Assembly: GCF_001483135.1 (NCBI RefSeq) | Contig: NZ_LNAL01000008.1 | Span: forward strand, 496,001-560,000 | DNA from: Solirubrum puertoriconensis | Lineage (GTDB): Bacteria; Bacteroidota; Bacteroidia; Cytophagales; Hymenobacteraceae | Direction of reading: 5' to 3' | Length of the DNA stretch: 64,000 bases | In this document: in pieces, positions 1 through 64,000 of the stretch | How the letters are laid out: every line of letters starts with the position of its first letter | How positions within the stretch are numbered: position 1 is the first letter of the stretch | Made by a program: the position numbers and the translations under genes | Notes under the pieces: generated by a model | The model's database searches: none | What the model saw: the letters and a program-made list of their open reading frames with translations, nothing else | What the model was told of the DNA's origin: nothing

Positions 1-369
1 CAGCGCGTACGTGCTGCGGCTCAGTCGCTGGACAACATCAACGTAGCTTACAAGCAAACTGCCGAAGCTATGTCGGCAATGTCGAGCGCTACCGCTGACG
101 CTAAGGAATATCACCTGCAAGTTCAGAACGTAACCAAGAACCTAGGTGCACTGAACGCTGTGTACGAAATGGAACTGCAGGATGCTAATACGCACCTGAA
201 GTCGATGAACAAGTTCTATGGTACGCTGAGCCAAGCCATGGAAAACTTGGTTAGCGCTGGCAAAGACACTGAACAGTTCAAAGATGAAGTTGCCAAATTG
301 ACGGTAAACCTGAGCTCGCTCAACCGTGTGTACGGCAATATGTTGAACGCCATGCGTGCTACCAGCTAA
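1..369 (+). CDS. gldL: GldL, C-terminal part (type IX secretion/gliding motor), 5' end outside window
   Basis: The reading frame is open from the first base and ends with TAA at 367-369, so only the last 122 codons are present. The visible part is a repetitive, probably helical and coiled segment rich in Leu, Asn, Ala and Met (for example SLDNINVAYKQTAEAMS and SSLNRVYGNMLNAM). This matches the long periplasmic or cytoplasmic helical tail of GldL rather than its two N-terminal membrane helices, which lie upstream of the window. In Bacteroidota, GldL and GldM form the proton-driven inner-membrane motor of the type IX secretion system. Identification rests mainly on the gene directly downstream being gldM, followed by gldN, in the conserved gldKLMN order. 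gldK would be expected just upstream. Confidence 0.9.
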   Translation, partial: QRVRAAAQSLDNINVAYKQTAEAMSAMSSATADAKEYHLQVQNVTKNLGALNAVYEMELQDANTHLKSMNKFYGTLSQAMENLVSAGKDTEQFKDEVAKLTVNLSSLNRVYGNMLNAMRATS

Positions 370-435
370 TTGCTGGATCAAAGCTAACGCAGGGTCTCAA
401 TACACCAACGACTTCTTTATTAGGATTCAATAACA

Positions 436-2022
436 ATGGCGGGAGGTAAAGAAACACCGCGGCAAAAGATGATTGGCATGATGTACTTGGTACTGACTGC
501 CCTTCTCGCGCTGCAAGTAAACTCCGCAATTCTGCTCAAGTTTAAGTTCCTCGACGACAGCCTTTCGAACATCAACGAAAAGGTGTCGAAGTCAAACGAC
601 TTTGCCGTAAAAGGTATTCAGGCTCAAGTTGAGAAGAACCGCAACCAAGCAAAAGACTTGGTGGTGTTGAAGCAAAGCCAGGAAATCCGTGAGCGTACCA
701 AGCAGATGATTGGTTATCTGCGCGACGTTCGCGACAAACTGGTTGCTGCTACGGAAAACACCAAAGGCAAGACGGAGTACAAGAATATGAGTGCCGAAGA
801 CAAAGTAGCTGAAACCATGCTTGGTGGCAGCCGCAATGGTCTGGCATACCCAATGAAGGATGAGCTAAACAAGTACTCTAGCTACATTAAGCAATTCGTA
901 CCGGGTGCAAACTCACTTGCACTTGACGCGAAAGAGGATCCGGGTGTTACCGATCCTGAGCAGAAGAGCAAGAACTTCGCTGAGCTCAACTTTGAAAACA
1001 CTCCGCTGGTAGCTGCTTTGGCAGTTCTTTCTCAAAAGGAAGCTGAAGTATTGAAGTACGAGTCGGACGCACTTAGCGAACTGGCTAAGCGAGTAGGTGC
1101 TGAGACGATTGTGTTCGATAAAATTGGTGCTTTCGCTAGCGCTGAGTCTAACACTGTAGCCGCAGGTACTAAGTACAAAGCTGAGCTATTCCTCACGGCT
1201 TCTGCTTCGGGCATGCGCCCGTCGATGACCTTGAACGGTTCGCCGCTGCAAGTTGGTCCTGACGGCAAAGGCAAAATTGAGTTTACTGCTACTCCAGGTG
1301 CGTTTGATGCTTCGGGGAATGCGAAGAAAAACTGGACTGGTACGATTCGTATCCGCAATAACGGCCGCGATACTACGTTCAAAGTGACGGTACCTTATAC
1401 CGTTACCAAGCCAGTAATGCAGATTCAGTCGGCTTCGGTACAGGCGCTGTACTTCAAGTGCGGAAACAAGCTTAGCGTGCAAGTGCCGGCCCTAGGTCCG
1501 CAGTATAAGCCTGGCTTCTCTGCTTCGGGTGCTCAGGTTATCCAAGGCGACAAAGTAGGTGACGTTACGCTAGTACCGAACTCGGCTGAGGTTACCCTTA
1601 ACGTAAGCAGCGGTGGCAACGCTATTGGTTCGCAAACCTTCAAGGTTCGCCCGATTCCTAAGCCCGACATCAAATGCGTAGTAGGTGGCCGCGAGGCTAA
1701 CGAAAAGCAGGGTACCCCGATTACGGCTGTGCGTAACATGAGCCTGCGTGCTATTCCGGATCAAGGTTTTGCCTCGTTCCTGCCCGAAGACGCTCGCTAC
1801 CGCGTAACGCGCTACACCGTGACCTTGGTACGCGGCAAGCGCCCGGCTATGCCTACCATCCCTGTCAATGGCCCTGATGTTGACCTTAGCAGCGTAGTAA
1901 ACTCGGCACGCGAAGGCGACCGTTTGTACATCGAAGTGCAAGAAGTACGTCGTATGAACTTCCGCGGTGAGCAGGAGGAAGTACCGATGCGCGGCAAAGC
2001 CTTTAACATCCCGCTGATCTAG
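436..2022 (+). CDS. gldM: GldM, type IX secretion/gliding motor protein
   Basis: This 528-residue protein is GldM, the inner-membrane partner of GldL that spans the periplasm and transmits motor force to the GldK/GldN ring. The N-terminus carries the hallmark MAGGKETPRQKMIGMMYLV followed by a single membrane helix (about residues 15-35, TALLALQVNSAILLKF). A mostly helical periplasmic domain follows (about 40-225), then beta-rich repeats to the C-terminus. Length is normal for the family. The start at 436 is fixed by the conserved N-terminus and lies 66 bp after the gldL stop, with no Shine-Dalgarno, as usual in the phylum. gldN begins 46 bp downstream, so the three genes form one operon. Confidence 0.97.
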   Translation: MAGGKETPRQKMIGMMYLVLTALLALQVNSAILLKFKFLDDSLSNINEKVSKSNDFAVKGIQAQVEKNRNQAKDLVVLKQSQEIRERTKQMIGYLRDVRDKLVAATENTKGKTEYKNMSAEDKVAETMLGGSRNGLAYPMKDELNKYSSYIKQFVPGANSLALDAKEDPGVTDPEQKSKNFAELNFENTPLVAALAVLSQKEAEVLKYESDALSELAKRVGAETIVFDKIGAFASAESNTVAAGTKYKAELFLTASASGMRPSMTLNGSPLQVGPDGKGKIEFTATPGAFDASGNAKKNWTGTIRIRNNGRDTTFKVTVPYTVTKPVMQIQSASVQALYFKCGNKLSVQVPALGPQYKPGFSASGAQVIQGDKVGDVTLVPNSAEVTLNVSSGGNAIGSQTFKVRPIPKPDIKCVVGGREANEKQGTPITAVRNMSLRAIPDQGFASFLPEDARYRVTRYTVTLVRGKRPAMPTIPVNGPDVDLSSVVNSAREGDRLYIEVQEVRRMNFRGEQEEVPMRGKAFNIPLI

Positions 2023-2068
2023 TAATCACAGGTTGAACCAACTGCTGGGCTTTTTGCCTTTCCCTCAC

Positions 2069-3052
2069 ATGAATAAGTTCTTATCCTTCGCCGCACTGGC
2101 GGCCAGCCTGTCGCTGTCGGTTTCGGCGTCGGCGCAAGAGCAAGCCACTACGGCCAGCAGCAACGGCTCGTACCGGCCTATTCCCAACTCGGACATCATG
2201 TTCCGCAAAACCGTGTGGCGTGCTATCGACCTGCGGGAAAAGCAGAACAAGCCGATGTTCTCCGAGGGCAAAGAAATCAGCCGCGTGATTTTGGAAGCAG
2301 TGAAGCGCGGTGAGCTACAAGCTTACCGTAACGATTCGCTGACTTCGACCTTCACGCCGACCGAGGTGACTACCAACTTTTCTTACGCAGAAGCTACCAA
2401 CGAGCTGAGCGCTGAAGAAAAAGCAGCTGGCTTTACGCAGGAAGACACTGGTTTTGGCAGTAGCGACGATGCTTGGGGCGCACCTCCTAAAAAGTCGTCG
2501 GCTGCTACCAAAACGCAACCTAAGCGCGACAAAAATGGCAAGATCATGAAAGACAAAAACGGTAAGACCATCATGGAGAAGGTCCCCGTTGCGTCTGCAG
2601 CTCCTGCTAAGCCCGCTGGGCCACCTAGCTACGAGTACCGCTTCAAAGACATCTACCAGATGGAATTGAAGGAGGACATGATCTTCGACAAGAAGCGGTC
2701 GAGAATGTACCACGACATCAAGTCTATTACGCTGTTGGTACCGGCTACGCTGAGCTCTAACACGTCGGGTATTGAACGGCCGATTGGTACCTTCAAGTAC
2801 GCAGATCTGGTTCGTGTCTTCCGTGCCAACCCCGACAAAGCCATTTGGTTCAACCCGCAGAACGATGCGCAGCACAAGAACTTGGCTGACGCTTTCGAGC
2901 TCTGGCTGTTTAACTCCTACATTGTAAAGGTTTCGAACCCGAGCGACTCGCGCCTCGACGAAATCTACGGCGGTCAGCAACAAGGCATTCTGGCTGCTTC
3001 GCAAGCCGCTGCCGATCTAATCGAGTATGAATACAGCCTGTGGAGCTTCTAA
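2069..3052 (+). CDS. gldN: GldN, type IX secretion/gliding periplasmic protein
   Basis: This is a 327-residue exported protein that closes the gldLMN operon. GldN (PorN in Porphyromonas) binds GldK and forms the periplasmic ring above the GldLM motor. The ATG at 2069 is chosen over an in-frame TTG at 2033 because it gives a clean signal peptide (MNKFLSFAALAASLSLSVSASAQ). The mature start has the family's repeat of basic and acidic motifs (FRKTVWRAIDLREKQNKPM). A lysine-rich linker lies at about residues 145-185, with two near-identical short stretches (KRDKNGKIMKDKNGK). The C-terminal domain has the conserved YEYRFKDIYQMELKEDM and DKKRSRMYHDIKS. A strong bidirectional terminator follows directly. 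Confidence 0.95.
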   Translation: MNKFLSFAALAASLSLSVSASAQEQATTASSNGSYRPIPNSDIMFRKTVWRAIDLREKQNKPMFSEGKEISRVILEAVKRGELQAYRNDSLTSTFTPTEVTTNFSYAEATNELSAEEKAAGFTQEDTGFGSSDDAWGAPPKKSSAATKTQPKRDKNGKIMKDKNGKTIMEKVPVASAAPAKPAGPPSYEYRFKDIYQMELKEDMIFDKKRSRMYHDIKSITLLVPATLSSNTSGIERPIGTFKYADLVRVFRANPDKAIWFNPQNDAQHKNLADAFELWLFNSYIVKVSNPSDSRLDEIYGGQQQGILAASQAAADLIEYEYSLWSF

Positions 3053-3057
3053 GCTCA

Positions 3058-3118
3058 CCTAGGCGACAAACAAAAAAGCCCCTGCTTGCTGCAGGGGCTT
3101 TTTTGTTTGTCGCCTAGG
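3058..3118. terminator. Bidirectional intrinsic terminator between gldN and uvrC
   Basis: A perfect inverted repeat has 28-bp arms (3058-3085 and 3091-3118) and a 5-base loop. The inner GC-rich stem is flanked by A-run/T-run tracts, so both strands end in a U-run. It separates the convergent gldN and uvrC genes. The outermost six bases of each arm are CCTAGG, the palindrome enriched across the whole window. Confidence 0.95.
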
Positions 3119-3160
3119 TCCGGATGACTGAGGTTGGTAAGGAGTTAGTAGTGGCCGCCG

Positions 3161-4984
3161 TTACTCGGCCGAAGGTGCGGGTTGATCTTGCTGAGCGAAA
3201 TAGTCGAGGAGAACTTTGGTTTTGGCTTTGCCGATTTCACTTATCAACTCGGATTCGCTAAGTTCTTTGATTTTCTTAACCGATTTAAACTTGTTTAGGA
3301 GCTTATCAGCCGTTACTGGACCTAGACCCTTTACGTCGGTTAATTCGGTCTTCAACGTGGCTGCATCACGCCGAGAACGGTGAAACGTGATGCCAAAGCG
3401 GTGCGCCTCGTCGCGCATGCGTTGGATAAGGCGCAGCGTCTCGCTTTTCTTGTCGATGTACAGCGGCAACGGGTCGTTAGGAACGTAGATTTCTTCTAAG
3501 CGCTTGGCAATGCCTATAATAGGAATTTGTCCCCACAGCCCTAGGTCCTTGAGGGCTTTTACGCCCATGCCCAGCTGGCCTTTGCCGCCGTCGACTACGA
3601 TGAGCTGGGGCAAGCTGGCCCCTTCATCTAGCAAACGACGGTAGCGCCGCGTCACGATTTCGTACATGGAGTCGAAGTCATTGGGGCCCACCACGGTTTT
3701 GATGTGAAAGTGGCGGTAGTCCTTTTTGCTGGGTTTAGCATTCCGAAAGCATACCATAGCTGCCACCGGGTTGTCGCCCTGAAAGTTAGAGTTGTCAAAG
3801 CATTCGATGTGACGCGGAAGGTCTTTTAGGCGCAGGTCTTTTTTGGCCTGTTCCATAACGCGTACCTCGTTTACATCCTTTGACTTCTCATTCATGGACT
3901 CTTTCTCTTTGCGGAGATAGAGAACGTTCTTAATCGAAAGATTCAGCAGCTTACGCTTGTCACCGATTTCGGGAACAGCAATTTTAACACTGGGCAGAGG
4001 CAACGACGGTAGTTCTACATTAACTAAAATCTCTTTCGATTCACTTTCAAACTCCTGCCGCAGTTGCATAACCATAGGAGCCAAGATCTCAGCGTCGCTC
4101 TCATCAAGCTTCTTCTGTACCTCAAGACTTTGAGTCTGAATAATTGAGCCGTTCATCACCTTCAGATAATTGATGAAAGCGGACTTCTCGTTGGAAGCAA
4201 TGCTGAACACGTCGATGTTAGACAAAGAAGGATTCACAACCATCGACTTAGTCTGGAAGTCATCGAGCTTATCCAGCTTCAGCTTGAACTGATGAGCCAA
4301 TTCGTACTGCTGATCAATAGCAGCTTCCATCATACGCTCCTTGAAGTAGCCTTTAGCTACCGAAAGGTTGCCCGATAGAATGTTGCGGATTTGCTGGATG
4401 TGTTGATTATAAGTGTCCTCGTCAATGAGGTCTTGGCAAGGACCTTTGCAATTGCCTAGGTGATACTCCAAACACACTTTGTACTTGCCGGCAGCCACGT
4501 TTTCGGGCGAGAGGTTGTAGGTGCAGGTACGTAGCGGATAGAGCGCCCGGATAAGCTCTAAGATCAAGTTCATGCCTGTTACGCTTGCGTAAGGGCCGTA
4601 GTAGCGCGAACCGTCGTTGATCTTGTTTCGGGTAGGCAGCACGCGCGGGAACCGCTCGTTGGTGATGCACAAATACGGGTACGTTTTGCCGTCCTTTAAC
4701 AGGATGTTGTATTTGGGCTGATGCTGCTTGATAAGGTTGTTCTCCAGCAGAAACGCGTCGGATTCCGAATCAACAATGGTGAACTCAATGCGCTCAATGT
4801 TCTTGACGAGCTGTTGAGTTTTCTTGTTGTGGTCTTGCTTCGTGAAATAGCTGCTTACCCGCTTACGAAGGTCAACGGCCTTGCCAACATAGATGATACG
4901 CCCTTCGGCATCGAAGTATTTGTAAACACCCGGCCGGTGGGGTAGATGTCGGATTTGCTCTTGCAAGTGGGCTTGGGCAGCCAT
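3161..4984 (-). CDS. uvrC: UvrABC system protein C (excinuclease subunit)
   Basis: This 607-residue protein is the dual-incision nuclease subunit of nucleotide excision repair. The N-terminal GIY-YIG domain (about residues 14-95) starts with PGVYKYFDAEGRIIYVGKA and makes the 3' incision. A cysteine-bearing segment (YNLSPENVAAGKYKVCLEYH and GNCKGPC) is followed by a UVR-like region near 200-240. The C-terminal RNase H-like domain contains ECFDNSNFQGD and the IVVDGGKGQL motif for 5' incision. A helix-hairpin-helix ends the protein (LTDVKGLGPVTADKLL). Length and domain order are normal. It is transcribed alone, converging on gldN. The PBP1A terminator lies about 130 bp upstream, so its promoter should lie between 4985 and 5114. 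Confidence 0.97.
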   Translation of the reverse strand: MAAQAHLQEQIRHLPHRPGVYKYFDAEGRIIYVGKAVDLRKRVSSYFTKQDHNKKTQQLVKNIERIEFTIVDSESDAFLLENNLIKQHQPKYNILLKDGKTYPYLCITNERFPRVLPTRNKINDGSRYYGPYASVTGMNLILELIRALYPLRTCTYNLSPENVAAGKYKVCLEYHLGNCKGPCQDLIDEDTYNQHIQQIRNILSGNLSVAKGYFKERMMEAAIDQQYELAHQFKLKLDKLDDFQTKSMVVNPSLSNIDVFSIASNEKSAFINYLKVMNGSIIQTQSLEVQKKLDESDAEILAPMVMQLRQEFESESKEILVNVELPSLPLPSVKIAVPEIGDKRKLLNLSIKNVLYLRKEKESMNEKSKDVNEVRVMEQAKKDLRLKDLPRHIECFDNSNFQGDNPVAAMVCFRNAKPSKKDYRHFHIKTVVGPNDFDSMYEIVTRRYRRLLDEGASLPQLIVVDGGKGQLGMGVKALKDLGLWGQIPIIGIAKRLEEIYVPNDPLPLYIDKKSETLRLIQRMRDEAHRFGITFHRSRRDAATLKTELTDVKGLGPVTADKLLNKFKSVKKIKELSESELISEIGKAKTKVLLDYFAQQDQPAPSAE

Positions 4985-5114
4985 AGAGAAGTAGTAGCGG
5001 AGGTAAGCAGAGTTTTAAACTACCAAAACAACAAGGAGGTTGACAGAATTCATCCGAAATGCACAGTTCGGGTACAATCCTGAAAGACTCTGTCTGGTGA
5101 ATACCTAGGGACCG

Positions 5115-5169
5115 TGCAGCAACAAAACAGCCCCGCTTGCTTTGCAAGCGGGGCTGTTTTGTTGCTGCA
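5115..5169 (-). terminator. Intrinsic terminator downstream of PBP1A
   Basis: A perfect inverted repeat has 26-bp arms (5115-5140 and 5144-5169) with a 3-base loop. The GC-rich stem sits inside AACAAAACA/TGTTTTGTT tracts. It lies 10 bp after the minus-strand PBP1A stop and upstream of uvrC, so it isolates the two minus-strand genes. Confidence 0.9.
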
Positions 5170-5178
5170 GCTATGATG

Positions 5179-7518
5179 TTAAATATCCTGATCTTCTAAG
5201 TCTTGAATATCCACCTGGTTAAGCTTCTGCTCGTACGGGATAGTGTCACGCTGGGCGCCGTAGTAGCGCGAGCAGTCGATTTCGATGTCCAAGGGTTTCT
5301 GTGGCTTCGGAAACTCGCCGGTACTGATGCCGATTTCCTTGTTGTTCTTATACACTTGCTTCATGAACAGGCCATAGATGGGCAGCGCTAAGCGCGAACC
5401 TTGGCCGTAAGCACCGGTGCGGAAGTGGATACTACGGTCTTCGCCGCCAACCCACGTGCCGCATACCAGATCGGGCGTCATGCCCATAAACCAAGCATCG
5501 GAGTAGTTGGAGGTGGTACCGGTTTTGCCGGCCATTTGATGGGGAAATTTGAAGCCGTTGCGCAAGATGATGGAGGTGCCGCCTTGCTCTTCTACTGCGC
5601 CGCGCATCATGTACGTCATCAGGTAGGCGGTTTCCTCGTTGAGGGCTTCCTTGGTTTGCGCCACAAACTCGCGCAGTACGTTGCCGTTCTTATCCTCGAT
5701 GCGCGTTACCATCATGGGCGCCGTCCAAACACCTTTGTTGACGAAGGTGCTGTATGCGCCCGACAGCTCGTAGATGCTGACATCGGAGGACCCAAAGCCC
5801 ACCGCTGGTACGGCCTCAATAGGCGACGTAATACCTAGGCGCTTGGCGTATGCCACAATGGTTTCGGGACCTAACTTTTGCACCAGCCAGGCCGTAATGG
5901 AGTTCATCGAGCGAGCCAGGGCTTGCCGAAGGGTAAAGGTGCGGCCCGAAAAGCCGCCCTCGAAGTTTTTGGGCGTGTAGGCCGCACGGCCAGCTACGGC
6001 CGGGAAGGTAGTAGCTACGTCGGGCCGTTGGTAGCACGGGGAGTAGCCTTGGTCGATGGCAGCTACGTATACGAACGGCTTGAAGGTGGAGCCAGGTTGG
6101 CGTTTGCCCTGTTTTACGTGATCGTACTTGATGTACTTAAAGTTGATGCCCCCCACCCACGCTTTGATGTGGCCGTTCAGTGGGTTCATGGCCATAAACC
6201 CGGCGTGCAGCAGGCGTTTATAATACGCCAGCGAATCCATGGGTGACATCGTCACCTCTTTCTCCCCACCATTCCACGTGAATACCTTCATGCGGTATTT
6301 CTTGTTCAAATGGTACTTGATGGAGTCCTTGTTGCCGTCGAAGCGAGTATACAGCGATTTGTACCGCTCCGTACGCTGAATGGAGGTGCTAAGGAAATTC
6401 GGGATAAGGCGTCCATTCTCATCGCGCCACGGCTGTTGGCCTTTCCAGTGCGTATCAAACCACCGTTGCTGCAGTTTCATGTGGTCAGCTACCGCAGTTT
6501 CGGCATACTTCTGCATGCGCGAGTCGATGGTTGTGTAAATTTTCAGACCATCAGCGTACAGATCGTAGCCCGTTTCCTTGGCCCAGTTACGCAGCATTTT
6601 GCTCACCTCAACCCGGAAGTACGGCGCAATGCCCTCGTTCTGGTTTTCAACTTTGTAATCGAGCTTGATGGGCTTAGCTACCGCGGCAGCGTAGGTGCCC
6701 TCGTCGAGGTAATTGTACTTCTTCATTTGGCCCAGTACCCAGTCGCGGCGCTTTTTGCTGCGCTCGGGGTTACGGACCGGGTTAAATACCGTAGGGCCGT
6801 TTACAAGGCCCACCAGCAAAGCCGATTGCTCCAGGGTCAGGTTCTTTGGCTTCTTGTTGAAGAAGGTTTTGGCCGCCGTGTAAATGCCGTAAGCGTTGGA
6901 CCCGTACTCGGCCTGGTTAAGGTACATGCGCAGAATCTCGCGCTTGGTATAGTTGCGCTCGAGCCGCACCGCCAAAATCCATTCCTTGGTTTTGGTGATG
7001 AGCATGCGCAAACCCGGTACATCGTTCAGTTTGCCGTCGTTGAGATCTTCGCGCGTGCGAAACAGCATCTTGGCCAGCTGCTGGCTGAGCGTAGAGCCGC
7101 CGCCGCTCTTGCCGCCGAGCACCAGCCCCGAGGCCACGCGCATCATGGCTTTGGCATCAATACCCGAGTGCTCCTCGAAGCGTGCATCCTCGGTTGCTAC
7201 CAAAGCATCAACGGTATGTTGGCTTAGGTCTTCGTACTCCACAGGGGTACGGTTCTCGCGGAAGTACTTGCCCATTAGTACCCCATCGGCCGAATACACC
7301 TCTGACGCTAGTTCACTTTTGGGGTTTTCAAGTGTGCGCAGGTTGGGCATGCTCCCAAACAAGTTCAGGAAGTTGATGCTTACTGCCAGCACAAACAGGA
7401 TGGCTGCCAGCACACCTGCGCCAAACAACATCCAGAGCGTGCGGGTAACTGCGCCAAACCGCTCGGGGCGGTTGGGCTTGGGGCGATGAGCAGGTTTAGG
7501 CCGTGAAACGGTAGGCAT
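5179..7518 (-). CDS. Penicillin-binding protein 1A (bifunctional transglycosylase/transpeptidase)
   Basis: This 779-residue class A PBP polymerises and cross-links peptidoglycan at the outer face of the inner membrane. A basic proline-rich cytoplasmic tail (residues 1-25) precedes one membrane helix (about 27-53). The GT51 glycosyltransferase domain shows EDARFEEHSGID (catalytic Glu) and GGSTLSQQLAKMLF. The transpeptidase domain has the three active-site motifs: STFK in RQPGSTFKPF, SMN in ARSMNSITAW, and KTG in AGKTGTTSNYSDAW. Length is normal for the family. It lies 110 bp downstream of the PorW-like gene on the same strand and has its own terminator. Confidence 0.95.
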   Translation of the reverse strand: MPTVSRPKPAHRPKPNRPERFGAVTRTLWMLFGAGVLAAILFVLAVSINFLNLFGSMPNLRTLENPKSELASEVYSADGVLMGKYFRENRTPVEYEDLSQHTVDALVATEDARFEEHSGIDAKAMMRVASGLVLGGKSGGGSTLSQQLAKMLFRTREDLNDGKLNDVPGLRMLITKTKEWILAVRLERNYTKREILRMYLNQAEYGSNAYGIYTAAKTFFNKKPKNLTLEQSALLVGLVNGPTVFNPVRNPERSKKRRDWVLGQMKKYNYLDEGTYAAAVAKPIKLDYKVENQNEGIAPYFRVEVSKMLRNWAKETGYDLYADGLKIYTTIDSRMQKYAETAVADHMKLQQRWFDTHWKGQQPWRDENGRLIPNFLSTSIQRTERYKSLYTRFDGNKDSIKYHLNKKYRMKVFTWNGGEKEVTMSPMDSLAYYKRLLHAGFMAMNPLNGHIKAWVGGINFKYIKYDHVKQGKRQPGSTFKPFVYVAAIDQGYSPCYQRPDVATTFPAVAGRAAYTPKNFEGGFSGRTFTLRQALARSMNSITAWLVQKLGPETIVAYAKRLGITSPIEAVPAVGFGSSDVSIYELSGAYSTFVNKGVWTAPMMVTRIEDKNGNVLREFVAQTKEALNEETAYLMTYMMRGAVEEQGGTSIILRNGFKFPHQMAGKTGTTSNYSDAWFMGMTPDLVCGTWVGGEDRSIHFRTGAYGQGSRLALPIYGLFMKQVYKNNKEIGISTGEFPKPQKPLDIEIDCSRYYGAQRDTIPYEQKLNQVDIQDLEDQDI

Positions 7519-7553
7519 TGGGAGAGTGGTACCTCAAAAACAAGTGCATGGGT

Positions 7554-7615
7554 GCCGGTTGGTTAGTTGCTTGGCAACCAACCCTTGCAAACCACCTAGG
7601 GTGCAGCCAACCGGC
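7554..7615. repeat. Nested inverted repeats between porW-like gene and PBP1A
   Basis: The 110-bp spacer holds an outer 9-bp perfect pair GCCGGTTGG (7554-7562) and CCAACCGGC (7607-7615). Inside it is a near-perfect hairpin, GGTTAGTTGC (7561-7570) with GCAACCAACC (7574-7583). There is no U-run, so this is not an obvious terminator. It could be a processing or stabilising structure in a porW-PBP transcript. Confidence 0.5.
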
Positions 7616-7628
7616 TCGTGCCGCAAAG

Positions 7629-10600
7629 TTACTTCGAATAAACAGGCTGGGCGAAGCGCAAATACTCCTCTAGGTTGCCGCGCGACAAAAGCACCGGCAG
7701 ATTATCAATACCAATGAGAAAGGATTGGTAACCCGCGTTGCGGAACTTCATCAGCGGCCCTTGCGGCCCACGCAGCTTTAGGGCGTAGTTGAGGGCTACC
7801 TTGGAGTTAGGCATGGCCTGCACAACCAGCAACTGCTGGTCGGTACCTAGGGGCTGTGCCTGCACCTGTAAGTTGTTAGCCTTGAAGAAACGGTTGTTGT
7901 AAGCCGTGAGCTGGTTTTGTAGCTCGGCAAAAGCAGCCGCGTCTTTGGGATAAGCTATTACCACGGCGTGCGGAGCATTTACATCGGCGCGGTACGGTGA
8001 AGGTTCGGCAGGTGGTGTAGCCGGCGCAGGAGTGTTGGTACCATTGGCCGGACTGCCGGCAGGAGCGGGCTGCGAGGGAACTGGGGCGTTGTTGGCAGGG
8101 GTAGGCGTAGCAGGCGCGTTGCCGGTTGTGGGCTCAGCTTTCGCAGTGGTTGCCGCGGGGGCAGCTTGGGGAGGAGGGGTATTAGCTACTTCCTTCGGAG
8201 TAGCCGGGGGCGTAATTGCTTGCGCAGCGGCCGCTTTGGGTACCGGTTTGGCCTCAGGCTTTAGTGCCACGGCAGGCGTTTCGTTTTCCTTGTACAAAAT
8301 GCGCACGCGGTTATCAACCTCGCCGGGGCGGAAGAACGATACCGAAGGCTTCTCGGTAGAGGCCAGTGCGCCGGCTAACTGGCCGCTCTCGTAGCGGCCG
8401 TAGGTGCCAAGCAGCTCTTGCGCCCTAGGTACTAGTGCACTCTCGGGATACTTCTTCACAAAAGCTTCGACTTCGGCCTTATGCTTAGCGGGCGGTTGGG
8501 TGCGCAGTGTTAGCAGCAACTGCATGTACTCGGCGCGGTCGTTCAGGTCGGTTTCGGGGTATTGCTTGCGGGCCCGGGCTAAGGCAGCGTTGGCTTTTTT
8601 AAACTCCTGCTTTTTGTACAAGGCAAAAGCCGAATCGAGCCGAACGGCCATGTGCTCATTGGCTACCGAGGTGCGGCGCAGGTACTCGGGGTCGGCTACG
8701 AGGCGGGCGTACGAGGAGTTAGCAAACTCTTGCCGCAGCCGTTGGGCATAGGTCTCTGCCTTGGCGTCGCCTAGGTCTTTGTACAGCAAGTACAAGCTGT
8801 AATACACTTCGGCCGTGTGCGGACTGTTCGGGAAGCGCTGCAGCAGTTGCTCGTAGGTTTGCACCGCCTTCGCGGGCTCTTTGAGTTGCTGGTTGTAAAT
8901 GGCACCTAGGGCAAACATTGCCTCCAATACTTTGCTCTCGGCTTGCTTTTGCTGCTCAGGCGTAGCCGGTATGCTTTGCTGATACTGAGCTAGCAAAGCA
9001 GCGCGCTCGTCGGTGGGGGTAGCTTGTTGAGCCGAAGCAGCACCAGCAGGATTCACCACGCTTCCATCGGCGCCCCGTACCGCGACCGGGGTATTGGCAC
9101 CCGGCACCGGTGCACCAGTAGTAGCCAAGCTGCTCAGGCGCCAATTGTCGGTAAGCGGGCGGTTACCCCAGAGCCGCTCGAAATCGGCACGCGCTGTGCC
9201 CAAGGCTGTTGGGTTATCAAAATACCACAGGCGGCCCGTTGAAGCACTAGCAAAAGCCAACGGATCGACATCGGGGTTACCGGCGCGGGTTGGATCTTGG
9301 CCTAAGGCCGTTTGATTCACGCCGCGGGCAGCCAAAGCAGCCTGGCGTTCGGCCGCCTGTTTGCGGCGTAACAGCTCGGCATCGGCATAAGCAACCATGC
9401 GGGTGCGTAGGGTAGCTGTATCCAAACGAGCTAGCGTGAGCAAACTGTCTTGTGTTTCAACCGTGGTTAGTTGTTGAGCAAACTCGCGCAATACATCACG
9501 TCGCTCAACAATGGCTGCAAATTCTGGCGTCTCCCTAGGTAAGCTTTGCGTGGTGCTGTCATAATACGCTGCCGCTGGGCGGTACTTCTGCAGATTTTCG
9601 TAATAAATACGTCCCGCCAGTAGGTAAGCATAGCCGCGTTGCGCTCGGTTCGTGCTGTTCAGGCGCACCGATTGATTAAGCAGCTTCAACGCTTCATCAT
9701 AACGCTGCTGACGATATTCCAGGCGCGCCATTTCGTAGTACACCTTATCGCGGTACCCGCGGTTATTAGGGTCCTTCAGCAGCTTGGTGAAATACTTGTT
9801 CAGCCGCGTACGGTCCTGCTGGTTCAGGTCCGATACCTGCCCCAGCATCAGCTTGGCAAAAAAATCAAGCTCGTAGGGCGGATTACGCCGCAGTATACTA
9901 TTAAGCTGCGCGTACGCTTCTTTGTCCTGCCCGGTATTCTGGTACAGTTGCGCTAGCACGTAGCGTGTGCGCGAGCGTTCGTCCTTCTTATCTATATAAG
10001 GAATGGCCTTGCTAAGGTTCTCGATAGCCAGCCGTTCGTCGGCTTGCCTGATATAGTATTGGGCGCGCGTCAGGAAAAGCTCACGAGCATTCTCGAAAGT
10101 GCCCGCCTCCTTATCTAATAAATCGGATACGGCCGTAGCATTTTCCCATTCGTTGGTGGCCATGTAAGTACGCATCAACCAGATCAACGCCTCGTGCCGA
10201 GCATTGGCATCCTTGCTGGTGGTATTCACATACTTAAACGTCTTGAGTGCCTCCTCAAACTCGCGTTTGTAGAAGCGGGCCTTACCAATCAGGATATAGG
10301 CGTCGTCGGTGTAGTCGCTAGTACCGTGGCGCTGAATAGGCAACGATGCTTTCTTCACGACATCATCCATGTCACCCGTTAGCTGCAAAGCCTTTACCGA
10401 ATCAACTACTGGCAGTAGCGGCAGCGTACGGTTGTAATCGTTGGGGCGCTCCTTGTTCAAAGCGGCCTCCACGCTCCGCATCTTCTCACGCGCCAGGAAG
10501 TAGCCGTTGTCGCGAGCTGTGATGTTCTGGTAGGTGCGGGCGACTACGTTGTGGCGTTCAGCCGAGCAGCCAGCCAACAAGGCGGCGCCAGCAAAAGCTA

Positions 10601-10643
10601 AACCAGCAACGGGTACCCAAGTAATGCGCAAAGAATTCGACAC
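7629..10643 (-). CDS. porW: PorW/SprE-like TPR lipoprotein of the type IX secretion system
   Basis: This 1004-residue lipoprotein resembles SprE of Flavobacterium and PorW of Porphyromonas, which are needed for type IX secretion and gliding. The GTG start gives a lipoprotein signal peptide with lipobox LLAGC (Cys at about residue 26), then the family opening VVARTYQNITARDNGYFLA. Residues 100-700 are repeated TPR-like helical pairs (for example AFVKKYPESALVPRAQELL and YEQLLQRFPNSPHTAEVYY). A long Pro/Ala/Thr-rich low-complexity linker lies at about 790-880. A compact C-terminal domain of about 115 residues ends the protein. The linker is probably a flexible spacer. The position about 5 kb from gldLMN supports the assignment, although members of this family are usually recognised by similarity search. 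Confidence 0.85.
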   Translation of the reverse strand: MSNSLRITWVPVAGLAFAGAALLAGCSAERHNVVARTYQNITARDNGYFLAREKMRSVEAALNKERPNDYNRTLPLLPVVDSVKALQLTGDMDDVVKKASLPIQRHGTSDYTDDAYILIGKARFYKREFEEALKTFKYVNTTSKDANARHEALIWLMRTYMATNEWENATAVSDLLDKEAGTFENARELFLTRAQYYIRQADERLAIENLSKAIPYIDKKDERSRTRYVLAQLYQNTGQDKEAYAQLNSILRRNPPYELDFFAKLMLGQVSDLNQQDRTRLNKYFTKLLKDPNNRGYRDKVYYEMARLEYRQQRYDEALKLLNQSVRLNSTNRAQRGYAYLLAGRIYYENLQKYRPAAAYYDSTTQSLPRETPEFAAIVERRDVLREFAQQLTTVETQDSLLTLARLDTATLRTRMVAYADAELLRRKQAAERQAALAARGVNQTALGQDPTRAGNPDVDPLAFASASTGRLWYFDNPTALGTARADFERLWGNRPLTDNWRLSSLATTGAPVPGANTPVAVRGADGSVVNPAGAASAQQATPTDERAALLAQYQQSIPATPEQQKQAESKVLEAMFALGAIYNQQLKEPAKAVQTYEQLLQRFPNSPHTAEVYYSLYLLYKDLGDAKAETYAQRLRQEFANSSYARLVADPEYLRRTSVANEHMAVRLDSAFALYKKQEFKKANAALARARKQYPETDLNDRAEYMQLLLTLRTQPPAKHKAEVEAFVKKYPESALVPRAQELLGTYGRYESGQLAGALASTEKPSVSFFRPGEVDNRVRILYKENETPAVALKPEAKPVPKAAAAQAITPPATPKEVANTPPPQAAPAATTAKAEPTTGNAPATPTPANNAPVPSQPAPAGSPANGTNTPAPATPPAEPSPYRADVNAPHAVVIAYPKDAAAFAELQNQLTAYNNRFFKANNLQVQAQPLGTDQQLLVVQAMPNSKVALNYALKLRGPQGPLMKFRNAGYQSFLIGIDNLPVLLSRGNLEEYLRFAQPVYSK

Positions 10644-10841
10644 GAGCAGCAGAAAGCAGGCGGGTGAAAGGCAGTGTGAGCAAAACGCTGACCGACCATC
10701 ATTTTGTTCGGAAGCGTCGTAATCCTCCTAGAACGCTACAATGCAAGTAAAAGTACGGGAAAATTGTGCCAGCCTCTGGCTAGCCCAGCCAGCCTACGTA
10801 CATAGGCTAAACTGATAGCCAAGCATTAACTCGGCGCACCG

Positions 10842-10849
10842 TACCTTTG
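10842..10849 (+). promoter_or_regulatory. Bacteroidota -7 promoter element for the ATP synthase cluster
   Basis: TACCTTTG matches the phylum's TAnnTTTG -7 element exactly. It is 23 bp before the atpZ start codon. No clear TTTG -33 box is visible at the expected distance. It is the best candidate for the main promoter of the atp operon. Confidence 0.6.
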
Positions 10850-10872
10850 TCGTCCGCTTGCTACCAACCCTC

Positions 10873-11112
10873 ATGGCTGCGCCCAACACACAACCTCCTT
10901 TTGAACCCGAATCCGATGCAGAACGCCGCCGTCAAATCGGCAAGTTCTCCGGAGTAGGTATGCAGATGTTGGTCGTGATAGGGCTTAGCGCTTGGGGAGG
11001 CGTCACGCTCGATAAGAAGATGGGCTGGGAGCCTTGGGGCACTATTGTGCTCACCTTGCTCGGCGTATTCATTGCCATGTACCAGGTCATTCGGGCTGTT
11101 TCCGAAAAGTAA
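10873..11112 (+). CDS. atpZ: AtpZ/AtpI-family small membrane protein
   Basis: This is a 79-residue protein at the head of the ATP synthase cluster. The ATG at 10873 is preferred to an upstream in-frame TTG (10858) because it leaves a normal leader. After a polar N-terminal region with an RRRQIGKFSG segment there are two membrane helices (about residues 32-50 and 56-76) joined by a short KKMGWEPWG loop, the AtpZ arrangement. AtpZ/AtpI proteins help c-ring assembly or Mg uptake. That role is known for the family and is not shown here. The next gene begins 56 bp on, in the same direction. Confidence 0.85.
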   Translation: MAAPNTQPPFEPESDAERRRQIGKFSGVGMQMLVVIGLSAWGGVTLDKKMGWEPWGTIVLTLLGVFIAMYQVIRAVSEK

Positions 11113-11168
11113 GTAGCCCGTAAAACCAAGCTCATATCTGCCTCGGCAGGTTTGTATTACCTCCCAAC

Positions 11169-11579
11169 GTGAATCGCTTTTTCCGCAACCTGCTGTTGTT
11201 TTCGGTGCCGTTAGCTGCTTTGCTGTACTTCTTGCGGCAGCGGTATGGCACGACTGTGGTGCATCCCCACGCCGATTACCTGCTTTTGTTTTACGTAGTG
11301 CTTACTGCTTTCACCTTTTGGCTCACGTACCGGGCCGTGCAGCGTAAGCCCGATAGTTTAATGACAGCTTGGTTTAGCACCACCGCTCTGCGGTTGGTAC
11401 TCGCCATGGTAATAGTTGTAGGCTATTTAGTAACAGGGGGCGCTAAGGACGGCAACAACACTTGGACTTTTCTGGGCCTGTTCTTCCTGCTGTATTTTCT
11501 CTACACCGGGTTTGAAGTCTGGAACGTCGTGACTAACTTGCGCCCGTTTTCAAAACCGGGCTCCGACAATGCGCAATAA
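11169..11579 (+). CDS. AtpI-like four-helix membrane protein of the ATP synthase cluster
   Basis: This 136-residue protein starts with GTG at 11169 (MNRFFRNLLLFSVPL). Four hydrophobic helices are visible, at about residues 7-24, 37-55, 67-88 and 98-118, ending in a short polar tail. It sits between atpZ and atpB, where a four-helix AtpI or 'uncI'-type protein is usual. In related operons these proteins are thought to act as c-ring assembly chaperones. I do not recognise a specific signature, so function is inferred from topology and location. The spacer to atpB is 29 bp. Confidence 0.65.
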   Translation: MNRFFRNLLLFSVPLAALLYFLRQRYGTTVVHPHADYLLLFYVVLTAFTFWLTYRAVQRKPDSLMTAWFSTTALRLVLAMVIVVGYLVTGGAKDGNNTWTFLGLFFLLYFLYTGFEVWNVVTNLRPFSKPGSDNAQ

Positions 11580-11608
11580 TGCGCTAAGTAGGCCTTAAAT
11601 CTCACTGA

Positions 11609-12685
11609 ATGAAGCGGTTTCTGCTCCTTTTCTTCTGGATTCTGACGTTGCCGGTTTTTGCGCAGGAGCATCACGGCGATGTGCCATCCACCTCTGCCAC
11701 GCAGGTGGAAGCCACCGAAGAAGGCGAGTTCAAGCCGGGTGAAATGATCCTGCATCACATTGCTGATGCGCACGAATGGCACTTCGCCACGATTGGCCAC
11801 ACGCATATCACCCTGCCACTGCCAGTTATTGCTTATCAGCCGAGCAAAGGCCTGTCGGTATTCTCTTCGAGCAAGCTGACCCACGGCGAAACCTACAACG
11901 GCCTAAAGCTTGAGCACGAGCACTTGGTTGCCGAAGATGGCAGCAAGGTGTACGATTTCTCAATCACCAAGAACGTAGCCTCGCTTTTGCTGAGCGCTGT
12001 GCTTCTGATTGTTGTTTTCTTCTCGGTAGCAGGAGGTTACAAGAAGAACCACGGTCGTGCTCCTCGTGGTATCCAGTCGTTTTTCGAGCCCATCATTGCG
12101 TTCATTCGCGACGACGTAGCCAAAACCAATATTGGTCCGAAATACGAGCGTTACCTCCCGTATCTGCTCACGCTGTTTTTCTTCATCTGGTTCAACAACC
12201 TAATGGGCCTGATGCCTGGTGCCGCTAACCTTACCGGCAATATCAGCATCACCTTCCTGCTGGCTCTGCTGACATTGCTCATCACCGTGTTCAGCGGGAA
12301 CAAGAACTACTGGGGCCACATTTTTGCAACGCCGGGTGTGCCTACGTGGCTGCTACCTATCATGATTCCGGTAGAACTGATTGGTATTATCACCAAGCCG
12401 TTCTCGCTGATGGTGCGTCTGTTTGCCAACATCACGGCAGGTCACATCATCGTGCTGAGCTTCATCTCGCTCATCTTCATTTTTAAGAGCGTGGCTGTTT
12501 CGCCCCTAGGTGTAGGTTTCGCATTGTTCATCAACGTGCTTGAAATGCTGGTAGCCATTCTGCAGGCCTACCTCTTCACCTTGCTGTCCGCCATGTACAT
12601 CGGCGGTGCGGTAGAGGAGCACCACCACGATGCTGATATACAGATCGGCGGCGAAGACATGAGCAAACCGGCTGCGCATCACTAA
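11609..12685 (+). CDS. atpB: ATP synthase F0 subunit a
   Basis: At 358 residues this is longer than the roughly 270 of E. coli subunit a. Subunit a forms the proton half-channels against the c-ring. The extra length is an N-terminal extension of about 110 residues that begins with a signal-like helix (MKRFLLLFFWILTLPVFAQ) and a His/Glu-rich exported segment. The conserved core carries RYLPYLLTLFFFIWFNNLMG and the essential arginine helix near PFSLMVRLFANITAGH. A final helix has LEMLVAILQAYLFTLLSAMY. The C-terminus is again His-rich (EEHHHD, PAAHH). Extended a-subunits of this kind are usual in Bacteroidota. Confidence 0.95.
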   Translation: MKRFLLLFFWILTLPVFAQEHHGDVPSTSATQVEATEEGEFKPGEMILHHIADAHEWHFATIGHTHITLPLPVIAYQPSKGLSVFSSSKLTHGETYNGLKLEHEHLVAEDGSKVYDFSITKNVASLLLSAVLLIVVFFSVAGGYKKNHGRAPRGIQSFFEPIIAFIRDDVAKTNIGPKYERYLPYLLTLFFFIWFNNLMGLMPGAANLTGNISITFLLALLTLLITVFSGNKNYWGHIFATPGVPTWLLPIMIPVELIGIITKPFSLMVRLFANITAGHIIVLSFISLIFIFKSVAVSPLGVGFALFINVLEMLVAILQAYLFTLLSAMYIGGAVEEHHHDADIQIGGEDMSKPAAHH

Positions 12686-12750
12686 GTCTGACGACATTCC
12701 CCTTTTTTGTTTTTCCTGACTTTTTTCTCACTCTCCTAACTCCCTCTGTT

Positions 12751-13011
12751 ATGCTGCTCACTCTGTTGCTGCAGGTCGTTAATGCTGTTGGTCTGGCCGT
12801 TATGGGTGCCGGCCTGGGTGCTGGTCTGGCTATCCTCGGTGCTGGTCTCGGCATTGGTCGCATCGGCGGCAGCGCCATGGAAGCCATCGGCCGTCAGCCG
12901 GAAGCTTCGGGCCGTATCCAAACGGCGATGATCATCGCGGCCGCTCTTATTGAAGGCGCCACCCTGTTCGCCGTCGTAGTCTGCCTGCTGGTAGCTCTGC
13001 GTCTGCAATAA
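12751..13011 (+). CDS. atpE: ATP synthase F0 subunit c
   Basis: This is an 86-residue two-helix hairpin, the rotor ring subunit. The first helix is Gly/Ala-rich (GAGLGAGLAILGAGLGIG), the polar loop has the RQPE motif, and the second helix carries the ion-binding glutamate at residue 68 (AALIEGATLF). Length and pattern are typical. It is followed by a 153-bp spacer that contains a stable GC hairpin, the longest gap in the cluster. Confidence 0.97.
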   Translation: MLLTLLLQVVNAVGLAVMGAGLGAGLAILGAGLGIGRIGGSAMEAIGRQPEASGRIQTAMIIAAALIEGATLFAVVVCLLVALRLQ

Positions 13012-13025
13012 CAGTCACCCATAGG

Positions 13026-13067
13026 CGGCCGCCTGTAGCCTTGCTTTGGCAGGGCAGCAGGCGGCCG
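13026..13067 (+). repeat. GC-rich hairpin downstream of atpE
   Basis: CGGCCGCCTG (13026-13035) pairs perfectly with CAGGCGGCCG (13058-13067) around a 22-base loop. There is no following U-run, so read-through into atpF is expected. Such a stem 3' of atpE could protect or process the message so that subunit c is made in excess. That role is inference. Confidence 0.6.
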
Positions 13068-13164
13068 TATTGGTGTAACTGAAACAAAGAGGCGGCTCTC
13101 GGATTTAGCGAGCTTTCTTTGCTATCCACCGTCGCTCATTTCCCACACGCATTGCCCCAACGCC

Positions 13165-13659
13165 ATGAATCTGATTACCCCCGATTTTGGCCTGCTGTTC
13201 TGGCAGTTTGTCGTTTTCCTGCTGCTGGTATTTCTGCTGGCTAAGTTTGCGTGGAAGCCCATTCTGGCTGGTCTGCGCGAGCGGGAAGAATCCATCGAAA
13301 ACGCTCTGCGCCAAGCCGATCAGGCTAAGCTGGAAATGCAGCAGCTGAAAGCTGGCAATGAAAAGTTGCTGGCCGAGGCTCGTCAGGAGCGCGACCGTAT
13401 TCTGAAAGAGGCTGCTACCATCAGCGAACAACTGATTGAGCAGGCAAAGCAGAAGGCGACCGACGAAGGAGCCCGCATGATCATGCAGGCCCGCGAAGCC
13501 ATCCAGAACGAAAAGCAAGCTGCTTTGGCCGAAGTTAAGAACACGGCCGCTCAGCTTTCGATCGATATTGCCGAGCGCATTCTGCGTCGCGAGTTGACGG
13601 ATGCCACTGCTCAAAAGCAACTGGTAACCGATTACCTGCAAGAGGTAAAACTGAACTAG
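13165..13659 (+). CDS. atpF: ATP synthase F0 subunit b
   Basis: This 164-residue peripheral-stalk protein has one N-terminal membrane helix (about residues 9-27, LLFWQFVVFLLLVFLLAKFAW). A long charged helix follows (REREESIENALRQADQ onward) that dimerises as the stator. The C-terminus ends in the usual ERILRREL segment that contacts the delta subunit. Length and architecture are normal. A structured 88-bp spacer separates it from atpH. Confidence 0.95.
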   Translation: MNLITPDFGLLFWQFVVFLLLVFLLAKFAWKPILAGLREREESIENALRQADQAKLEMQQLKAGNEKLLAEARQERDRILKEAATISEQLIEQAKQKATDEGARMIMQAREAIQNEKQAALAEVKNTAAQLSIDIAERILRRELTDATAQKQLVTDYLQEVKLN

Positions 13660-13668
13660 TCGAAGGTC

Positions 13669-13729
13669 TTAGGTTATAGGGCTTAGGTGTTAGCACCTGC
13701 TCCTAGGTCAGCCAAGCCCTAAAGCCTAA
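13669..13729. repeat. Imperfect inverted repeat in the atpF-atpH spacer
   Basis: TTAGGTTATAGGGCTT (13669-13684) faces AAGCCCTAAAGCCTAA (13714-13729), with 14 of 16 positions complementary. A small perfect hairpin AGGTG-TTAG-CACCT lies inside (13685-13698), next to one CCTAGG (13702). The strand is rich in TTAGG/CCTAA units. There is no U-run. It may be a dispersed intergenic repeat or an RNA processing site. Confidence 0.6.
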
Positions 13730-13747
13730 ACCCCAAGCCCCAATACA

Positions 13748-14305
13748 ATGTCTGAACTACGAGTCGCCGCCCGCTACGCCAAGTCTTTGTTGGATTTGGC
13801 GCAAGAGCAGGGTACGCTGGATACGGTAAAGCAGGACATCGAACTGTTCTCCAATACGCTGGAGGGTAGCCGCGACCTGCGCCTGCTGCTGCGCAACCCT
13901 ATTGTGCAGCACGACAAGAAGCTGGCCATCCTGCGGCGGCTGTTTGACGGCAAGGTGTCGGACCTTACCATGCGGTTCTTCACCATCATTACGCAGAAAA
14001 ACCGCGAAAACGCACTTGAGTTTATTGGTCCGGAGTTCCTGAACCAGTACAATGCGCTTCGTGGTGTCCAAACGGCTACGGTTACAACGGCTACGCCGCT
14101 CACGCCTGAACTCCGCGCACAAGTGGAGCGTTTGGTGGTCGGTCAGACGGGTGGCCAAGTGTTGTTGCAGGAACAAGTAGATCCCGCCCTCATTGGTGGC
14201 TTCATCCTGCGCATCGGCGACCGTCAGATCGACGATTCGGTACGTACGCGCCTCAATCGCTTACGCACTACCTTCAAAGAGAACCCCTACCAAGCCCAAC
14301 TATAA
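13748..14305 (+). CDS. atpH: ATP synthase F1 subunit delta
   Basis: This 185-residue stator subunit links the top of F1 to subunit b. The N-terminal helical bundle begins ELRVAARYAKSLLDLAQEQG, the family signature. The C-terminal part carries VDPALIGGFILRIGDRQIDDSV, the conserved delta motif. Length is normal. The spacer to atpA is 9 bp, indicating tight co-transcription. Confidence 0.96.
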   Translation: MSELRVAARYAKSLLDLAQEQGTLDTVKQDIELFSNTLEGSRDLRLLLRNPIVQHDKKLAILRRLFDGKVSDLTMRFFTIITQKNRENALEFIGPEFLNQYNALRGVQTATVTTATPLTPELRAQVERLVVGQTGGQVLLQEQVDPALIGGFILRIGDRQIDDSVRTRLNRLRTTFKENPYQAQL

Positions 14306-14314
14306 GTCAGCATC

Positions 14315-15892
14315 ATGGCAGAAGTACGTCCGGATGAAGTATCCGCCATTCTGCGGGAGCAGTTGTCCAATTTCAAGTCCGAAGCCGAACTCGAAGAAGT
14401 CGGTACGGTGCTGCAGGTTGGCGACGGGGTAGCCCGCATTTATGGCCTTTCGAAAGCACAATCGGGTGAACTGGTTGAGTTTGAGAACGGCCTGCAGGCA
14501 CTGGTTCTGAACCTCGAAGAAGACAACGTAGGTGCCGTAATGCTCGGCGACTACAGCGAAGTTCGCGAGGGTGCTACCGTGCGCCGCACCAACAAAATTG
14601 CTTCGATTAAAGTAGGCGAAGGCATTGTGGGCCGCGTGGTTAACACGCTGGGCCAACCCATCGATGGCCGTGGTCCCATTGCTGGCGAGCTGTACGACAT
14701 GCCGCTGGAGCGTAAGGCTCCGGGCGTAATCTTCCGTCAGCCGGTAAACGAGCCCCTGCAGACGGGTATCAAGGCTATCGACGCCATGATTCCGATTGGC
14801 CGTGGTCAGCGCGAGCTAATCATCGGCGACCGTCAGACGGGTAAGTCGACGGTTGCGCTTGATGCCATCCTAAACCAGCGCGAGTTCTTCGAGCGCGGCG
14901 AGCCTGTTTTCTGTATCTACGTTGCCATTGGCCAGAAGGCCTCGACGGTAGCCCAGATCGTAAACTCGCTGCAGCGCGGAGGTGCTATGGACTACACGGT
15001 GGTAGTTTCGGCTTCGGCTGCTGACCCTGCTCCGATGCAGTTCTTTGCTCCGTTCACGGGTGCCGCTATCGGCGAATTCTTCCGCGACACGGGCCGTCCG
15101 GCTCTGGTTGTGTACGACGACTTGTCGAAGCAAGCTGTTGCTTACCGCGAGGTGTCGCTGCTGCTGCGTCGTCCTCCCGGACGCGAAGCTTACCCTGGCG
15201 ACGTATTCTACCTGCACAGCCGCCTGCTCGAGCGTGCCGCCAAGATCAACGCTTCGGACGACATCGCGCGCAACATGAACGACCTGCCCGACAGCCTGCG
15301 TGGTCTGGTGAAAGGCGGTGGTTCGCTGACGGCTCTGCCCATCATCGAGACGCAAGCTGGTGACGTATCGGCTTACATCCCGACGAACGTAATTTCGATT
15401 ACCGACGGCCAGATCTTCCTAGAGACTAACCTGTTCAACTCGGGTATCCGTCCGGCCATTAACGTAGGTATCTCGGTATCGCGCGTAGGTGGTTCGGCTC
15501 AGATCAAGTCGATGAAGAAAGTGGCTGGTACGCTGAAGCTGGACCAAGCCCAGTTCCGCGAACTGGAGGCTTTTGCCAAGTTCGGTTCGGACCTCGACGC
15601 ATCGACCAAGCTTACCATCGAGCGCGGCCGTCGTAACCTCGAAATCCTGAAGCAGCCGCAGTTCTCGCCGGTAAAAGTTGAAGACCAAGTAGCCATCATC
15701 TACGCTGCTACCAACGGTCTGCTCGACGCTATTCCGGTAAACCGCGTGCGTGAGTTCGAGAAAGAATTCACCCAGGTGATGAACACCCGTCATGCCGACG
15801 TGCTGGCTGGCCTGAAGGCTGGTAAGCTCGACGACAACATTACGGGCACCATCCGTCAGGTTATCAAAGACCTGTCGGCTTCTTACAAGTAA
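14315..15892 (+). CDS. atpA: ATP synthase F1 subunit alpha
   Basis: This is the 525-residue non-catalytic nucleotide-binding subunit. The Walker A loop is GDRQTGKST (about residues 171-179). The family signature [17 protein letters not shown] is intact (about 380-396). N-terminal beta-barrel, nucleotide-binding and C-terminal helical domains are all present at normal length. I saw no CCTAGG inside the gene, although the palindrome is common elsewhere in the window. A repeat-bearing 114-bp spacer precedes atpG. No atpD follows. Confidence 0.98.
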
Positions 15893-15900
15893 GGTTTAGT

Positions 15901-15992
15901 AGTTGTCAGTTGTCGGTTGTCAGTTGTTAGGGTGTAAGGGGCCTAGATCCTGCAAGCCCGGACTAACAACTGACAACTTGCAACTGACAACT
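15901..15992. repeat. Inverted repeat built of TTGTCAG/CTGACAA units between atpA and atpG
   Basis: Arm 15901-15930 is complementary to 15963-15992 at 27 of 30 positions, separated by 32 bases. Each arm is itself made of repeated GTTGTC/GACAAC units. It fills most of the atpA-atpG spacer and has no U-run. The unit structure suggests a dispersed intergenic repeat family or a strong RNA structure between the two F1 genes. Confidence 0.85.
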
Positions 15993-16006
15993 CATTTATA
16001 GCAAGC

Positions 16007-16900
16007 ATGGCAAGCTTAAAAGAAGTCCGCGGCCGCATTCAGTCGGTAAGCTCGACGCAGCAAATTACCAAAGCCATGAAAATGGTGGCGGCCGCGAAGT
16101 TGCGCCGCGCGCAGGATAACATCATGCGCATGCGCCCTTACGCGCAACGGCTTAACAGCATCCTCGCTAATTTGTCGCAGGGCAATGCCGAGGACAATGT
16201 TACTGGCGAATACGGCGTAGTGCGCGACGTGCGCCGCGTGTTGATCATTGCTGTTACCTCGGATCGTGGCTTGGCTGGTGCTTTCAATAGCAACATCTTC
16301 AAGGCTACGAACGCTCTAATTCAGGAGCGTTATGCCGACTTGGCTGCTGCTGGCAACGTGCGTGTTATGGCAATTGGCCGTAAAGCACACGACTACTTTG
16401 GCCGCCGCGGTCTGCTGGTGGGTAACCACACCAACGTGTTCACGAACCTCTCGTTCGACACGGTGCGCGTGGCTGCTGAAGAAGCTATGGACGCTTTCCG
16501 CGCCGGGCAGTACGACCAGGTAGTAGTGGTGTACAACGAGTTTAAGAACGTGGCTACGCAGATTATCCGTACGGAGCAACTGCTGCCCATTCTGCCGCCC
16601 GCTGAGCCCACGACCACCACGACTACTTCCAACATCGACTACATTTTCGAGCCGAGCAAGGAGGAAATCGTGCTAAACCTGATTCCGACTTCGCTGAAGA
16701 TCCAGCTGTACAAGGCCGTACTGGAAAGCAATGCTTCTGAGCACGGCGCCCGCATGACGGCCATGGACAAGGCTACTGAAAACGCTGGCGAATTGCTGAA
16801 GTCGCTTAAGTTGACTTACAACCGGGGCCGTCAGGCCGCCATCACAAACGAGATTCTCGAAATCGTGGGTGGTGCCGAAGCTCTGGCCGCAAGCCGCTAA
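16007..16900 (+). CDS. atpG: ATP synthase F1 subunit gamma
   Basis: This 297-residue protein is the central rotor shaft of F1. The N-terminal helix has the signature LKEVRGRIQSVSSTQQITKA and MVAAAKLRRAQ. The middle Rossmann-like domain has VLIIAVTSDRGLAGAFNSN. The C-terminal helix ends YNRGRQAAITNEILEIVGGA, the family signature. Length is normal. A terminator follows, so the operon ends here without the beta and epsilon genes. Confidence 0.97.
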   Translation: MASLKEVRGRIQSVSSTQQITKAMKMVAAAKLRRAQDNIMRMRPYAQRLNSILANLSQGNAEDNVTGEYGVVRDVRRVLIIAVTSDRGLAGAFNSNIFKATNALIQERYADLAAAGNVRVMAIGRKAHDYFGRRGLLVGNHTNVFTNLSFDTVRVAAEEAMDAFRAGQYDQVVVVYNEFKNVATQIIRTEQLLPILPPAEPTTTTTTSNIDYIFEPSKEEIVLNLIPTSLKIQLYKAVLESNASEHGARMTAMDKATENAGELLKSLKLTYNRGRQAAITNEILEIVGGAEALAASR

Positions 16901-16920
16901 GCTTACTACTTCACTTTAGA

Positions 16921-16953
16921 AAAAGCCTGCTCCAGCCGGAGCAGGCTTTTTTA
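16921..16953. terminator. Intrinsic terminator after atpG
   Basis: A 14-bp perfect stem (16921-16934 and 16939-16952) has a 4-base loop, an A-run before it and a T-run after it. It can serve both atpG and the convergent HAD gene. Confidence 0.93.
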
Positions 16954-16993
16954 GTGTTCATCAAGCAAGGGACCGGTACAGCGAGGCAGGCAG

Positions 16994-17722
16994 TTAAAGC
17001 TTCGCATAGTCCCGCTCGGAAATGTGCTTACCGGGCTTAGGGGTGTATGGGTTTTGCTCTAGCAACTCTAGTACGCGCGCTGGAGTTAGCTGCGTGAAAT
17101 CTTTCATGACGTGCATTGGAGTCTGAAACTTACTGCTACTGATACTGGTGCTTAGGCATATACAGCGCATCTTGGCTTTGTAGGCCGCTTGTTCGCCTAA
17201 CACTGCATCTTCAAACACCACGCAGCGGTCCGGCGGAATGCCTAGCTGTTTGGCTGCTTCGCTGAAGGTATCGGCGTGGGGTTTGCCTCGGTCTACATCG
17301 GCCTTGCCAACTACCACATCAAAAAAGCGACGCAGATTAAGGTGGTCGATGATATACCCAATGGTTTCGGGTGCCGAGCCGGTACCTAGGGCTATTTTGA
17401 AGCCTGCGGCCCGTGCGGCTTGCAGAAAGTTGCTGAGGCCGGCTACTTCCTGGCGTTTATTCCAATACAGCACCCGGTACAAAAACTCGCGGCGGTCGGC
17501 GTAGGTTTTGAGCTCCTTTTCGGGCACCGGGTTGCGGTACACGGTTTTAAGAATGTTAGTGGCTGGCATGCCGTTCAGGCGCTTCAGCAAATTAAGGGCG
17601 TTGGTCTGCAGGCCCAATTCGCGAAACAACAGTTGGAAGGCCTTGGCTTGGTAGCGCGTATTATCAATGAGTACGCCATCCATATCGAAGATAAGGGCGT
17701 GATCAGAGGCATGGAGGGGCAT
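16994..17722 (-). CDS. HAD-superfamily hydrolase, beta-phosphoglucomutase-like
   Basis: This is a 242-residue phosphatase or phosphomutase of the HAD superfamily. The ATG at 17722 is chosen because the family's motif I follows at once (LIFDMDGVLIDNT, nucleophile and acid/base Asp). Motif II is LGTGSAPET, and motifs III/IV are around GKADVDRGKPHADTF and CVVFEDAVLGEQAA. A helical cap sits between motifs I and II. The DGVLIDN plus EDA pattern is that of the beta-phosphoglucomutase/sugar-phosphatase group, but the substrate cannot be read from sequence. It is divergent from the alkaline phosphatase gene, sharing a 163-bp spacer. Confidence 0.88.
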   Translation of the reverse strand: MPLHASDHALIFDMDGVLIDNTRYQAKAFQLLFRELGLQTNALNLLKRLNGMPATNILKTVYRNPVPEKELKTYADRREFLYRVLYWNKRQEVAGLSNFLQAARAAGFKIALGTGSAPETIGYIIDHLNLRRFFDVVVGKADVDRGKPHADTFSEAAKQLGIPPDRCVVFEDAVLGEQAAYKAKMRCICLSTSISSSKFQTPMHVMKDFTQLTPARVLELLEQNPYTPKPGKHISERDYAKL

Positions 17723-17826
17723 AATAGTAAGTCGCAGTAGAGGTGAGGTAACCAAAGCGCGGCCGCGTGCGTGTACGGGAAGTAGCCCGCTAAGGCTGCC
17801 ATAGCCGGGCTTGCGCATTTGCCTGC

Positions 17827-17834
17827 TACCTTTG
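17827..17834 (+). promoter_or_regulatory. -7 promoter element for the PafA-like phosphatase
   Basis: TACCTTTG lies 51 bp before the chosen ATG at 17886, inside the longer open frame that starts at 17811. This supports the downstream start. Confidence 0.5.
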
Positions 17835-17885
17835 CGGCCGCAAACTTGGCCGGAGCTATGCAAGGCTGCCGGCCGGCGTTTTTTT

Positions 17886-19607
17886 ATGCGAAATACCTTC
17901 TTGACCGGATTACTGGCGACGGCTGCCCTACTAGGCAGTGTGGCGCCAGCCATAGCGCAGAAAACCAAAGCCTTGCCCAGGCCCAAACTGGTGGTAGGCA
18001 TTGTGGTAGATCAGATGCGCTATGATTACCTGTACCGCTACTGGAGCAAGTACAGCAACGATGGCTTCAAACGCCTGCTTGGCGAAGGCTTCAGCTACGA
18101 GAATACTCACTACAACTACGTGCCTACCTACACCGGGCCGGGGCACGCCAGCATCTACACCGGTACCACCCCGTCGGTACACGGTATTGTAGGCAACAAC
18201 TGGCACGTGCGCGAAGCTGGCAAAGGCACGTACGTAACCGAGGATAAGAGCGTGCAGCCGGTAGGCGGCTCGCCTGCTGCGGGGCAACAATCGCCGCGCA
18301 ATATGCTCACGTCTACCATTACCGACGAGCTACGCCTGGCGAGCAACTTTCAGAGTAAAACCATTGGGGTGTGCATTAAGGACCGCGGCTCGGTACTGCC
18401 TGCCGGGCACGCTGCCAGCGCCGCTTATTGGTTCGATAACAGCAACGGTGCTTTCATCACGAGCACTTTTTACGCGCAGCAGCTTCCTGAATGGGTGCAG
18501 CAGTTTAACCAGCGAAAGCTAGCCGAGCAGTACCTGAGCAAGCCCTGGGAGACGCTGTTGCCTATTAGCGAGTACACCGAAAGCACAGCCGACGATGTGC
18601 CATGGGAGAACACCTTCCGCGGCGAAGAGAAGCCGGTGTTTCCGCACAATTTGCCAACCCTGAGTGGGGTGGCTCCCGCCGATGTGCGCAAAACCATGTT
18701 GGCAGCCGGCGAGAAAGTACCCAGCACGAACCTCGATCTTATCCGGACGACGCCGTTTGGCAATACGCTTACGTTGGACTTTGCCTTGGAGGCCATCCGG
18801 GCGGAGCAGCTGGGGCAGCGTGGCCAAACCGACTTTCTGGCGCTTAGCTTCTCGTCGACGGATTACGTGGGGCACCACTTTGGGGTAAACGCTATCGAAA
18901 CCGAGGACACTTACCTGCGCCTCGACCGCGACATTGCCCGTTTGCTTAATTACCTCGACAAGAACGTTGGCAAAGGCCAGTCGTTGGTGTTCCTATCCGC
19001 CGACCACGGTGCGGCGCACGCTACCGAGTTTTTGCGCAGCCAACGCTTGCCGGGCAACGGTGTGGGCGTAACGCTGATGCGCGACTCGCTGCAGCGCCAA
19101 TTGGTACGCCGCTTCGGGCCAGGCCAGTGGGTGCTGAGCTACGAAAACCAGCAGGTATACCTGAACCGCCCCCTACTGGCCCAGAAGAAACTAGACCTGT
19201 ACCAAATGCAGCAGGAGGTAGCCGGCATCATGACGCAGTTTGCGGGTGTGACGCGCGCCATTACCGCTACCGACCTCGAAAAATCGCATTGGGAAAGCGG
19301 TATGCTGATGTACCTCGAGAATGGGTACTTTCCGAAGCGTAGCGGCGACGTGATGGTGGTGCTGGCTCCCGGTTGGCTCGAGGCCTATGGTTACCCCGTC
19401 ATGAAAGGCACCACGCACGGCTCGTCGGGCGCATACGATACGCACGTACCTTTGCTGTTCTGGGGCTGGCGCGTACCGCACGGCGAATCGGCTCGCCCGG
19501 CGCGCATTACCGATATTGCGCCCACCGTAGCGCGCTTCCTGCACATTCAGGAACCTAGCGGCTGCACAGGGCAACCGTTGCAAGAGGTGCTCAGCAAGAA
19601 GAAATAA
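17886..19607 (+). CDS. pafA: PafA-like alkaline phosphatase (exported phosphomonoesterase)
   Basis: This 573-residue exported enzyme hydrolyses phosphate monoesters. The ATG at 17886 gives a signal peptide (MRNTFLTGLLATAALLGSVAP to AIAQ). The metal-binding Asp lies in VVGIVVDQMRYDYL. The threonine nucleophile region is YVPTYTGPGHASIYTG, followed by VHGIVGNNW. The lysine and arginine that mark PafA-type monoesterases appear together in GVCIKDRGS. Later metal ligands are in STDYVGHHFG and LSADHGAAH. Length fits PafA (about 550). It is exported and probably periplasmic or surface-located for phosphate scavenging. Neighbouring ppa also releases phosphate, but the genes are about 90 bp apart with no sign of joint control. 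Confidence 0.9.
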   Translation: MRNTFLTGLLATAALLGSVAPAIAQKTKALPRPKLVVGIVVDQMRYDYLYRYWSKYSNDGFKRLLGEGFSYENTHYNYVPTYTGPGHASIYTGTTPSVHGIVGNNWHVREAGKGTYVTEDKSVQPVGGSPAAGQQSPRNMLTSTITDELRLASNFQSKTIGVCIKDRGSVLPAGHAASAAYWFDNSNGAFITSTFYAQQLPEWVQQFNQRKLAEQYLSKPWETLLPISEYTESTADDVPWENTFRGEEKPVFPHNLPTLSGVAPADVRKTMLAAGEKVPSTNLDLIRTTPFGNTLTLDFALEAIRAEQLGQRGQTDFLALSFSSTDYVGHHFGVNAIETEDTYLRLDRDIARLLNYLDKNVGKGQSLVFLSADHGAAHATEFLRSQRLPGNGVGVTLMRDSLQRQLVRRFGPGQWVLSYENQQVYLNRPLLAQKKLDLYQMQQEVAGIMTQFAGVTRAITATDLEKSHWESGMLMYLENGYFPKRSGDVMVVLAPGWLEAYGYPVMKGTTHGSSGAYDTHVPLLFWGWRVPHGESARPARITDIAPTVARFLHIQEPSGCTGQPLQEVLSKKK

Positions 19608-19698
19608 GCCCAGCCTTTCGGCTTCTACTCTCGTACAAACTCATCCTTTACCCGGCGGAGGCTGCACTTACTAGCCCGCCCAACTCTCATCATCTGCA

Positions 19699-20286
19699 AT
19701 GCCTCACTCTCACTCAACTACGCATTTCAACCCCTGGCACGACGTTAATTACGGTTCCAAGGCCCCGCAAACGGTAAACGCCATCATCGAAATTCCGAAG
19801 GGTTCGAAGGGTAAGTACGAGCTCGATAAAGATAGCGGCTTGCTGAAACTCGACCGCGTGCTGTTCTCGGCGGTGCACTACCCGGCTGCTTACGGCTTTA
19901 TTCCGCAAACCTACTGCGACGACAAAGACCCCCTCGACGTGCTGGTGCTGTGCTCGGTTGACGTGGTGCCGATGTGCCTAATCGAGGCTAAAGTAATTGG
20001 CGTGATGCAGATGATCGACAACAACGAGGAGGACGACAAGATCATTGCCGTGGCCGCCAACGACGTGTCGATGAACCACTACAACGACATTTCGGAGCTG
20101 CCCCCGCACACCCTGCTCGAAATGCAGCGCTTCTTCGAGGACTACAAAAAGCTCGAAAACAAGCACGTGGTAGTAGAGAAGTTTATGGGCCGCGAGGAGG
20201 CATACAAGATTGTGCAGGACAGCCTGCGCCTCTACGACGAAACCTTCCGTCATAAGAACCACCAAGCCCAGCTCTCGATGCTGTAA
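19699..20286 (+). CDS. ppa: Inorganic pyrophosphatase (family I)
   Basis: This 195-residue cytoplasmic enzyme hydrolyses pyrophosphate and pulls biosynthetic reactions forward. The conserved elements are [18 protein letters not shown], the [20 protein letters not shown] active-site block with its metal-binding aspartates, and the [18 protein letters not shown] segment. It is slightly longer than the E. coli enzyme, with a short N-terminal His-rich leader ([10 protein letters not shown]). A terminator follows. Confidence 0.96.
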
Positions 20287-20320
20287 GCCCTAGGTGCTTT
20301 TGGTACACAAGCGCTTAGCC

Positions 20321-20358
20321 AGCAAGCCTCTGCCCAAATTGGGCGGAGGCTTTTTGCT
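20321..20358 (+). terminator. Intrinsic terminator after ppa
   Basis: GCCTCTGCCC (20326-20335) pairs with GGGCGGAGGC (20341-20350) with one G-U. The stem is extended by AGCAA/TTGCT and followed by a TTTTT tract. Confidence 0.85.
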
Positions 20359-20433
20359 TATTACCAAGTATCCTGTAACACATTTATAGCAGCTGGGGCG
20401 TACAAATGGCTACATCCTTCCTATTGCACCTGC

Positions 20434-21138
20434 ATGACGCCCCAAATAGCCACCTCGCCACCAGCAGCGCCAGCTTCGTCGCTGAAGCGGTTCCTGTACG
20501 AGAACAGTCTTTCTCTTACCGTCACGACTCTTATTGTGCTTACGCTCGTCGGCCAAACGCTGACTGGCTGGCACGAGTACAACGAAGAGCTCAAGGATTT
20601 GCGCCTGAACGCGCTTACGCTAGGGCAATACATTACATCGGGGCACTGGCTTGAAGCCACATTCGAAAACTGGGAAAGCGAGTTTCTGCAGATGGCCCTC
20701 TACGTGGTGCTGACCGTGAAACTGCGCCAGAAAGGCTCCGCCGAATCGAAGAAGATTGACGAGGAAGAAGACGTAGACCGGGAGCCCGACCCGAACAAAC
20801 CTGATGCTCCCGCGCCCGTAAAGCGCGGCGGTTGGGTGCTGGCGCTGTACCGCAGGTCGCTCAGCATTGCGTTTTTTTCGCTGTTTTTGACCTCGATGTT
20901 TTTGCACGCCCTAGGTGGCGCCGAAGTATACAACATCGAGCAGCAGGCCCACGGCAAGCAAACCGTGGATGTGTGGGGCTACATGGCAACAGGGCGGTTC
21001 TGGTTCGAGTCGATGCAAAACTGGCAAAGCGAGTTTATGAGCATTGTGGCCATTGTAGTGCTGTCGATATGGCTGCGCCAGCACGGCTCGCCCGAGTCGA
21101 AGCCCGTTGATGCGTCGCACAGCGAAACGGGTAAGTAG
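20434..21138 (+). CDS. DUF6766-type membrane protein with internal duplication
   Basis: This 234-residue inner-membrane protein of unknown function looks like the DUF6766 family. Two homologous halves are visible (about residues 25-109 and 142-226). Each has one hydrophobic helix after an SLS motif, a GW/GA-EYN or VYN turn, an NW(E/Q)SEF motif (79-84 and 196-201), a second helix, and the ending LRQxGSxESK. An acidic, proline-rich linker (about 109-130) joins them, giving four helices in all. No catalytic motif is evident. It begins after the ppa terminator and ends about 75 bp before the UbiA-like gene. Confidence 0.75.
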   Translation: MTPQIATSPPAAPASSLKRFLYENSLSLTVTTLIVLTLVGQTLTGWHEYNEELKDLRLNALTLGQYITSGHWLEATFENWESEFLQMALYVVLTVKLRQKGSAESKKIDEEEDVDREPDPNKPDAPAPVKRGGWVLALYRRSLSIAFFSLFLTSMFLHALGGAEVYNIEQQAHGKQTVDVWGYMATGRFWFESMQNWQSEFMSIVAIVVLSIWLRQHGSPESKPVDASHSETGK

Positions 21139-21212
21139 CGCCTAGGTGGCGGGCAGCGCTGGTAAGCGTATTTTGCACGGTCAAGGCTCAACTGCCCGCG
21201 CCACCCGCCCCA

Positions 21213-22133
21213 ATGCCCGAACCTGTTGCATCATCGTCATCAACCCCATGGTACTGGCGGCCCTTGTTTTGGGCGGTGGCCGATGCTGTGCTGTATGGCA
21301 ACGGGTTGCTAGCGGCGGCGGCGGCGGCCTTGGTAGCGGCCTCGGCGCGGTACTGGCAGCAGCCGTTGCCGCTTTCGGTGCCGGGGCTGGTGTTTGTGGC
21401 CACGCTGTTGGTGTACAACCTCAATGGGGCTCGGCGCCACAACCTGCGCCTACCGCCCAACGTGCCTGCCCGGCGGCGCTGGATTGTGCAACACCGCCCG
21501 TTGCTGCTCGTGGTGGTGCTTGGCTCGGCAGCGGCTGTGCTGGCGCTTTACTTCACCAGCCCGTTTATCGAGCGGCTGACGTGGTTTTTGGCACATCTGG
21601 CTTTGTTGTCGTTGGCTTACTCGTGGCCGGTGCTGCCAGGGCGCAACGGCGGCCGCCGCCGGGGGCTGCGCGACATACCGGGGCTAAAGACATTGCTGAT
21701 TGGTTATGTGTGGAGCGCGGTTACGGTGTGGTTGCCGGCACTTTGCCTTGAGCAGTCGCTTGTGTCTGCCCCCGTGGGGCTGCTGTTTGCGCGCCGCTTC
21801 TTTTTCATCCTGGCTATAGCGCTGGTGTTTGATCTGCGCGATATCAGCCGCGACCGGCGTGCTGGCACCGCCACGTTGCCCGTTTTGCTAGGCTACGAAC
21901 GGGGCCGCTACGTTGCCCTAGGTTGTGTGGTGGCCTCGGCGAGCTTGGTACTGCCTGGATTGCCACTTACCACCGGGCAATGGGTGCTGGCCGTGCCTAC
22001 GCTGCTTACGGCCTTGGTGGTGTGGTTTGCCGAAGAAGCCCGCTCCGACTACTACTTTGCTTTGTTAGCCGATGGACTATTGCTAGTGCAGGCGGTAGCG
22101 TTGTATGTGGCTGCCACAATGTTGGGTACCTAG
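21213..22133 (+). CDS. UbiA-like prenyltransferase-family membrane protein
   Basis: This 306-residue polytopic membrane protein has about eight hydrophobic helices and a very high Ala/Leu/Val content. The second aspartate motif of the UbiA prenyltransferase family is clear (VFDLRDISRDRRAGTATLP, about residues 205-223). The first motif, normally an NxxxDxxxD type sequence after helix 2, reads YNLNGARRHN and lacks the aspartates. UbiA enzymes transfer polyprenyl groups to aromatic acceptors. With the first motif degenerate, the activity here is uncertain. It ends 10 bp before the convergent nnr gene, with a CCTAGG between them. Confidence 0.7.
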   Translation: MPEPVASSSSTPWYWRPLFWAVADAVLYGNGLLAAAAAALVAASARYWQQPLPLSVPGLVFVATLLVYNLNGARRHNLRLPPNVPARRRWIVQHRPLLLVVVLGSAAAVLALYFTSPFIERLTWFLAHLALLSLAYSWPVLPGRNGGRRRGLRDIPGLKTLLIGYVWSAVTVWLPALCLEQSLVSAPVGLLFARRFFFILAIALVFDLRDISRDRRAGTATLPVLLGYERGRYVALGCVVASASLVLPGLPLTTGQWVLAVPTLLTALVVWFAEEARSDYYFALLADGLLLVQAVALYVAATMLGT

Positions 22134-22142
22134 GGCGGCAGC

Positions 22143-23660
22143 CTAAAGGCTATCGGGTGTGGTAAGCTCTTGCAACGCTTGGCCAATGTAACGCGGCAAA
22201 TCGCCAGCAACGAGGCCTGCTTGGCCGGTGTCGGCAACGGCTATATCGGCAGCGCGGCCGTGAGCGTACAGGCCTATTAGAACTGCGTCCAAAGCACTCA
22301 GGCGCTTATCGGCGCGCAGGGCGGTAAGCAAGCCCGTAAGTACGTCGCCGCTACCGCCGGTGGCCATGCTTGGGTTGCCCGTGGTGTTGAAATACAGCTG
22401 GCCATCGGGCGTAGCCAGGCAGGAGTAAGCCCCTTTGAGCACCACGTAGCAGCGGTAGTGTCGGGCAAAGCCACGCAGCAGCTCCAGGCGGTGGTAGTCG
22501 TGCTGGGCGGGTTCGGTGAGGCGCTCAAACTCCTTGGGGTGCGGAGTAAGGATGGTGCTAGGCGGCAGCAGATCGAGCAGGCTACGGTTGGCCCCTAGTA
22601 GGTTTAACGCGTCGGCATCGAGCACCAACGGCGCCTTGGCAGTGCATAGGAGCTCCTCCAGCACGGCGCGGGTATCATCTGCCTGGTCGATACCGGGGCC
22701 CATGCCCACAGCGGCGTAGGGTCTTAGCTCGGGCAAGTTGGTGAGGTGGGTTTTGCAGTCGTCGGGCAGGCACATGGCCTCGGGTACGGTGCTTTGCAAT
22801 ACGGCGTATCCCACAGCCGGTACGCTCACCGTTAGCAGTCCTACGCCGCCGCGCAGGCAGGCTTGGGCGGCCAGCACTGCCGCGCCCACTTTGCCACGGC
22901 TGCCCGCCAGCAGCAGCGCATGCCCGAAGGTGCCTTTGTGAGCGAAGGTGGCGCGAGCGGGCAAACGGCCAGCTAGCAACGCAGCATCTGCCAGGTACAT
23001 GCTAGCTGGCACATCGGCCAGGTACCTAGGGCTAAGGCCAATGGGCACCACGTGCCACCGGCCAACAAACTCCGCGTTCTGCGGCAGCAGCAATGCCAGC
23101 TTCGGCAGCTCGAAACCAACCGTGTAACGTGCCTTCACTACGGCGCTGCCAACCGGCTGCGGAGCATCGGCAAACAGCCCCGAAGGCACATCTATGCTTA
23201 CAACCCGCGCCTGCGCAGCATTTAGGTGTTGCACCAAAGCGGCGGCCGTACCCTCGAGCGGGCGGCTGAGGCCAGTGCCAAACAGCGCATCAACTACAAC
23301 GGTGTTAGGGCTGATGGCCGGAAAGTGTTCGGGTTGCCATTCGGCTACGGGTAGCTCCGCGGGCAACCGCGCACGGTTTACTTCCCAATCGGCCGAGTGC
23401 CGGTCGGCAGGCAGCAGGCCTACTTGCACAAGGTAGCCTTGTTGGTGCAGCAAGCGCGCCGCCGCTAATCCATCGCCGCCGTTGTTGCCGGGGCCGCACA
23501 GCACCAGCACTTGGGTATCGGCGGCAGGGGAGAGGCGAACCTGCAGCCAGGTTACGAAGGCGAAGGCGGCGCGCTCCATCAACTCGGCCGAGCTAATGCC
23601 TTCTTCTCGGATGGTGGCCGCATCGGCTTCGCGGGTTTGGGCAGCGGTGAGTAGCTTCAT
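22143..23660 (-). CDS. nnr: Bifunctional NAD(P)H-hydrate epimerase / ADP-dependent dehydratase
   Basis: This 505-residue repair enzyme restores damaged NAD(P)H hydrates. The ATG at 23660 is chosen because the family begins MKLLTAAQTREADA there; upstream codons are not conserved-looking. The N-terminal YjeF_N epimerase domain (about 1-215) has CGPGNNGGDGLAAARLL and VDALFGTGLSRPLEG. The C-terminal ribokinase-like dehydratase domain has AGSRGKVGAAVLAAQACLRG, VLDADALNLL and GGSGDVLTGLLTAL. The fused arrangement is the usual bacterial form. It is transcribed alone and divergent from the lipoprotein gene. Confidence 0.95.
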   Translation of the reverse strand: MKLLTAAQTREADAATIREEGISSAELMERAAFAFVTWLQVRLSPAADTQVLVLCGPGNNGGDGLAAARLLHQQGYLVQVGLLPADRHSADWEVNRARLPAELPVAEWQPEHFPAISPNTVVVDALFGTGLSRPLEGTAAALVQHLNAAQARVVSIDVPSGLFADAPQPVGSAVVKARYTVGFELPKLALLLPQNAEFVGRWHVVPIGLSPRYLADVPASMYLADAALLAGRLPARATFAHKGTFGHALLLAGSRGKVGAAVLAAQACLRGGVGLLTVSVPAVGYAVLQSTVPEAMCLPDDCKTHLTNLPELRPYAAVGMGPGIDQADDTRAVLEELLCTAKAPLVLDADALNLLGANRSLLDLLPPSTILTPHPKEFERLTEPAQHDYHRLELLRGFARHYRCYVVLKGAYSCLATPDGQLYFNTTGNPSMATGGSGDVLTGLLTALRADKRLSALDAVLIGLYAHGRAADIAVADTGQAGLVAGDLPRYIGQALQELTTPDSL

Positions 23661-23803
23661 AAAACACGGATTGAGCACGGTACTCTGCGGGTACGCGAAT
23701 TTTGTCTGAATGTAGCGCGGGCCGGTTACTCGTGCAGGTGTTAGTTGAAAGCTCATGCCAGCTATGCAGGCAAAGCCGCTCTGTCGCACAAACGCAAATA
23801 CAC

Positions 23804-23811
23804 TAGGTTTG
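23804..23811 (+). promoter_or_regulatory. -7 promoter element 5 bp before a start codon
   Basis: TAGGTTTG fits TAnnTTTG and ends only 5 bp before the ATG at 23817, so a transcript from it would be leaderless or nearly so. Confidence 0.45.
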
Positions 23812-23816
23812 CCCGT

Positions 23817-24611
23817 ATGCAACGAGGATTTCGCCTGGTGCTGCCGCTGCTGACAGCGGTGGCCGCTTGCCAATCGGGCCCCACTGACGAAAAGCCAACG
23901 TCAGCTGCACCGGCAAAGGGCGCGGTGCCAGCCGCGGCGGGCTGGGCGGGTAAGGTTGATTCGTTGACGGCCGCGCAACTGCCGCGCTTGGAGAAGCTGC
24001 CGGGCAAACTGCTCCAAGCCCGCCGCTGGACCGACGCCGCCGGTGAAAACTTGCTGGTGCTGTACCGCACGCACCCGGCAGCCGAGCGCACAACCAAGTA
24101 CACCGACGAGGAAAGCCACGTGGAGCTATACGCTCGGCAGTACGTGCGCTTGCCTTCCGGGGAATTTCAGGAGATGTGGCGCCTGCAGGATGCGGTGCGC
24201 AACTGCCCCTTCGACATGTGGCTGGGCCCGCTGCCGGGCTCGACGCGCATTACCGACCTAGACCACGACGGCACCACCGAAACCACGCTCGTTTATAAGC
24301 TAACCTGCCGCAGCGACGTCAGCCCCTCCGACATGAAGCTCATCATGCACGAAGGCAAGGCCAAGTACGCCTTGCGCGGCCAAATGGTAGTGCAGTACGA
24401 TTCGGTGCCGCTGCTGCGGCGCGTACCCGCCAACTCCTGCTGTACCGATACCCTTAGCAAGGAGCAGCTGGATGCTCCGGAGGGCTACGAATTGCTGGCC
24501 GGTCGCTACCAGAACGAAAACGACTTTAGGGCGGCACCGCCCGCTTTTCTGCACTTTGCCCGTGCCCAGTGGCGTCGTTGGATAACCCACGATGAGTTTG
24601 AACAATTTTAG
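23817..24611 (+). CDS. Uncharacterised lipoprotein
   Basis: I do not recognise a family for this 264-residue protein. The ATG at 23817 gives a lipoprotein signal peptide (MQRGFRLVLPLLTAVAAC) with Cys18 as the lipidation site. A Thr/Ala/Pro-rich spacer follows (residues 19-42). The rest is a soluble domain with the motifs RTKYTDEESHVELYARQYV-like and DLDHDGTTETTLVYKL, the latter resembling a calcium-binding FG-GAP-type DxDxDG loop. A CCTDTLS motif is near the C-terminus. It is probably anchored in the outer membrane. It is divergent from nnr and followed by msrB with no clear terminator. Confidence 0.7.
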   Translation: MQRGFRLVLPLLTAVAACQSGPTDEKPTSAAPAKGAVPAAAGWAGKVDSLTAAQLPRLEKLPGKLLQARRWTDAAGENLLVLYRTHPAAERTTKYTDEESHVELYARQYVRLPSGEFQEMWRLQDAVRNCPFDMWLGPLPGSTRITDLDHDGTTETTLVYKLTCRSDVSPSDMKLIMHEGKAKYALRGQMVVQYDSVPLLRRVPANSCCTDTLSKEQLDAPEGYELLAGRYQNENDFRAAPPAFLHFARAQWRRWITHDEFEQF

Positions 24612-24739
24612 CCGTGCTGGGCAATCAGCGGTAAGGTACGCCCCGCGGGGAGTGGCCTGCTTGCGTGCCGCCAAACCAGCCGGGCCCCAAAACCGTTGCT
24701 TATAACTCTGTCATCAACCTGCACTCAACCCGTACTCAT

Positions 24740-25198
24740 ATGCAAACTTGGGCCGATGTAATTCGCTTTGCCAATAACGGGGTACCCGCCCCCGACCGCC
24801 GCGTGGAAAAAAACGATGCTGAGTGGCGCGAGCAGCTCACGCCCGAGCAATACCGCATTACCCGCCAGCACGGCACCGAGCGCGCCTTTACGGGCGAGTA
24901 CTGCGAGGCCCACGACCCCGGCCTGTACGCCTGTGTGTGCTGCGGCACGCCCTGCTACGATTCGCGCACCAAGTTCGAATCGGGCACAGGCTGGCCGAGC
25001 TTTACCGAACCGGTGCGCGACAACGTGGTGAAATACAAGAAGGACACCAGCTACGGCATGGTGCGCGTGGAGGTGCTCTGCAACGTGTGCGATGCCCACC
25101 AAGGCCACGTGTTCCCCGATGGCCCGGCGCCCACGGGCTTGCGCTACTGCATCAACTCGGCCGCCGTGAAGCTGGTAGAGCAGGAAGCCAACGCGTAG
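24740..25198 (+). CDS. msrB: Peptide-methionine (R)-S-oxide reductase
   Basis: This 152-residue protein reduces methionine-R-sulfoxide in oxidised proteins. The ATG at 24740 is chosen over an upstream in-frame start because the conserved region begins soon after (EWREQLTPEQYRITRQHGTE). The zinc cysteines are in CVCCG (65/68) and CNVCDAHQGHVF (114/117). The catalytic cysteine is Cys137 in RYCINSAA. SGTGWPSF is the usual substrate loop. There is no signal peptide, so it acts in the cytoplasm. The resolving cysteine equivalent is not obvious. Confidence 0.95.
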   Translation: MQTWADVIRFANNGVPAPDRRVEKNDAEWREQLTPEQYRITRQHGTERAFTGEYCEAHDPGLYACVCCGTPCYDSRTKFESGTGWPSFTEPVRDNVVKYKKDTSYGMVRVEVLCNVCDAHQGHVFPDGPAPTGLRYCINSAAVKLVEQEANA

Positions 25199-25214
25199 TT
25201 TTCAGTGCCTATGC

Positions 25215-25261
25215 AACGCCTAGGTGCCCGGCGTGCTGAGCGTGCGGGGTGCCTAGGCGTT
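25215..25261. terminator. Hairpin between convergent msrB and GNAT genes
   Basis: AACGCCTAGG (25215-25224) pairs perfectly with CCTAGGCGTT (25252-25261), with further partial pairing inward. It sits between two converging stop codons and carries CCTAGG in both arms. The U-run is weak, so a termination role is likely rather than certain. Confidence 0.65.
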
Positions 25262-25266
25262 ATCGT

Positions 25267-25707
25267 TTATGACTGAGCCCGGTACGGATCGAGCTTGGCG
25301 TTTTCCATGAAGCGCTGCGGGCTGGCGAGGGGCGTGAAGCCGAACTGTTCGTACAGCGAGTGGGCGTCGCGGGTGCCGAGCATCCAGCGGCGCAGGCCTT
25401 GCAGCTCGGGGTGCGCCGAAATGTGCGTCATCAGTAGCTTGCTGAGGCCCTGACCGCGGTACTCCTCCAGCACAAACACGTCGCAGAGGTAGGCAAAAGT
25501 GGCGCGGTCGGAGATGATGCGGGCAAAGCCTACCTGCTGGCCTTGGGCCGTGTACACGCCAAAGCACAGCGAGTTGCTAATGGAGCGCTCCACCAGCTCG
25601 CGGCTGATGCCAGGCGCCCAGTACGAGCGGTTGCTCAGAAAATCGTGAATAAAGCCGACATCGAGGCGGCTGCTATCGGTGGAAACCGTGAAAACTGTTG
25701 ACGACAT
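25267..25707 (-). CDS. GNAT-family N-acetyltransferase
   Basis: This 146-residue protein has a single GNAT fold. The acetyl-CoA binding motif A is DVFVLEEYRGQGLSKLLM (Q/RxxGxG-type, about residues 74-91). The C-terminal part has LYEQFGFTPL, the motif B/C boundary typical of these enzymes. An N-terminal SRELVERSI segment precedes strand 2. The acceptor cannot be predicted. It is a single gene converging on msrB. Confidence 0.88.
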   Translation of the reverse strand: MSSTVFTVSTDSSRLDVGFIHDFLSNRSYWAPGISRELVERSISNSLCFGVYTAQGQQVGFARIISDRATFAYLCDVFVLEEYRGQGLSKLLMTHISAHPELQGLRRWMLGTRDAHSLYEQFGFTPLASPQRFMENAKLDPYRAQS

Positions 25708-25761
25708 GCGCAGAGAAGAGCAAAGGGCCGCGTAGGCCTATTTTGGGCGGAAAGTAAGCGG

Positions 25762-25769
25762 TATCTTTG
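25762..25769 (+). promoter_or_regulatory. -7 promoter element upstream of the serine dehydratase gene
   Basis: TATCTTTG fits TAnnTTTG. It lies 146 bp before the sdaAA start, leaving a long leader in which I see no riboswitch-like structure. Confidence 0.4.
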
Positions 25770-25915
25770 GAAGCTGTGCTGCTAGGTAGAAACAGCTGCC
25801 TGTGCGCATCGGCTGCTAAAATGTGCTTTTGCCGGCACCCCTAGGTGCGCAAGCGCGTTTAGCAACTATTGCCCCCCATCCGCTTACTTACTGACCCGCT
25901 TTTCCCCGCATTCCC

Positions 25916-26821
25916 ATGTCGTTGCTTTTTAATGATTTTGCCAGCTGGCAAGCGCATTGTGCCAAAACCGGCGAGGCGCTGTGGCAGCCGGTGCTGGCCT
26001 ATGAAGTGGAGCAGAAAGGCCGCTCCGAAGAAGAAATCTGGGACGGCCTGCAGCGCGCCTACGATGTGATGCGCGACGCCGTGCGCACCGGCCTGAGCGA
26101 GGACATGACCTCGCGCTCGGGCATGATTAAGAACGGCGCCAAAAAAGTGGCCGCTTCGCCCGTCACGGTGCTCTCGCCCGAGTTCAAGATGCTCGTAACC
26201 CGTGCCCTAGGTGCCAAGGAGGTAAACTCGTGCATGGGCCGGGTGGTGGCTGCGCCTACCGCTGGGGCCTCGGGCATTTTGCCCGGTATCCTTACTACCA
26301 CCCAGGAGCTGCACAAGCTCGACGACCGCTGCATCTTGGAGGGCTTGTTGGTGGCTGCCGGTGTGGCGCTCATCATCGAGCAGAACGCGTCGTTGGCGGG
26401 TGCTGTAGGCGGTTGCCAGGCCGAAACCGGCAGCGCCGCAGCTATGGGCGCCGGCGCAATTGTGTACTGCCTTGGCGGCTCGGTGGAGCAGGCCTTTGCA
26501 GCCGTGGCCATAACCATTCAGTGCATGCTAGGCTTGGTGTGCGACCCGGTGGCGGGCCTCGTAGAGGTGCCCTGCGTGGTGCGCAACGCTTCGGCCTCGG
26601 CCATTGCCTTTTCGTCGGCGCAAATTGCCATTGCGGGTGTCGATCCGGTTATCCCCGTCGATCAATGCGTGCAGGCGCTGGGCGAAGTAGGCGAAAGCAT
26701 GGAAACGCGCTACAAGGAAACGGCCCTGGGTGGTTTGGCCAACACGCCGCGGGCCCGCCAAATAGAGCAGAAAGTGCTGGTGCAAGACATCCAGATTTTG
26801 CCCGATCAGCCCGAAGCGTAA
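25916..26821 (+). CDS. sdaAA: L-serine dehydratase, iron-sulfur-dependent, alpha subunit
   Basis: This 301-residue protein converts L-serine to pyruvate and ammonia using a 4Fe-4S cluster. The alpha-domain signatures are SRSGMIKNGAKKV, NSCMGRVVAAPTAGASGILPG, and CQAETGSAAAMGAGAI. The cluster cysteines are in SCMGR, GGCQAE and CDPVAGLVEVPC. Many bacteria use one fused chain of about 450 residues. Here only the alpha part is encoded, so a separate beta subunit gene should exist elsewhere, since none is in this window. Confidence 0.92.
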   Translation: MSLLFNDFASWQAHCAKTGEALWQPVLAYEVEQKGRSEEEIWDGLQRAYDVMRDAVRTGLSEDMTSRSGMIKNGAKKVAASPVTVLSPEFKMLVTRALGAKEVNSCMGRVVAAPTAGASGILPGILTTTQELHKLDDRCILEGLLVAAGVALIIEQNASLAGAVGGCQAETGSAAAMGAGAIVYCLGGSVEQAFAAVAITIQCMLGLVCDPVAGLVEVPCVVRNASASAIAFSSAQIAIAGVDPVIPVDQCVQALGEVGESMETRYKETALGGLANTPRARQIEQKVLVQDIQILPDQPEA

Positions 26822-26845
26822 GCGGCCCAGTCATGGATAGAAATT

Positions 26846-26885
26846 AAGCCCCGCCGGCATGCTGCTGGCGGGGCTTTGCTTTTGC
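26846..26885. terminator. Intrinsic terminator between sdaAA and the convergent membrane-protein gene
   Basis: AAGCCCCGCC (26846-26855) pairs with GGCGGGGCTT (26867-26876) and is followed by a T-rich tract on the plus strand. Confidence 0.85.
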
Positions 26886-26896
26886 GGCACCTAGGG

Positions 26897-27949
26897 CTAC
26901 ACGGTTTTCACCTCGGGCGCCGTTACAATTTTAGCCAGGAACGTAACGGCCTCGTTGTAGCGGCCGCGCAGGGCGTGGTAGCGCCGCCACGCAACTTCCC
27001 GATCGGGATTAAGCTTGACGTTGTGCTCTTGCAGGCATTTGTAGGCGTTAAAGAACTCTTGGCGGCTGGGCTCCTCGAGCGAGTTGGTAGGCTCGAGCAA
27101 CTCGGATGGTTTGCTGTGGGCCCGCTCCTCGAAAAAGCGGTACACCCGATTTACGGCCAAACACCCAGCCTTGAAGCTCAACTCGATTTGGTTGCTACGG
27201 GGCTGATCGACGGCGCTGATGATGAGGGCCGCGGCATCGAGCAGAATGCCGGCGGCGGCAATCCAGGAGCGGCCCGGCTGCGGCGAGCGGAAAAAAGACA
27301 GTACCGGCAGCGAGGTGTGCGTCTCGTCGATCTGCACAAACCACTCTTCCCAAATGCGCCACTGGGTGTCGTCGTTGAGCAAGGTACCGCCGCGGTTTAG
27401 CCACACTATTAAGTTAGTGGCCGAGCTAGGGGCACCGGCACGTAGCTCGAGCTGCGCCACAATCAGCTCGCGGCGCGAAAAAGCCTGGTAAATAGTGGGC
27501 AGGTAGGAGATGAGCAGCGTCATCAGCAGCAAGCCCCAAGTGGCCTCGGAGTACGACAAAAACGCGCCTACTAAGCTGTTGGCTTCCATAGAGCCCAACG
27601 TAAGCAGGCTGTTGCTGCTGAGCTTGTAGCAAAACGCCCACGAGCCTTCGCCCACGGCCCAGTACATACCCATGTAGCCCAACGCGATAAGAGCCAACCA
27701 GGCAACAGGCAATGCCACCAGCGCCACGGGGGCGTAGAGGGCCAGCACCCAGTCGCGGCGGGCGTACGTGCGGCCAGTGGCGGCTACCAAGTGAAATACA
27801 AACCGAATGCCGCGGAACACGAGGTTGCTAAGCAGTACTGATTCGTTGCGCGGCATTACAAAAGCCCGTATGGCCGCTGCCAGTGTATAAATCACCAGCG
27901 CGATGCCAGCTAGTAGCACGGCGACTCGTATTGCCCAATCAGTCAGCAT
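26897..27949 (-). CDS. Channel-like membrane protein of unknown function
   Basis: This 350-residue protein has hydrophobic helices at about residues 5-32, 70-95 and 135-160. Between the last two is a re-entrant-like segment (WAFCYKLSSNSLLTLGSME). The last helix (TWGLLLMTLLISYLPTIYQAF) is followed by a charged SRRE motif and a long soluble C-terminal domain. The pattern of outer helix, pore loop, inner helix and cytosolic tail resembles two-helix potassium channels. The selectivity filter GYG is absent, with SLLTLGS in that place. I cannot assign a function. It lies 92 bp downstream of lutB on the same strand and may be read with it. Confidence 0.6.
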   Translation of the reverse strand: MLTDWAIRVAVLLAGIALVIYTLAAAIRAFVMPRNESVLLSNLVFRGIRFVFHLVAATGRTYARRDWVLALYAPVALVALPVAWLALIALGYMGMYWAVGEGSWAFCYKLSSNSLLTLGSMEANSLVGAFLSYSEATWGLLLMTLLISYLPTIYQAFSRRELIVAQLELRAGAPSSATNLIVWLNRGGTLLNDDTQWRIWEEWFVQIDETHTSLPVLSFFRSPQPGRSWIAAAGILLDAAALIISAVDQPRSNQIELSFKAGCLAVNRVYRFFEERAHSKPSELLEPTNSLEEPSRQEFFNAYKCLQEHNVKLNPDREVAWRRYHALRGRYNEAVTFLAKIVTAPEVKTV

Positions 27950-28041
27950 ATATCACCGCTATAAACATCCGACGAGGTTGTACGCGCAGAATGCCGGGCG
28001 GTTAAGTGCCAGTCTGATAGCACCCAGGTAACCGAGGTGGG

Positions 28042-29421
28042 CTACTTCTGCCGCTCCTTCCAGAGTTGGCGGAACGATTTGGGCGCCAGCTGTACGGCCT
28101 CGCGGCGCTTGTTCCAGCCGGTTTGGCCCAGCAGGCGGTTCAGTACCCAACGCTTGGCCGAAATGGGCGCCATGCCCCACAGCCAGCGGTGCTTCATGCC
28201 GTAGAGCCACAGCTTAATGCCGCGCTCCTCGTCGGCATCGTTGTAGTGCTCGCGCACGCTTTGCTGGCGGTTGAGCAGCAAAATGTTGTGGATGGGAATG
28301 CGCACCGGGCACACCGACGAGCACGCCCCGCACAACGACGACGCGTAGCTGAGGTGCTTGTTGTCGGAGAAGCCGGCTAGGTGCGGCGTAATCACCGAGC
28401 CAATGGGGCCGGAGTAGGTAGCCTCGTAGGTGTGGCCGCCGATGTTTTTGTACACGGGGCACACGTTCAGGCAGGCTCCGCACCGAATGCATTGCAGCGC
28501 CTCGCGCTTGTCGGGCTGGGCCAGTAGGTTGGTGCGGCCGTTGTCGAGCAGCACCACGTACATTTCCTCGGGGCCATCCTTCTCGAGCGGTTGGCGCGGC
28601 CCTAGGTACACGGTGTTGTATACAGTGAGTTGCTGGCCGGTGCCGCTGGTGCTAAGCAGCGGCCAGAACAGGTCGAGGTCTTGCAGCGTGGGAATGAGCT
28701 TTTCAATGCCCACAATGGCAATGTGCGTGCGCGGAAATGCGGCCGAGAGGCGGGCGTTGCCCTCGTTTTCGGTTACGGCCACGCCGCCCACATCGGCCAC
28801 CAGAAAGTTGCCGCCCGTAATGCCGATTTCGGCCGAGGTGTACTTGTTGCGCAGCAGCTTGCGTGCCGTGTACACCAGCTGCTGGGCGTCGTCGGTGGGC
28901 GCAATCTTCAGGTGCTTCACGAAGATGTCGGCAATGTCCTTTTTGCTCAGGTGCATGGCCGGCGTTACGATGTGGTAGGGCCGCTCGCCATTCAGCTGCA
29001 CGATGTACTCGCCTAGGTCGGTTTCCACCGATTCGACGCCGTTCTTCTCGAGGTATTCGTTCAGGTGAATTTCCTCCGTGGTCATGCTCTTAGCCTTTAC
29101 CACGGTGCGGGCCCGGCGGCGCTGCACAATCTTGCCGATTTCAACGAGGGCTTCCTTGGCATCCTGCGCCCAGATAACCTTGCCGCCGCGCTTCGTAAAG
29201 TTCTCCTCCCACTGCAGCAGGTACTGATCGAGGTTGTTTACGATTTGCGCTTTGCGGTACGCGGCGCGCGAGCGGGCCAGTTCATGGTCGCGGTACCACT
29301 CGAGGCCTTGCTGCACGGCCGTGTTGTACTTGCCAATGTTGAACCGAATTTTACGGCGGTGCTCCAGGTCGAAAGCTTTCGAATCGGAGTCGACCAGGAA
29401 TTGGGACGCTTTAGTAGTCAT
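28042..29421 (-). CDS. lutB: LutB-like iron-sulfur lactate oxidation protein
   Basis: This 459-residue protein matches LutB of the LutABC L-lactate oxidation complex. The ATG at 29421 begins MTTKASQFLVDSDSKAF. The N-terminal LUD domain has SMTTEEIHLNEYLEKNGVES and GVAVTENEGNARL. Two 4Fe-4S ferredoxin motifs follow: CIRCGACLNVCPVYK (about residues 312-326) and CGACSSVCPVRIP (about 362-374). The C-terminus is a DUF3390-like tail with WLYGMKHRWLWGMAP. LutA and LutC normally lie beside it, but neither is adjacent here, so they must be elsewhere or absent. Confidence 0.9.
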   Translation of the reverse strand: MTTKASQFLVDSDSKAFDLEHRRKIRFNIGKYNTAVQQGLEWYRDHELARSRAAYRKAQIVNNLDQYLLQWEENFTKRGGKVIWAQDAKEALVEIGKIVQRRRARTVVKAKSMTTEEIHLNEYLEKNGVESVETDLGEYIVQLNGERPYHIVTPAMHLSKKDIADIFVKHLKIAPTDDAQQLVYTARKLLRNKYTSAEIGITGGNFLVADVGGVAVTENEGNARLSAAFPRTHIAIVGIEKLIPTLQDLDLFWPLLSTSGTGQQLTVYNTVYLGPRQPLEKDGPEEMYVVLLDNGRTNLLAQPDKREALQCIRCGACLNVCPVYKNIGGHTYEATYSGPIGSVITPHLAGFSDNKHLSYASSLCGACSSVCPVRIPIHNILLLNRQQSVREHYNDADEERGIKLWLYGMKHRWLWGMAPISAKRWVLNRLLGQTGWNKRREAVQLAPKSFRQLWKERQK

Positions 29422-29469
29422 GGCAGCACAAATCGAGGCAATCGGCGGCAATTGCGACTATAAAAATGC

Positions 29470-29506
29470 GGAAGTCTGCCGAGAGTTCAGTTCTCGGCAG
29501 ACTTCC
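29470..29506 (-). terminator. Intrinsic terminator after the first M28 peptidase gene
   Basis: A 15-bp perfect stem (29470-29484 and 29492-29506) has a 7-base loop. On the minus strand it is followed by a TTTTT tract. It separates the peptidase gene from lutB downstream. Confidence 0.85.
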
Positions 29507-29591
29507 AGTTGTTAGCTAACTACAATTGGGTGCCTCGTAATGAGCAAGTGGCCAAGGATTTTGCTGCCAGCTGCTCAAGGGCCAGCCCCAC

Positions 29592-31253
29592 CTAGGGCTT
29601 GTTCGAATCAACCACCGGGCGGTTGTCGCGGTTTGCCAGCTCCCAGGCGGTATGGAACACCAAACGGCCGCGCTTTTCCATCAGCGGAAATTCAATTTTC
29701 TCCACGTCGTCGGTTAGCTGGTGGTAATCGGCGTGGTCGCCGGTGGTGTAGAAGATTACGGGGACTTTGTGCCGCGCGAAGTTGTAGTGGTCGGAGCGGT
29801 AGTACACGCGCTCGGGGTCTTTGGGGTCGTTGTAGCGGTAGTCAAGCTCCAGCTGCGTGTACTTCTTGTTCATGTCCTCGCTGATGGCGTGCAGCTCCGA
29901 CGAGAGCTTATCCGAACCGACCAAGCACACGTATTGGTCGCCGGGTTTGTGGTTGTCGTCGGTGCGGCCTACCATGTCCAGGTTCAGGTCGGCAATGGTT
30001 TGCGCCAGCGGAAACACCGGGTTGTCGGTGTAGAACTCCGAACCAAACAGGCCCTTTTCCTCGCCCGTTACGGCCAAGAACAAGATGCTGCGGCGCGGGC
30101 CATGCCCTTCGGCCTTGGCCTTGCCGAACGCCTCGGCCAGCTCCAGCACCGATACCGTGCCCGAGCCGTCGTCGTCGGCGCCGTTGTACACTTTGCCGTC
30201 CCGCACGCCTAGGTGGTCGTAGTGGGCCGAAAGCACCAGCACCTCGTCTTTCTTGTCGGTGCCCTCGAGGTAGCCCATCACGTTTTCGGTGGCGAAGGTT
30301 TCGGTTTTGCGCGGCGAGCGTACCACCACTTTTGCGGGCTTAAACGAAGCTTTTACCGGCTTGCCAGCCTCAGCCACAGCCGCTTGGTACTTGGCCACGC
30401 CCTCGGCGTTGCTGCTCAGCAACTCGTAACCGACCGCCGTCGAGATGAAGTACGTGGCGGCCCTAGGTGACTGCGCCTGCGCTTTGCCCGGAAAATCCAT
30501 GCGCGGCTGGTTCAGGTAGGGCATAAAGCGCGCGAGGTTCTGGGCAAACTTGTCGGCATCGGGGTTGATAAAGAACACCGACCGGACGCCTTTTTGCGTA
30601 GCCAGCGCCGACTTAGCCCGCGTATCGAGGCCCCACTTGCTGGGCTTGCCGTCGGTGCTCAGCAGAGGCTTGCCATCCTTGGTTGGTTCGCCGGCTAGCA
30701 CAATCAGGTCTTTGCCCTTTACATCCAGGCCAGCGTAATCGTTGTAGGCGTCTTGCTCGATGCCGTAGCCCACAAAAATGGGCTGCAGAGTGGTTTCCTG
30801 CGAAAACGGCGAGTCGCTGCTGATAAAGTAGTCTTGCAGCAGTTGGTACTGCTGCTTGCCAATTTGCAGCTTCATCTGCTCGGCGGCCCAGTGGTTGCGC
30901 TCCAGCGTGAAGTGCTGCAGGTACGGGCTGTCGGAGTTCTGCACCGGGCCGGTTAGCCCCAAGGCGGCAAACTGTTTGGCGAGGTAGTCGGCGGCCATTC
31001 TCTGGCCTTTTTCGCCGGTTTCGCGGCCTTCGTAGGCATCGGAGGCCAGCACCGTCAGGTGCTTGCGCAAATCGTCCTGCGTGATGGTGTTGGCGTAGTT
31101 TACGGCCCAGTCAGTAGGAGCGGGGGCAACGGCTTTTTCCGTTCTAGTTTTCGTTTTGACTTTGGTCTTGCCCTGGGCCAAGGCCTGCGGCGCGCCACCT
31201 AGGGCCGCCCAGCCCAAAGCTGCTGCCAAGGCGTAGAGTTGAGGTTTGTGCAT
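29592..31253 (-). CDS. M28-family exported metallopeptidase (copy A)
   Basis: This 553-residue zinc aminopeptidase-like enzyme is exported. The ATG at 31253 gives a signal peptide (MHKPQLYALAAALGWAALGG to ALAQ). A short Lys/Thr-rich region is followed by a protease-associated-type domain insert and the M28 catalytic core. Zinc ligands are visible in SAHYDHLG (His), NGADDDGSGT (Asp), GEEKGLFGSE (Glu pair), LDMVGRTDD (Asp) and YRSDHYNFARH (His). No type IX sorting tail is apparent. It is one of two tandem paralogues, with copy B directly upstream, and has its own terminator. Confidence 0.92.
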   Translation of the reverse strand: MHKPQLYALAAALGWAALGGAPQALAQGKTKVKTKTRTEKAVAPAPTDWAVNYANTITQDDLRKHLTVLASDAYEGRETGEKGQRMAADYLAKQFAALGLTGPVQNSDSPYLQHFTLERNHWAAEQMKLQIGKQQYQLLQDYFISSDSPFSQETTLQPIFVGYGIEQDAYNDYAGLDVKGKDLIVLAGEPTKDGKPLLSTDGKPSKWGLDTRAKSALATQKGVRSVFFINPDADKFAQNLARFMPYLNQPRMDFPGKAQAQSPRAATYFISTAVGYELLSSNAEGVAKYQAAVAEAGKPVKASFKPAKVVVRSPRKTETFATENVMGYLEGTDKKDEVLVLSAHYDHLGVRDGKVYNGADDDGSGTVSVLELAEAFGKAKAEGHGPRRSILFLAVTGEEKGLFGSEFYTDNPVFPLAQTIADLNLDMVGRTDDNHKPGDQYVCLVGSDKLSSELHAISEDMNKKYTQLELDYRYNDPKDPERVYYRSDHYNFARHKVPVIFYTTGDHADYHQLTDDVEKIEFPLMEKRGRLVFHTAWELANRDNRPVVDSNKP

Positions 31254-31320
31254 AAGGCAATAATAGTAGCTGGTGGAAATATTGTTGGGCCCGAGCAGGA
31301 GGGAAGTTCCTGCTAAGTGC

Positions 31321-31355
31321 AACGGCCCGGCCGGTAGTATACCAGCCGGGCCGTT
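31321..31355. repeat. Inverted repeat between the two M28 peptidase genes
   Basis: 14-base arms (31321-31334 and 31342-31355) match at 13 positions, with a G-U possible on the minus strand. It lies about 110 bp after copy B, with no U-run. It may be a weak terminator or processing stem for copy B. Confidence 0.5.
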
Positions 31356-31461
31356 AAGAGTAAGTAGCCGATAACCAGCTTGGGCTAAGGTGCTCGGTAG
31401 ACAGTGGCTTACTACCAAAGCCCGCCTTGCCCGGTGCTTGCTATCGACTACTCGAAGTCAC

Positions 31462-33159
31462 CTAGGGCTTGTTCGAGTCGACCGCGATGCGGTTGTCGCG
31501 GTTTACCAAATCCCAAGCCGCATGGAACACCACGCGGGCGCGCTTCTCCATCTTCGGAAATTCGATTTTGTCGACTTCGTCTTTGGCGCCGTGGTAATCA
31601 TCGTGCACGCCGTTGAAGAAGAACGCCACCGGAATGCCGTGCTTCGCGAAGTTGTAGTGGTCGGAGCGGTAGTAGAAGCGGTTTGGATCGTTCGGGTCGT
31701 TGTAGCGGAAGTCCAGATCCATGGCGCCGTTCTTCTCGTTGGCGGCCAGCACAATCTTATGCAGCTCCGAGGAGAGCTTGTCCGAGCCAATCACGTATAC
31801 GTAGTCGCCTTTGCCTTCGTGCTCCTTATCGGTGCGGCCCACCATGTCAATGTTCAGGTCGGCTACGGTTTGGGCCAGCGGGAACACGGGGTGGTCGGAG
31901 TAGTACTCCGAGCCCAGCAGGCCCTTTTCTTCGCCCGTTACCGTCAGGAACAGGATGCTGCGGCGCGGGCCGTGGCCCTCGGCTTTGGCCTTTACAAAAG
32001 CCTCGGCCATTTCAAGCACCGATACCGTACCCGAGCCGTCGTCGTCGGCGCCGTTGTGCACTTCGCCGTTAATAATGCCGATGTGGTCGTAGTGAGCTGA
32101 TACCACAATCAGCTCGTCCTTCTTATCGGTGCCTTCGAGGTAGCCCAGCACGTTCTCCGTGGTGAAGTTTTCGCGCTTCTTGGGAGCTTTGATGGCAAAC
32201 TTGGCAGGCTTAAAAGTGGCTTTAGCGGGCTTGCCGGCCGCGCCTACGCTCGCCTCGTACTTGCGCACGTTGGCATCGGCAGAGCCCAGCAGCTTAGCAC
32301 CTAGGGCCGGCGATACAAAGAACGTAGCAGCGCGCGGCTCCTTCTTGGCGTCCACGAAGTTGATGCTCGGGCGGCTCAGGTAAGGAGCCATGCGAGCCGC
32401 CGTTTTGCCGAAGTTGTCGTTGGGGTTGAAGCTCACGAAGAACACCGATCGGGCGCCCTTTTGCGTAGCCATAGCCGCCTTGGCGCGGTAGTCGTTGCCC
32501 CACTTGCTGGCAGCACCGTCTTTGCCCAGCAGGGGTTTGCCGTCTTTGGTAGGCTCGCCCATCAGGATGATCAGGTCTTTGCCTTTCACATCGAGGCCCG
32601 TGTAGTCGGAGTAGCCGTCTTGCTCGATGCCGTAGCCCGCAAATACCGGCTGAACGGTGGTTTCTTGCTCGAAAGGCGAGCCGCCGTAAGCGTAGAAATC
32701 CTCCATCCACTTAAAGGTCTGGCCGCCCACTTTCAGGGTAGCGCCGCCCGCCCACGTGCTGCGCTCCATCGTGAAGTGCTGCATATAGGGGTTGTCCGAG
32801 TCTTTCACGGGGCCCACCAGGCCAAGCTCCTGAAAGCGTTTGGCGATGTAATCAGCGGCCATTTTCTGGCCCTTCTCGCCGGTTTCGCGGCCTTCGTAGG
32901 CATCGGAGGCCAGCACCGTCAAGTGCTTGCGCAAATCGTCCTGCGTGATGGTGCCGGCGTAGGTGGTAGCTAGGTCGGCGGTGGGTGCGGCCGCGGCGGC
33001 CGGTGCTGCAGCCGCTGCCGGGGCAGCCGTAGCCGCCGGTGCTTCCGACTTGTGCTTTACCTTCACCTTGCGTTTGCCGCTAGGTGCATCTTGCGCCGCC
33101 GCTGGTCCGGCTACTACCGAGGCAGCCAGCAGAAACGCGTAAAAAGACTTGTGTGACAT
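31462..33159 (-). CDS. M28-family exported metallopeptidase (copy B)
   Basis: This 565-residue paralogue of the next gene has the same domain order. The ATG at 33159 gives a signal peptide (MSHKSFYAFLLAASVVAGPAAA). A long Ala/Pro-rich linker (about residues 35-65) is expanded relative to copy A. The zinc ligands are conserved in SAHYDHIG, NGADDDGSGT, GEEKGLLGSE, DMVGRTDKE and YRSDHYNFAKH. Much of the core is near-identical to copy A at DNA level, including a stretch around the segment TQDDLRKHLTVLASDAYEGR. The two genes are separated by 208 bp, indicating tandem duplication. Confidence 0.92.
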   Translation of the reverse strand: MSHKSFYAFLLAASVVAGPAAAQDAPSGKRKVKVKHKSEAPAATAAPAAAAAPAAAAAPTADLATTYAGTITQDDLRKHLTVLASDAYEGRETGEKGQKMAADYIAKRFQELGLVGPVKDSDNPYMQHFTMERSTWAGGATLKVGGQTFKWMEDFYAYGGSPFEQETTVQPVFAGYGIEQDGYSDYTGLDVKGKDLIILMGEPTKDGKPLLGKDGAASKWGNDYRAKAAMATQKGARSVFFVSFNPNDNFGKTAARMAPYLSRPSINFVDAKKEPRAATFFVSPALGAKLLGSADANVRKYEASVGAAGKPAKATFKPAKFAIKAPKKRENFTTENVLGYLEGTDKKDELIVVSAHYDHIGIINGEVHNGADDDGSGTVSVLEMAEAFVKAKAEGHGPRRSILFLTVTGEEKGLLGSEYYSDHPVFPLAQTVADLNIDMVGRTDKEHEGKGDYVYVIGSDKLSSELHKIVLAANEKNGAMDLDFRYNDPNDPNRFYYRSDHYNFAKHGIPVAFFFNGVHDDYHGAKDEVDKIEFPKMEKRARVVFHAAWDLVNRDNRIAVDSNKP

Positions 33160-33281
33160 AGGCAGACAGCGCGCTGCGCTGCTTGTGGGGGAATGGTGAG
33201 TGAATAAGAAGTAGCGCGGGAGGTTGCCAAGCAAGGACACTCGACATACGGCAAGGTTGCCGCCCAACCTCAGGTGCTTTG

Positions 33282-33761
33282 TTAAGCTTGCAAAATCAGT
33301 ACTGTGGCGTAAGCCGCCACGCCCTCTTGCCGGCCCACAAAGCCCAGCTTTTCGGTGGTGGTAGCCTTAATGGAGATGTCGTCCTCTGGAATGCCCATCA
33401 CCTCGGCCAGCACGCGCTTCATCTCGGAAATGTGGGGGTTCACCTTCGGCCGCTCCAGGCAAATTGTCGAGTCGATGTTGCCAATTTGGTAGCCTCGCTC
33501 GCGCAGCAGGCGCATTACCTCAGCCAGTAGGCGCTTCGAGTCGATGCCTTTGTACTGCGGGTCGGTGTCGGGGAAGTGAAACCCGATGTCGCGCAGGTTA
33601 GCTGCGCCCAGCAGCGCGTCGCAGATAACGTGGATGAGCACATCGGCATCGGAATGACCTAGGGCGCCGTGGGTGTGTTCGATTTGGATGCCGCCGAGCC
33701 AGAAGGGCAGGCCCTCGCGGAGCTGGTGCACATCGTAGCCGAAGCCGGTGCGAATTCTCAT
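33282..33761 (-). CDS. ispF: 2-C-methyl-D-erythritol 2,4-cyclodiphosphate synthase
   Basis: This 159-residue enzyme makes the cyclodiphosphate intermediate of the MEP isoprenoid pathway. The ATG at 33761 begins MRIRTGFGYDVHQL with the zinc-binding Asp10 and His12. The third ligand lies in LGHSDADVLIHVICDALLGA. FHFPDTDPQYKGIDS and the C-terminal KATTTEKLGFVGRQEGVAA are also diagnostic. Length is normal for the trimeric enzyme. It is transcribed alone. Confidence 0.97.
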   Translation of the reverse strand: MRIRTGFGYDVHQLREGLPFWLGGIQIEHTHGALGHSDADVLIHVICDALLGAANLRDIGFHFPDTDPQYKGIDSKRLLAEVMRLLRERGYQIGNIDSTICLERPKVNPHISEMKRVLAEVMGIPEDDISIKATTTEKLGFVGRQEGVAAYATVLILQA

Positions 33762-33791
33762 GTGAGCAGGCGATATGGTAAAAAAGCGACT

Positions 33792-33799
33792 CCAAGGTA
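33792..33799 (-). promoter_or_regulatory. Probable -7 promoter element for ispF
   Basis: On the minus strand the sequence reads TACCTTGG, one base from TAnnTTTG, and lies 30 bp before the ispF ATG. Confidence 0.35.
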
Positions 33800-33940
33800 C
33801 GGAGCCGAGAGCGTACGGCCGAGACAGAGCTCTAGGTGCAGCTCGGCGCAAAAAAAGGGGCGCGTTGGTAAGGTAAAAGCAAGGGAAGTGCGTCGGCCAA
33901 AACTAGGCGCCTGAGCAATCCAGAATAATAGCGAAAAAAT

Positions 33941-33974
33941 AATGGAAACTTTGGGTTCACTAAAAGTTTCCATT
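33941..33974. promoter_or_regulatory. Perfect palindromic operator of the TetR efflux regulator
   Basis: AATGGAAACTTT (33941-33952) and AAAGTTTCCATT (33963-33974) form a perfect 12-bp inverted repeat with a 10-bp spacer. It overlaps the -33 TTTG (33950-33953) and ends one base before the -7 element. This is the expected place for a TetR-type repressor to block its own promoter. Confidence 0.75.
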
Positions 33975-33983
33975 GTACCTTTG
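33950..33983 (+). promoter_or_regulatory. Promoter of the efflux operon (-33 TTTG, -7 TACCTTTG)
   Basis: TTTG (33950-33953) and TACCTTTG (33976-33983) are separated by 22 bp, close to the Bacteroidota consensus. The -7 element ends 4 bp before the GTG start of tetR, so the mRNA is probably leaderless. Confidence 0.75.
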
Positions 33984-33987
33984 TGCT

Positions 33988-34623
33988 GTGAGTACGGAAA
34001 TAAAGGATCGGATTCTGCAGGTGGCGGTTGAGCTGTTCATGCGCAACGGCATCCGCAGTGTTTCAATGGATGACATTGCCGCGCAACTAGGCATGTCGAA
34101 GAAGACGCTCTACAAGTGGTTCGATAACAAAGACCAGATCGTGCTGGCTACCATGCAGCAGCACCTGGTGCGCGAGGAGTCGGACTGCGAGTTGGTATTT
34201 GCCACCGGCAGCAACGCACTCGAGGAGATGTTTAACCTAATGCAGTGGCACAAGCAGATGCTGTCGACGGTGCATCCGAGCATTTTCCATGAGCTGCAGA
34301 AGTATTACCCCGAAGCTTGGGCGCTGTTCGAGCAGCACAAAAACACCTTCATTCTAACCAAGATTGCCGACAACCTACGGCGCGGTATCGAAGAGGGCCT
34401 GTTTCGGGCCGATCTCGACGTTGAAATAATAGCTCGCTTACGCTTGGCCGAAATAGAGCTGATGTTCGACGGCCGCGTGTTTCCGCCCCGCCAGTTTGAG
34501 CTGCAGCGCCTGCACCTGGCCACCGTCGAGCACTACCTCTACGGCATCTGTACCGTCAAGGGGCACCGTCTCATCAACCAGTACCGGCAGGTAACGGAAG
34601 AAGTCGAAGAAGAAATTAAGTAA
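33988..34623 (+). CDS. TetR/AcrR-family transcriptional regulator
   Basis: This 211-residue repressor heads the efflux operon. I choose the GTG at 33988, which begins MSTEIKDRILQVAVELFM; the upstream ATG at 33973 would lie inside the promoter. The N-terminal helix-turn-helix is clear (NGIRSVSMDDIAAQLGMSKKTLYKWF, shown here in part as SMDDIAAQLGMSKKTLYKWF). The C-terminal ligand domain is helical with no recognised subfamily motif. It is followed 33 bp later by the TolC gene, so it probably controls its own operon through the palindrome upstream. Confidence 0.93.
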   Translation: MSTEIKDRILQVAVELFMRNGIRSVSMDDIAAQLGMSKKTLYKWFDNKDQIVLATMQQHLVREESDCELVFATGSNALEEMFNLMQWHKQMLSTVHPSIFHELQKYYPEAWALFEQHKNTFILTKIADNLRRGIEEGLFRADLDVEIIARLRLAEIELMFDGRVFPPRQFELQRLHLATVEHYLYGICTVKGHRLINQYRQVTEEVEEEIK

Positions 34624-34656
34624 GTCTCCCGCTCTCAACTCCTATACTATCCAGCA

Positions 34657-36201
34657 ATGAAAAAAGCGTTTCGCCTGCTGCTGCTTGTGGCTGCACCGGG
34701 CTTTCTGGGGCTGCACACGCTTTCGGCGCAAACCCCCTCTACGGGGCAGCCGGTGGCTACCAGCACCCCCATGGCTTTAAGCTTGCAGCAGGCCATCAAC
34801 TATGCGTTGCAGAACAAGTCTACGCTCCAGGCTACTCGCATCAACGAGAAGGTGGCGCAGGCGCGTGTAGGTGAAATCCGAGCAACGGGTTTGCCGCAAG
34901 TCAACGCCTCGGCCACGGTTACCGATAACTACAAGCTGCAACGCTCGCTCGTCGATTTTGGCGCGTTTGGTGGCCCGCAGCTCGAGGGAGCTACCCTTAC
35001 CCAGGCCGATATCAACGCAGCCCAGTCGGGCCAGCAGGTAACGCTGCAGCCGGCCTACCGCGAGGCTGTGCCCATGCCGCCGCAGCCGCTGGCTTTTGGT
35101 TTGCAATGGCAAGGTAACGGTTCGGTACAAGCTTCGCAGATGCTCTTCAACGGTTCGTACCTCCTAGGTCTTAAGGCTGCTAAGGTGTACGAGGCCCTGT
35201 CGGTGAAGCAAACCCAGCAGAGCGAAATCGAAGTGATGGAGCAGGTATCGAAAGCCTACTACAGCACCTTGGTTGCCCGCGAGCGGCTGCAGCTGTTGGC
35301 CCGCAACGTGCAGCGCCTCGATACGCTACTGTACCAAACCAAGCAAACCTTCGAGGAGGGTTTCGTGGAAAAGCTCGACGTTGACCGCCTGCAGGTGCAG
35401 GTAAACAACCTAAAGATTGAGCAGCAGAATGCCCAGCGCCTCGTTGACCTGAGCGTGGCCCTGCTGAAGTTTCAGATGGGTCTCGATCAGCGCCAGCCCG
35501 TGGAGCTGACCGATAACCTCGACGGTGCCGTGGTGGATGCCGAAACCGAGCGCCAGCGCCTCAACGCGGGCCTCAGCACCGACTTCAACTACAGCAACCG
35601 CATCGAGTATTCGGTGCTCGAAACCCAGCGCGATTTGGCCGTGCTAGATGTGCGCAACCGCCGCTCGGGTTACCTGCCTACGCTCAACGCCGTGGCCTCG
35701 TACGGTTTCATTGGTTCCGACCGCACCCTAGGTGGCCTGATGGAGTTCCGCGGGCCGAACTCGCGCGCCGAATCTGGTTTCCTGAATCAAAACTGGTTTG
35801 GCTTCGGCAACATCGGCCTGCAGCTGCAAATCCCCATCTTCGACGGCTTCCGCAAAAAGTACAGCATCGAGCAGGGCAAGCTGGCCCTGGAGCAGGTAAA
35901 CAAAGGGTTTACCACGCTGCAGCAAAGCATCGATCTGCAACGCGCCCAAACGCAAACCACGCTGCAGAACACGCTCGACGTGCTGGCCAACCAAAAGGCC
36001 AACCTCGACTTAGCCACCAATGTGGCCCGCGTTGCCAAAATCAAATTCCAGGAAGGCGTGGGCTCGAACCTGGAGGTGATTACGGCCGAAACCGATTTGC
36101 GCCAGGCGCAAACCAACTACTACGCAGCGCTATACGATGTGCTGGTAGCCAAAGTCGATTACAACAAAGCGTCGGGTTCGCTCTCGACGCCGGGCAAATA
36201 G
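34657..36201 (+). CDS. TolC-family outer-membrane efflux channel
   Basis: This 514-residue outer-membrane factor forms the exit duct of the RND pump. It has a signal peptide (MKKAFRLLLLVAAPGFLGLH to LSAQ). The duplicated OEP domains begin with LSLQQAINYALQNKSTLQA and include SYGFIGSDRTLGG and the coiled-coil helices (QQSIDLQRAQTQTTLQNTLD). The C-terminus has FQEGVGSNLEVITAETDLRQ, the family's final hairpin. Length fits TolC-type proteins. It is read together with tetR, the adaptor and the pump. Confidence 0.92.
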   Translation: MKKAFRLLLLVAAPGFLGLHTLSAQTPSTGQPVATSTPMALSLQQAINYALQNKSTLQATRINEKVAQARVGEIRATGLPQVNASATVTDNYKLQRSLVDFGAFGGPQLEGATLTQADINAAQSGQQVTLQPAYREAVPMPPQPLAFGLQWQGNGSVQASQMLFNGSYLLGLKAAKVYEALSVKQTQQSEIEVMEQVSKAYYSTLVARERLQLLARNVQRLDTLLYQTKQTFEEGFVEKLDVDRLQVQVNNLKIEQQNAQRLVDLSVALLKFQMGLDQRQPVELTDNLDGAVVDAETERQRLNAGLSTDFNYSNRIEYSVLETQRDLAVLDVRNRRSGYLPTLNAVASYGFIGSDRTLGGLMEFRGPNSRAESGFLNQNWFGFGNIGLQLQIPIFDGFRKKYSIEQGKLALEQVNKGFTTLQQSIDLQRAQTQTTLQNTLDVLANQKANLDLATNVARVAKIKFQEGVGSNLEVITAETDLRQAQTNYYAALYDVLVAKVDYNKASGSLSTPGK

Positions 36202-36312
36202 GCGGTTAGCGCCTGATACCTCATGCAAACGCTCCTCGCGAACACTTCAACCATGAAACGTTCTTTCCAGCAGGCTTTCGCTAACCGCACGCTGTTCTTT
36301 GCTACTCGTACT

Positions 36313-37455
36313 ATGAAATCCACTACTTCGGCCGCTGTATTAGCATTAGCTTTCTTGGCTGCCTGCGGCGGCGAGAAAGACCCGCAAGCCGAGCTGGCCA
36401 AGCTTAAGCAAGAGCAGGCCGCTACCGAGGCCAAAATTGCCGAGCTTGAAACCAAAGCTGGTAAAGGTGCCGCCGACGCAGGTGCGTCCGTAGCAGCTAC
36501 GCCGGTGTCGGTCATCAACGTGCAGCCCGAAAGCTTCACCAGCTACCTCGAGGTGCAAGGCCGCGCCGATTTCGACGAAAACGCCAACGTATCGCCGCGT
36601 GTGCCCGGTGTTATCACCAGCATCCGCGTGCAGCGCGGCGACCGGGTAAGCCGCGGCCAAGTAATTGCCACGCAGGATGCCGCCGTGCTCGAGTCGGGCA
36701 TTGCCGAGCTGCGCACCCGCCTCGACCTGGCCCGCACCGTGTATGAAAAGCAAAGCCGCCTCTGGAAACAGCAAATCGGCACCGAGATTCAGTACCTGCA
36801 AGCCAAGAACAACTACGAGGCGCTGCAGCGCAGCTTGGCTACCCAGCAGCAGCAGCGCGCCATGTACAACGTGATTGCGCCCTTTAGCGGTACCGTGGAT
36901 GAGGTGCCGGCCAAGATAGGCGAAATGGGCAACCCCGGCATGCCGGTGGTGCGCCTCATCAGCGGCGCCGGCAACAAAATCGTGGCCGACGTTTCGGAAA
37001 ACTACGCCGCCAACATCAAGGCCGGCGACAAGGCCCTGGTGAGCATCCCCGACCTAGGCGCCGAGAACATTCCGTCGACGGTACGCACCGTAAGCCGCAC
37101 CATCAACCCGGCTAGCCGCACCTTCGCCGTAGAGCTCCGCCTCAACGGCTCGCAAGCGCAGCAGCTGCGCCCCAACATGGTAGCTACTGTGCGCATTCAG
37201 AACTACAACAAGCCCCAGACCACGGTACTGCCGGTTGATTTGGTGCAGAAAGACGAAGAGAACAGCTACGTGTTTGTTGTTGAAGACAAAGGCGGTAAAA
37301 AGGTTGCTGCCAAGCGTGTGGTGCAAACCGGCGCTACCTACAACGGCAGAACGGAAATCACCAGCGGCTTGAAGGCCAACGACCAGGTGATTTCGGCTGG
37401 TTACCAGAACCTCAACGAGGGCCAGACTGTGGCTCTTGCCGGCACAGCCGGGTAA
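36313..37455 (+). CDS. RND efflux periplasmic adaptor (membrane-fusion lipoprotein)
   Basis: This is a 380-residue HlyD/AcrA-type adaptor. Of three in-frame ATGs (36223, 36253, 36313), I choose the last because it gives a lipoprotein signal peptide with lipobox LAAC ([18 protein letters not shown]). A short coiled coil follows ([19 protein letters not shown]). The barrel-sandwich halves are [18 protein letters not shown] and [21 protein letters not shown] beta-barrel and membrane-proximal domain complete it. It should be anchored to the inner membrane and bridge the pump to TolC. A 100-bp spacer with two CCTAGG copies precedes the pump gene. Confidence 0.92.
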
Positions 37456-37555
37456 GCTGGCGGACTGGCACGACCCGCTCAGTACCTAGGGCTACCTAGG
37501 AAAGCTGCCGGGCCGCGCTGCCCGAGATATATCACATCCTAGCTTCCGACTTCTC

Positions 37556-40500
37556 ATGCAGGATATAGAAAAAGAGTTTGGACCCACCAGTTGGTCCATC
37601 AATAACAAGACGAGTATTTACATCATCACGCTGCTGCTCTGCATAGCGGGTGTGTTTGCCTACATCAAGCTGGGCAAGGAGAAGTTTCCGGATATCGTGA
37701 TTCCGCGCATTATCGTGGCCACGGTCTACCCGGGTACTTCGCCAACCGATATCGAGAACTTGGTAACACGCCAGCTCGAAAAGGAAATTAAGTCGGTGAA
37801 CGGGGTGAAGAAGATCAACTCCACCTCGAACCAAGACTACTGCATCGTGGACGTGGAGTTTAACTCCGGCGTCGACGTGCAGTACGCCAAGCAGCTCATC
37901 AAGGACGCCGTCGACAAGGCCGGTAACGAGCTACCCAACGACTTGCCCACCCCCCCCACGGTACAGGAGGTAAACCTTTCGGAGCTGCCCATTATGCAGA
38001 TCAACCTGGCCGGCAACTTGCCCGCCAGCCAGTTGAAGAAGCTCGCCGACGATTTCCAGGACCGCATTGAGGCGCTGCCCGAAATTACCCGGGTCGATAT
38101 TATTGGTGCGCTCGAGCAGCAGGTAAACGTTGACGTAGACCTGTACAAGCTTCGCGCTGCCCGCCTGAGCTTTGCCGACATTCAGGGCGCTATTGCCCGC
38201 GAAAACATCACCATTTCGGGTGGTTCGATCGACGTAGGCGCCCAGAAGCGCGCCGTACGCGTGGCCGGCCAGTACGTGAATGCCGCCGACATCGCCGACA
38301 TTCAGGTGAAGAACATGAACGGCTCGGCTGTGCGCCTCGGCGACATTGCCACCGTGCAGGATGCCTTCAAAGACCGGGAGTCCTATGCCCGCCTCGACGG
38401 CAAGCCTTCTATTACCCTGAACGTGATCAAGCGCCAGGGGGAAAACCTGATTGATGCTTCCGACAAGATTAAGCAGATTGTGGAAGAGGCCGAGCAAACG
38501 CTGCCCGGCGACTTGCGCGTAACCATCACGGGCGACACCTCCAACGACACTCGCGTAACGCTGCACGACCTGATCAACACGATCATCATCGGCTTCATCC
38601 TGGTAACGGTGATTCTGATGTTCTTCATGGGTACCACCAACGCCATGTTCGTAGGCCTATCGGTACCCATTTCGATGTTCTTGGCCTTCCTGGTGCTGCC
38701 GATGTTCGGCTTCGCCTTGAACATGATTGTGCTCTTCGCCTTCTTGTTGGCGCTGGGTATTGTGGTCGACGATGCCATTGTGGTTATCGAAAACACCCAC
38801 CGTCTGTTGCACGAGCACCCGCACCTGACCACGGCGCAAGCAGCCAAGTTTGCCGCCGGCGAGGTATTCGTACCGGTGTTAGCTGGCACGCTCACCACGG
38901 TGGCGCCGTTCGTGCCGTTGATGTTCTGGCCGGGTATTGTAGGTAGTTTCATGTTCTACCTCCCCGTGACGCTGATCCTGACGCTGATGTCGTCGTTGAT
39001 TGTGGCCTTCATCATGAACCCGGTGTTTGCCGTGTCGTTCATGGAGCGCGAAGACCACCACGCCGAGCACAGCAAGCCCAAAGTGACGCGTAACTTACTG
39101 ATCTGGACGGCTGCACTGGTGGGCCTAGGTGTGCTGTTCAACCTGGTGGGTATCGGTGGCCACACCGAAGCTAGTGCTGAAGGCGCTGCGGCAGTAGCTA
39201 AGGGGGCTGAGTCGCCTGGCTTCTTCAAAGAGCACGGTCACTTCATGGGCAACCTGTCGCTGTTTATTGCAGCCTTCATCTGGCTGAACATGTTCGTGTT
39301 CAATAAGGGCATTGCTTGGTTCCAGACACGGGCGTTGCCGCGCTTCCAGAACGGCTATGCTAACCTGGTGCGGTGGGCCATTAACCACCCAGCCCTGGTA
39401 ATGATTGGCGTGGTGCTTCTGTTCATCGGCTCGTTTGTGGCCGTGGGCATCCGCAGCCCCAAAGTTGACTTCTTCCCGAAAGGTGACCCCAAATTCGTGT
39501 ACACCTATCTGAAAATGCCGGTGGGTACCCGCGTAGAGGTTACCGACTCGGTCGCTCGCATTCTGGAGAAGCGTATTTACGGCGTAATTGGGCAGAGCAA
39601 CCCCGACGTAGAATCGGTAATTACCAACGTTGCCATTGGTGCCGGCGACCCCGGCGAAGCCACGGCTTCGGGTGTGTCGCAGTCGCACTTGGCCAAGGTG
39701 GCTGTAGCCTTTAAGGAGTTGAGTGAGCGTACGGGCCCAAGCACCCGCACCTACATGGACAAAATTCGCGAGGTGGTTAAAGGTATTCCCGGTACCGAGA
39801 TTTCGGTTGACCAAGAATCGAGCGGCCCGCCCACGGGTAAGGAAATTGCCATTGAGGTAGCCGGCGACGACTACCCGAAACTGGCGGCGCTGTCGAAGGA
39901 TGTTATTCGCTACATCAACTCGAAAAACATCGGCGGCATCGAGCAGCTGCGCTCGAACCTAGAAGACCGTAACCCCGAAATTGCCGTGAACATCGACCGC
40001 GTGCGTGCCAACCGCGAAGGCATCAGCACGGCGCAAATCGGTGTGGAAGTGCGTACGGCCATTTACGGTTCGGAGGCCAGTAAATTCAAAACCCCCGACG
40101 ACGAGTATCCCATTCAGGTACGCTACGCCAAGCCCTACCGCGAAGACGTTAACGCCGTCCTGAATTCGCCGCTAACGTTCCGCGACGCCACCGGCCAGAT
40201 GCGTCAAGTGCCGATTTCGTCGGTTGCTGACGTGAAATACGGCACCACCTACGGCGGCATCAAGCGCAAAGACGTGAAGCGTGTTATCACCATCTCCTCG
40301 AACGTGCTGAGCGGCTTCACTGGTCCCGATGTAGTGCGCAACATCGAGCAGGCCCTAAAGGCCTACCCGACGCCTGCCGGCTACACCATTAAAATGGGTG
40401 GTGCCCAAGAAGACCAGAAGGAAACCTCCGACTTCTTGCCCATCGCCGGCCTAGGTGCTCTGGCCTTGATCTTCCTGATCCTGGTAATGCAGTTTAACTC

Positions 40501-41071
40501 GTTCAGCAAGCCGGTTATCATCCTATCCGAAGTGCTGTTCTCCATTGCCGGCGTATTCTGGGGCTTGGCCATCACGGGCATGAACATCAGCATCGTGATG
40601 ACGGGCGTAGGCATCATCGCGCTGGCAGGTATCGTGGTGAAAAACGGCATTCTGCTAGTGGAGTTCACCGACATCTTGCGCAGCCAAGGCATGCCGATGC
40701 GCGAAGCCATTGTACTGGCCGGCCGCACGCGTTTGAACCCGGTAATCCTGACGGCCACGGCTGCTACGCTGGGCCTGATTCCGCTGGCTATCGGCCTGAA
40801 CGTGGACTTCTACGAGATGTTCGCTGCCTTCGACCCCATGTTCTACATCGGTGGTGAATCGGTGGTGTTCTGGGGGCCGCTGGCCTGGACGATCATCTTC
40901 GGTCTGGTTTTCGCTACGGTAATTACGCTGGTAGTAGTACCGGTTATGTACCTGCTTAGCGAAACGCTGAAGGGCAAAGTGACGGGCAAAGACCCCGATG
41001 CTAACGTGCCGCAGGAAGTAGACGAAGAAGAGATTTCGGCTGCCCGCCCGCCGATTTTGGCCGAGTACTAA
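37556..41071 (+). CDS. RND efflux pump permease with extra loop between TM6 and TM7
   Basis: This 1171-residue inner-membrane pump of the HAE/AcrB type has 12 core helices. The proton-relay aspartates are in LGIVVDDAIVVIENTHR (TM4). The second-half helices include NGILLVEFTDILRSQGM. The N-terminus is unusual for AcrB, opening MQDIEKEFGPTSWSINNK. Between TM6 and TM7 (about residues 497-590) is an extra segment of roughly 90 residues. It starts with a His-rich stretch (EREDHHAEHSK) and holds two additional hydrophobic segments. Standard pumps are about 1040 residues. The substrate cannot be inferred. It closes the operon. Confidence 0.93.
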   Translation: MQDIEKEFGPTSWSINNKTSIYIITLLLCIAGVFAYIKLGKEKFPDIVIPRIIVATVYPGTSPTDIENLVTRQLEKEIKSVNGVKKINSTSNQDYCIVDVEFNSGVDVQYAKQLIKDAVDKAGNELPNDLPTPPTVQEVNLSELPIMQINLAGNLPASQLKKLADDFQDRIEALPEITRVDIIGALEQQVNVDVDLYKLRAARLSFADIQGAIARENITISGGSIDVGAQKRAVRVAGQYVNAADIADIQVKNMNGSAVRLGDIATVQDAFKDRESYARLDGKPSITLNVIKRQGENLIDASDKIKQIVEEAEQTLPGDLRVTITGDTSNDTRVTLHDLINTIIIGFILVTVILMFFMGTTNAMFVGLSVPISMFLAFLVLPMFGFALNMIVLFAFLLALGIVVDDAIVVIENTHRLLHEHPHLTTAQAAKFAAGEVFVPVLAGTLTTVAPFVPLMFWPGIVGSFMFYLPVTLILTLMSSLIVAFIMNPVFAVSFMEREDHHAEHSKPKVTRNLLIWTAALVGLGVLFNLVGIGGHTEASAEGAAAVAKGAESPGFFKEHGHFMGNLSLFIAAFIWLNMFVFNKGIAWFQTRALPRFQNGYANLVRWAINHPALVMIGVVLLFIGSFVAVGIRSPKVDFFPKGDPKFVYTYLKMPVGTRVEVTDSVARILEKRIYGVIGQSNPDVESVITNVAIGAGDPGEATASGVSQSHLAKVAVAFKELSERTGPSTRTYMDKIREVVKGIPGTEISVDQESSGPPTGKEIAIEVAGDDYPKLAALSKDVIRYINSKNIGGIEQLRSNLEDRNPEIAVNIDRVRANREGISTAQIGVEVRTAIYGSEASKFKTPDDEYPIQVRYAKPYREDVNAVLNSPLTFRDATGQMRQVPISSVADVKYGTTYGGIKRKDVKRVITISSNVLSGFTGPDVVRNIEQALKAYPTPAGYTIKMGGAQEDQKETSDFLPIAGLGALALIFLILVMQFNSFSKPVIILSEVLFSIAGVFWGLAITGMNISIVMTGVGIIALAGIVVKNGILLVEFTDILRSQGMPMREAIVLAGRTRLNPVILTATAATLGLIPLAIGLNVDFYEMFAAFDPMFYIGGESVVFWGPLAWTIIFGLVFATVITLVVVPVMYLLSETLKGKVTGKDPDANVPQEVDEEEISAARPPILAEY

Positions 41072-41107
41072 GCTCCAGCATTGCAACCTTTTGTGCTCAA
41101 TCCGGCT

Positions 41108-41137
41108 CCGACCTATGGCTCCTCGGCCTGAGGTCGG
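41108..41137. repeat. Small inverted repeat after the RND gene
   Basis: CCGACCT (41108-41114) faces AGGTCGG (41131-41137) in the 121-bp spacer before the carrier-protein-like gene. Its U-run is weak, so its role is uncertain. Confidence 0.35.
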
Positions 41138-41192
41138 GGCCAAAGCGGGCAATCTTCCTTACCTCTTTCCGTTCTAATTGTCGTTTCACGCC

Positions 41193-41465
41193 ATGTTAAC
41201 CCGAACGACTACCGCCGCCCCTGCCAGCATCGAACAACAAGTGCTGCGCATCATTAGCAAGCGGAAGGCTATCAAGCCTAGCCGCCTGCGTGTATCAAGC
41301 AACCTCAGCCGCGAACTAGGCTTCGATACGGTTGATGTGGTTGATATCATTCTCGAGCTCGAACGCCGCTTCCACATCACCATCCCCGACGAGGTGCCGC
41401 TGAACACCGTGCGCGATTTTGTGCGCTACGTGGCCGCACACCTAGGGGGCTCTAAGGCTCAGTAG
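41193..41465 (+). CDS. Acyl-carrier-protein-like protein with Thr in place of the phosphopantetheine Ser
   Basis: This 90-residue protein has the four-helix carrier-protein fold. The ATG at 41193 is preferred to an upstream TTG. The helix II region reads ELGFDTVDVVDIILELERRFHITIPDE, close to the ACP consensus LGxDSLDxVELxxxLEExF. The serine that accepts 4'-phosphopantetheine is replaced by Thr46. The rest, including the acidic helix and IPDE loop, is conserved. A basic N-terminus (RTTT, SKRK) is unusual for an ACP, which are normally acidic. It probably cannot carry acyl groups in the standard way. It stands alone, with a terminator downstream. Confidence 0.75.
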   Translation: MLTRTTTAAPASIEQQVLRIISKRKAIKPSRLRVSSNLSRELGFDTVDVVDIILELERRFHITIPDEVPLNTVRDFVRYVAAHLGGSKAQ

Positions 41466-41492
41466 TCGGTGTAAGCACCTAGGGCTTTACGC

Positions 41493-41533
41493 AAAAGGCC
41501 CGCATACCTCAGGCTGAGGTATGCGGGCCTTTT
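41493..41533. terminator. Intrinsic terminator after the carrier-protein-like gene
   Basis: An 18-bp stem (41493-41510 and 41516-41533) is preceded by AAAA and followed by a TTTTTT tract. It serves the carrier-like gene and perhaps the convergent DUF1232 gene. Confidence 0.92.
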
Positions 41534-41551
41534 TTATTTATAACAGCTATG

Positions 41552-42337
41552 CTAGCGTACGTTGCCGCCGGTATCGCCGCCGCGCATGCCGCCGCTTTTG
41601 GGGTCGCGGCTGCCGGCCGTGCTGGCGCCCTCCACGTTAGGGTTGGGTTTGATGTCCAGGTCGGGTTGGTGGGTGTCGGCTACGCTACCTTCAGGGTGGG
41701 CGTCGCTTACTTGGTTGGCCGGGTCGGGCTGCGAGCCGCCGGGCAAATCGGCACGGCCGGCACGCTTCGCCGATTCGGAGTTTTCGACAAACGGGCCGCT
41801 GGTTACGCTATGCTCGGCTTTCTCGAGGTTTTGAGCGGCAGCCGCCGTGCCCGACAAGGGCTGGTTGGTGGCACCCTTTTCGGCGCCTAGGTTGCTAGTG
41901 CCAGCAGCTAAGGGCTGGGCGCGCGTACGCTCCCAATCTTCAAACTTGTCCATTTCGTTTTTCAGAGTGCTAGTAAACCACGCCAACAAGGCTACATCAT
42001 CAAGCAAACCGACAACAGGAATGAAGTCGGGCACGAGGTCAATGGGGCTCATAAAGTAGATCAGCACCGCAATTGCGCCAAGTACGGTAGGCGTAGGCAC
42101 CCCGCGGTACTCGCCCGAAGCAGCCGAGCGAACCAACCGGAAAAGCGTTTGCAGGCTGTCCCAAGCTTCTTGGGCGAGGTGGCCCAGTTCTTTTTTCTCG
42201 CTGGCTTTGTGGTAAGCATCGGCGAGCAACTGTTTAATGCGCAGGGGCTGCCGGAGGTAACTTTCGGCTTTGCTTAAGAAACCTTTGAAAATTGGCGACG
42301 AGGCAACTTGCTCGCCGTTGGGTTGATTGGTAGCCAT
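41552..42337 (-). CDS. DUF1232 (YkvA-like) protein
   Basis: This 261-residue protein starts at the ATG at 42337 (MATNQPNGEQVASSPIF). The DUF1232 signature is clear near residue 95: AIAVLIYFMSPIDLVPDFIP followed by VVGLLDDVALL. That segment is one hydrophobic hairpin, so the protein is likely membrane-associated. The last 110 residues are polar, low-complexity and rich in Gly, Asn, Pro and Ser, and probably disordered. YkvA-type proteins have no well-established biochemical role. Confidence 0.85.
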   Translation of the reverse strand: MATNQPNGEQVASSPIFKGFLSKAESYLRQPLRIKQLLADAYHKASEKKELGHLAQEAWDSLQTLFRLVRSAASGEYRGVPTPTVLGAIAVLIYFMSPIDLVPDFIPVVGLLDDVALLAWFTSTLKNEMDKFEDWERTRAQPLAAGTSNLGAEKGATNQPLSGTAAAAQNLEKAEHSVTSGPFVENSESAKRAGRADLPGGSQPDPANQVSDAHPEGSVADTHQPDLDIKPNPNVEGASTAGSRDPKSGGMRGGDTGGNVR

Positions 42338-42461
42338 ACAGCTAGGCAGGTGAAGAGAGAATATTGGCTCAGCAACACTAGTAGTACGAGTGCTGGTTGC
42401 CGTTCTAATACTATTACGGGGCAAAATAGTTATTAGGTGGCACTAGTGGCCGCAAACAAAA

Positions 42462-42486
42462 AGCCCCTGCCTGTAGGGCAAGGGCT
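42462..42486 (-). terminator. Intrinsic terminator after the NlpC/P60 gene
   Basis: On the minus strand a stem of about 10 bp with one G-U is followed by CTTTTTGTTTG. It lies about 25 bp after the NlpC/P60 stop. Confidence 0.75.
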
Positions 42487-42511
42487 CTGACGATGGTAGG
42501 GCAGTGCCTCG

Positions 42512-43111
42512 TTAGTTTACGTTGACGCGGCCGGCAGCGTAGAAGTTGCGCTGGTAGTAAGGCTGTTGCAGTGAGCTTACCATTACGCCGCCGTTGGTAG
42601 CCGAATGAGCAAACTTGCCGTCTTTCAAGTAAATGCCAACGTGGTAGATAGGTTGGCCCGGGCCGCGGCGGAAGAACACCAAGTCGCCGGTTTGCATTTC
42701 GTCTTTGCCTACGCGCTTCACGTTGTTGAACATGGAACGCGAGCTGTGTACCAAGTTAATGCCGTATACTTCCTTGAACACGCGGGTTACAAATCCTGAG
42801 CAGTCAGTACCCTTCTTGCTGTTGCTGCCGAAGCGGTAGGGAGTACCCAACCACTCAGTAATCGTGCGGAGCAGGCTGGCGTTGTCGTCGAAATCGGCTT
42901 TGATGCCGAGGGCCTGCGAGTAATAGCCAACGTTCAGCGAATCGCGGAAGGAAGCGGGGTTGTCGCCGTCGGGGAAGGTAAAGAGGGAGGCTTCGGCAAT
43001 GGGGCCGGTAGCACCAACCGCCGTAGCGGCTTTCCCATCAGGAGCGTAATCGAAGAAAAAAGAAAGAGCCAGTGAAACAGCGGCGAGGCAACACAAAAGG
43101 GTATTCTTCAT
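42512..43111 (-). CDS. NlpC/P60-family cell-wall peptidase
   Basis: This 199-residue exported cysteine peptidase probably cuts peptidoglycan stem peptides. The signal peptide is MKNTLLCCLAAVSLALSFFF. The catalytic domain (about 85-195) has TPYRFGSNSKKGTDCSGFV with the nucleophile Cys104. The catalytic His157 is in IYHVGIYLKDGKFAHSA, and GDLVFF is the usual strand. The N-terminal part up to about residue 80 has no recognised domain. Length is short for the family, so it is a near-minimal hydrolase. It is followed by a terminator on its strand. Confidence 0.92.
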   Translation of the reverse strand: MKNTLLCCLAAVSLALSFFFDYAPDGKAATAVGATGPIAEASLFTFPDGDNPASFRDSLNVGYYSQALGIKADFDDNASLLRTITEWLGTPYRFGSNSKKGTDCSGFVTRVFKEVYGINLVHSSRSMFNNVKRVGKDEMQTGDLVFFRRGPGQPIYHVGIYLKDGKFAHSATNGGVMVSSLQQPYYQRNFYAAGRVNVN

Positions 43112-43410
43112 TGTCCGACGTGTGGGGTTTGGTTCCGCTCCCGAGCGGCGGCCCTAACGGGCCGGGTGGCGTACTTTTCTTCTCTAAGACAGCTGTTTGA
43201 GAAGGTGATAAAAACAGTTCGTTGAACTTCGGTTTGGATAAGTTATATCTCCCCCGATATCGTAAAACTAAGCCCCAACCAGAAGACGTCCAAGCTTTTG
43301 AGCTAAAAATGGCGTATTTTCCTCGTAATGTTCTATTCATTGAATGTTCAAAGCTCGACTTAGCTTCCTAACCTTTAGGCAATTAGCTCGTATAAACGCC
43401 TGCTTTCCTC
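43112..43410. other. 299-bp divergent intergenic region without a gene
   Basis: This is the longest gene-free stretch in the window. It lies between the divergent NlpC/P60 and DUF4157-like genes and should hold both promoters. It is more AT-rich than its surroundings near 43200-43400. I see no exact TAnnTTTG match on either strand, no RNA gene and no convincing ORF. Short ORFs that overlap it are not conserved-looking. Confidence 0.6.
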
Positions 43411-43818
43411 ATGAGCACTTTGGAACTGCCCCGCATAGTCGAAAACTCGCCCTTGGCCCGCATCGCCCGCTGGAAGCTAAGGCAGCCGAACGTGGCCATG
43501 GTACTTGGGCATACTATTCATTTAAGCGGCGTAACGCGCACTGATTTTTTGCGCGATGCCTCTTGGGTAGCGCACGAGCTATGCCACATCCGGCAGGTGC
43601 AGGAGCATGGCCTACTAAGTTTCCTGTGGAAGTACTTGGTAGAGTCGGCGCGAGTAGGCTACTATGCCAACCGCTTCGAGGTTGAAGCCCGCGAAGCCGG
43701 CCGTCGCGACGCGCCACAGGTGGCCGTGTGGCTTGGGCTTACTCCGCCGCAAGGCCCTGGACGAGGCGGTTCGGAGCGTGCCTCGGCAACGGATGCCCGG
43801 CCCGATGTGGTGGTGTGA
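43411..43818 (+). CDS. DUF4157-like putative metallopeptidase
   Basis: This 135-residue protein contains an HExxH zinc motif (VAHELCHIRQVQ, about residues 48-59) with a possible downstream ligand Glu in RFEVEAREAG (about 88-97). This resembles the DUF4157 family found in Bacteroidota. The N-terminus (MSTLELPRIVENSPLARIA) has no signal peptide. The C-terminus is Gly/Pro/Arg-rich and probably disordered. No partner gene identifies its substrate. Confidence 0.7.
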   Translation: MSTLELPRIVENSPLARIARWKLRQPNVAMVLGHTIHLSGVTRTDFLRDASWVAHELCHIRQVQEHGLLSFLWKYLVESARVGYYANRFEVEAREAGRRDAPQVAVWLGLTPPQGPGRGGSERASATDARPDVVV

Positions 43819-44010
43819 TGCGTTGGGCCACGACTGAAAGAAGAGCTTGCTAGTAACAATCATCTAGCTGTTTATACCAGCCCGCACACTAGAATTGAGT
43901 AAGGTAGCTGCCAATTGTTTGAAACCTCGCTGGCTTGTTTTACGAATAGTTGCGTGTAACTGAGGCTGGTAACTCCGGTCTATGTTTAAATCACACAAAC
44001 CTTCGCAACC

Positions 44011-44280
44011 ATGGCTACGCAAAACACCTCCAATAACACCGACTTCCTAGGTACCGCCAACAGCTCGTCGCGCCCGGGCCAACAAGAGAACAGCGCCAAT
44101 CCGGCGGCATCGCAGAAAGGCAACATGATGGGCGGCCTGAACAACACCCTGAAAAACTTTGGCGACTCGGCTGCTGGCCAGCTGAACAAGCTAAGCACCA
44201 CCCAGAAAGTGGTGGGTGGCTTGGCCCTGGCTGCTGGCATCAGCTGGCTGAGCAAAGCCATGAACAAGCGCAACGCCTAG
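44011..44280 (+). CDS. Small uncharacterised protein
   Basis: I do not recognise this 89-residue protein. The N-terminal half is polar and rich in Asn, Ser, Gln and Gly, and probably disordered. The C-terminal half has an amphipathic segment (NNTLKNFGDSAAGQLNKL) and a weakly hydrophobic helix (KVVGGLALAAGISWLSKAM). It has its own strong terminator, which supports it being a real gene. It may associate with membranes. The gene ends in CCTAGG. Confidence 0.65.
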   Translation: MATQNTSNNTDFLGTANSSSRPGQQENSANPAASQKGNMMGGLNNTLKNFGDSAAGQLNKLSTTQKVVGGLALAAGISWLSKAMNKRNA

Positions 44281-44298
44281 GTGTAGCAACCTGGTTAA

Positions 44299-44343
44299 AA
44301 GCAAAATGGCCCGCCTCTTTCGCAGAGGCGGGCCATTTTGCTT
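44299..44343. terminator. Strong intrinsic terminator between the 89-residue gene and tRNA-Thr
   Basis: A perfect 20-bp stem (44299-44318 and 44324-44343) has a 5-base loop and A/T tracts on both sides. It serves the upstream plus-strand gene and the minus-strand tRNA. Confidence 0.95.
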
Positions 44344-44344
44344 G

Positions 44345-44420
44345 TGGAGCCCACAACAGGACTCGAACCTGCGACCTGCTCATTACGAATGAGCTGCTCT
44401 ACCAACTGAGCTATGTAGGC
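44345..44420 (-). tRNA. tRNA-Thr (anticodon CGU)
   Basis: On the minus strand this folds as a full cloverleaf of 76 bases with CCA encoded. The acceptor stem GCCTACA pairs with TGTGGGC, with one G-U. The D arm is GCTCAGTTGGTAGAGC. The anticodon stem GCTCA/TGAGC encloses loop TTCGTAA with CGT at 44387-44385. The T arm is CAGGTTCGAGTCCTG. It reads ACG codons. Confidence 0.97.
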
Positions 44421-44575
44421 ATTTTCCGCGGCGGAGAGTACTCCTAACGGGACTGCAAATATAAACGGTTGTGATAAATGGACGCAAACGGCTGCTGAAA
44501 AATTCAGCTTTCACACCCAACCCCAGATTTGCCGGCCGCGTTGGGTAAGCTGACACTTCACCTAAAGGTTATTCC

Positions 44576-45037
44576 ATGGCCACTTCCGATCAGTCCGACG
44601 ATTTGCTGCAAGCGCTAGTAAGCGGTATTGTAGGTTCTATCACGCTCACGCTGGTGCACCAGACCGCCCGCGAGCTGACGCCTGATGCTCCGCGTATGGA
44701 TGTGCTCGGTATGCGCGGCCTGCGCAAGATGTTGGCGGCAGCCAACGTGCCCCAGCCTGATCATAAGACTTTATACAATACCACCATGGCCGGCGACTTG
44801 CTCGTGAACGGCCTGTACTATAGCTTGGTGGGCAGCGGCTCCGATGCCTGGATACGCGGCGCCGCCCTAGGTGTGGCTGCCGGGGTAGGGGGCGTGTTGC
44901 TGCCGGGCCCTATGGGTTTGGGCGACGGGCCTAGCAACCGCACTCCGCAAACCCAGCTCATGACGGTAGCGTGGTATACCCTAGGTGGTTTGGCCGCGGC
45001 AGGTATGTCGCGGCTGTGGAGCCGGTTGGGTAAGTAG
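44576..45037 (+). CDS. Conserved-looking membrane protein, unknown function
   Basis: This 153-residue protein is not recognised. Helices are visible at about residues 12-28, 72-88 (weak), 94-112 and 130-145. The loop after the first helix is polar with RMDVLGMRGLRKMLAAAN. Glycine is abundant in the membrane segments (LGVAAGVGGVLLPGPMGLG). There is no signal peptide or catalytic motif. It lies alone, 155 bp upstream of the tRNA start. Confidence 0.65.
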   Translation: MATSDQSDDLLQALVSGIVGSITLTLVHQTARELTPDAPRMDVLGMRGLRKMLAAANVPQPDHKTLYNTTMAGDLLVNGLYYSLVGSGSDAWIRGAALGVAAGVGGVLLPGPMGLGDGPSNRTPQTQLMTVAWYTLGGLAAAGMSRLWSRLGK

Positions 45038-45094
45038 TAGCTGGTTGCCCAGAGTCCTTGGTTTGCTCAAGCGCCTAGTTGCTGGGCCTAAGCT

Positions 45095-45102
45095 TACCTT
45101 TG
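45095..45102 (+). promoter_or_regulatory. -7 promoter element 7 bp before the FkbM methyltransferase gene
   Basis: TACCTTTG matches the consensus exactly and ends 7 bp before the ATG at 45110. A leaderless transcript is likely. Confidence 0.55.
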
Positions 45103-45109
45103 CCCCGCA

Positions 45110-45880
45110 ATGAAAGCACTGCGCAAACTATTGGTTGGCACGCTGGGCTTCGAGCGCTACATCCGCCTGGCCAGCCACGTGTATTTGCGGCTGGTGGCAC
45201 TGGGGTGGGGGCGCGCGAAGTACCCCGAGCTGTTTTTTCTGGAAAAGCTGGTAAAGCCCGGCAACGTGTGCCTCGATATCGGCGCCAACCTCGGTTACTA
45301 CTCCGTGGCGTTGTCGCGGTTGGTGGGGCCGCAGGGCAAGGTGTTGGCCGTGGAGCCGGTGCCGCTGTTTCAGCACATTTGGCAAGACAACGTACGGCTG
45401 AGCGGCTACGACAACCTGCTGCTGTTGCCCTACGCCCTAGGTGGCCAAAACGCTACGGTGAAGATGGGCACGCCCGCCCGTAACGGACTGCTGCACCACG
45501 GCATGACCAAAGTAACCGACAGCAGCCCCACCGAGCAGTACGGGCAATACTACGACGTGGAAATGCGCGTACCCGACGAGCTGCTGGCCGATTTCGAACG
45601 GCTCGACTTTATTAAGTGCGACGTAGAAGGTTTCGAGTACGAAGTATTTCGGCACATGCAGGACACGCTGCGGCGGCACCGGCCCGTTATCCAAACCGAG
45701 CTGAACGGTCTGGAGAACCGCCAACGCGTGGCTGGCTTGCTGGCCGACTTAGGGTACCGCCCGTACGTGCTGGAAACCAAGGATGCTGCGTCTCGGTTAG
45801 TACCTTGTCCGGCCGAGGTCCTTACTGCACCCGCCGACCGCGACTTTTACTTTCAACCCTACTACCCCGCTGATCGATAA
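45110..45880 (+). CDS. FkbM-family methyltransferase
   Basis: This 256-residue SAM-dependent methyltransferase has the class I fold. Motif I is CLDIGANLGYYSVALSRLVG (about residues 57-76). The next acidic residue is in VLAVEPVP. The post-motif LDFIKCDVEGFEYEVFRHM is the FkbM family hallmark. The acceptor is often a sugar or secondary-metabolite hydroxyl, but it cannot be determined here. The stop overlaps the next ATG by one base (TAATG), so the DUF4834 gene is translationally coupled. Confidence 0.88.
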   Translation: MKALRKLLVGTLGFERYIRLASHVYLRLVALGWGRAKYPELFFLEKLVKPGNVCLDIGANLGYYSVALSRLVGPQGKVLAVEPVPLFQHIWQDNVRLSGYDNLLLLPYALGGQNATVKMGTPARNGLLHHGMTKVTDSSPTEQYGQYYDVEMRVPDELLADFERLDFIKCDVEGFEYEVFRHMQDTLRRHRPVIQTELNGLENRQRVAGLLADLGYRPYVLETKDAASRLVPCPAEVLTAPADRDFYFQPYYPADR

Positions 45881-46170
45881 TGTTCATCAACTTCCTGCTC
45901 ATCACTTTCCTCATTGCCATGGTACTGCGGCTGGTGCTGCCTGCGCTGCTGCGCTGGGCGCTCAGTGCGTTTGTAAAGCGGCAGATGCGCAAAGGCGGCG
46001 TGGTGTTCGGGCCTAATGGCAACCCGTTTGCCGCGCCGTCAACCTCGAGCGGGCCTAGCCGCGCTGCCGATGGCGAAGTACGCGTTGATTACGTGCCCCC
46101 AACGGCCAAGCGCCAGCCCGATACGAATTTCCGCGGCGGCGATTACGTCGATTTCGAGGAAGTGAAATAA
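45880..46170 (+). CDS. DUF4834-type small membrane protein
   Basis: This 96-residue protein begins with one membrane helix (MFINFLLITFLIAMVLRLVLP) followed by a basic region KRQMRKGG. The remainder is polar and disordered-looking, with a conserved-looking acidic end (NFRGGDYVDFEEVK). This arrangement matches DUF4834, found in Bacteroidota next to varied genes. Its ATG shares one base with the preceding stop. Function is unknown. Confidence 0.8.
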   Translation: MFINFLLITFLIAMVLRLVLPALLRWALSAFVKRQMRKGGVVFGPNGNPFAAPSTSSGPSRAADGEVRVDYVPPTAKRQPDTNFRGGDYVDFEEVK

Positions 46171-46190
46171 TCGGACTACCTTCGGGCTTC

Positions 46191-46224
46191 AAGCCCGGCT
46201 GGCGCCTGCCGGCCGGGCTTTTTT
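46191..46224 (+). terminator. Intrinsic terminator after the DUF4834 gene
   Basis: A 13-bp stem (46191-46203 and 46208-46220) has one G-U, a 4-base loop, and a following TTTTTT tract. Confidence 0.9.
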
Positions 46225-46309
46225 ACGTTTGTAGGGGTGGTATGCCACGCGCCCTAGGTGCCGCCGCTTGCCATCCGCCTCACCGCCTACTTACTACCAG
46301 CTACCGTAC

Positions 46310-48880
46310 ATGCCCGCTGTCGAATCGCCAACGCCAACAGCACCCTCGTTGGGCCGCCGTTTGCTGCCGCACCTGCTAGCCGTAGCCTTCCTGCTCGTGC
46401 TGGCCGTTCTGTATTTCTCGCCCATTGTATTTGGGGGCAAAACCCTGGCCCAGCACGATATCGTGCAGTTCAATGGCAGTGCCCGCGAGGCGCTTACCTA
46501 CCGCCAGCAAACCGGCGAAGAAGCCCTCTGGACGAACTCCATGTTCTCGGGCATGCCCACGTACCTGATCAGCACCCGCTTTCCCGGCGACTTATCGGTG
46601 TACCTGAACTACGTGTTCACGGTGGGGTTGCCGGCGGTGGCGGCTAACCTGTTTGCCGCCCTGTTTTGCGGCTACCTGCTATTTGCCTTTTTGGGCATGC
46701 GGCCGTTGGTAGCCCTGGTGGGCGCCATTGCGTTGGGTTTCACGAGCTACAACCTTATCATCCTCGCCGCGGGGCACAACTCTAAGTCATATGCCTTGGC
46801 ATACGCGCCGCTGGTGCTGGCCGGCTTGCTGGTTACCTTCCGTAGGCAGCGGCTGCTTGGCGCGGCTTTATTTGCCCTAGGTCTGACGATGAACATCCGG
46901 GCCAACCACTTGCAGATTACCTATTACCTGCTGCTGCTGGTGCTGGTGTTTGGCGTCGTGGAACTAATTTTTGCGGCGCGCGAAAAGCGCTTGCCCGATT
47001 TCTTCCAACGTACGGCTCTGCTGGCGGTGGGTGCGCTGCTGGCCGTGGGCGTAAGCTTCGGCCGCCTCTACACCACGGCTACTTACACCAAGTACAGCAT
47101 CCGGGGTAAATCGGAGCTGACCACGCCCGCGCCTGCTGCACCCGGCGAGCAAGCCGCTGCACCGGCTGCCGATGGCGAAGGCGGCGGCCTCGACCGCGAC
47201 TATGCCTTCAACTGGAGCTACGGTGTAGGCGAAACGATTACGCTGCTCATTCCCAACTACTACGGCGGTGCCTCACAAGGCAAACTCGACGACGACTCGA
47301 ACACGGGCAAAGCGCTCAGCGACCTAGGTGTGCCGCCCGTGCAGCTCGAGCAGTACCTCTCGGGCATGCCCACGTATTGGGGCGACCAACCCATTACCAG
47401 CGGCCCGGTGTACATGGGCGCGGTGGTGTGCTTGCTGTTTGTGCTGGGCTTGTTTGTGGCCGACCGCCGCACGCGCGTTTGGCTGCTGGTGGGCACCATC
47501 CTGTCGATTATGCTGGCGTGGGGTAAAAACTTTGCCACCTTCAACGACCTGATGTTCGACTTCTTTCCGGGCTACAACAAGTTCCGGTCGGTGTCGATGG
47601 CGTTGGTTATTGCCCAGCTGGCCATGCCGTTGCTGGCTGTGCTGGCCTTGGCCCGCGTATTGCGCAACCGCCCCGCAGCGGCAGTGCCTGCCGTGCACCC
47701 CAAGCTGCCCACAACCCCGGCGGATAGCCCCGAAACCGCCGAGCTGCGCCGCAAGCTATTGCTGGCTACCGGCATTACGGCGGGTATTTGCGTGCTGGCG
47801 TTCATTTTCGGCCTAGGTGCCGATTTCGCGTCGCCCGTCGACAGCCAATTGCAGCAACAAGGCTTCCCCATCGATGCTCTGCGCCAAGACCGTGCGGCCC
47901 TTATGCGCGCCGATGTGCTCCGCTCGCTGTTCTTCATCGTGGCCACGGCCGGGGTGTTGTGGTTCTACCTCAACCGCAAGCTCACCGTATCGGTAGCAGC
48001 TGGCATAGTAGCCCTGCTCACGCTCGTCGACCTGTGGGCCGTGGATAAGCGCTACCTAGGCGAAAGCAGCTTCCAGAACGAAACCGTGGCGCAGCAGTTT
48101 GTGCCCTCGCGTGCCGACTCGCAAATCCTTGCCGACCCCACGCTGCACTACCGCGTGCTCAACCTCAGCAACCCCTTCAACGAGGCCCAAACCTCGTACT
48201 TCCACAAAAGCATTGGGGGTTACCACGGTGCCAAGCTGCGCCGGTACCAGGACCTGATCGAGCGGCAAATTTCGCAAAACAACCCGCGCATCCTGAGCAT
48301 GCTCAACGCACGCTACGTCATTACACAAGATCAGCAGGGGCAGCCCGTGGCCCAGCGCAACCCCGGTGCCCTCGGCAACGCGTGGTTTGTAAGCACCATT
48401 CAGCCGGTGCAGAACGCCGACCAGGAAATGGCCGCGCTCAGCAATTTCGATCCGGTGAACACGGCCATTGTGGATGTAAGCAAGTTCCCACAGAACAAAA
48501 CCAGCTACAACGCCGCCGGCTCGAGCATCACGCTCACGAACTACTCGCCCAACGCGCTGAAATACACCGTGAATGCGGCGCAAGAAGGATTTGCGGTGTT
48601 CTCCGAAATCTACTACCCCGAAGGCTGGAACGCCTACCTCGATGGCAAGCCTGTGCCGCACGTGCGCGCCAACTACGTGCTGCGCGCCATGCCCGTGCCG
48701 GCTGGCCAGCACGCCATCGAGTTTAAGTTCGAGCCCAAGGAGTACGCCGTTGGCAATACGGTGTCGTTGGTGTCGTCGCTGCTGCTGTTTGGAGTGCTGA
48801 TTGGGGCCGTAGTGTACGCCGTGCGCCGCAAGCCAGTGCCCGAGCCCGAAGCCGAACGCGATGAGTTGATGGCCGCCTAG
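46310..48880 (+). CDS. YfhO-family membrane protein
   Basis: This 856-residue polytopic protein has at least twelve hydrophobic helices, including LLAVAFLLVLAVLYFSPIVF near the start. The ATG at 46310 is chosen over a TTG at 46268. The family's early QHDIVQFNGSAREA and SGMPTYLIS motifs are clear, as is a soluble C-terminal beta domain (about 640-820) with YYPEGWNAYLDGK, near the last helix. YfhO-type proteins are GT-C-like membrane glycosyltransferases thought to modify wall polymers or lipids. The substrate is unknown here. CCTAGG is common within the gene. Confidence 0.88.
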   Translation: MPAVESPTPTAPSLGRRLLPHLLAVAFLLVLAVLYFSPIVFGGKTLAQHDIVQFNGSAREALTYRQQTGEEALWTNSMFSGMPTYLISTRFPGDLSVYLNYVFTVGLPAVAANLFAALFCGYLLFAFLGMRPLVALVGAIALGFTSYNLIILAAGHNSKSYALAYAPLVLAGLLVTFRRQRLLGAALFALGLTMNIRANHLQITYYLLLLVLVFGVVELIFAAREKRLPDFFQRTALLAVGALLAVGVSFGRLYTTATYTKYSIRGKSELTTPAPAAPGEQAAAPAADGEGGGLDRDYAFNWSYGVGETITLLIPNYYGGASQGKLDDDSNTGKALSDLGVPPVQLEQYLSGMPTYWGDQPITSGPVYMGAVVCLLFVLGLFVADRRTRVWLLVGTILSIMLAWGKNFATFNDLMFDFFPGYNKFRSVSMALVIAQLAMPLLAVLALARVLRNRPAAAVPAVHPKLPTTPADSPETAELRRKLLLATGITAGICVLAFIFGLGADFASPVDSQLQQQGFPIDALRQDRAALMRADVLRSLFFIVATAGVLWFYLNRKLTVSVAAGIVALLTLVDLWAVDKRYLGESSFQNETVAQQFVPSRADSQILADPTLHYRVLNLSNPFNEAQTSYFHKSIGGYHGAKLRRYQDLIERQISQNNPRILSMLNARYVITQDQQGQPVAQRNPGALGNAWFVSTIQPVQNADQEMAALSNFDPVNTAIVDVSKFPQNKTSYNAAGSSITLTNYSPNALKYTVNAAQEGFAVFSEIYYPEGWNAYLDGKPVPHVRANYVLRAMPVPAGQHAIEFKFEPKEYAVGNTVSLVSSLLLFGVLIGAVVYAVRRKPVPEPEAERDELMAA

Positions 48881-48935
48881 GTAACGCCAGCACATACAGC
48901 ACACTGCCACACCGGCCTAGGTCGGCGGCTTGTGT

Positions 48936-48943
48936 TTCCTTTG
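48936..48943 (+). promoter_or_regulatory. Near-consensus -7 element 8 bp before the PLP-enzyme gene
   Basis: TTCCTTTG differs from TAnnTTTG at one base and ends 8 bp before the ATG at 48952. Confidence 0.35.
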
Positions 48944-48951
48944 CAGCAGCT

Positions 48952-49887
48952 ATGCTTCAACCAGCGCCGCCGCCTATTCTGCTCGATTTGCCCGAGCCCG
49001 TTGCTGAGCGGCGCGGCGTGCGGCTGCGCTTGCTGCGCGACGATTTGCTGCACCCCGACATACCAGGTAACAAATGGCGCAAGCTGAAGTACAACCTGCT
49101 GGAGGCGCAGCACCTAGGGCACCGCACGCTGCTTACGTTTGGGGGTGCCTATTCCAACCACTTAGCCGCGGTGGCAGCAGCAGGCCGGCTGCAGGGCTTC
49201 GGCACCATTGGCGTGGTACGCGGCGAGGCTGCTCCTCAACTTAGCCCCACCTTGCAGCAATGCCAGGGCGACGGCATGCAGCTGCACTTTGTTAGCCGCG
49301 AGGCATACCAGCAGCGCCACGATGCCGCTTGGGTTGCTGAGCTGCTGGCGCACCTAGGGCCTGCCTACGTGGTACCCGAAGGCGGCACCAATACCTTGGC
49401 TTTGCGGGGTTGCGCCGAACTAATAACGGAGCTCGACGCCGCCGGCGAAGCCTTCGATGCCGTGGCCGTAGCTTGCGGTACCGGGGGCACGCTGGCCGGC
49501 CTGCTTATGGGCCTAGGTGGGCAGCGGCACGCCGTTGGGGTGGCTGCCCTGAAAGGCGCTGACTTCCTCCGCCGCGATGTAAACAACCTAACCACTGCTG
49601 CGGTGGGGCTGGTGTTCAGCAACTGGCACCTGCACACCAGCGCGCACTTTGGCGGCTACGCCAAGTACTCCGAGCCGTTGCTGGCGTTTATCTACCGCTT
49701 TTACCAACAGCACCAAGTGGCGCTCGACCCCGTGTACACGGGCAAGCTGCTCTACGGCGTGCTGCAGCTGATTGAAGAAGGCCACTTTGCGGTGGGCAGT
49801 ACCGTGGTGGCCGTGCACACCGGCGGCCTGCAAGGGTGGGCCGGGTTTCGGCAGCGCTTCGGCGTGGCGGCGCCGGGTTTCGTATAG
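48952..49887 (+). CDS. PLP-dependent ACC deaminase / D-cysteine desulfhydrase-family enzyme
   Basis: This is a 311-residue fold-type II PLP enzyme. The PLP lysine is in PGNKWRKLKYNLLEA. The substrate-binding GGAYSNHLAAVAAA motif follows, and the phosphate-binding glycine loop is VACGTGGTLAGLL. The C-terminal VAVHTGGLQGW is conserved in the ACC deaminase/D-cysteine desulfhydrase group. Sequence alone does not separate these two activities. No pathway neighbours help; a DUF4230 gene follows 32 bp on. Confidence 0.88.
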   Translation: MLQPAPPPILLDLPEPVAERRGVRLRLLRDDLLHPDIPGNKWRKLKYNLLEAQHLGHRTLLTFGGAYSNHLAAVAAAGRLQGFGTIGVVRGEAAPQLSPTLQQCQGDGMQLHFVSREAYQQRHDAAWVAELLAHLGPAYVVPEGGTNTLALRGCAELITELDAAGEAFDAVAVACGTGGTLAGLLMGLGGQRHAVGVAALKGADFLRRDVNNLTTAAVGLVFSNWHLHTSAHFGGYAKYSEPLLAFIYRFYQQHQVALDPVYTGKLLYGVLQLIEEGHFAVGSTVVAVHTGGLQGWAGFRQRFGVAAPGFV

Positions 49888-49919
49888 CTTAGTATTGTCG
49901 ACCTTGTTCCTCAACGCTC

Positions 49920-50549
49920 ATGATGCTTCTGCTGCGGCGCTTGGTGCCCTTGTTGTTTCTGATTGCGCTGGGGTGGTTTCTGTGGCGGAAAGTAGCCCCG
50001 AGCCTGCGCGACTTAAACTCCTTGGTGGAGCCCGAACCGCGTGTAACCGTAACGCACAACACCGTGCTCGAGAAGATTGAGGGCATGGGCAAGCTAGAAC
50101 TAGTGCGCTACCGCTTCAAGGATGTGGTCGAGTACCGCAAAAGCACCTACCGCTTTCTGCCCGATGCCAAAGTGGCCCTGATTGTGGCCGGCGAGGCCAT
50201 CGGCTGCGTCGATTTGCGCAAGGTGGGCGCGTTGGATGTGGTGTTCGAGGGCGACTCGGTAGTGCGTGTGGCCCTGCCCGCGCCCGAGCTATGCACCTGG
50301 CGCATTGATCATTCGCAAAGCCGCGTGTACGATACTGAAAACGCCCTGCTGCAGGATGCCGCGCTGGTTGACGAGGGTTACAAGTACGCCGAGCAGAACG
50401 TGCGCCGTGCCGCTTTGCAGTCGGGCATTTTGGCCCAAACCCAGCAAAATGCCGAGCAAATTCTGCGTCCCATGCTCGAAACTCTCACCGGTCGGCGCGT
50501 GGTACTAACCCAACAAATCGCGCCGCCGCAACGTGGGCGGCTTCAGTAG
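49920..50549 (+). CDS. DUF4230 protein
   Basis: This 209-residue protein has one N-terminal membrane helix (LLRRLVPLLFLIALGWFLW). A soluble domain follows with the DUF4230 pattern: VLEKIEGMGKLELVRYRFKD, KVALIVAGEAIGCVDL and LPAPELCTWRIDH. The predicted location is periplasmic, anchored to the inner membrane. Function is unknown. It may be read with the PLP-enzyme gene 32 bp upstream. Confidence 0.85.
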   Translation: MMLLLRRLVPLLFLIALGWFLWRKVAPSLRDLNSLVEPEPRVTVTHNTVLEKIEGMGKLELVRYRFKDVVEYRKSTYRFLPDAKVALIVAGEAIGCVDLRKVGALDVVFEGDSVVRVALPAPELCTWRIDHSQSRVYDTENALLQDAALVDEGYKYAEQNVRRAALQSGILAQTQQNAEQILRPMLETLTGRRVVLTQQIAPPQRGRLQ

Positions 50550-50680
50550 TTCAACCGCTTAATGGCTTGCGTTTGATGAGATAACTGCTTGTATCACATT
50601 ATTATGCGAGCCTGAAAAGTGGCGTTGTGCAAACGGGGGCTGTAGCTTTAGGTAGTCACCTGCCTAACCTCTTTTCAGCT

Positions 50681-51211
50681 ATGGAAACCAAAGAACCCAC
50701 CGTTGCACAACTGCTCTCAACCGATACCGACTGGCAAACGCCGCTGATGCCTACCGGTGTGCCTTTTGTAAGCCGCTCCGCCACAACCGAAACCTGGGAG
50801 TTTGCCGGTACCAGCGTAAAGCCACTGGCCACTTCGCGCGAAACCCACGGCGAGTTTGCGCTGCTCGATGTAACCATGCAACGCTGCCTGGATTTGCCCC
50901 CGCACCTGCATCACAACGAGTCGGAAACGTTTTACCTGCTCGAAGGCGCCATGCGCTTCGAGGTAGGCAATGAGGTTATTGAGGCTGGCCCTGGCGATGC
51001 CGTGCACCTGCCGCGCGGCCTGCGCCACGCTTGCCACGTAGTGTCGGGCCAGGCTCGGGCGCTGCTGCTGATTACGCCCGGTGGCGGCGAGCAGTACTAC
51101 CGCGAGCTATCCAAGCCCGAGCGCGGTATGATTGCACCCGGTCTTCGGGCCACTCCCGACCGCGCCACGCTGCAAGCCGTGGCCAGCAAGTTTGGGGTGC
51201 AACAGTTTTAG
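50681..51211 (+). CDS. Cupin-domain protein
   Basis: This 176-residue protein holds one cupin barrel (about residues 55-130). Metal-binding residues fit the first motif HLHHNESETFYLLEG and the second PGDAVHLPRGLRHACH. The ATG at 50681 is preferred to one at 50627 because an A/T-rich TAGCTTTA element lies between them. The C-terminus has no further domain. The substrate cannot be deduced; related stand-alone cupins include dioxygenases, isomerases and sensors. Confidence 0.82.
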   Translation: METKEPTVAQLLSTDTDWQTPLMPTGVPFVSRSATTETWEFAGTSVKPLATSRETHGEFALLDVTMQRCLDLPPHLHHNESETFYLLEGAMRFEVGNEVIEAGPGDAVHLPRGLRHACHVVSGQARALLLITPGGGEQYYRELSKPERGMIAPGLRATPDRATLQAVASKFGVQQF

Positions 51212-51233
51212 CCAGCGCATATCGGCCTACACC

Positions 51234-51279
51234 AGCAAGCCGCTCCGGGACACTAGTGCATGCCCCTGAGCGGCTTGCT
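51234..51279. terminator. Inverted repeat between the cupin and a small convergent gene
   Basis: AGCAAGCCGCTC (51234-51245) pairs perfectly with GAGCGGCTTGCT (51268-51279). There is no clear U-run, but its position between converging genes suggests transcription termination. Confidence 0.55.
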
Positions 51280-51300
51280 AATGCCAACCACCTAGGGCAG

Positions 51301-51471
51301 CTAAGCAGCGGCTACTTTTTTGCGTTTTTTCCTCTTGCTAGCGAGTTCCGTAAACAGGTTCGAGAGCACGCCGGTAACAACACCAACAATCACCTCGGGG
51401 CCTTCTTTACGGAGCAGGCGACGCACTTCTTTGCGCAGCACTTTCAGCGCTTTCTTGCGGAGCTTAGCCAT
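51301..51471 (-). CDS. Small basic protein with one hydrophobic segment
   Basis: This 56-residue protein (from the ATG at 51471) has a very basic N-terminus (MAKLRKKALKVLRKEVRRLL), a central hydrophobic stretch (EVIVGVVTGVLSNLFTEL) and a basic end (KRKKRKKVAAA). It is too small for confident family assignment. The composition suggests a membrane- or nucleic-acid-associated protein. It may equally be a spurious ORF, but its separate stem-loop and spacing from recX favour a gene. Confidence 0.5.
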   Translation of the reverse strand: MAKLRKKALKVLRKEVRRLLRKEGPEVIVGVVTGVLSNLFTELASKRKKRKKVAAA

Positions 51472-51592
51472 AGGAGCAGTAGTGTAGAGGTACAGCAAAC
51501 CGCTGCCGTAACCTAGAAAAGCTGGTTAGCAGCGGCTTTACTGAAGTATACGGCCGGGCTGGCCCTTTGGCTAATGCGCCGCACTGATGCCG

Positions 51593-52084
51593 CTAGTCCT
51601 CGGCTAGCACTTCACCTAGGGCGTCCTGAATGAGGTCGGCCTCGTAGCCTTTTTGCGTGGCGTAGGCGCTTAGCTTCTGCCGCCGCTTTAGCGGGTTGCT
51701 TTCTTTCTCGAGGGCGTTCTTCTTCTCGAGCAACTCGCGCAGGTTTTGGTAGTACTCGTCGCCGTCGATTTCGCTCATGCCGGCTTTGATGCAGAACTCC
51801 GAAATATGACGCTGCTTCAGCTCCATTCGGATGCGGCGGCGGCCCCATTTCTTGAGCCGGTACTTGCCGCGAACAAACGAGCGGGCAAAGCGCTCCTCAT
51901 CGAGCAGCTTTTCGCGTACCAACCGAATAATGATTTCGCCGGCTTCGTCTTCGTCGAGGCCGTAGCTGCGCAGCTTGTCTTCTACCTCGCGGTGGCTGCG
52001 TTCCTGGTAGGCGCAGTAAGCGGCTATTTTCTGTAGGGCCTCGCCGGGCGTATAAGTTTTGCGTTTGCGCGAAGCGTCTTCCAT
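51593..52084 (-). CDS. recX: RecX-family regulatory protein
   Basis: This 163-residue helical protein resembles RecX, which limits RecA filament growth. It opens with the usual tandem-helix pattern ALQKIAAYCAYQERSHREVE followed by DKLRSYGLDEDEAGEII. A second repeat has LLDEERFARSFVRGKYRLKKWG and RRIRMELKQRHIS. Length is typical. RecA is not in the window. The start at 52084 is the only ATG before the pattern. A strong terminator lies about 110 bp upstream on the same strand and separates recX from the candidate small RNA there. Confidence 0.9.
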   Translation of the reverse strand: MEDASRKRKTYTPGEALQKIAAYCAYQERSHREVEDKLRSYGLDEDEAGEIIIRLVREKLLDEERFARSFVRGKYRLKKWGRRRIRMELKQRHISEFCIKAGMSEIDGDEYYQNLRELLEKKNALEKESNPLKRRQKLSAYATQKGYEADLIQDALGEVLAED

Positions 52085-52189
52085 TACTCAAGCAAAATAA
52101 GCAGGCCGGTGCAGCCCCTAGGTACGCTTACGTACAATGCCCGGCCCGGGCTGCAGCCCTAGGTGCGGAGTCGCCTTTCGGCCTAACTG

Positions 52190-52228
52190 GGTAAAAAAAC
52201 AGCCGCCGCCCAGAAGGCGGCGGCTGTT
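52190..52228 (-). terminator. Orphan strong terminator on the minus strand upstream of recX
   Basis: A perfect 13-bp GC stem (52198-52210 and 52216-52228) has a 5-base loop and is followed on the minus strand by seven Ts. Confidence 0.93.
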
Positions 52229-52296
52229 CGCTCACATAAACAAGTTGAATCCAAAAACGGTAACCAATACTTACGGCAAAGGTTCTTCGATTCAGC
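52191..52296 (-). ncRNA. Candidate small RNA upstream of recX
   Basis: On the minus strand a TATCTTGC element (52308-52301) with a TTG 23 bp upstream (52334-52332) could start a transcript near 52296. The RNA would end about 105 bases later at a strong terminator. No ORF explains it. TGAATC (52294-52289 on the minus strand) can pair with GATTCA (52251-52246), and AACC (52284-52281) with GGTT (52265-52262), giving a two-part stem before the terminator. There is no minus-strand gene upstream for the terminator to serve. An attenuator in a recX leader is the alternative. Confidence 0.45.
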
Positions 52297-52425
52297 TGGG
52301 GCAAGATAGCACGTTTTGCCCACATTTCGCACAATATTAAGCAATTAAAATACCCGCATAGTGCTGATTTCCGACTTCGCCGATTTGCACAGACCTTTGC
52401 GCCCTTGCTCTTTTTTCTTGGCGCT

Positions 52426-53328
52426 ATGCTATTAAGTCGCGGAGCCCGCTACATGCTTATTTCCACGTTCTGCTTCGCGCTGATGAACGTGTGCGTGAAG
52501 CTGCTCAAGCACCTGCCGGCTATGGAAATTATCCTGTTCCGGTCGGCTATGTCGGTGTTGCTGAGCTACCTAACGCTGCGGGCCATGCGCATCCGGCCGT
52601 GGGGCTCCAACCACTTTTTCCTGATAGCCCGCGGCACCACCGGCGCCATGGCCCTAATGCTGTACTTTTTTACGTTGCAGCGCATGCCTTTGGCCACCGC
52701 CGTAACGGTGCAATACCTCGCGCCAATCTTTACGGCCATCATCGGAGTCTTTGTCGTGAAGGAGCGGGTGCTGCCTTGGCAGTGGGCGTTTTTCTTGCTG
52801 TCGTTTGCGGGCGTTATCTGTGCCGAAGGCGTGGATACCCGCGTGGAGCCCATGTGGTTGGGGCTGGGCGTGCTGTCGGCGGTGTTCTCGGGGTTCAGCT
52901 ACAACTCCATCCGTAGGCTCAAGGGCAAAGAGCACCCGCTGGTGGTGGTGTTTTACTTCCCGATGGTGGCCCTGCCCATCTCGGCCGCGTACTGCCTGTT
53001 CAACTGGCAAACCCCGCAAGGGCTCGATTGGCTGTGGCTGATCCTGACCGGCGTGCTTACTCAGGGCGCGCAGGTGTACATGACGAAAGCTTACCAGGCC
53101 GAGCGCCTTTCGAGCGTGGCCAACCTCAACTACATCGGCATTCTGTACGCCCTAGGTCTGGGCTACGTGTTCTTCGGCGAGGCCTTTCCGCCGGGGGCCT
53201 ACGTGGGCATGGCGTTGGTGCTGGCCGGTGTGCTGCTGAACTCGTGGTATTTGGCCCGTCATGCACGCCGCACGCAGGCCCCCACCCCCGAGCCCGATGC
53301 GGTAGAAGGCGAGGCCGTACGCAGTTAA
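52426..53328 (+). CDS. DMT-superfamily (EamA) transporter
   Basis: This 300-residue inner-membrane protein has ten helices in two EamA repeats of five. The ATG at 52426 is chosen over a TTG at 52405. The first repeat has FALMNVCVKLLKHLPAMEII and FRSAMSVLLSYL; the second ends FFGEAFPPGAYVGMALVLAG, a conserved EamA C-terminal pattern. EamA proteins export amino acids, metabolites or drugs, and the substrate here is unknown. The C-terminal tail is polar. It is divergent from the recX region. Confidence 0.9.
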   Translation: MLLSRGARYMLISTFCFALMNVCVKLLKHLPAMEIILFRSAMSVLLSYLTLRAMRIRPWGSNHFFLIARGTTGAMALMLYFFTLQRMPLATAVTVQYLAPIFTAIIGVFVVKERVLPWQWAFFLLSFAGVICAEGVDTRVEPMWLGLGVLSAVFSGFSYNSIRRLKGKEHPLVVVFYFPMVALPISAAYCLFNWQTPQGLDWLWLILTGVLTQGAQVYMTKAYQAERLSSVANLNYIGILYALGLGYVFFGEAFPPGAYVGMALVLAGVLLNSWYLARHARRTQAPTPEPDAVEGEAVRS

Positions 53329-53404
53329 CGTAAAAACTTACCGGCTAAGGCAACGCTGCTGCAATGGCCGCACTCTTAGCAGTATCTTCCCCGCCGAGTG
53401 CGTT

Positions 53405-56068
53405 ATGTTGCCTGCTATGCGTTGTCAGTACCTGGTTTCTTGCTTTTGCTTGTGGTGTGTGCTGCTTGCTCCGTTGGGGCTTCGGGCCGGAGTCATCCGC
53501 GGGCGCATCACCGATCCCAAAGGTGAGGCGCTGGCCTTTGCCAACGTGGCCGTAAAAGGCACCAGCACCAGCACCGCTTCCAACGAACAAGGCAACTACC
53601 AGCTGCCGTTGGCCGCCGGGCGCTACGAGTTGGTGTTTCAGTACGTGGGCTTCAAACCCCACACCGAGACGGTACGCGTAGCGGGCGGCGACACCGCAAC
53701 CACGCTGAACGTTACCCTCACCCCCGAAAACTACCAGCTGCGCGAAGTGGTGGTGCGGGCCAAAGACAAAGACCCCGCCTACGCCATTGTGCAGCACGCC
53801 ATCGACTGGCGCAGTTACCACCGGCGCGAGGTGGCCGCTTTTACGGCGCGCACCTACATCAAAGCCCTGGCCCGCCTCAACGAAGCGCCCAGCCGCATCC
53901 TAGGTCTGTTCAAAACCGGGCCCGACTTGAAGCCGGGTACTATCTACCTGTCGGAGTCGGTTTCGGAGGTAGCCTTTCAGCAGCCCAACGTGGTGCGCGA
54001 GCGAATGATATCATCCAAGGTGAGCGGCGACGCCAAAGCCTTCAGCCTGAACCGCGCTGGCGCGGGCCGCGGCCTAAGCTTTTACAACCCCGTGCTGAAG
54101 CTGTTTTCGGAGCGCGGGTTTGTGTCGCCTATCGCGCCCAACGCGTTTTTATTCTACCAATACACCCTCGAGGGCACCACGCAGCAAAACGGCCAAATGG
54201 TGCACAAAATTAGGGTAACGCCGCGCCGCCGCACCGATCCGGTGTTTGCCGGCCACATCTACGTTATCGAGGGCACGTGGCGCCTGCACTCCGTGTCGCT
54301 TACGCTGAACAAGGATGCGCAACTGGATTACGTCGACGACGTGCGCATCGACCAGATTTTTGCGCCCGCGCCCAACGCGCCCCACGTGTGGCTACTTCAA
54401 ACCCAAAAGCTCACGGCCAACTACTCGGCGTTCGGGTTCAAAGGCAATGCCTACCTCACGGCGGTGTTCTCGAACTATCGCGTAACGCCCACCTACGCCA
54501 GCCGCCCCGTGCCCACCCAGGCGCTGGCACCCGCTACCAACGAGCCCGCCCACGCCGAAACCGTGGCCGAGGCCAAGCAGCAGCGCTCCACGGTGCGGGC
54601 GCTTACGCGGCAGGTAAAGCGCCAGAGCAAGCGCACCGGAGCAGCCGCCGTCGATTCGCTGGCGCGGCAAGTGGGCGCGCTTGAAGTGGAGAAGATGGGC
54701 AAGCACGAAGTGCTGCGGGTAGAAAAGGGCGTGAACGAACGCGACAGCGCCTACTGGTCCCAAATCCGGCCCGTGCCGCTTACCGACGAGGAGAAGCGCG
54801 ACTACCGCGTGAAGGACAGCACCGAAGTGGTGCGCAACTCCAAGCCCTACCAGGATTCGCTCGACCGCATCCGCAACAAGTTCGATGCGAAAAGCTTTAT
54901 GCTGACGGGCTACACTTATAACCAGACGCACCGCAAGGAGCAGTTCTACGTAGCGCCGCTGTTCAATATTCTGCAGTACAGCACCGTAGAGGGCACCATC
55001 GTGAACCCGCAGTTCACCTACACCCGCTACACCGACGACCGCCGCCGTTTTTGGCTGACGCCCTCGCTGCGCTACGGCACCGAGGCACGGCTCTTCAGCC
55101 CCTCGATGGAGCTGAACTGGCAGCACAACCCCGAGCGCGTCGCCCGCCTGCAGGTAGTAGCGGGCCGCACGGTGGAGAACTTCGACCCGAACTCGCAGCT
55201 TACGCCGGCCATCAACACCTCGTACACGTTGTTGCGCAACCGCAACTTTGCCAAGTACTACCAGCGCCGTGGCGCCGAGGTGGGCTACCTGCGCGAGGTG
55301 CTAAATGGCCTTACCGTGCGCGGCGCCATTAGCTACTTCGACCGCCGCGAGTTGCAAAACGCCACCATCGATTTGCTCAACGACATTCCGGGGCGGGCTT
55401 TCACGCCCAATCAACCCGTCGCGGCCGAGCTGCCCCAAGGCACCGGCTTTGGTCGGAGCCGCGCCCTAGGTTCGGAGCTGTGGCTGAGCTACCGGCCGGG
55501 GCAGCGCTACATCAGCCGCCCCGATGGCCGCGTAAACCTCGGTTCTAGGTACCCAACTTTCCGCTTTACCTGGCGGCAGGGGTGGGGCATCGATGACTTC
55601 AGCGACGTGCGCTACACCATGCTGGAAGCGGGCGTGCGGCAAAGCCTGAACCTAGGCCTGCTGGGTACCAGCACCTACTACGCCAACGTGGGTGGCTTTT
55701 TAGGCGCACCCAAGCTGGCCTTTATGGATTACCGCCATTTCTCGGGCAACCTTACCCGCTTTGCCGCCGATTTCTCGCGCTTTCAGCTTCTCGACTATTA
55801 CCGTTACAGCACGCGCCGCACGTTTGTAGAGGCCCACTATGACCATCACTTCAACGGCTTCTTCCTCAACAAGGTACCCGTGCTCAAGCGCCTGAAGTGG
55901 CAGGAGGTTGGCACGGTGAATTACCTGCACACCGCTGCTGCCGGCCACTACGTGGAGCTAGGCGTGGGCATCGAGCACATCTTTAAGTTTCTGCGCGTCG
56001 ATTATTTCACGGCGCTGCAATCGGGGCGCAAGCTCGAGCAGAGTGTGCGCATTGGGGTTGGCTTCTAA
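53405..56068 (+). CDS. DUF5686 / CarboxypepD_reg-like outer-membrane protein
   Basis: This is an 887-residue exported protein (or 883 if the ATG at 53417 is used). A signal peptide precedes VIRGRITDPKGEALAFANVA, the start of a carboxypeptidase-regulatory-like beta domain (about residues 30-110). The DUF5686 region follows, with RSYHRREVAAFTARTYIKAL-like and VYIEGTWRLHSVSLTLNKD-like segments. The C-terminal half is rich in aromatic, alternating residues (FRFTWRQGWGIDDFSDVRY), as in an outer-membrane beta-barrel. Its function is unknown. Such proteins are common in Bacteroidota and may be surface receptors or enzymes. Confidence 0.85.
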   Translation: MLPAMRCQYLVSCFCLWCVLLAPLGLRAGVIRGRITDPKGEALAFANVAVKGTSTSTASNEQGNYQLPLAAGRYELVFQYVGFKPHTETVRVAGGDTATTLNVTLTPENYQLREVVVRAKDKDPAYAIVQHAIDWRSYHRREVAAFTARTYIKALARLNEAPSRILGLFKTGPDLKPGTIYLSESVSEVAFQQPNVVRERMISSKVSGDAKAFSLNRAGAGRGLSFYNPVLKLFSERGFVSPIAPNAFLFYQYTLEGTTQQNGQMVHKIRVTPRRRTDPVFAGHIYVIEGTWRLHSVSLTLNKDAQLDYVDDVRIDQIFAPAPNAPHVWLLQTQKLTANYSAFGFKGNAYLTAVFSNYRVTPTYASRPVPTQALAPATNEPAHAETVAEAKQQRSTVRALTRQVKRQSKRTGAAAVDSLARQVGALEVEKMGKHEVLRVEKGVNERDSAYWSQIRPVPLTDEEKRDYRVKDSTEVVRNSKPYQDSLDRIRNKFDAKSFMLTGYTYNQTHRKEQFYVAPLFNILQYSTVEGTIVNPQFTYTRYTDDRRRFWLTPSLRYGTEARLFSPSMELNWQHNPERVARLQVVAGRTVENFDPNSQLTPAINTSYTLLRNRNFAKYYQRRGAEVGYLREVLNGLTVRGAISYFDRRELQNATIDLLNDIPGRAFTPNQPVAAELPQGTGFGRSRALGSELWLSYRPGQRYISRPDGRVNLGSRYPTFRFTWRQGWGIDDFSDVRYTMLEAGVRQSLNLGLLGTSTYYANVGGFLGAPKLAFMDYRHFSGNLTRFAADFSRFQLLDYYRYSTRRTFVEAHYDHHFNGFFLNKVPVLKRLKWQEVGTVNYLHTAAAGHYVELGVGIEHIFKFLRVDYFTALQSGRKLEQSVRIGVGF

Positions 56069-56082
56069 TGCCCCAGCATCGC

Positions 56083-57021
56083 CTAGGCAACTCGTGTAGC
56101 CTGCTCGGCCTCAGTTAGTGCCTCAGTAGTTACCAGTTGGCGCTTGGCGGGCCAGTTGTACAGCAACACCGAAATCACAATCAGCCCATAGGCAATTACC
56201 TGGTTAGCCGCCGCCGACTCGCCGAAGTACAGGAACGCCAGCAGAAAGCTTACCAGCGGGTTGAGGTACATCAGGATGCCCACCGTACCCGACGACAAAC
56301 CACCTAGGGCAAACAAGTTGAGGAACAGCGGCAGCACCGTGAAGCCAGCGCTTAGCAGGCCCACAATCAGCAGCAGGCGCGTATCAGCGAAGCCCGCAAC
56401 GGGGTCGGCACCCAGGGGGCCGGCCAGCGGCACGAGTACTGCCGTAGCCAGCAGCAGTTGCAGGCCCAGCAGCACCAGCTTATCGTAGTGGCGGAGTACG
56501 CGTTGGGTAATCAGGTAACTGGCATAGCTGAGGGCCACGAGCAAGCTCATGCCTACGGTTTGCAGGTTGCCCGTAGCCAGCAGGCCGCAGCTTACCAGGC
56601 TAATGGCAATGGCCGCACCCTGCACCGGCCTCAGCCGCTCGCCCAGCAAGGCCCAGCCCAGCACTGCCGTAAGAATGGGGCAAAGCAAGTAGGCAAACGA
56701 ACCCGCCTGCACGCTCACGTGATTGACCACGTAAATGAATAGCAGCCAGTTGATGGTGAGCAGCATGCCACCTAGGGCCGTGAGGCCCAGCATGCGCCGC
56801 CGCTCGGTCGGCACCGCCGTGCGGTACTGCTGCCAGGTTTGTTGCAAGGCGCCGCGCCGACCTAGGAGCAGAATGGCAGCCAGCAAGAGCAAGGCCAGTA
56901 CCACCCGGAAGTACAAAATCTGACCGCTGGCGTAGCCCGTGAGCAGGCGCAACGGAATAGGGAAGAAGCCCCAGATTAAGTAAGCGGCTAGCGCAGCGGT
57001 ATGGAAGCGAGAAGGTTTCAC
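56083..57021 (-). CDS. RarD-like EamA-family transporter
   Basis: This 312-residue membrane protein has ten helices. The GTG at 57021 (MKPSRFHTAALAAYLIWGFF) is the first start that gives the family N-terminus, since the longer frame upstream has no recognisable content. The opening LIWGFFPIPLRLLTGYAS and WLLFIYVVNHVSVQAGSFAY are typical of RarD, a subgroup of the DMT superfamily. It ends with FLLAFLYFGESAAANQVIAY. The substrate is unknown. It is divergent from murF-alr across 162 bp. Confidence 0.9.
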   Translation of the reverse strand: MKPSRFHTAALAAYLIWGFFPIPLRLLTGYASGQILYFRVVLALLLLAAILLLGRRGALQQTWQQYRTAVPTERRRMLGLTALGGMLLTINWLLFIYVVNHVSVQAGSFAYLLCPILTAVLGWALLGERLRPVQGAAIAISLVSCGLLATGNLQTVGMSLLVALSYASYLITQRVLRHYDKLVLLGLQLLLATAVLVPLAGPLGADPVAGFADTRLLLIVGLLSAGFTVLPLFLNLFALGGLSSGTVGILMYLNPLVSFLLAFLYFGESAAANQVIAYGLIVISVLLYNWPAKRQLVTTEALTEAEQATRVA

Positions 57022-57168
57022 TGGGTAAGCATATGCGCCCAGGAGCAGGCGCGCCGAAAAAGACCGCAAAGATAACCGGTTGCGGAGGCAATATTCTGAA
57101 TGCGTATAAACTAAACCAGGCAACGCGCCCGTACGCTGGCTTAGGTGCAATCGGCACGCGTGGGGCTC

Positions 57169-57176
57169 TACCTTTG
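57169..57176 (+). promoter_or_regulatory. -7 promoter element 7 bp before murF-alr
   Basis: TACCTTTG matches the consensus exactly and ends 7 bp before the ATG at 57184, so the message is probably leaderless or nearly so. Confidence 0.55.
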
Positions 57177-57183
57177 CGCTGCT

Positions 57184-59682
57184 ATGCTCACCTTCTCTCA
57201 TTTGCCGGCTCTCACGGGTGGTACGCTGCTGCAGGCTCCGGCCGATGCGGCCGCCTCGGTGCTTCACTTGCTGCTCGATAGCCGCCGCATGGCCCAGGCT
57301 GCCGGTACCTTGTTTGTGGCCCTGCGCGGCCCCCACCACGATGGGCACCAATACCTGCCCGAGCTGTACCAACGCGGGGTGCGCCTATTCCTGGTCGACA
57401 AAGCAGAGTTGGTGCCCGGAGCGCTGGCCGACTACCCCGAAGCAGGCTTTGTGCTGGTGCCCGACAGCCTGGCCGCCTTGCAGCGTATTGCTGCGGAGCA
57501 CCGCGCACAGTTCGGCATTCCCGTAGTGGGCATCACGGGCTCGAACGGCAAAACCATAGTAAAGGAGTGGCTGGCGCAATTGCTCAGCCCCGACGAGCTT
57601 ATTTGCCGCTCGCCGCGCAGCTACAACTCCCAAGTGGGCGTGCCGGTAAGCGTGTGGGAGCTGCGGCCAGCGCACACCCTGGGCATTTTTGAAGCGGGCA
57701 TTTCGGAACGCGGCGAAATGGCGCGCCTGGCGCAGGTTATTCAACCGACCCTAGGTGTGTTCACCAACCTAGGCTCAGCGCACGATGCTGGATTTAGCTC
57801 GCACGCCGAAAAAGCGGTCGAAAAAATGCAGCTCTTTGCGGGCGTCGATACCCTGTTTTACTGCCGCGACCACGCCGAGGTGCACACCGCGGCGGTTCAG
57901 CTGCCGGCACGCGTGCAACGCTTTAGCTGGTCGCGCTGCGGAGTCGCCGATGCCCAGGTTCAAGTGAAACTCGAGCCCGGTGCCGACCCCCAGCAGCCGT
58001 TGGCGCAGGTAGATTACCTAGGGCAAACGCACACGTTCTCGCTGCCCTTCGCCGACGAGCCTTCGGTAGAAAACGCCCTGCATTGTGTGGCCTTGCTGCT
58101 GTGGCGCGGCTTGCCAGCCGCCGAGCTGCAGCGCCGCCTGCTGCGCCTGCAGCCCGTAGCCATGCGCCTCGAAATGAAGCAGGCCATCCACGACTGCTAC
58201 GTTCTCGACGATACCTATAACAACGACCTAGCCGGCCTCGACCTAGCCTTGGATGCGCTGCGCCGGCAACCGCGCCGCGGGCGCCGCACACTTATTCTGT
58301 CCGATCTGCTCGAATCGGGCTTGCCCGCCGCGGAGCTCTACCAGCAGGTAGCGCAGCTTGCCAGCCAGCACAATGTGCAGCGGCTGTTGGCTGTAGGCCC
58401 CGAAATCGGCCAGCACCAAGCCTTGTTGCAAGCAGCAGTGCCCGACGCGCAGTTCTTCCCCGACACCAACGCGCTGCTCGGCTGGTTTCACCCCGACCAC
58501 TTCCGCCACGAAACCATTTTGGTGAAGGGTGCCCGCCGTTTCGGTTTCGAGCGGGTGGTGGCAGCTTTTCAGCGTAAGATTCACGGCACCGTGCTCGAGG
58601 TAAATCTCGATGCACTGGTGCACAACCTCAACTACTACCGCGCCCGGCTGCAGCCCAGTACCCGCCTGATGGTGATGGTAAAAGCTTTTGCCTACGGTAG
58701 CGGCTCGTACGAAGTAGCCAACCTGCTGGAGTTTCACCGCGTCGATTACCTGGCCGTGGCGTATACCGACGAGGGCGTGCAGTTGCGCGAGCACGGCATA
58801 TCGTTGCCGGTTATGGTGATGAATCCTTCGCCGGACTCGTTCGCCCTGCTGCGGCAGTACCATCTCGAGCCCGAAATCTACTCGTTTGCCCGCCTGCGCG
58901 AATACTTGCTGGCCGCGCAAGATGGCCCGTTGCCGCCGGTGCACCTTAAGCTCGATACCGGCATGCGGCGCCTAGGCTTCGATGAAACCGACCTCGATGA
59001 ACTGCTGCCTTTGCTGCAGCAGCACGCCGGCACCCTGCGCGTGGCCAGCGCCCTTACCCACCTAGCCGGCGCCGACGAAGAGCAGCACAATAGTTTCTCG
59101 CACCGGCAGCTGGCAGCCTTTCAGCGCATGGCAGCGCGCCTCGAGGGCAACCTAGGGTACGCCGTAATCAAACATGCCCTTAACTCGCCGGGCATCATAC
59201 GCTTCCCAGAGGCGCAACTCGATATGGTGCGCTTAGGCATTGGTTTGTACGGTGTAGAGGCTGCTGGCCTCAACCCAACGGCGCTCCGCCCGGTAAGCAC
59301 CCTCCGCACTACGGTTTCGCAGCTAAAAACCTTGCGCGCAGGCGAAACCGTAGGCTACGGGCGCCGCGGCGAAGCTGCCAACCACGACCGCCGCATCGCC
59401 ACCTTAGCTATTGGCTACGCCGATGGGTACGACCGCCGCTTCTCGCGCGCAACCGGGGCAGTGGTTATCCGCGGGCAACGCGCCCCAATCATCGGCAACG
59501 TGTGCATGGATATGTGCATGGCCGATGTAACTGCTATTCCGGATGTGCAGGAGGGCGACACGGCCGTTGTGTTTGGCGAGGAGTTGCCGTTAACCGAACT
59601 AGCCGCCCGCATTGGCACCATTCCGTACGAGCTACTCACTAACGTGAGCGAGCGAGTGAAACGGGTATTTGTTTCGGAGTAA
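57184..59682 (+). CDS. Bifunctional MurF ligase / alanine racemase
   Basis: This 832-residue fusion makes D-alanine and joins D-Ala-D-Ala to the UDP-MurNAc-tripeptide in the cytoplasm. The N-terminal MurF domain (about 1-455) has the ATP loop GITGSNGKTIVKEWL and the mur-ligase segments SPRSYNSQVGVPVSVWEL and LDDTYNNDLAGLDLAL. The C-terminal alanine racemase (about 470-832) has the PLP lysine in MVMVKAFAYGSGSYEV and the second catalytic tyrosine in GETVGYGRRGEA. The start at 57184 is just after a -7 element. This fusion is usual in Bacteroidota. Confidence 0.96.
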   Translation: MLTFSHLPALTGGTLLQAPADAAASVLHLLLDSRRMAQAAGTLFVALRGPHHDGHQYLPELYQRGVRLFLVDKAELVPGALADYPEAGFVLVPDSLAALQRIAAEHRAQFGIPVVGITGSNGKTIVKEWLAQLLSPDELICRSPRSYNSQVGVPVSVWELRPAHTLGIFEAGISERGEMARLAQVIQPTLGVFTNLGSAHDAGFSSHAEKAVEKMQLFAGVDTLFYCRDHAEVHTAAVQLPARVQRFSWSRCGVADAQVQVKLEPGADPQQPLAQVDYLGQTHTFSLPFADEPSVENALHCVALLLWRGLPAAELQRRLLRLQPVAMRLEMKQAIHDCYVLDDTYNNDLAGLDLALDALRRQPRRGRRTLILSDLLESGLPAAELYQQVAQLASQHNVQRLLAVGPEIGQHQALLQAAVPDAQFFPDTNALLGWFHPDHFRHETILVKGARRFGFERVVAAFQRKIHGTVLEVNLDALVHNLNYYRARLQPSTRLMVMVKAFAYGSGSYEVANLLEFHRVDYLAVAYTDEGVQLREHGISLPVMVMNPSPDSFALLRQYHLEPEIYSFARLREYLLAAQDGPLPPVHLKLDTGMRRLGFDETDLDELLPLLQQHAGTLRVASALTHLAGADEEQHNSFSHRQLAAFQRMAARLEGNLGYAVIKHALNSPGIIRFPEAQLDMVRLGIGLYGVEAAGLNPTALRPVSTLRTTVSQLKTLRAGETVGYGRRGEAANHDRRIATLAIGYADGYDRRFSRATGAVVIRGQRAPIIGNVCMDMCMADVTAIPDVQEGDTAVVFGEELPLTELAARIGTIPYELLTNVSERVKRVFVSE

Positions 59683-59730
59683 GCCTTGGGTGCCACTAGA
59701 GACTCGCAGACAGTAACCACACCTAGGTAA

Positions 59731-59772
59731 AAAAGCAAACGGCCGCTACCCAAAAGAGCAGCGGCCGTTTGC
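59731..59772 (-). terminator. Intrinsic terminator after the CarboxypepD_reg protein gene
   Basis: GCAAACGGCCGCT (59735-59747) pairs perfectly with AGCGGCCGTTTGC (59760-59772). On the minus strand it is followed by TTTTTT. It lies 30 bp after the minus-strand stop codon and also separates it from murF-alr. Confidence 0.88.
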
Positions 59773-59801
59773 GTGGGGTAGAGTAGCCTACCGAGCAGCT
59801 A

Positions 59802-60701
59802 TTACTTGTAAACGTCTACTTCCGCTTTGATCATGGCGTTGTAGCGCAGACCCGTGCTGTTCGACATAGTAATCAAGCTCCAGCCTTTGCCCATGGAATA
59901 CGTCCAGGTACGGCTTTCCTTGAACTCGAAAGTCGGCTTCATGATCTGGCCGTAAGGCGTGTAGTTATCCATGAAGTTGGTGGTGTAGAACTTGTCGCCC
60001 GACACAATCCACTCCATAGCCACGAAGAATCCTTCGTCCGGCGCCATAATGTTGTAAGGCGTCATGTCGATGGTAAACCACGAACCGCCACCCGGAGCCG
60101 ATACTACTACGTTCTCCGTGAGCAGGTCGGTATTGGGGGCGTTGTAGTCGCCGTCGTTCTTGTAGATCCGCACACGGAAGGGTTCTTTCGGGAAGCCGTG
60201 TTCACCGATGTAGAACGATACCGTGCGGATCATGCCGAGCTTTTTGCCCTTCTCGTTCTTCACGAAGAAGGCATACTGGCTGCCGGGCATACCCTGAATC
60301 ATGCCCTCGCCGGGCGTGTTGTTGCGGGCGCCCATGTCGGCGTTTTTCACCTTGCCGGCTTCCACTTTCACCTCGGCCAGCACAATGTTACGCTTGGTAA
60401 CCTCTACAATGAGGTCTTCAAGCTTGGCACCGCGCTTCACGGCTACGGCCTTGCGGATGTAGCCCAGGGCTTGGATGATTAGAGAGTCTTGAGCGGCTTT
60501 CTCCGGCTGTGCCATCTGAAAGAAACCGTATTCGTTTGTCAACGCACCGGTTTGTTCTTCTTTCAGGCCAATAGAGGCAAAGGGGATGGGCTCTTTGGTT
60601 TTGGCGTCAACCACGCGGCCTGTAATGCGATTATCCTGCGCACTAACCAACTGCGGGAGCAACCAACCTAGCGCAACGAAAAAGAGTAGGCGTTTGAGCA
60701 T
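59802..60701 (-). CDS. Exported CarboxypepD_reg-like (CarbopepD_reg_2) protein
   Basis: This 299-residue exported protein starts at the ATG at 60701 (MLKRLLFFVALGWLLPQLVSA signal peptide). The first 100 residues of the mature form are a carboxypeptidase-regulatory-like beta sandwich (NRITGRVVDAKTKEPIPFAS to SLIIQALGYIRK). A second all-beta domain of about 160 residues follows (GSQYAFFVKNEKGKKLGMIR, WFTIDMTPYNIMAPDEG). Function is unknown. A TATTTTTG promoter-like element (60728-60721) lies 19 bp before the ATG on the minus strand. Confidence 0.8.
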   Translation of the reverse strand: MLKRLLFFVALGWLLPQLVSAQDNRITGRVVDAKTKEPIPFASIGLKEEQTGALTNEYGFFQMAQPEKAAQDSLIIQALGYIRKAVAVKRGAKLEDLIVEVTKRNIVLAEVKVEAGKVKNADMGARNNTPGEGMIQGMPGSQYAFFVKNEKGKKLGMIRTVSFYIGEHGFPKEPFRVRIYKNDGDYNAPNTDLLTENVVVSAPGGGSWFTIDMTPYNIMAPDEGFFVAMEWIVSGDKFYTTNFMDNYTPYGQIMKPTFEFKESRTWTYSMGKGWSLITMSNSTGLRYNAMIKAEVDVYK

Positions 60702-60720
60702 AAGCGGTGGATTATAAAAC

Positions 60721-60728
60721 CAAAAATA
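60721..60728 (-). promoter_or_regulatory. -7 promoter element for the CarboxypepD_reg protein
   Basis: On the minus strand the sequence is TATTTTTG, a TAnnTTTG match 19 bp before the ATG at 60701. The spacer is short. Confidence 0.5.
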
Positions 60729-60829
60729 CAAGCAGTTTAGACGGCAACTGCAATCTTCCTTCGAATATTTATAAAAGTGCAATTTGTGCCCAGGTAAGTG
60801 CTACGGCGCTCTGTCTCCGAAGCTTTGCT

Positions 60830-60861
60830 TTTGGCGGAAACCTTTGCAGGGCGTACCTTTG
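60830..60861 (+). promoter_or_regulatory. Promoter of feoAB (-33 TTTG, -7 TACCTTTG)
   Basis: TTTG (60830-60833) and TACCTTTG (60854-60861) are 20 bp apart, close to the Bacteroidota consensus. The start codon GTG is 31 bp downstream. Confidence 0.75.
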
Positions 60862-60878
60862 TTTATAGCTTGTCTAAA
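60862..60878. promoter_or_regulatory. Imperfect palindrome at the feoAB transcription start
   Basis: TTTATAGCTTGTCTAAA directly follows the -7 element. Its ends (TTTA and TAAA) are inverted and its centre partly so. It resembles the general shape of metal-regulator boxes (DtxR/MntR or Fur), which suits a ferrous iron operon. The match is weak. Confidence 0.3.
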
Positions 60879-60892
60879 TAAACTTACCGCCT

Positions 60893-61150
60893 GTGCCCAC
60901 CCTGTCTGTTGCCTCCGCTACCACGTCCCGCAGCGTTAAAGATCTGCGCTTGGGCGAGACGGGTACCATTTGCTGCCTTAAAGATCCGGAAATGGCGCTT
61001 AAGCTCCTAGAAATGGGGTGCATACCGGGCACGCAGGTAACACTTAGCGGCCGGGCGCCACTGGGTTGCCCCATTACCTTGCACGTCGACGGCGAATATA
61101 CGCTGTCGTTGCGGGTAAGCGAGGCGGCTACAATCATGCTTAAAGATTAA
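60893..61150 (+). CDS. feoA: FeoA, ferrous iron transport accessory protein
   Basis: This 85-residue protein has one SH3-like FeoA domain. GTG at 60893 is the start (MPTLSVASATT). The motif LGETGTICCLKDPEMALKLL is followed by EMGCIPGTQVTLSGRAPLG and DGEYTLSLRVSEAATIML, the conserved FeoA core. It is thought to help FeoB. feoB begins 11 bp after the stop. Confidence 0.92.
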   Translation: MPTLSVASATTSRSVKDLRLGETGTICCLKDPEMALKLLEMGCIPGTQVTLSGRAPLGCPITLHVDGEYTLSLRVSEAATIMLKD

Positions 61151-61161
61151 CGCTTCGGCGG

Positions 61162-63342
61162 ATGGCGAGTGCGGTAGTATTAACTCCTGACCCGAAGCAG
61201 GGCCAGTCAGATGCAGCATCGGCTGCTATCCGATCAGTAACAGAGCGCCACACGCGCATTGCCCTGATTGGCAACCCCAACTCGGGTAAATCTTCGCTGT
61301 TCAACCAGCTCACCGGTCTCAACCAAAAGGTGGGCAACTTTCCGGGAGTTACCGTCGACCGGAAAACGGGTGTGGCGCAACTTACGCTGCACCACCGGGC
61401 CGACATCATCGACTTGCCCGGTACGTATTCGCTCTACCCCAAAAGCCTCGATGAAAAGGTCATCACCGACCTGCTCTACGAGCGTGATTCGAGCGAGTAC
61501 CCCGACTTTGTAGTAGTAACCGCCGACGCTTCGAACCTGAAGCGTAACCTGTTGCTGTTTACGCAGCTCGCCGATTTGCAGCTGCCTATGGTGCTGGCCC
61601 TGAACATGATGGACACGGCCGAGCAGCACGGCATTCAGATTGATGTGGCCGAGTTGCAGCAGCAGCTAGGGGTGCCCGTTATTCCAATGAACGCTCGCAA
61701 AGGCGTAGGCGTAACGGCCCTGAAGATTGTAATGGCACAGGAGCTCGGGCCGCCTAGCCAAACGTTTTACGAAACGTCCGACGAGCTGCTGCCGATGATT
61801 CGGCAGATCCGTTACTACTTCAACCTGCACAACGATTACCTGGCGCTGCACTACGCGCACCAGTACGAGCGACTGAAGTTTTTGTCGGCCGATGACAAGG
61901 CGTACATCCACGAGCTGCGTCAGAAGTACGGCTTTGACTCCGTGGCTTTGCAAGCGCAGGAAACCATCGACCGATACGCCCGCATTTCGGAGCTGCTGCT
62001 CGACGTGGTGCGCGTGACGCGAGCCGAAAAGAACGAGTCGTACAGCAATAAGATCGACCGGGTGCTCACGCATAAAGTGTGGGGCTACCTGATTTTCCTG
62101 AGCATTCTGTTCCTGCTCTTCCAGGCCATCTTCGCGTGGGCTGAGCTACCCATGGACCTTATCGACCAAGGCGTGGCGTGGCTAGGCGGGCAGGTGAAGA
62201 GCCTGGGCGAAGGCCCGCTCATCGATCTGCTTTCCGATGGCATCATTGCCGGCCTAGGTGGGGTACTGATGTTCATTCCGCAGATTGCCCTGTTGTTCGC
62301 CTTCATTGCCGTGCTCGAAGAATCGGGCTACATGGCGCGCGTGACGTTCATGATGGACAAAATCATGCGCAAGTTTGGGCTGAACGGTAAGAGCGTGGTG
62401 CCGCTGATTTCGGGTATGGCCTGCGCCGTGCCGGCCATTATGAGCGCGCGCACCATCGAAAACTGGAAGGACCGCATCATCACCATTTTCGTGGTGCCGC
62501 TGATGTCGTGCTCGGCGCGCATCCCGGTGTACACGGTGCTGGTGGCCTTTGTGGTGCCCGAGCGTACCGTCCTAGGTGTGTTCAACCTGCAGGGGGTAGC
62601 CCTGATGGGGCTGTACCTCTTGGGCTTCGTATCGGCAGTGCTTTCGGCGTGGGCGCTGAAGACGTTGCTGCGGGCTAAGGAGCGTAGCTTCTTTATCATG
62701 GAGTTTCCGGTGTACCGCTGGCCGCGCTGGAAAAACGTGGGGCTTACCATCGTAGAAAAGGTGAAGGCTTTTGTTTTCCAGGCCGGTAAAATCATCGTAG
62801 CCATTTCGGTGTTGCTGTGGGTGCTGGCTTCGTACGGCCCCGGCGATTCGCTCGTGAAAGCCGAGCAGCAGGCGCGTTCCGAAGCGGCTCAGAAACAGCT
62901 TACTCCCGAGCAAACCGATAACCTGATTGCCGCTCACAAGCTCGAAAATTCGTACGCGGGTGTCTTTGGCCGTACCATCGAGCCGGCCGTGCGCCCGCTG
63001 GGTTTCGACTGGAAAGTGAGCATTGCCCTGCTCACGTCGTTTGCTGCGCGCGAGGTATTTGTGGGCACCATCTCTACCATTTACAGCGTGGGGCAGGATG
63101 CCGACATGAGCACCGTGCAGGAGAAGCTGCGCGCCGAAAAGGACGAATTCGGTCAGCCATTCTTCACGCCGGCCCGTGCGGCTTCGCTGCTGGTGTTTTA
63201 TGTGTTTGCGATGCAATGCGTGAGCACCCTGGCCACAACCTACCGCGAAACCAAGGGCTGGACCTGGCCGCTGCTGCAACTCGGGTACATGTCGGGTTTG
63301 GCTTACGTGATGTCGTTGCTGGTGTATCAGCTGTTGAAATAG
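61162..63342 (+). CDS. feoB: FeoB, ferrous iron transporter with GTPase domain
   Basis: This 726-residue inner-membrane protein imports Fe2+. The N-terminal G-domain has G1 GNPNSGKSSLFNQLTG, G3 DLPGTYSLYPKSLDE and G4 NMMD. A helical spacer leads to the membrane part with two Gate domains: PLISGMACAVPAIMSARTIE (first core) and FAAREVFVGTISTIY (second). The cysteine in GMACAVPA is the conserved transport Cys. Length is normal. It follows feoA with 11 bp between them. The convergent rsmI-like gene shares a terminator with it. Confidence 0.96.
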   Translation: MASAVVLTPDPKQGQSDAASAAIRSVTERHTRIALIGNPNSGKSSLFNQLTGLNQKVGNFPGVTVDRKTGVAQLTLHHRADIIDLPGTYSLYPKSLDEKVITDLLYERDSSEYPDFVVVTADASNLKRNLLLFTQLADLQLPMVLALNMMDTAEQHGIQIDVAELQQQLGVPVIPMNARKGVGVTALKIVMAQELGPPSQTFYETSDELLPMIRQIRYYFNLHNDYLALHYAHQYERLKFLSADDKAYIHELRQKYGFDSVALQAQETIDRYARISELLLDVVRVTRAEKNESYSNKIDRVLTHKVWGYLIFLSILFLLFQAIFAWAELPMDLIDQGVAWLGGQVKSLGEGPLIDLLSDGIIAGLGGVLMFIPQIALLFAFIAVLEESGYMARVTFMMDKIMRKFGLNGKSVVPLISGMACAVPAIMSARTIENWKDRIITIFVVPLMSCSARIPVYTVLVAFVVPERTVLGVFNLQGVALMGLYLLGFVSAVLSAWALKTLLRAKERSFFIMEFPVYRWPRWKNVGLTIVEKVKAFVFQAGKIIVAISVLLWVLASYGPGDSLVKAEQQARSEAAQKQLTPEQTDNLIAAHKLENSYAGVFGRTIEPAVRPLGFDWKVSIALLTSFAAREVFVGTISTIYSVGQDADMSTVQEKLRAEKDEFGQPFFTPARAASLLVFYVFAMQCVSTLATTYRETKGWTWPLLQLGYMSGLAYVMSLLVYQLLK

Positions 63343-63391
63343 GCCGCGCACATTTCTCAGCAGCCTTTGCCACCTAGGGCAAGCTAAAAAT

Positions 63392-63428
63392 CACAAGGCC
63401 CGAACCGTTCTGCGGTTCGGGCCTTGTG
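63392..63428. terminator. Intrinsic terminator between feoB and the RsmI-like gene
   Basis: A perfect 16-bp stem (63392-63407 and 63413-63428) has a 5-base loop. The minus strand continues into ATTTTTAGC, so it best serves the rsmI-like gene. Confidence 0.85.
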
Positions 63429-63467
63429 GCTTAATTAACAGCCTGTTATTGTACCCAACATTGTGGC

Positions 63468-64000
63468 CTAGGTACCGATGAGGAACACAGCGGGTTGCTT
63501 GTGGAGGTCGGGCAATGGTGTCTTCTTCCAGCCGGCTACGGTGTCGGTGCGCAGGTACTCGTTGGGGGCCGTTAGGTTGGCTGCCACGCACAAGCGGGTG
63601 CTAGGCTGCAGCTGTGCCAGTAAATCTTCCAGCAGCTGCGTGTTGCGATACGGCGTTTCAATAAAAAGCTGGGTTTGGTGCTGAGCCAAGGCTTGGCGCT
63701 CCAGTTGCTTGATGGCTGCAGAACGCTTCGGCCGCTCGATGGGCAGGTAGCCATGAAAAGTAAAGCTCTGCCCGTTAAATCCCGAACCCATCAGCGCCAA
63801 CAGAAGCGAGGATGGCCCTACCAGCGGCACCACCCGAACACCCAGGCGGTGCGCCTCGCGAGCCAGGGCCGCACCCGGGTCGGCAATGCCAGGGCAGCCT
63901 GCTTCGCTGATTACACCAGCACTGATACCCTGCTTCAGCAGAGGCTCCAACGCGGCGCGCACCTGTGCATCGGTCGAGTCTTTGTCGATGACCGTGATGC
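63468..64000 (-). CDS. rsmI: RsmI-like tetrapyrrole-methylase-fold methyltransferase, 5' end outside window
   Basis: The frame is open to the window edge, so only the last 177 codons are present; a GTG at 63962 is internal. The visible part has ITVIDKDSTDAQV and then the family's VISEAGCPGIADPGAALARE. Next come VRVVPLVGPSSLLLALMGSG, FTFHGYLP and LFIETPYRNTQLLEDLL. This is the C-terminal portion of the RsmI family, which 2'-O-methylates C1402 of 16S rRNA. The N-terminal part with the SAM-binding start is missing here, so the exact subgroup is less certain. Confidence 0.85.
   Translation of the reverse strand, partial: ITVIDKDSTDAQVRAALEPLLKQGISAGVISEAGCPGIADPGAALAREAHRLGVRVVPLVGPSSLLLALMGSGFNGQSFTFHGYLPIERPKRSAAIKQLERQALAQHQTQLFIETPYRNTQLLEDLLAQLQPSTRLCVAANLTAPNEYLRTDTVAGWKKTPLPDLHKQPAVFLIGT

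Follow-up and report, generated by a model that had tools for sequence, protein, structure and literature searches.

A serine-less acyl carrier protein homologue recurrently linked to RND efflux operons in the Hymenobacteraceae

The locus and its ACP-like protein

The window (the whole stretch of DNA that was analysed, 64,000 nucleotides) contains an open reading frame at 41193–41465 on the + strand which encodes a 90-amino acid homologue of acyl carrier proteins (ACPs); its translation includes ELGFDTVDVVDIILELERRFHITIPDEVP. A preliminary description of this DNA had stated that the serine of the ACP DSL motif is replaced by threonine, and translation of the reading frame confirmed the replacement: Thr46 (ACG at 41328–41330) occupies the position of the phosphopantetheine serine. 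We call this serine-less ACP-like protein ACPL. Its gene is the last of an operon, and the features of the locus are as follows.

33973–34623, + strand: TetR-family regulator, the operon's first gene (PF00440, 2.6e-14), syntenic in relatives
34657–36201, + strand: TolC-type outer-membrane efflux protein (PF02321, 7.3e-43), syntenic in relatives
36223–37455, + strand: periplasmic adaptor (MFP) of the RND pump (TIGR01730, 190.3 bits against a cut-off of 94.9; HlyD_D23, 4.7e-23)
37556–41071, + strand: RND efflux permease RND1, 1171 amino acids (PF00873, 6.3e-193), with orthologues in the order
41193–41465, + strand: ACPL, the operon's last gene (PF00550, 33.2 bits; AF2 pLDDT 78.6; Foldseek matches are ACPs)
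41328–41330, + strand: Thr46 codon ACG, the phosphopantetheine attachment position (Thr in 101 of 102 first-copy loci)
41493–41533, + strand: intrinsic terminator directly 3' of ACPL, a 19-pair stem with a T tail (−36.9 kcal/mol for 41472–41545, z −6.2)

The permease, adaptor and TolC genes of this tripartite RND system lie in one unit which is syntenic in relatives. The gap between the RND permease and ACPL is 121 bp, no + strand terminator-like site falls within it among the sites listed, and we infer that ACPL is co-transcribed with the TetR, TolC, MFP and RND genes. In the order search, the best full-length orthologues of RND1 outside the family were 43–57% identical. At about residues 510–587, RND1 (37556–41071) carries two extra hydrophobic segments in the TM6–TM7 linker, a trait of its RND subfamily; RND1 orthologues without ACPL are about equally long, so these segments are probably not tied to ACPL. 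Beyond the terminator, and convergent with the operon, lies a DUF1232/YkvA-like gene with a long low-complexity tail (41552–42424, − strand), which keeps its syntenic place beside ACPL in the majority of first-copy loci examined over 20 kb.

We adopted ATG 41193 as the ACPL start because homologues agree with it; an alternative TTG at 41178 would give a protein of 95 amino acids. ACPL scores 33.2 bits with the Pfam profile PF00550 (cut-off 20.8), and all 17 NCBIfam ACP models listed score it below their own cut-offs (TIGR00517, for example, at 46 versus 70.45 bits). The AF2 model (pLDDT 78.6, pTM 0.64) predicts the helical-bundle fold of ACPs, with three long helices assigned and the short third ACP helix not resolved. 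When this model was searched with Foldseek, all 50 matches listed were ACPs or ACP-containing entries (TM 0.67–0.91 by target length), and they included the MmpL5-AcpM entries 8zkp, 9rfu and 9mvz and chains of the EmbC2-AcpM2 entry 7bve.

Elsewhere in the window genome, a single other match to ACPL was found at E 1e-3 or better. It is an ordinary DSL ACP (L002, on contig G000:C3), 30% identical to ACPL, and this true ACP of the genome scores 5.8e-9 in the ACPL search. The first 40 residues of ACPL have a net charge of +8 and the full protein +4, whereas eight true ACPs range from −8 to −15. The preliminary description had called the N-terminus basic and unlike that of an ACP, which is correct for the window protein. 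It does not extend to the relatives, which are only less acidic: 62 serine-less relatives average −1.3. Strong basicity is therefore a trait of the window protein, and loss of acidity a trait of the group.

Fixation of threonine and linkage to RND1

A close relative of ACPL (E < 1e-20) is present in all 204 Hymenobacteraceae genomes searched. Threonine occupies the site in every one of 80 named loci, the best 80 of 140 stretches encoding a relative, which are mostly from Hymenobacter with Rufibacter and Sabulibacter in addition. With more distant genera included, there are 102 first-copy loci (some being the same genome entered twice), and 101 have threonine and one, L078, has valine. Fixation in the clade had been proposed as a check on the preliminary description, and these counts bear it out. 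The site codons of the 102 loci are ACC (62), ACG (29), ACA (5), ACT (5) and GTA (1). Thus, threonine codons have turned over synonymously without any serine appearing, even though a single base change separates the two residues, which indicates selection.

Pairwise comparison of ACPL with eight near relatives gave dN of 0.006–0.035 at dS of 0.41–0.99, and comparison with a ninth (L110) gave dN 0.12 and dS 1.40. The gene is under strong purifying selection and decay is ruled out; the earlier judgement that the threonine is not a random change in a decayed gene is upheld by dN values far below dS and by the relatives in all family genomes. Paralogues of ACPL likewise lack the serine and have Ile, Leu, Val, Asn, Gln, Pro or Ala at the site, a variety that fits the earlier suggestion of a regulatory or structural derivative. 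With the phosphopantetheine serine lost, the usual carriage of acyl chains would be impossible for ACPL. On a tree of 71 rows, the difference between serine and non-serine proteins amounts to one change, and the identity of the site residue overall to twelve. Basal support is weak and several long branches meet there, so the tree allows a single loss of serine rather than proving it.

The preliminary description had also advised a search for partner genes, and the adjacent RND efflux pump is such a partner. An RND1 orthologue lies directly upstream of ACPL, on the same strand, in 77 of the 80 named loci, with 22–255 bp from the RND stop codon to the start of the ACPL match. The three exceptions (L161, L166 and L169) are all Rufibacter and have ACPL without the RND1 operon; there, ACPL is in place, intact and constrained, and the YkvA-like and NlpC genes still follow beyond it; a match to the permease at L166, 33% identical, proved spurious. 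Among 16 genomes of this genus, RND1 was found in 13, and three had no RND1 match at 1e-100. A further locus, L095, is a second copy of the entire RND1 operon.

Further tests lent a pump-specific association no specific support. In a mirror-tree analysis of the 74 loci with all six genes, the correlation of ACPL with RND was not above that of ACPL with the flank; the rank correlation of ACPL distances was 0.86 with the flanking NlpC gene, which is not part of the operon, and 0.81 with RND. Comparing 92 RND sequences of the family (from 100 loci) with 17 relatives without ACPL (from 20), after length and identity filters, yielded 21 family-specific positions, which are scattered along the protein and cannot be separated from the effect of shared ancestry. 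One residue follows TM4, where histidine (H419) is present in 92 of 93 RNDs, as against Asp, Glu or Asn in 16 of 17 outside, and as a residue linked to ACPL it is only suggestive. No C-terminal tail motif common to RND1 and a second permease, RND2 (below), was found; RND1 tails are conserved within lineages.

Further pumps, paralogues and families

Fifty genomes of another genus in the family were searched, and second copies of ACPL there lie just 3' of a different RND permease, RND2, in 30 of 30 cases. This set consists of the 30 best-scoring copies, and the identity of RND2 was confirmed with the RND2 protein in all 30. RND2 and RND1 are 27–31% identical over two main stretches. The site residue in these 30 RND2-linked copies is Ile in 26, Leu in two, Asn in one and Val in one, and a complete RND2 operon, in L093, has the order TolC-MFP-RND2-ACPL. 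In genomes of the Rufibacter genus, those second copies that follow RND2-like pumps (L084, L087, L091 and L096) keep threonine. A third operon, with the order TetR-MFP-RND-TolC-ACPL, is found at L089, where an ACPL with Ala at the site begins 67 bp 3' of the TolC gene. Finally, a fourth RND operon, from Hymenobacter (TolC-MFP-RND, L103:4149-10249), ends in an ACP which keeps serine (LGLDSIELVELV) and is possibly a picture of the ancestral state. The threonine substitution in the window protein is one instance of a wider pattern, in which serine-less ACP-like proteins are repeatedly linked to RND operons. The linkage has exceptions: no RND gene was found near five paralogues, within 20 kb each at L085, L086, L088 and L098 and within 3 kb at L286 (L284 and L285 duplicate L085 and L086).

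In the loci examined outside the family, the pumps mostly stand without ACPL. RND1 orthologues are common in the order, being found at 1e-150 in 103 of 148 genomes, 11 of the 103 belonging to the family. In none of 20 outside loci did ACPL lie 3' of RND1, and the most sensitive search of these loci gave two matches at chance level (E 0.35 and 0.94). Among 30 outside loci with RND2 orthologues, two have ACPL behind the permease, divergent and serine-less with Ile at the site, at distances of 107 bp (L302) and 217 bp (L297). A third match, at L312, lies upstream of RND2 and has serine. Since ACPL stands behind 0 of 20 RND1 genes and 2 of 30 RND2 genes outside the family, it looks like a later addition to pumps that already existed. 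In one other family, 3 of 11 genomes have a divergent ACP-like gene with Ile at the site, and in all three it lies beside an RND2 orthologue, so that a second family shows the linkage too. Four of the remaining matches in that family were examined, and all were DSL proteins. The divergent Ile-site proteins behind RND permeases at L297, L302 and L318–L320 have an extended N-terminus.

In broader searches, the matches examined from outside the family were DSL proteins. Within the order, 47 of 291 sampled genomes had a match at 1e-12, of which 45 belong to the family and two (L099 and L100) are DSL proteins; class-wide, the 30 best loci comprised four from the family and 26 others, all 26 being ordinary DSL ACPs. 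The possibility weighed in the preliminary description, that serine is the rule among homologues and the threonine a single variant, was not borne out. These order and class similarity searches missed the other family's divergent proteins, found only downstream of RND2, and their negative results are bounded to that extent.

A candidate pump-dedicated ACP and its alternatives

ACPs are reported to associate with a transporter of the RND superfamily in mycobacteria, where MmpL5 binds AcpM on its cytoplasmic side (PMC11633376, PMC12346298). AcpM, the ACP of meromycolate extension, carries phosphopantetheine on Ser41, and this arm is described as sandwiched between two MmpL5 protomers, with a suggested part in keeping the trimer stable (PMC12501195). 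The two systems (8zkp, 9rfu and 9mvz for the mycobacterial one) have in common an ACP fold, predicted in the case of ACPL, and a transporter of the RND superfamily, to which ACPL is linked by gene position. They differ in several respects. ACPL is without the serine, so that an AcpM-type phosphopantetheine bridge between protomers is impossible; its gene sits in the pump operon, with a separate ordinary ACP in the genome; and its pump is a TolC-MFP-RND (ACR_tran) system.

The reported contacts of AcpM with MmpL5 are T20, D40, V45, E46, Q50, E52, D53, Y55 and D61 (PMC11633376). We left out T20 and mapped the other eight, with numbering checked on the solved chains, to D45, V50, D51, E55, E57, R58, F60 and D66 of ACPL. 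Six of these, the equivalents of AcpM D40, V45, E46, E52, Y55 and D61, are strongly conserved among 62 serine-less proteins, by identity or close replacement (D45, V50, D51, E57, F60 and D66). Position 55 varies, and at position 58 the residue is mostly basic, whereas its counterpart in AcpM is an Asp that makes contact. The contact positions are conserved relative to all positions (132 of 20,000 random draws were as low), though not clearly more so than the rest of helix II and its loop (3,084 of 20,000 draws), a region in which true ACPs are conserved too.

Other reports bear on whether an ACP can act without its arm. In Escherichia coli, apo- and holo-AcpP are reported to stimulate the MukB ATPase similarly, and SpoT, IscS and SecA are named as further AcpP partners (PMC8602292). 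The S36T substitution in E. coli ACP is reported to abolish IscS binding (PMC13343975), so the serine or the arm matters for some moonlighting partners. ACPs can thus, by these reports, act without the arm (MukB), though not on every partner (IscS). On this footing we propose that ACPL is a dedicated pseudo-ACP of RND pumps, which would dock on the cytosolic face as AcpM does on MmpL5 while lacking the phosphopantetheine arm, a proposal by analogy which we consider about evenly balanced between true and false. In its favour, besides the mycobacterial precedent, are the ACP sequence and predicted fold, the nearly invariant site under purifying selection, RND1 directly 5' of ACPL in 77 of 80 named loci, serine-less paralogues behind RND2, behind the L089 pump and behind the RND2 orthologue of a second family, the scarcity of ACPL beside the outside pumps, and a terminator that follows ACPL with none listed ahead of it. 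An ACP fold would have lost its phosphopantetheine serine and then been kept as an accessory protein dedicated to RND efflux pumps. By analogy with AcpM, the face formed by helix II and the IPDE loop (Asp45, Val50, Asp51, Glu57, Phe60 and Asp66) would most likely dock on the permease from the cytosolic side, where ACPL may stabilise the RND trimer or modulate pumping. Having no serine, it would be released both from the traffic of acyl carriers and from an AcpM-type phosphopantetheine bridge. The three Rufibacter genomes that keep ACPL without the pump, the five paralogues for which no RND was found, the lack of excess co-divergence with RND, contact positions no more conserved than their surroundings, the basic residue at position 58, the absence of a tail motif shared by RND1 and RND2, and the reported effect of S36T on IscS binding all argue against this reading.

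The main rival to a pump subunit is a soluble regulator encoded by the operon. ACPL would then be a cytosolic, non-modifiable ACP mimic that is made when efflux is induced, makes no contact with RND, and binds or competes for the partners of ACP (fatty-acid enzymes, or SpoT-, IscS- or SMC-like proteins). The operon position accounts for co-expression as well as contact does, apo-AcpP is reported to stimulate MukB as holo-AcpP does and AcpP to bind SpoT, IscS and SecA (PMC8602292), and the gene is still present in three Rufibacter where the RND1 operon is missing and at five paralogue places without a detected RND. However, such a regulator must have come to lie with several unlike RND operons (RND1, RND2 and the L089 pump). 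The net charge of ACPL is moreover so far from that of true ACPs that a general ACP mimic is less likely, and we consider this explanation unlikely, while giving it real weight.

ACPL might also be a mere passenger, a conserved gene for an ACP-like protein whose function has nothing to do with the pump and which stands beside it by chance in a syntenic block. That block, with its convergent YkvA-like and NlpC genes, is indeed syntenic in many relatives, ACPL distances track the flanking gene as well as they track RND, and the three Rufibacter retain ACPL without the operon. Chance does not readily explain why paralogues in other neighbourhoods again lie directly after an RND gene or operon (30 of 30 in one genus, L089, and 3 of 3 in another family), and we regard a passenger as distinctly improbable. 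More doubtful still is a working carrier, in which a relaxed transferase phosphopantetheinylates Thr46. Threonine does offer a hydroxyl, and almost every first copy has this residue (101 of 102 loci); one RND-linked relative, L103, has serine. But homologues that occupy the same place in the operon have Ile, Leu, Val, Asn or Ala at the site, without a hydroxyl for the usual phosphodiester link, and the acidic character is lost. A decaying or spurious gene, for which the loss of the defining residue might speak, can be dismissed in view of a close relative in each of the 204 family genomes, dN far below dS, and fixed residues amid synonymous turnover.

Taken with these alternatives, ACPL is probably not a carrier but an accessory component of the pump or a regulator of it. 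We tentatively suggest, at slightly less than an even chance, that proteins of this kind form a class of accessory subunits of RND efflux pumps in Cytophagales that has so far gone undescribed, which abandoned carrier chemistry and became joined to three or more distinct RND operons (another, at L103, still has serine), as a prosthetic-group-free counterpart of AcpM-MmpL5. Among the open-licence PMC papers listed in literature searches, no title or opening of an abstract dealt with an ACP without serine that is linked to an RND pump. For AcpM on MmpL5 in the recent structures, it can be argued that an abundant ACP merely sticks to the pump. If the pump-dedicated reading is true, a serine-less ACP that selection retains in the pump operons of unrelated bacteria would show that the ACP fold can serve as a dedicated pump part with no prosthetic group. 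The role of ACPs on RND transporters would then become genetically testable, because the ACPL gene can be deleted without touching the fatty-acid ACP of the cell.

As a putative small extra subunit of an RND pump, ACPL has a parallel in AcrZ, which differs in being a single membrane helix of unrelated sequence and fold. ACPs are also subunits of larger complexes, as the titles of Foldseek entries indicate for AcpM2 in EmbC2 (7bve), the ACP of complex I and that of Nfs1-ISD11; unlike ACPL, these are serine ACPs with other partners. With the ACP of type II fatty acid synthesis (TIGR00517, PF00550), ACPL shares the predicted fold, the layout of DSL helix and IPDE loop and, for the ACP of its own genome, 30% identity; it differs in the missing attachment serine, a score below the NCBIfam cut-off, the basic N-terminus and the gene context. 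Four genomes of the window's genus (L019–L022) encode ACPs that contain the serine and end in a hydrophobic tail rich in Trp, for example AAAWWNLSLGFFG.
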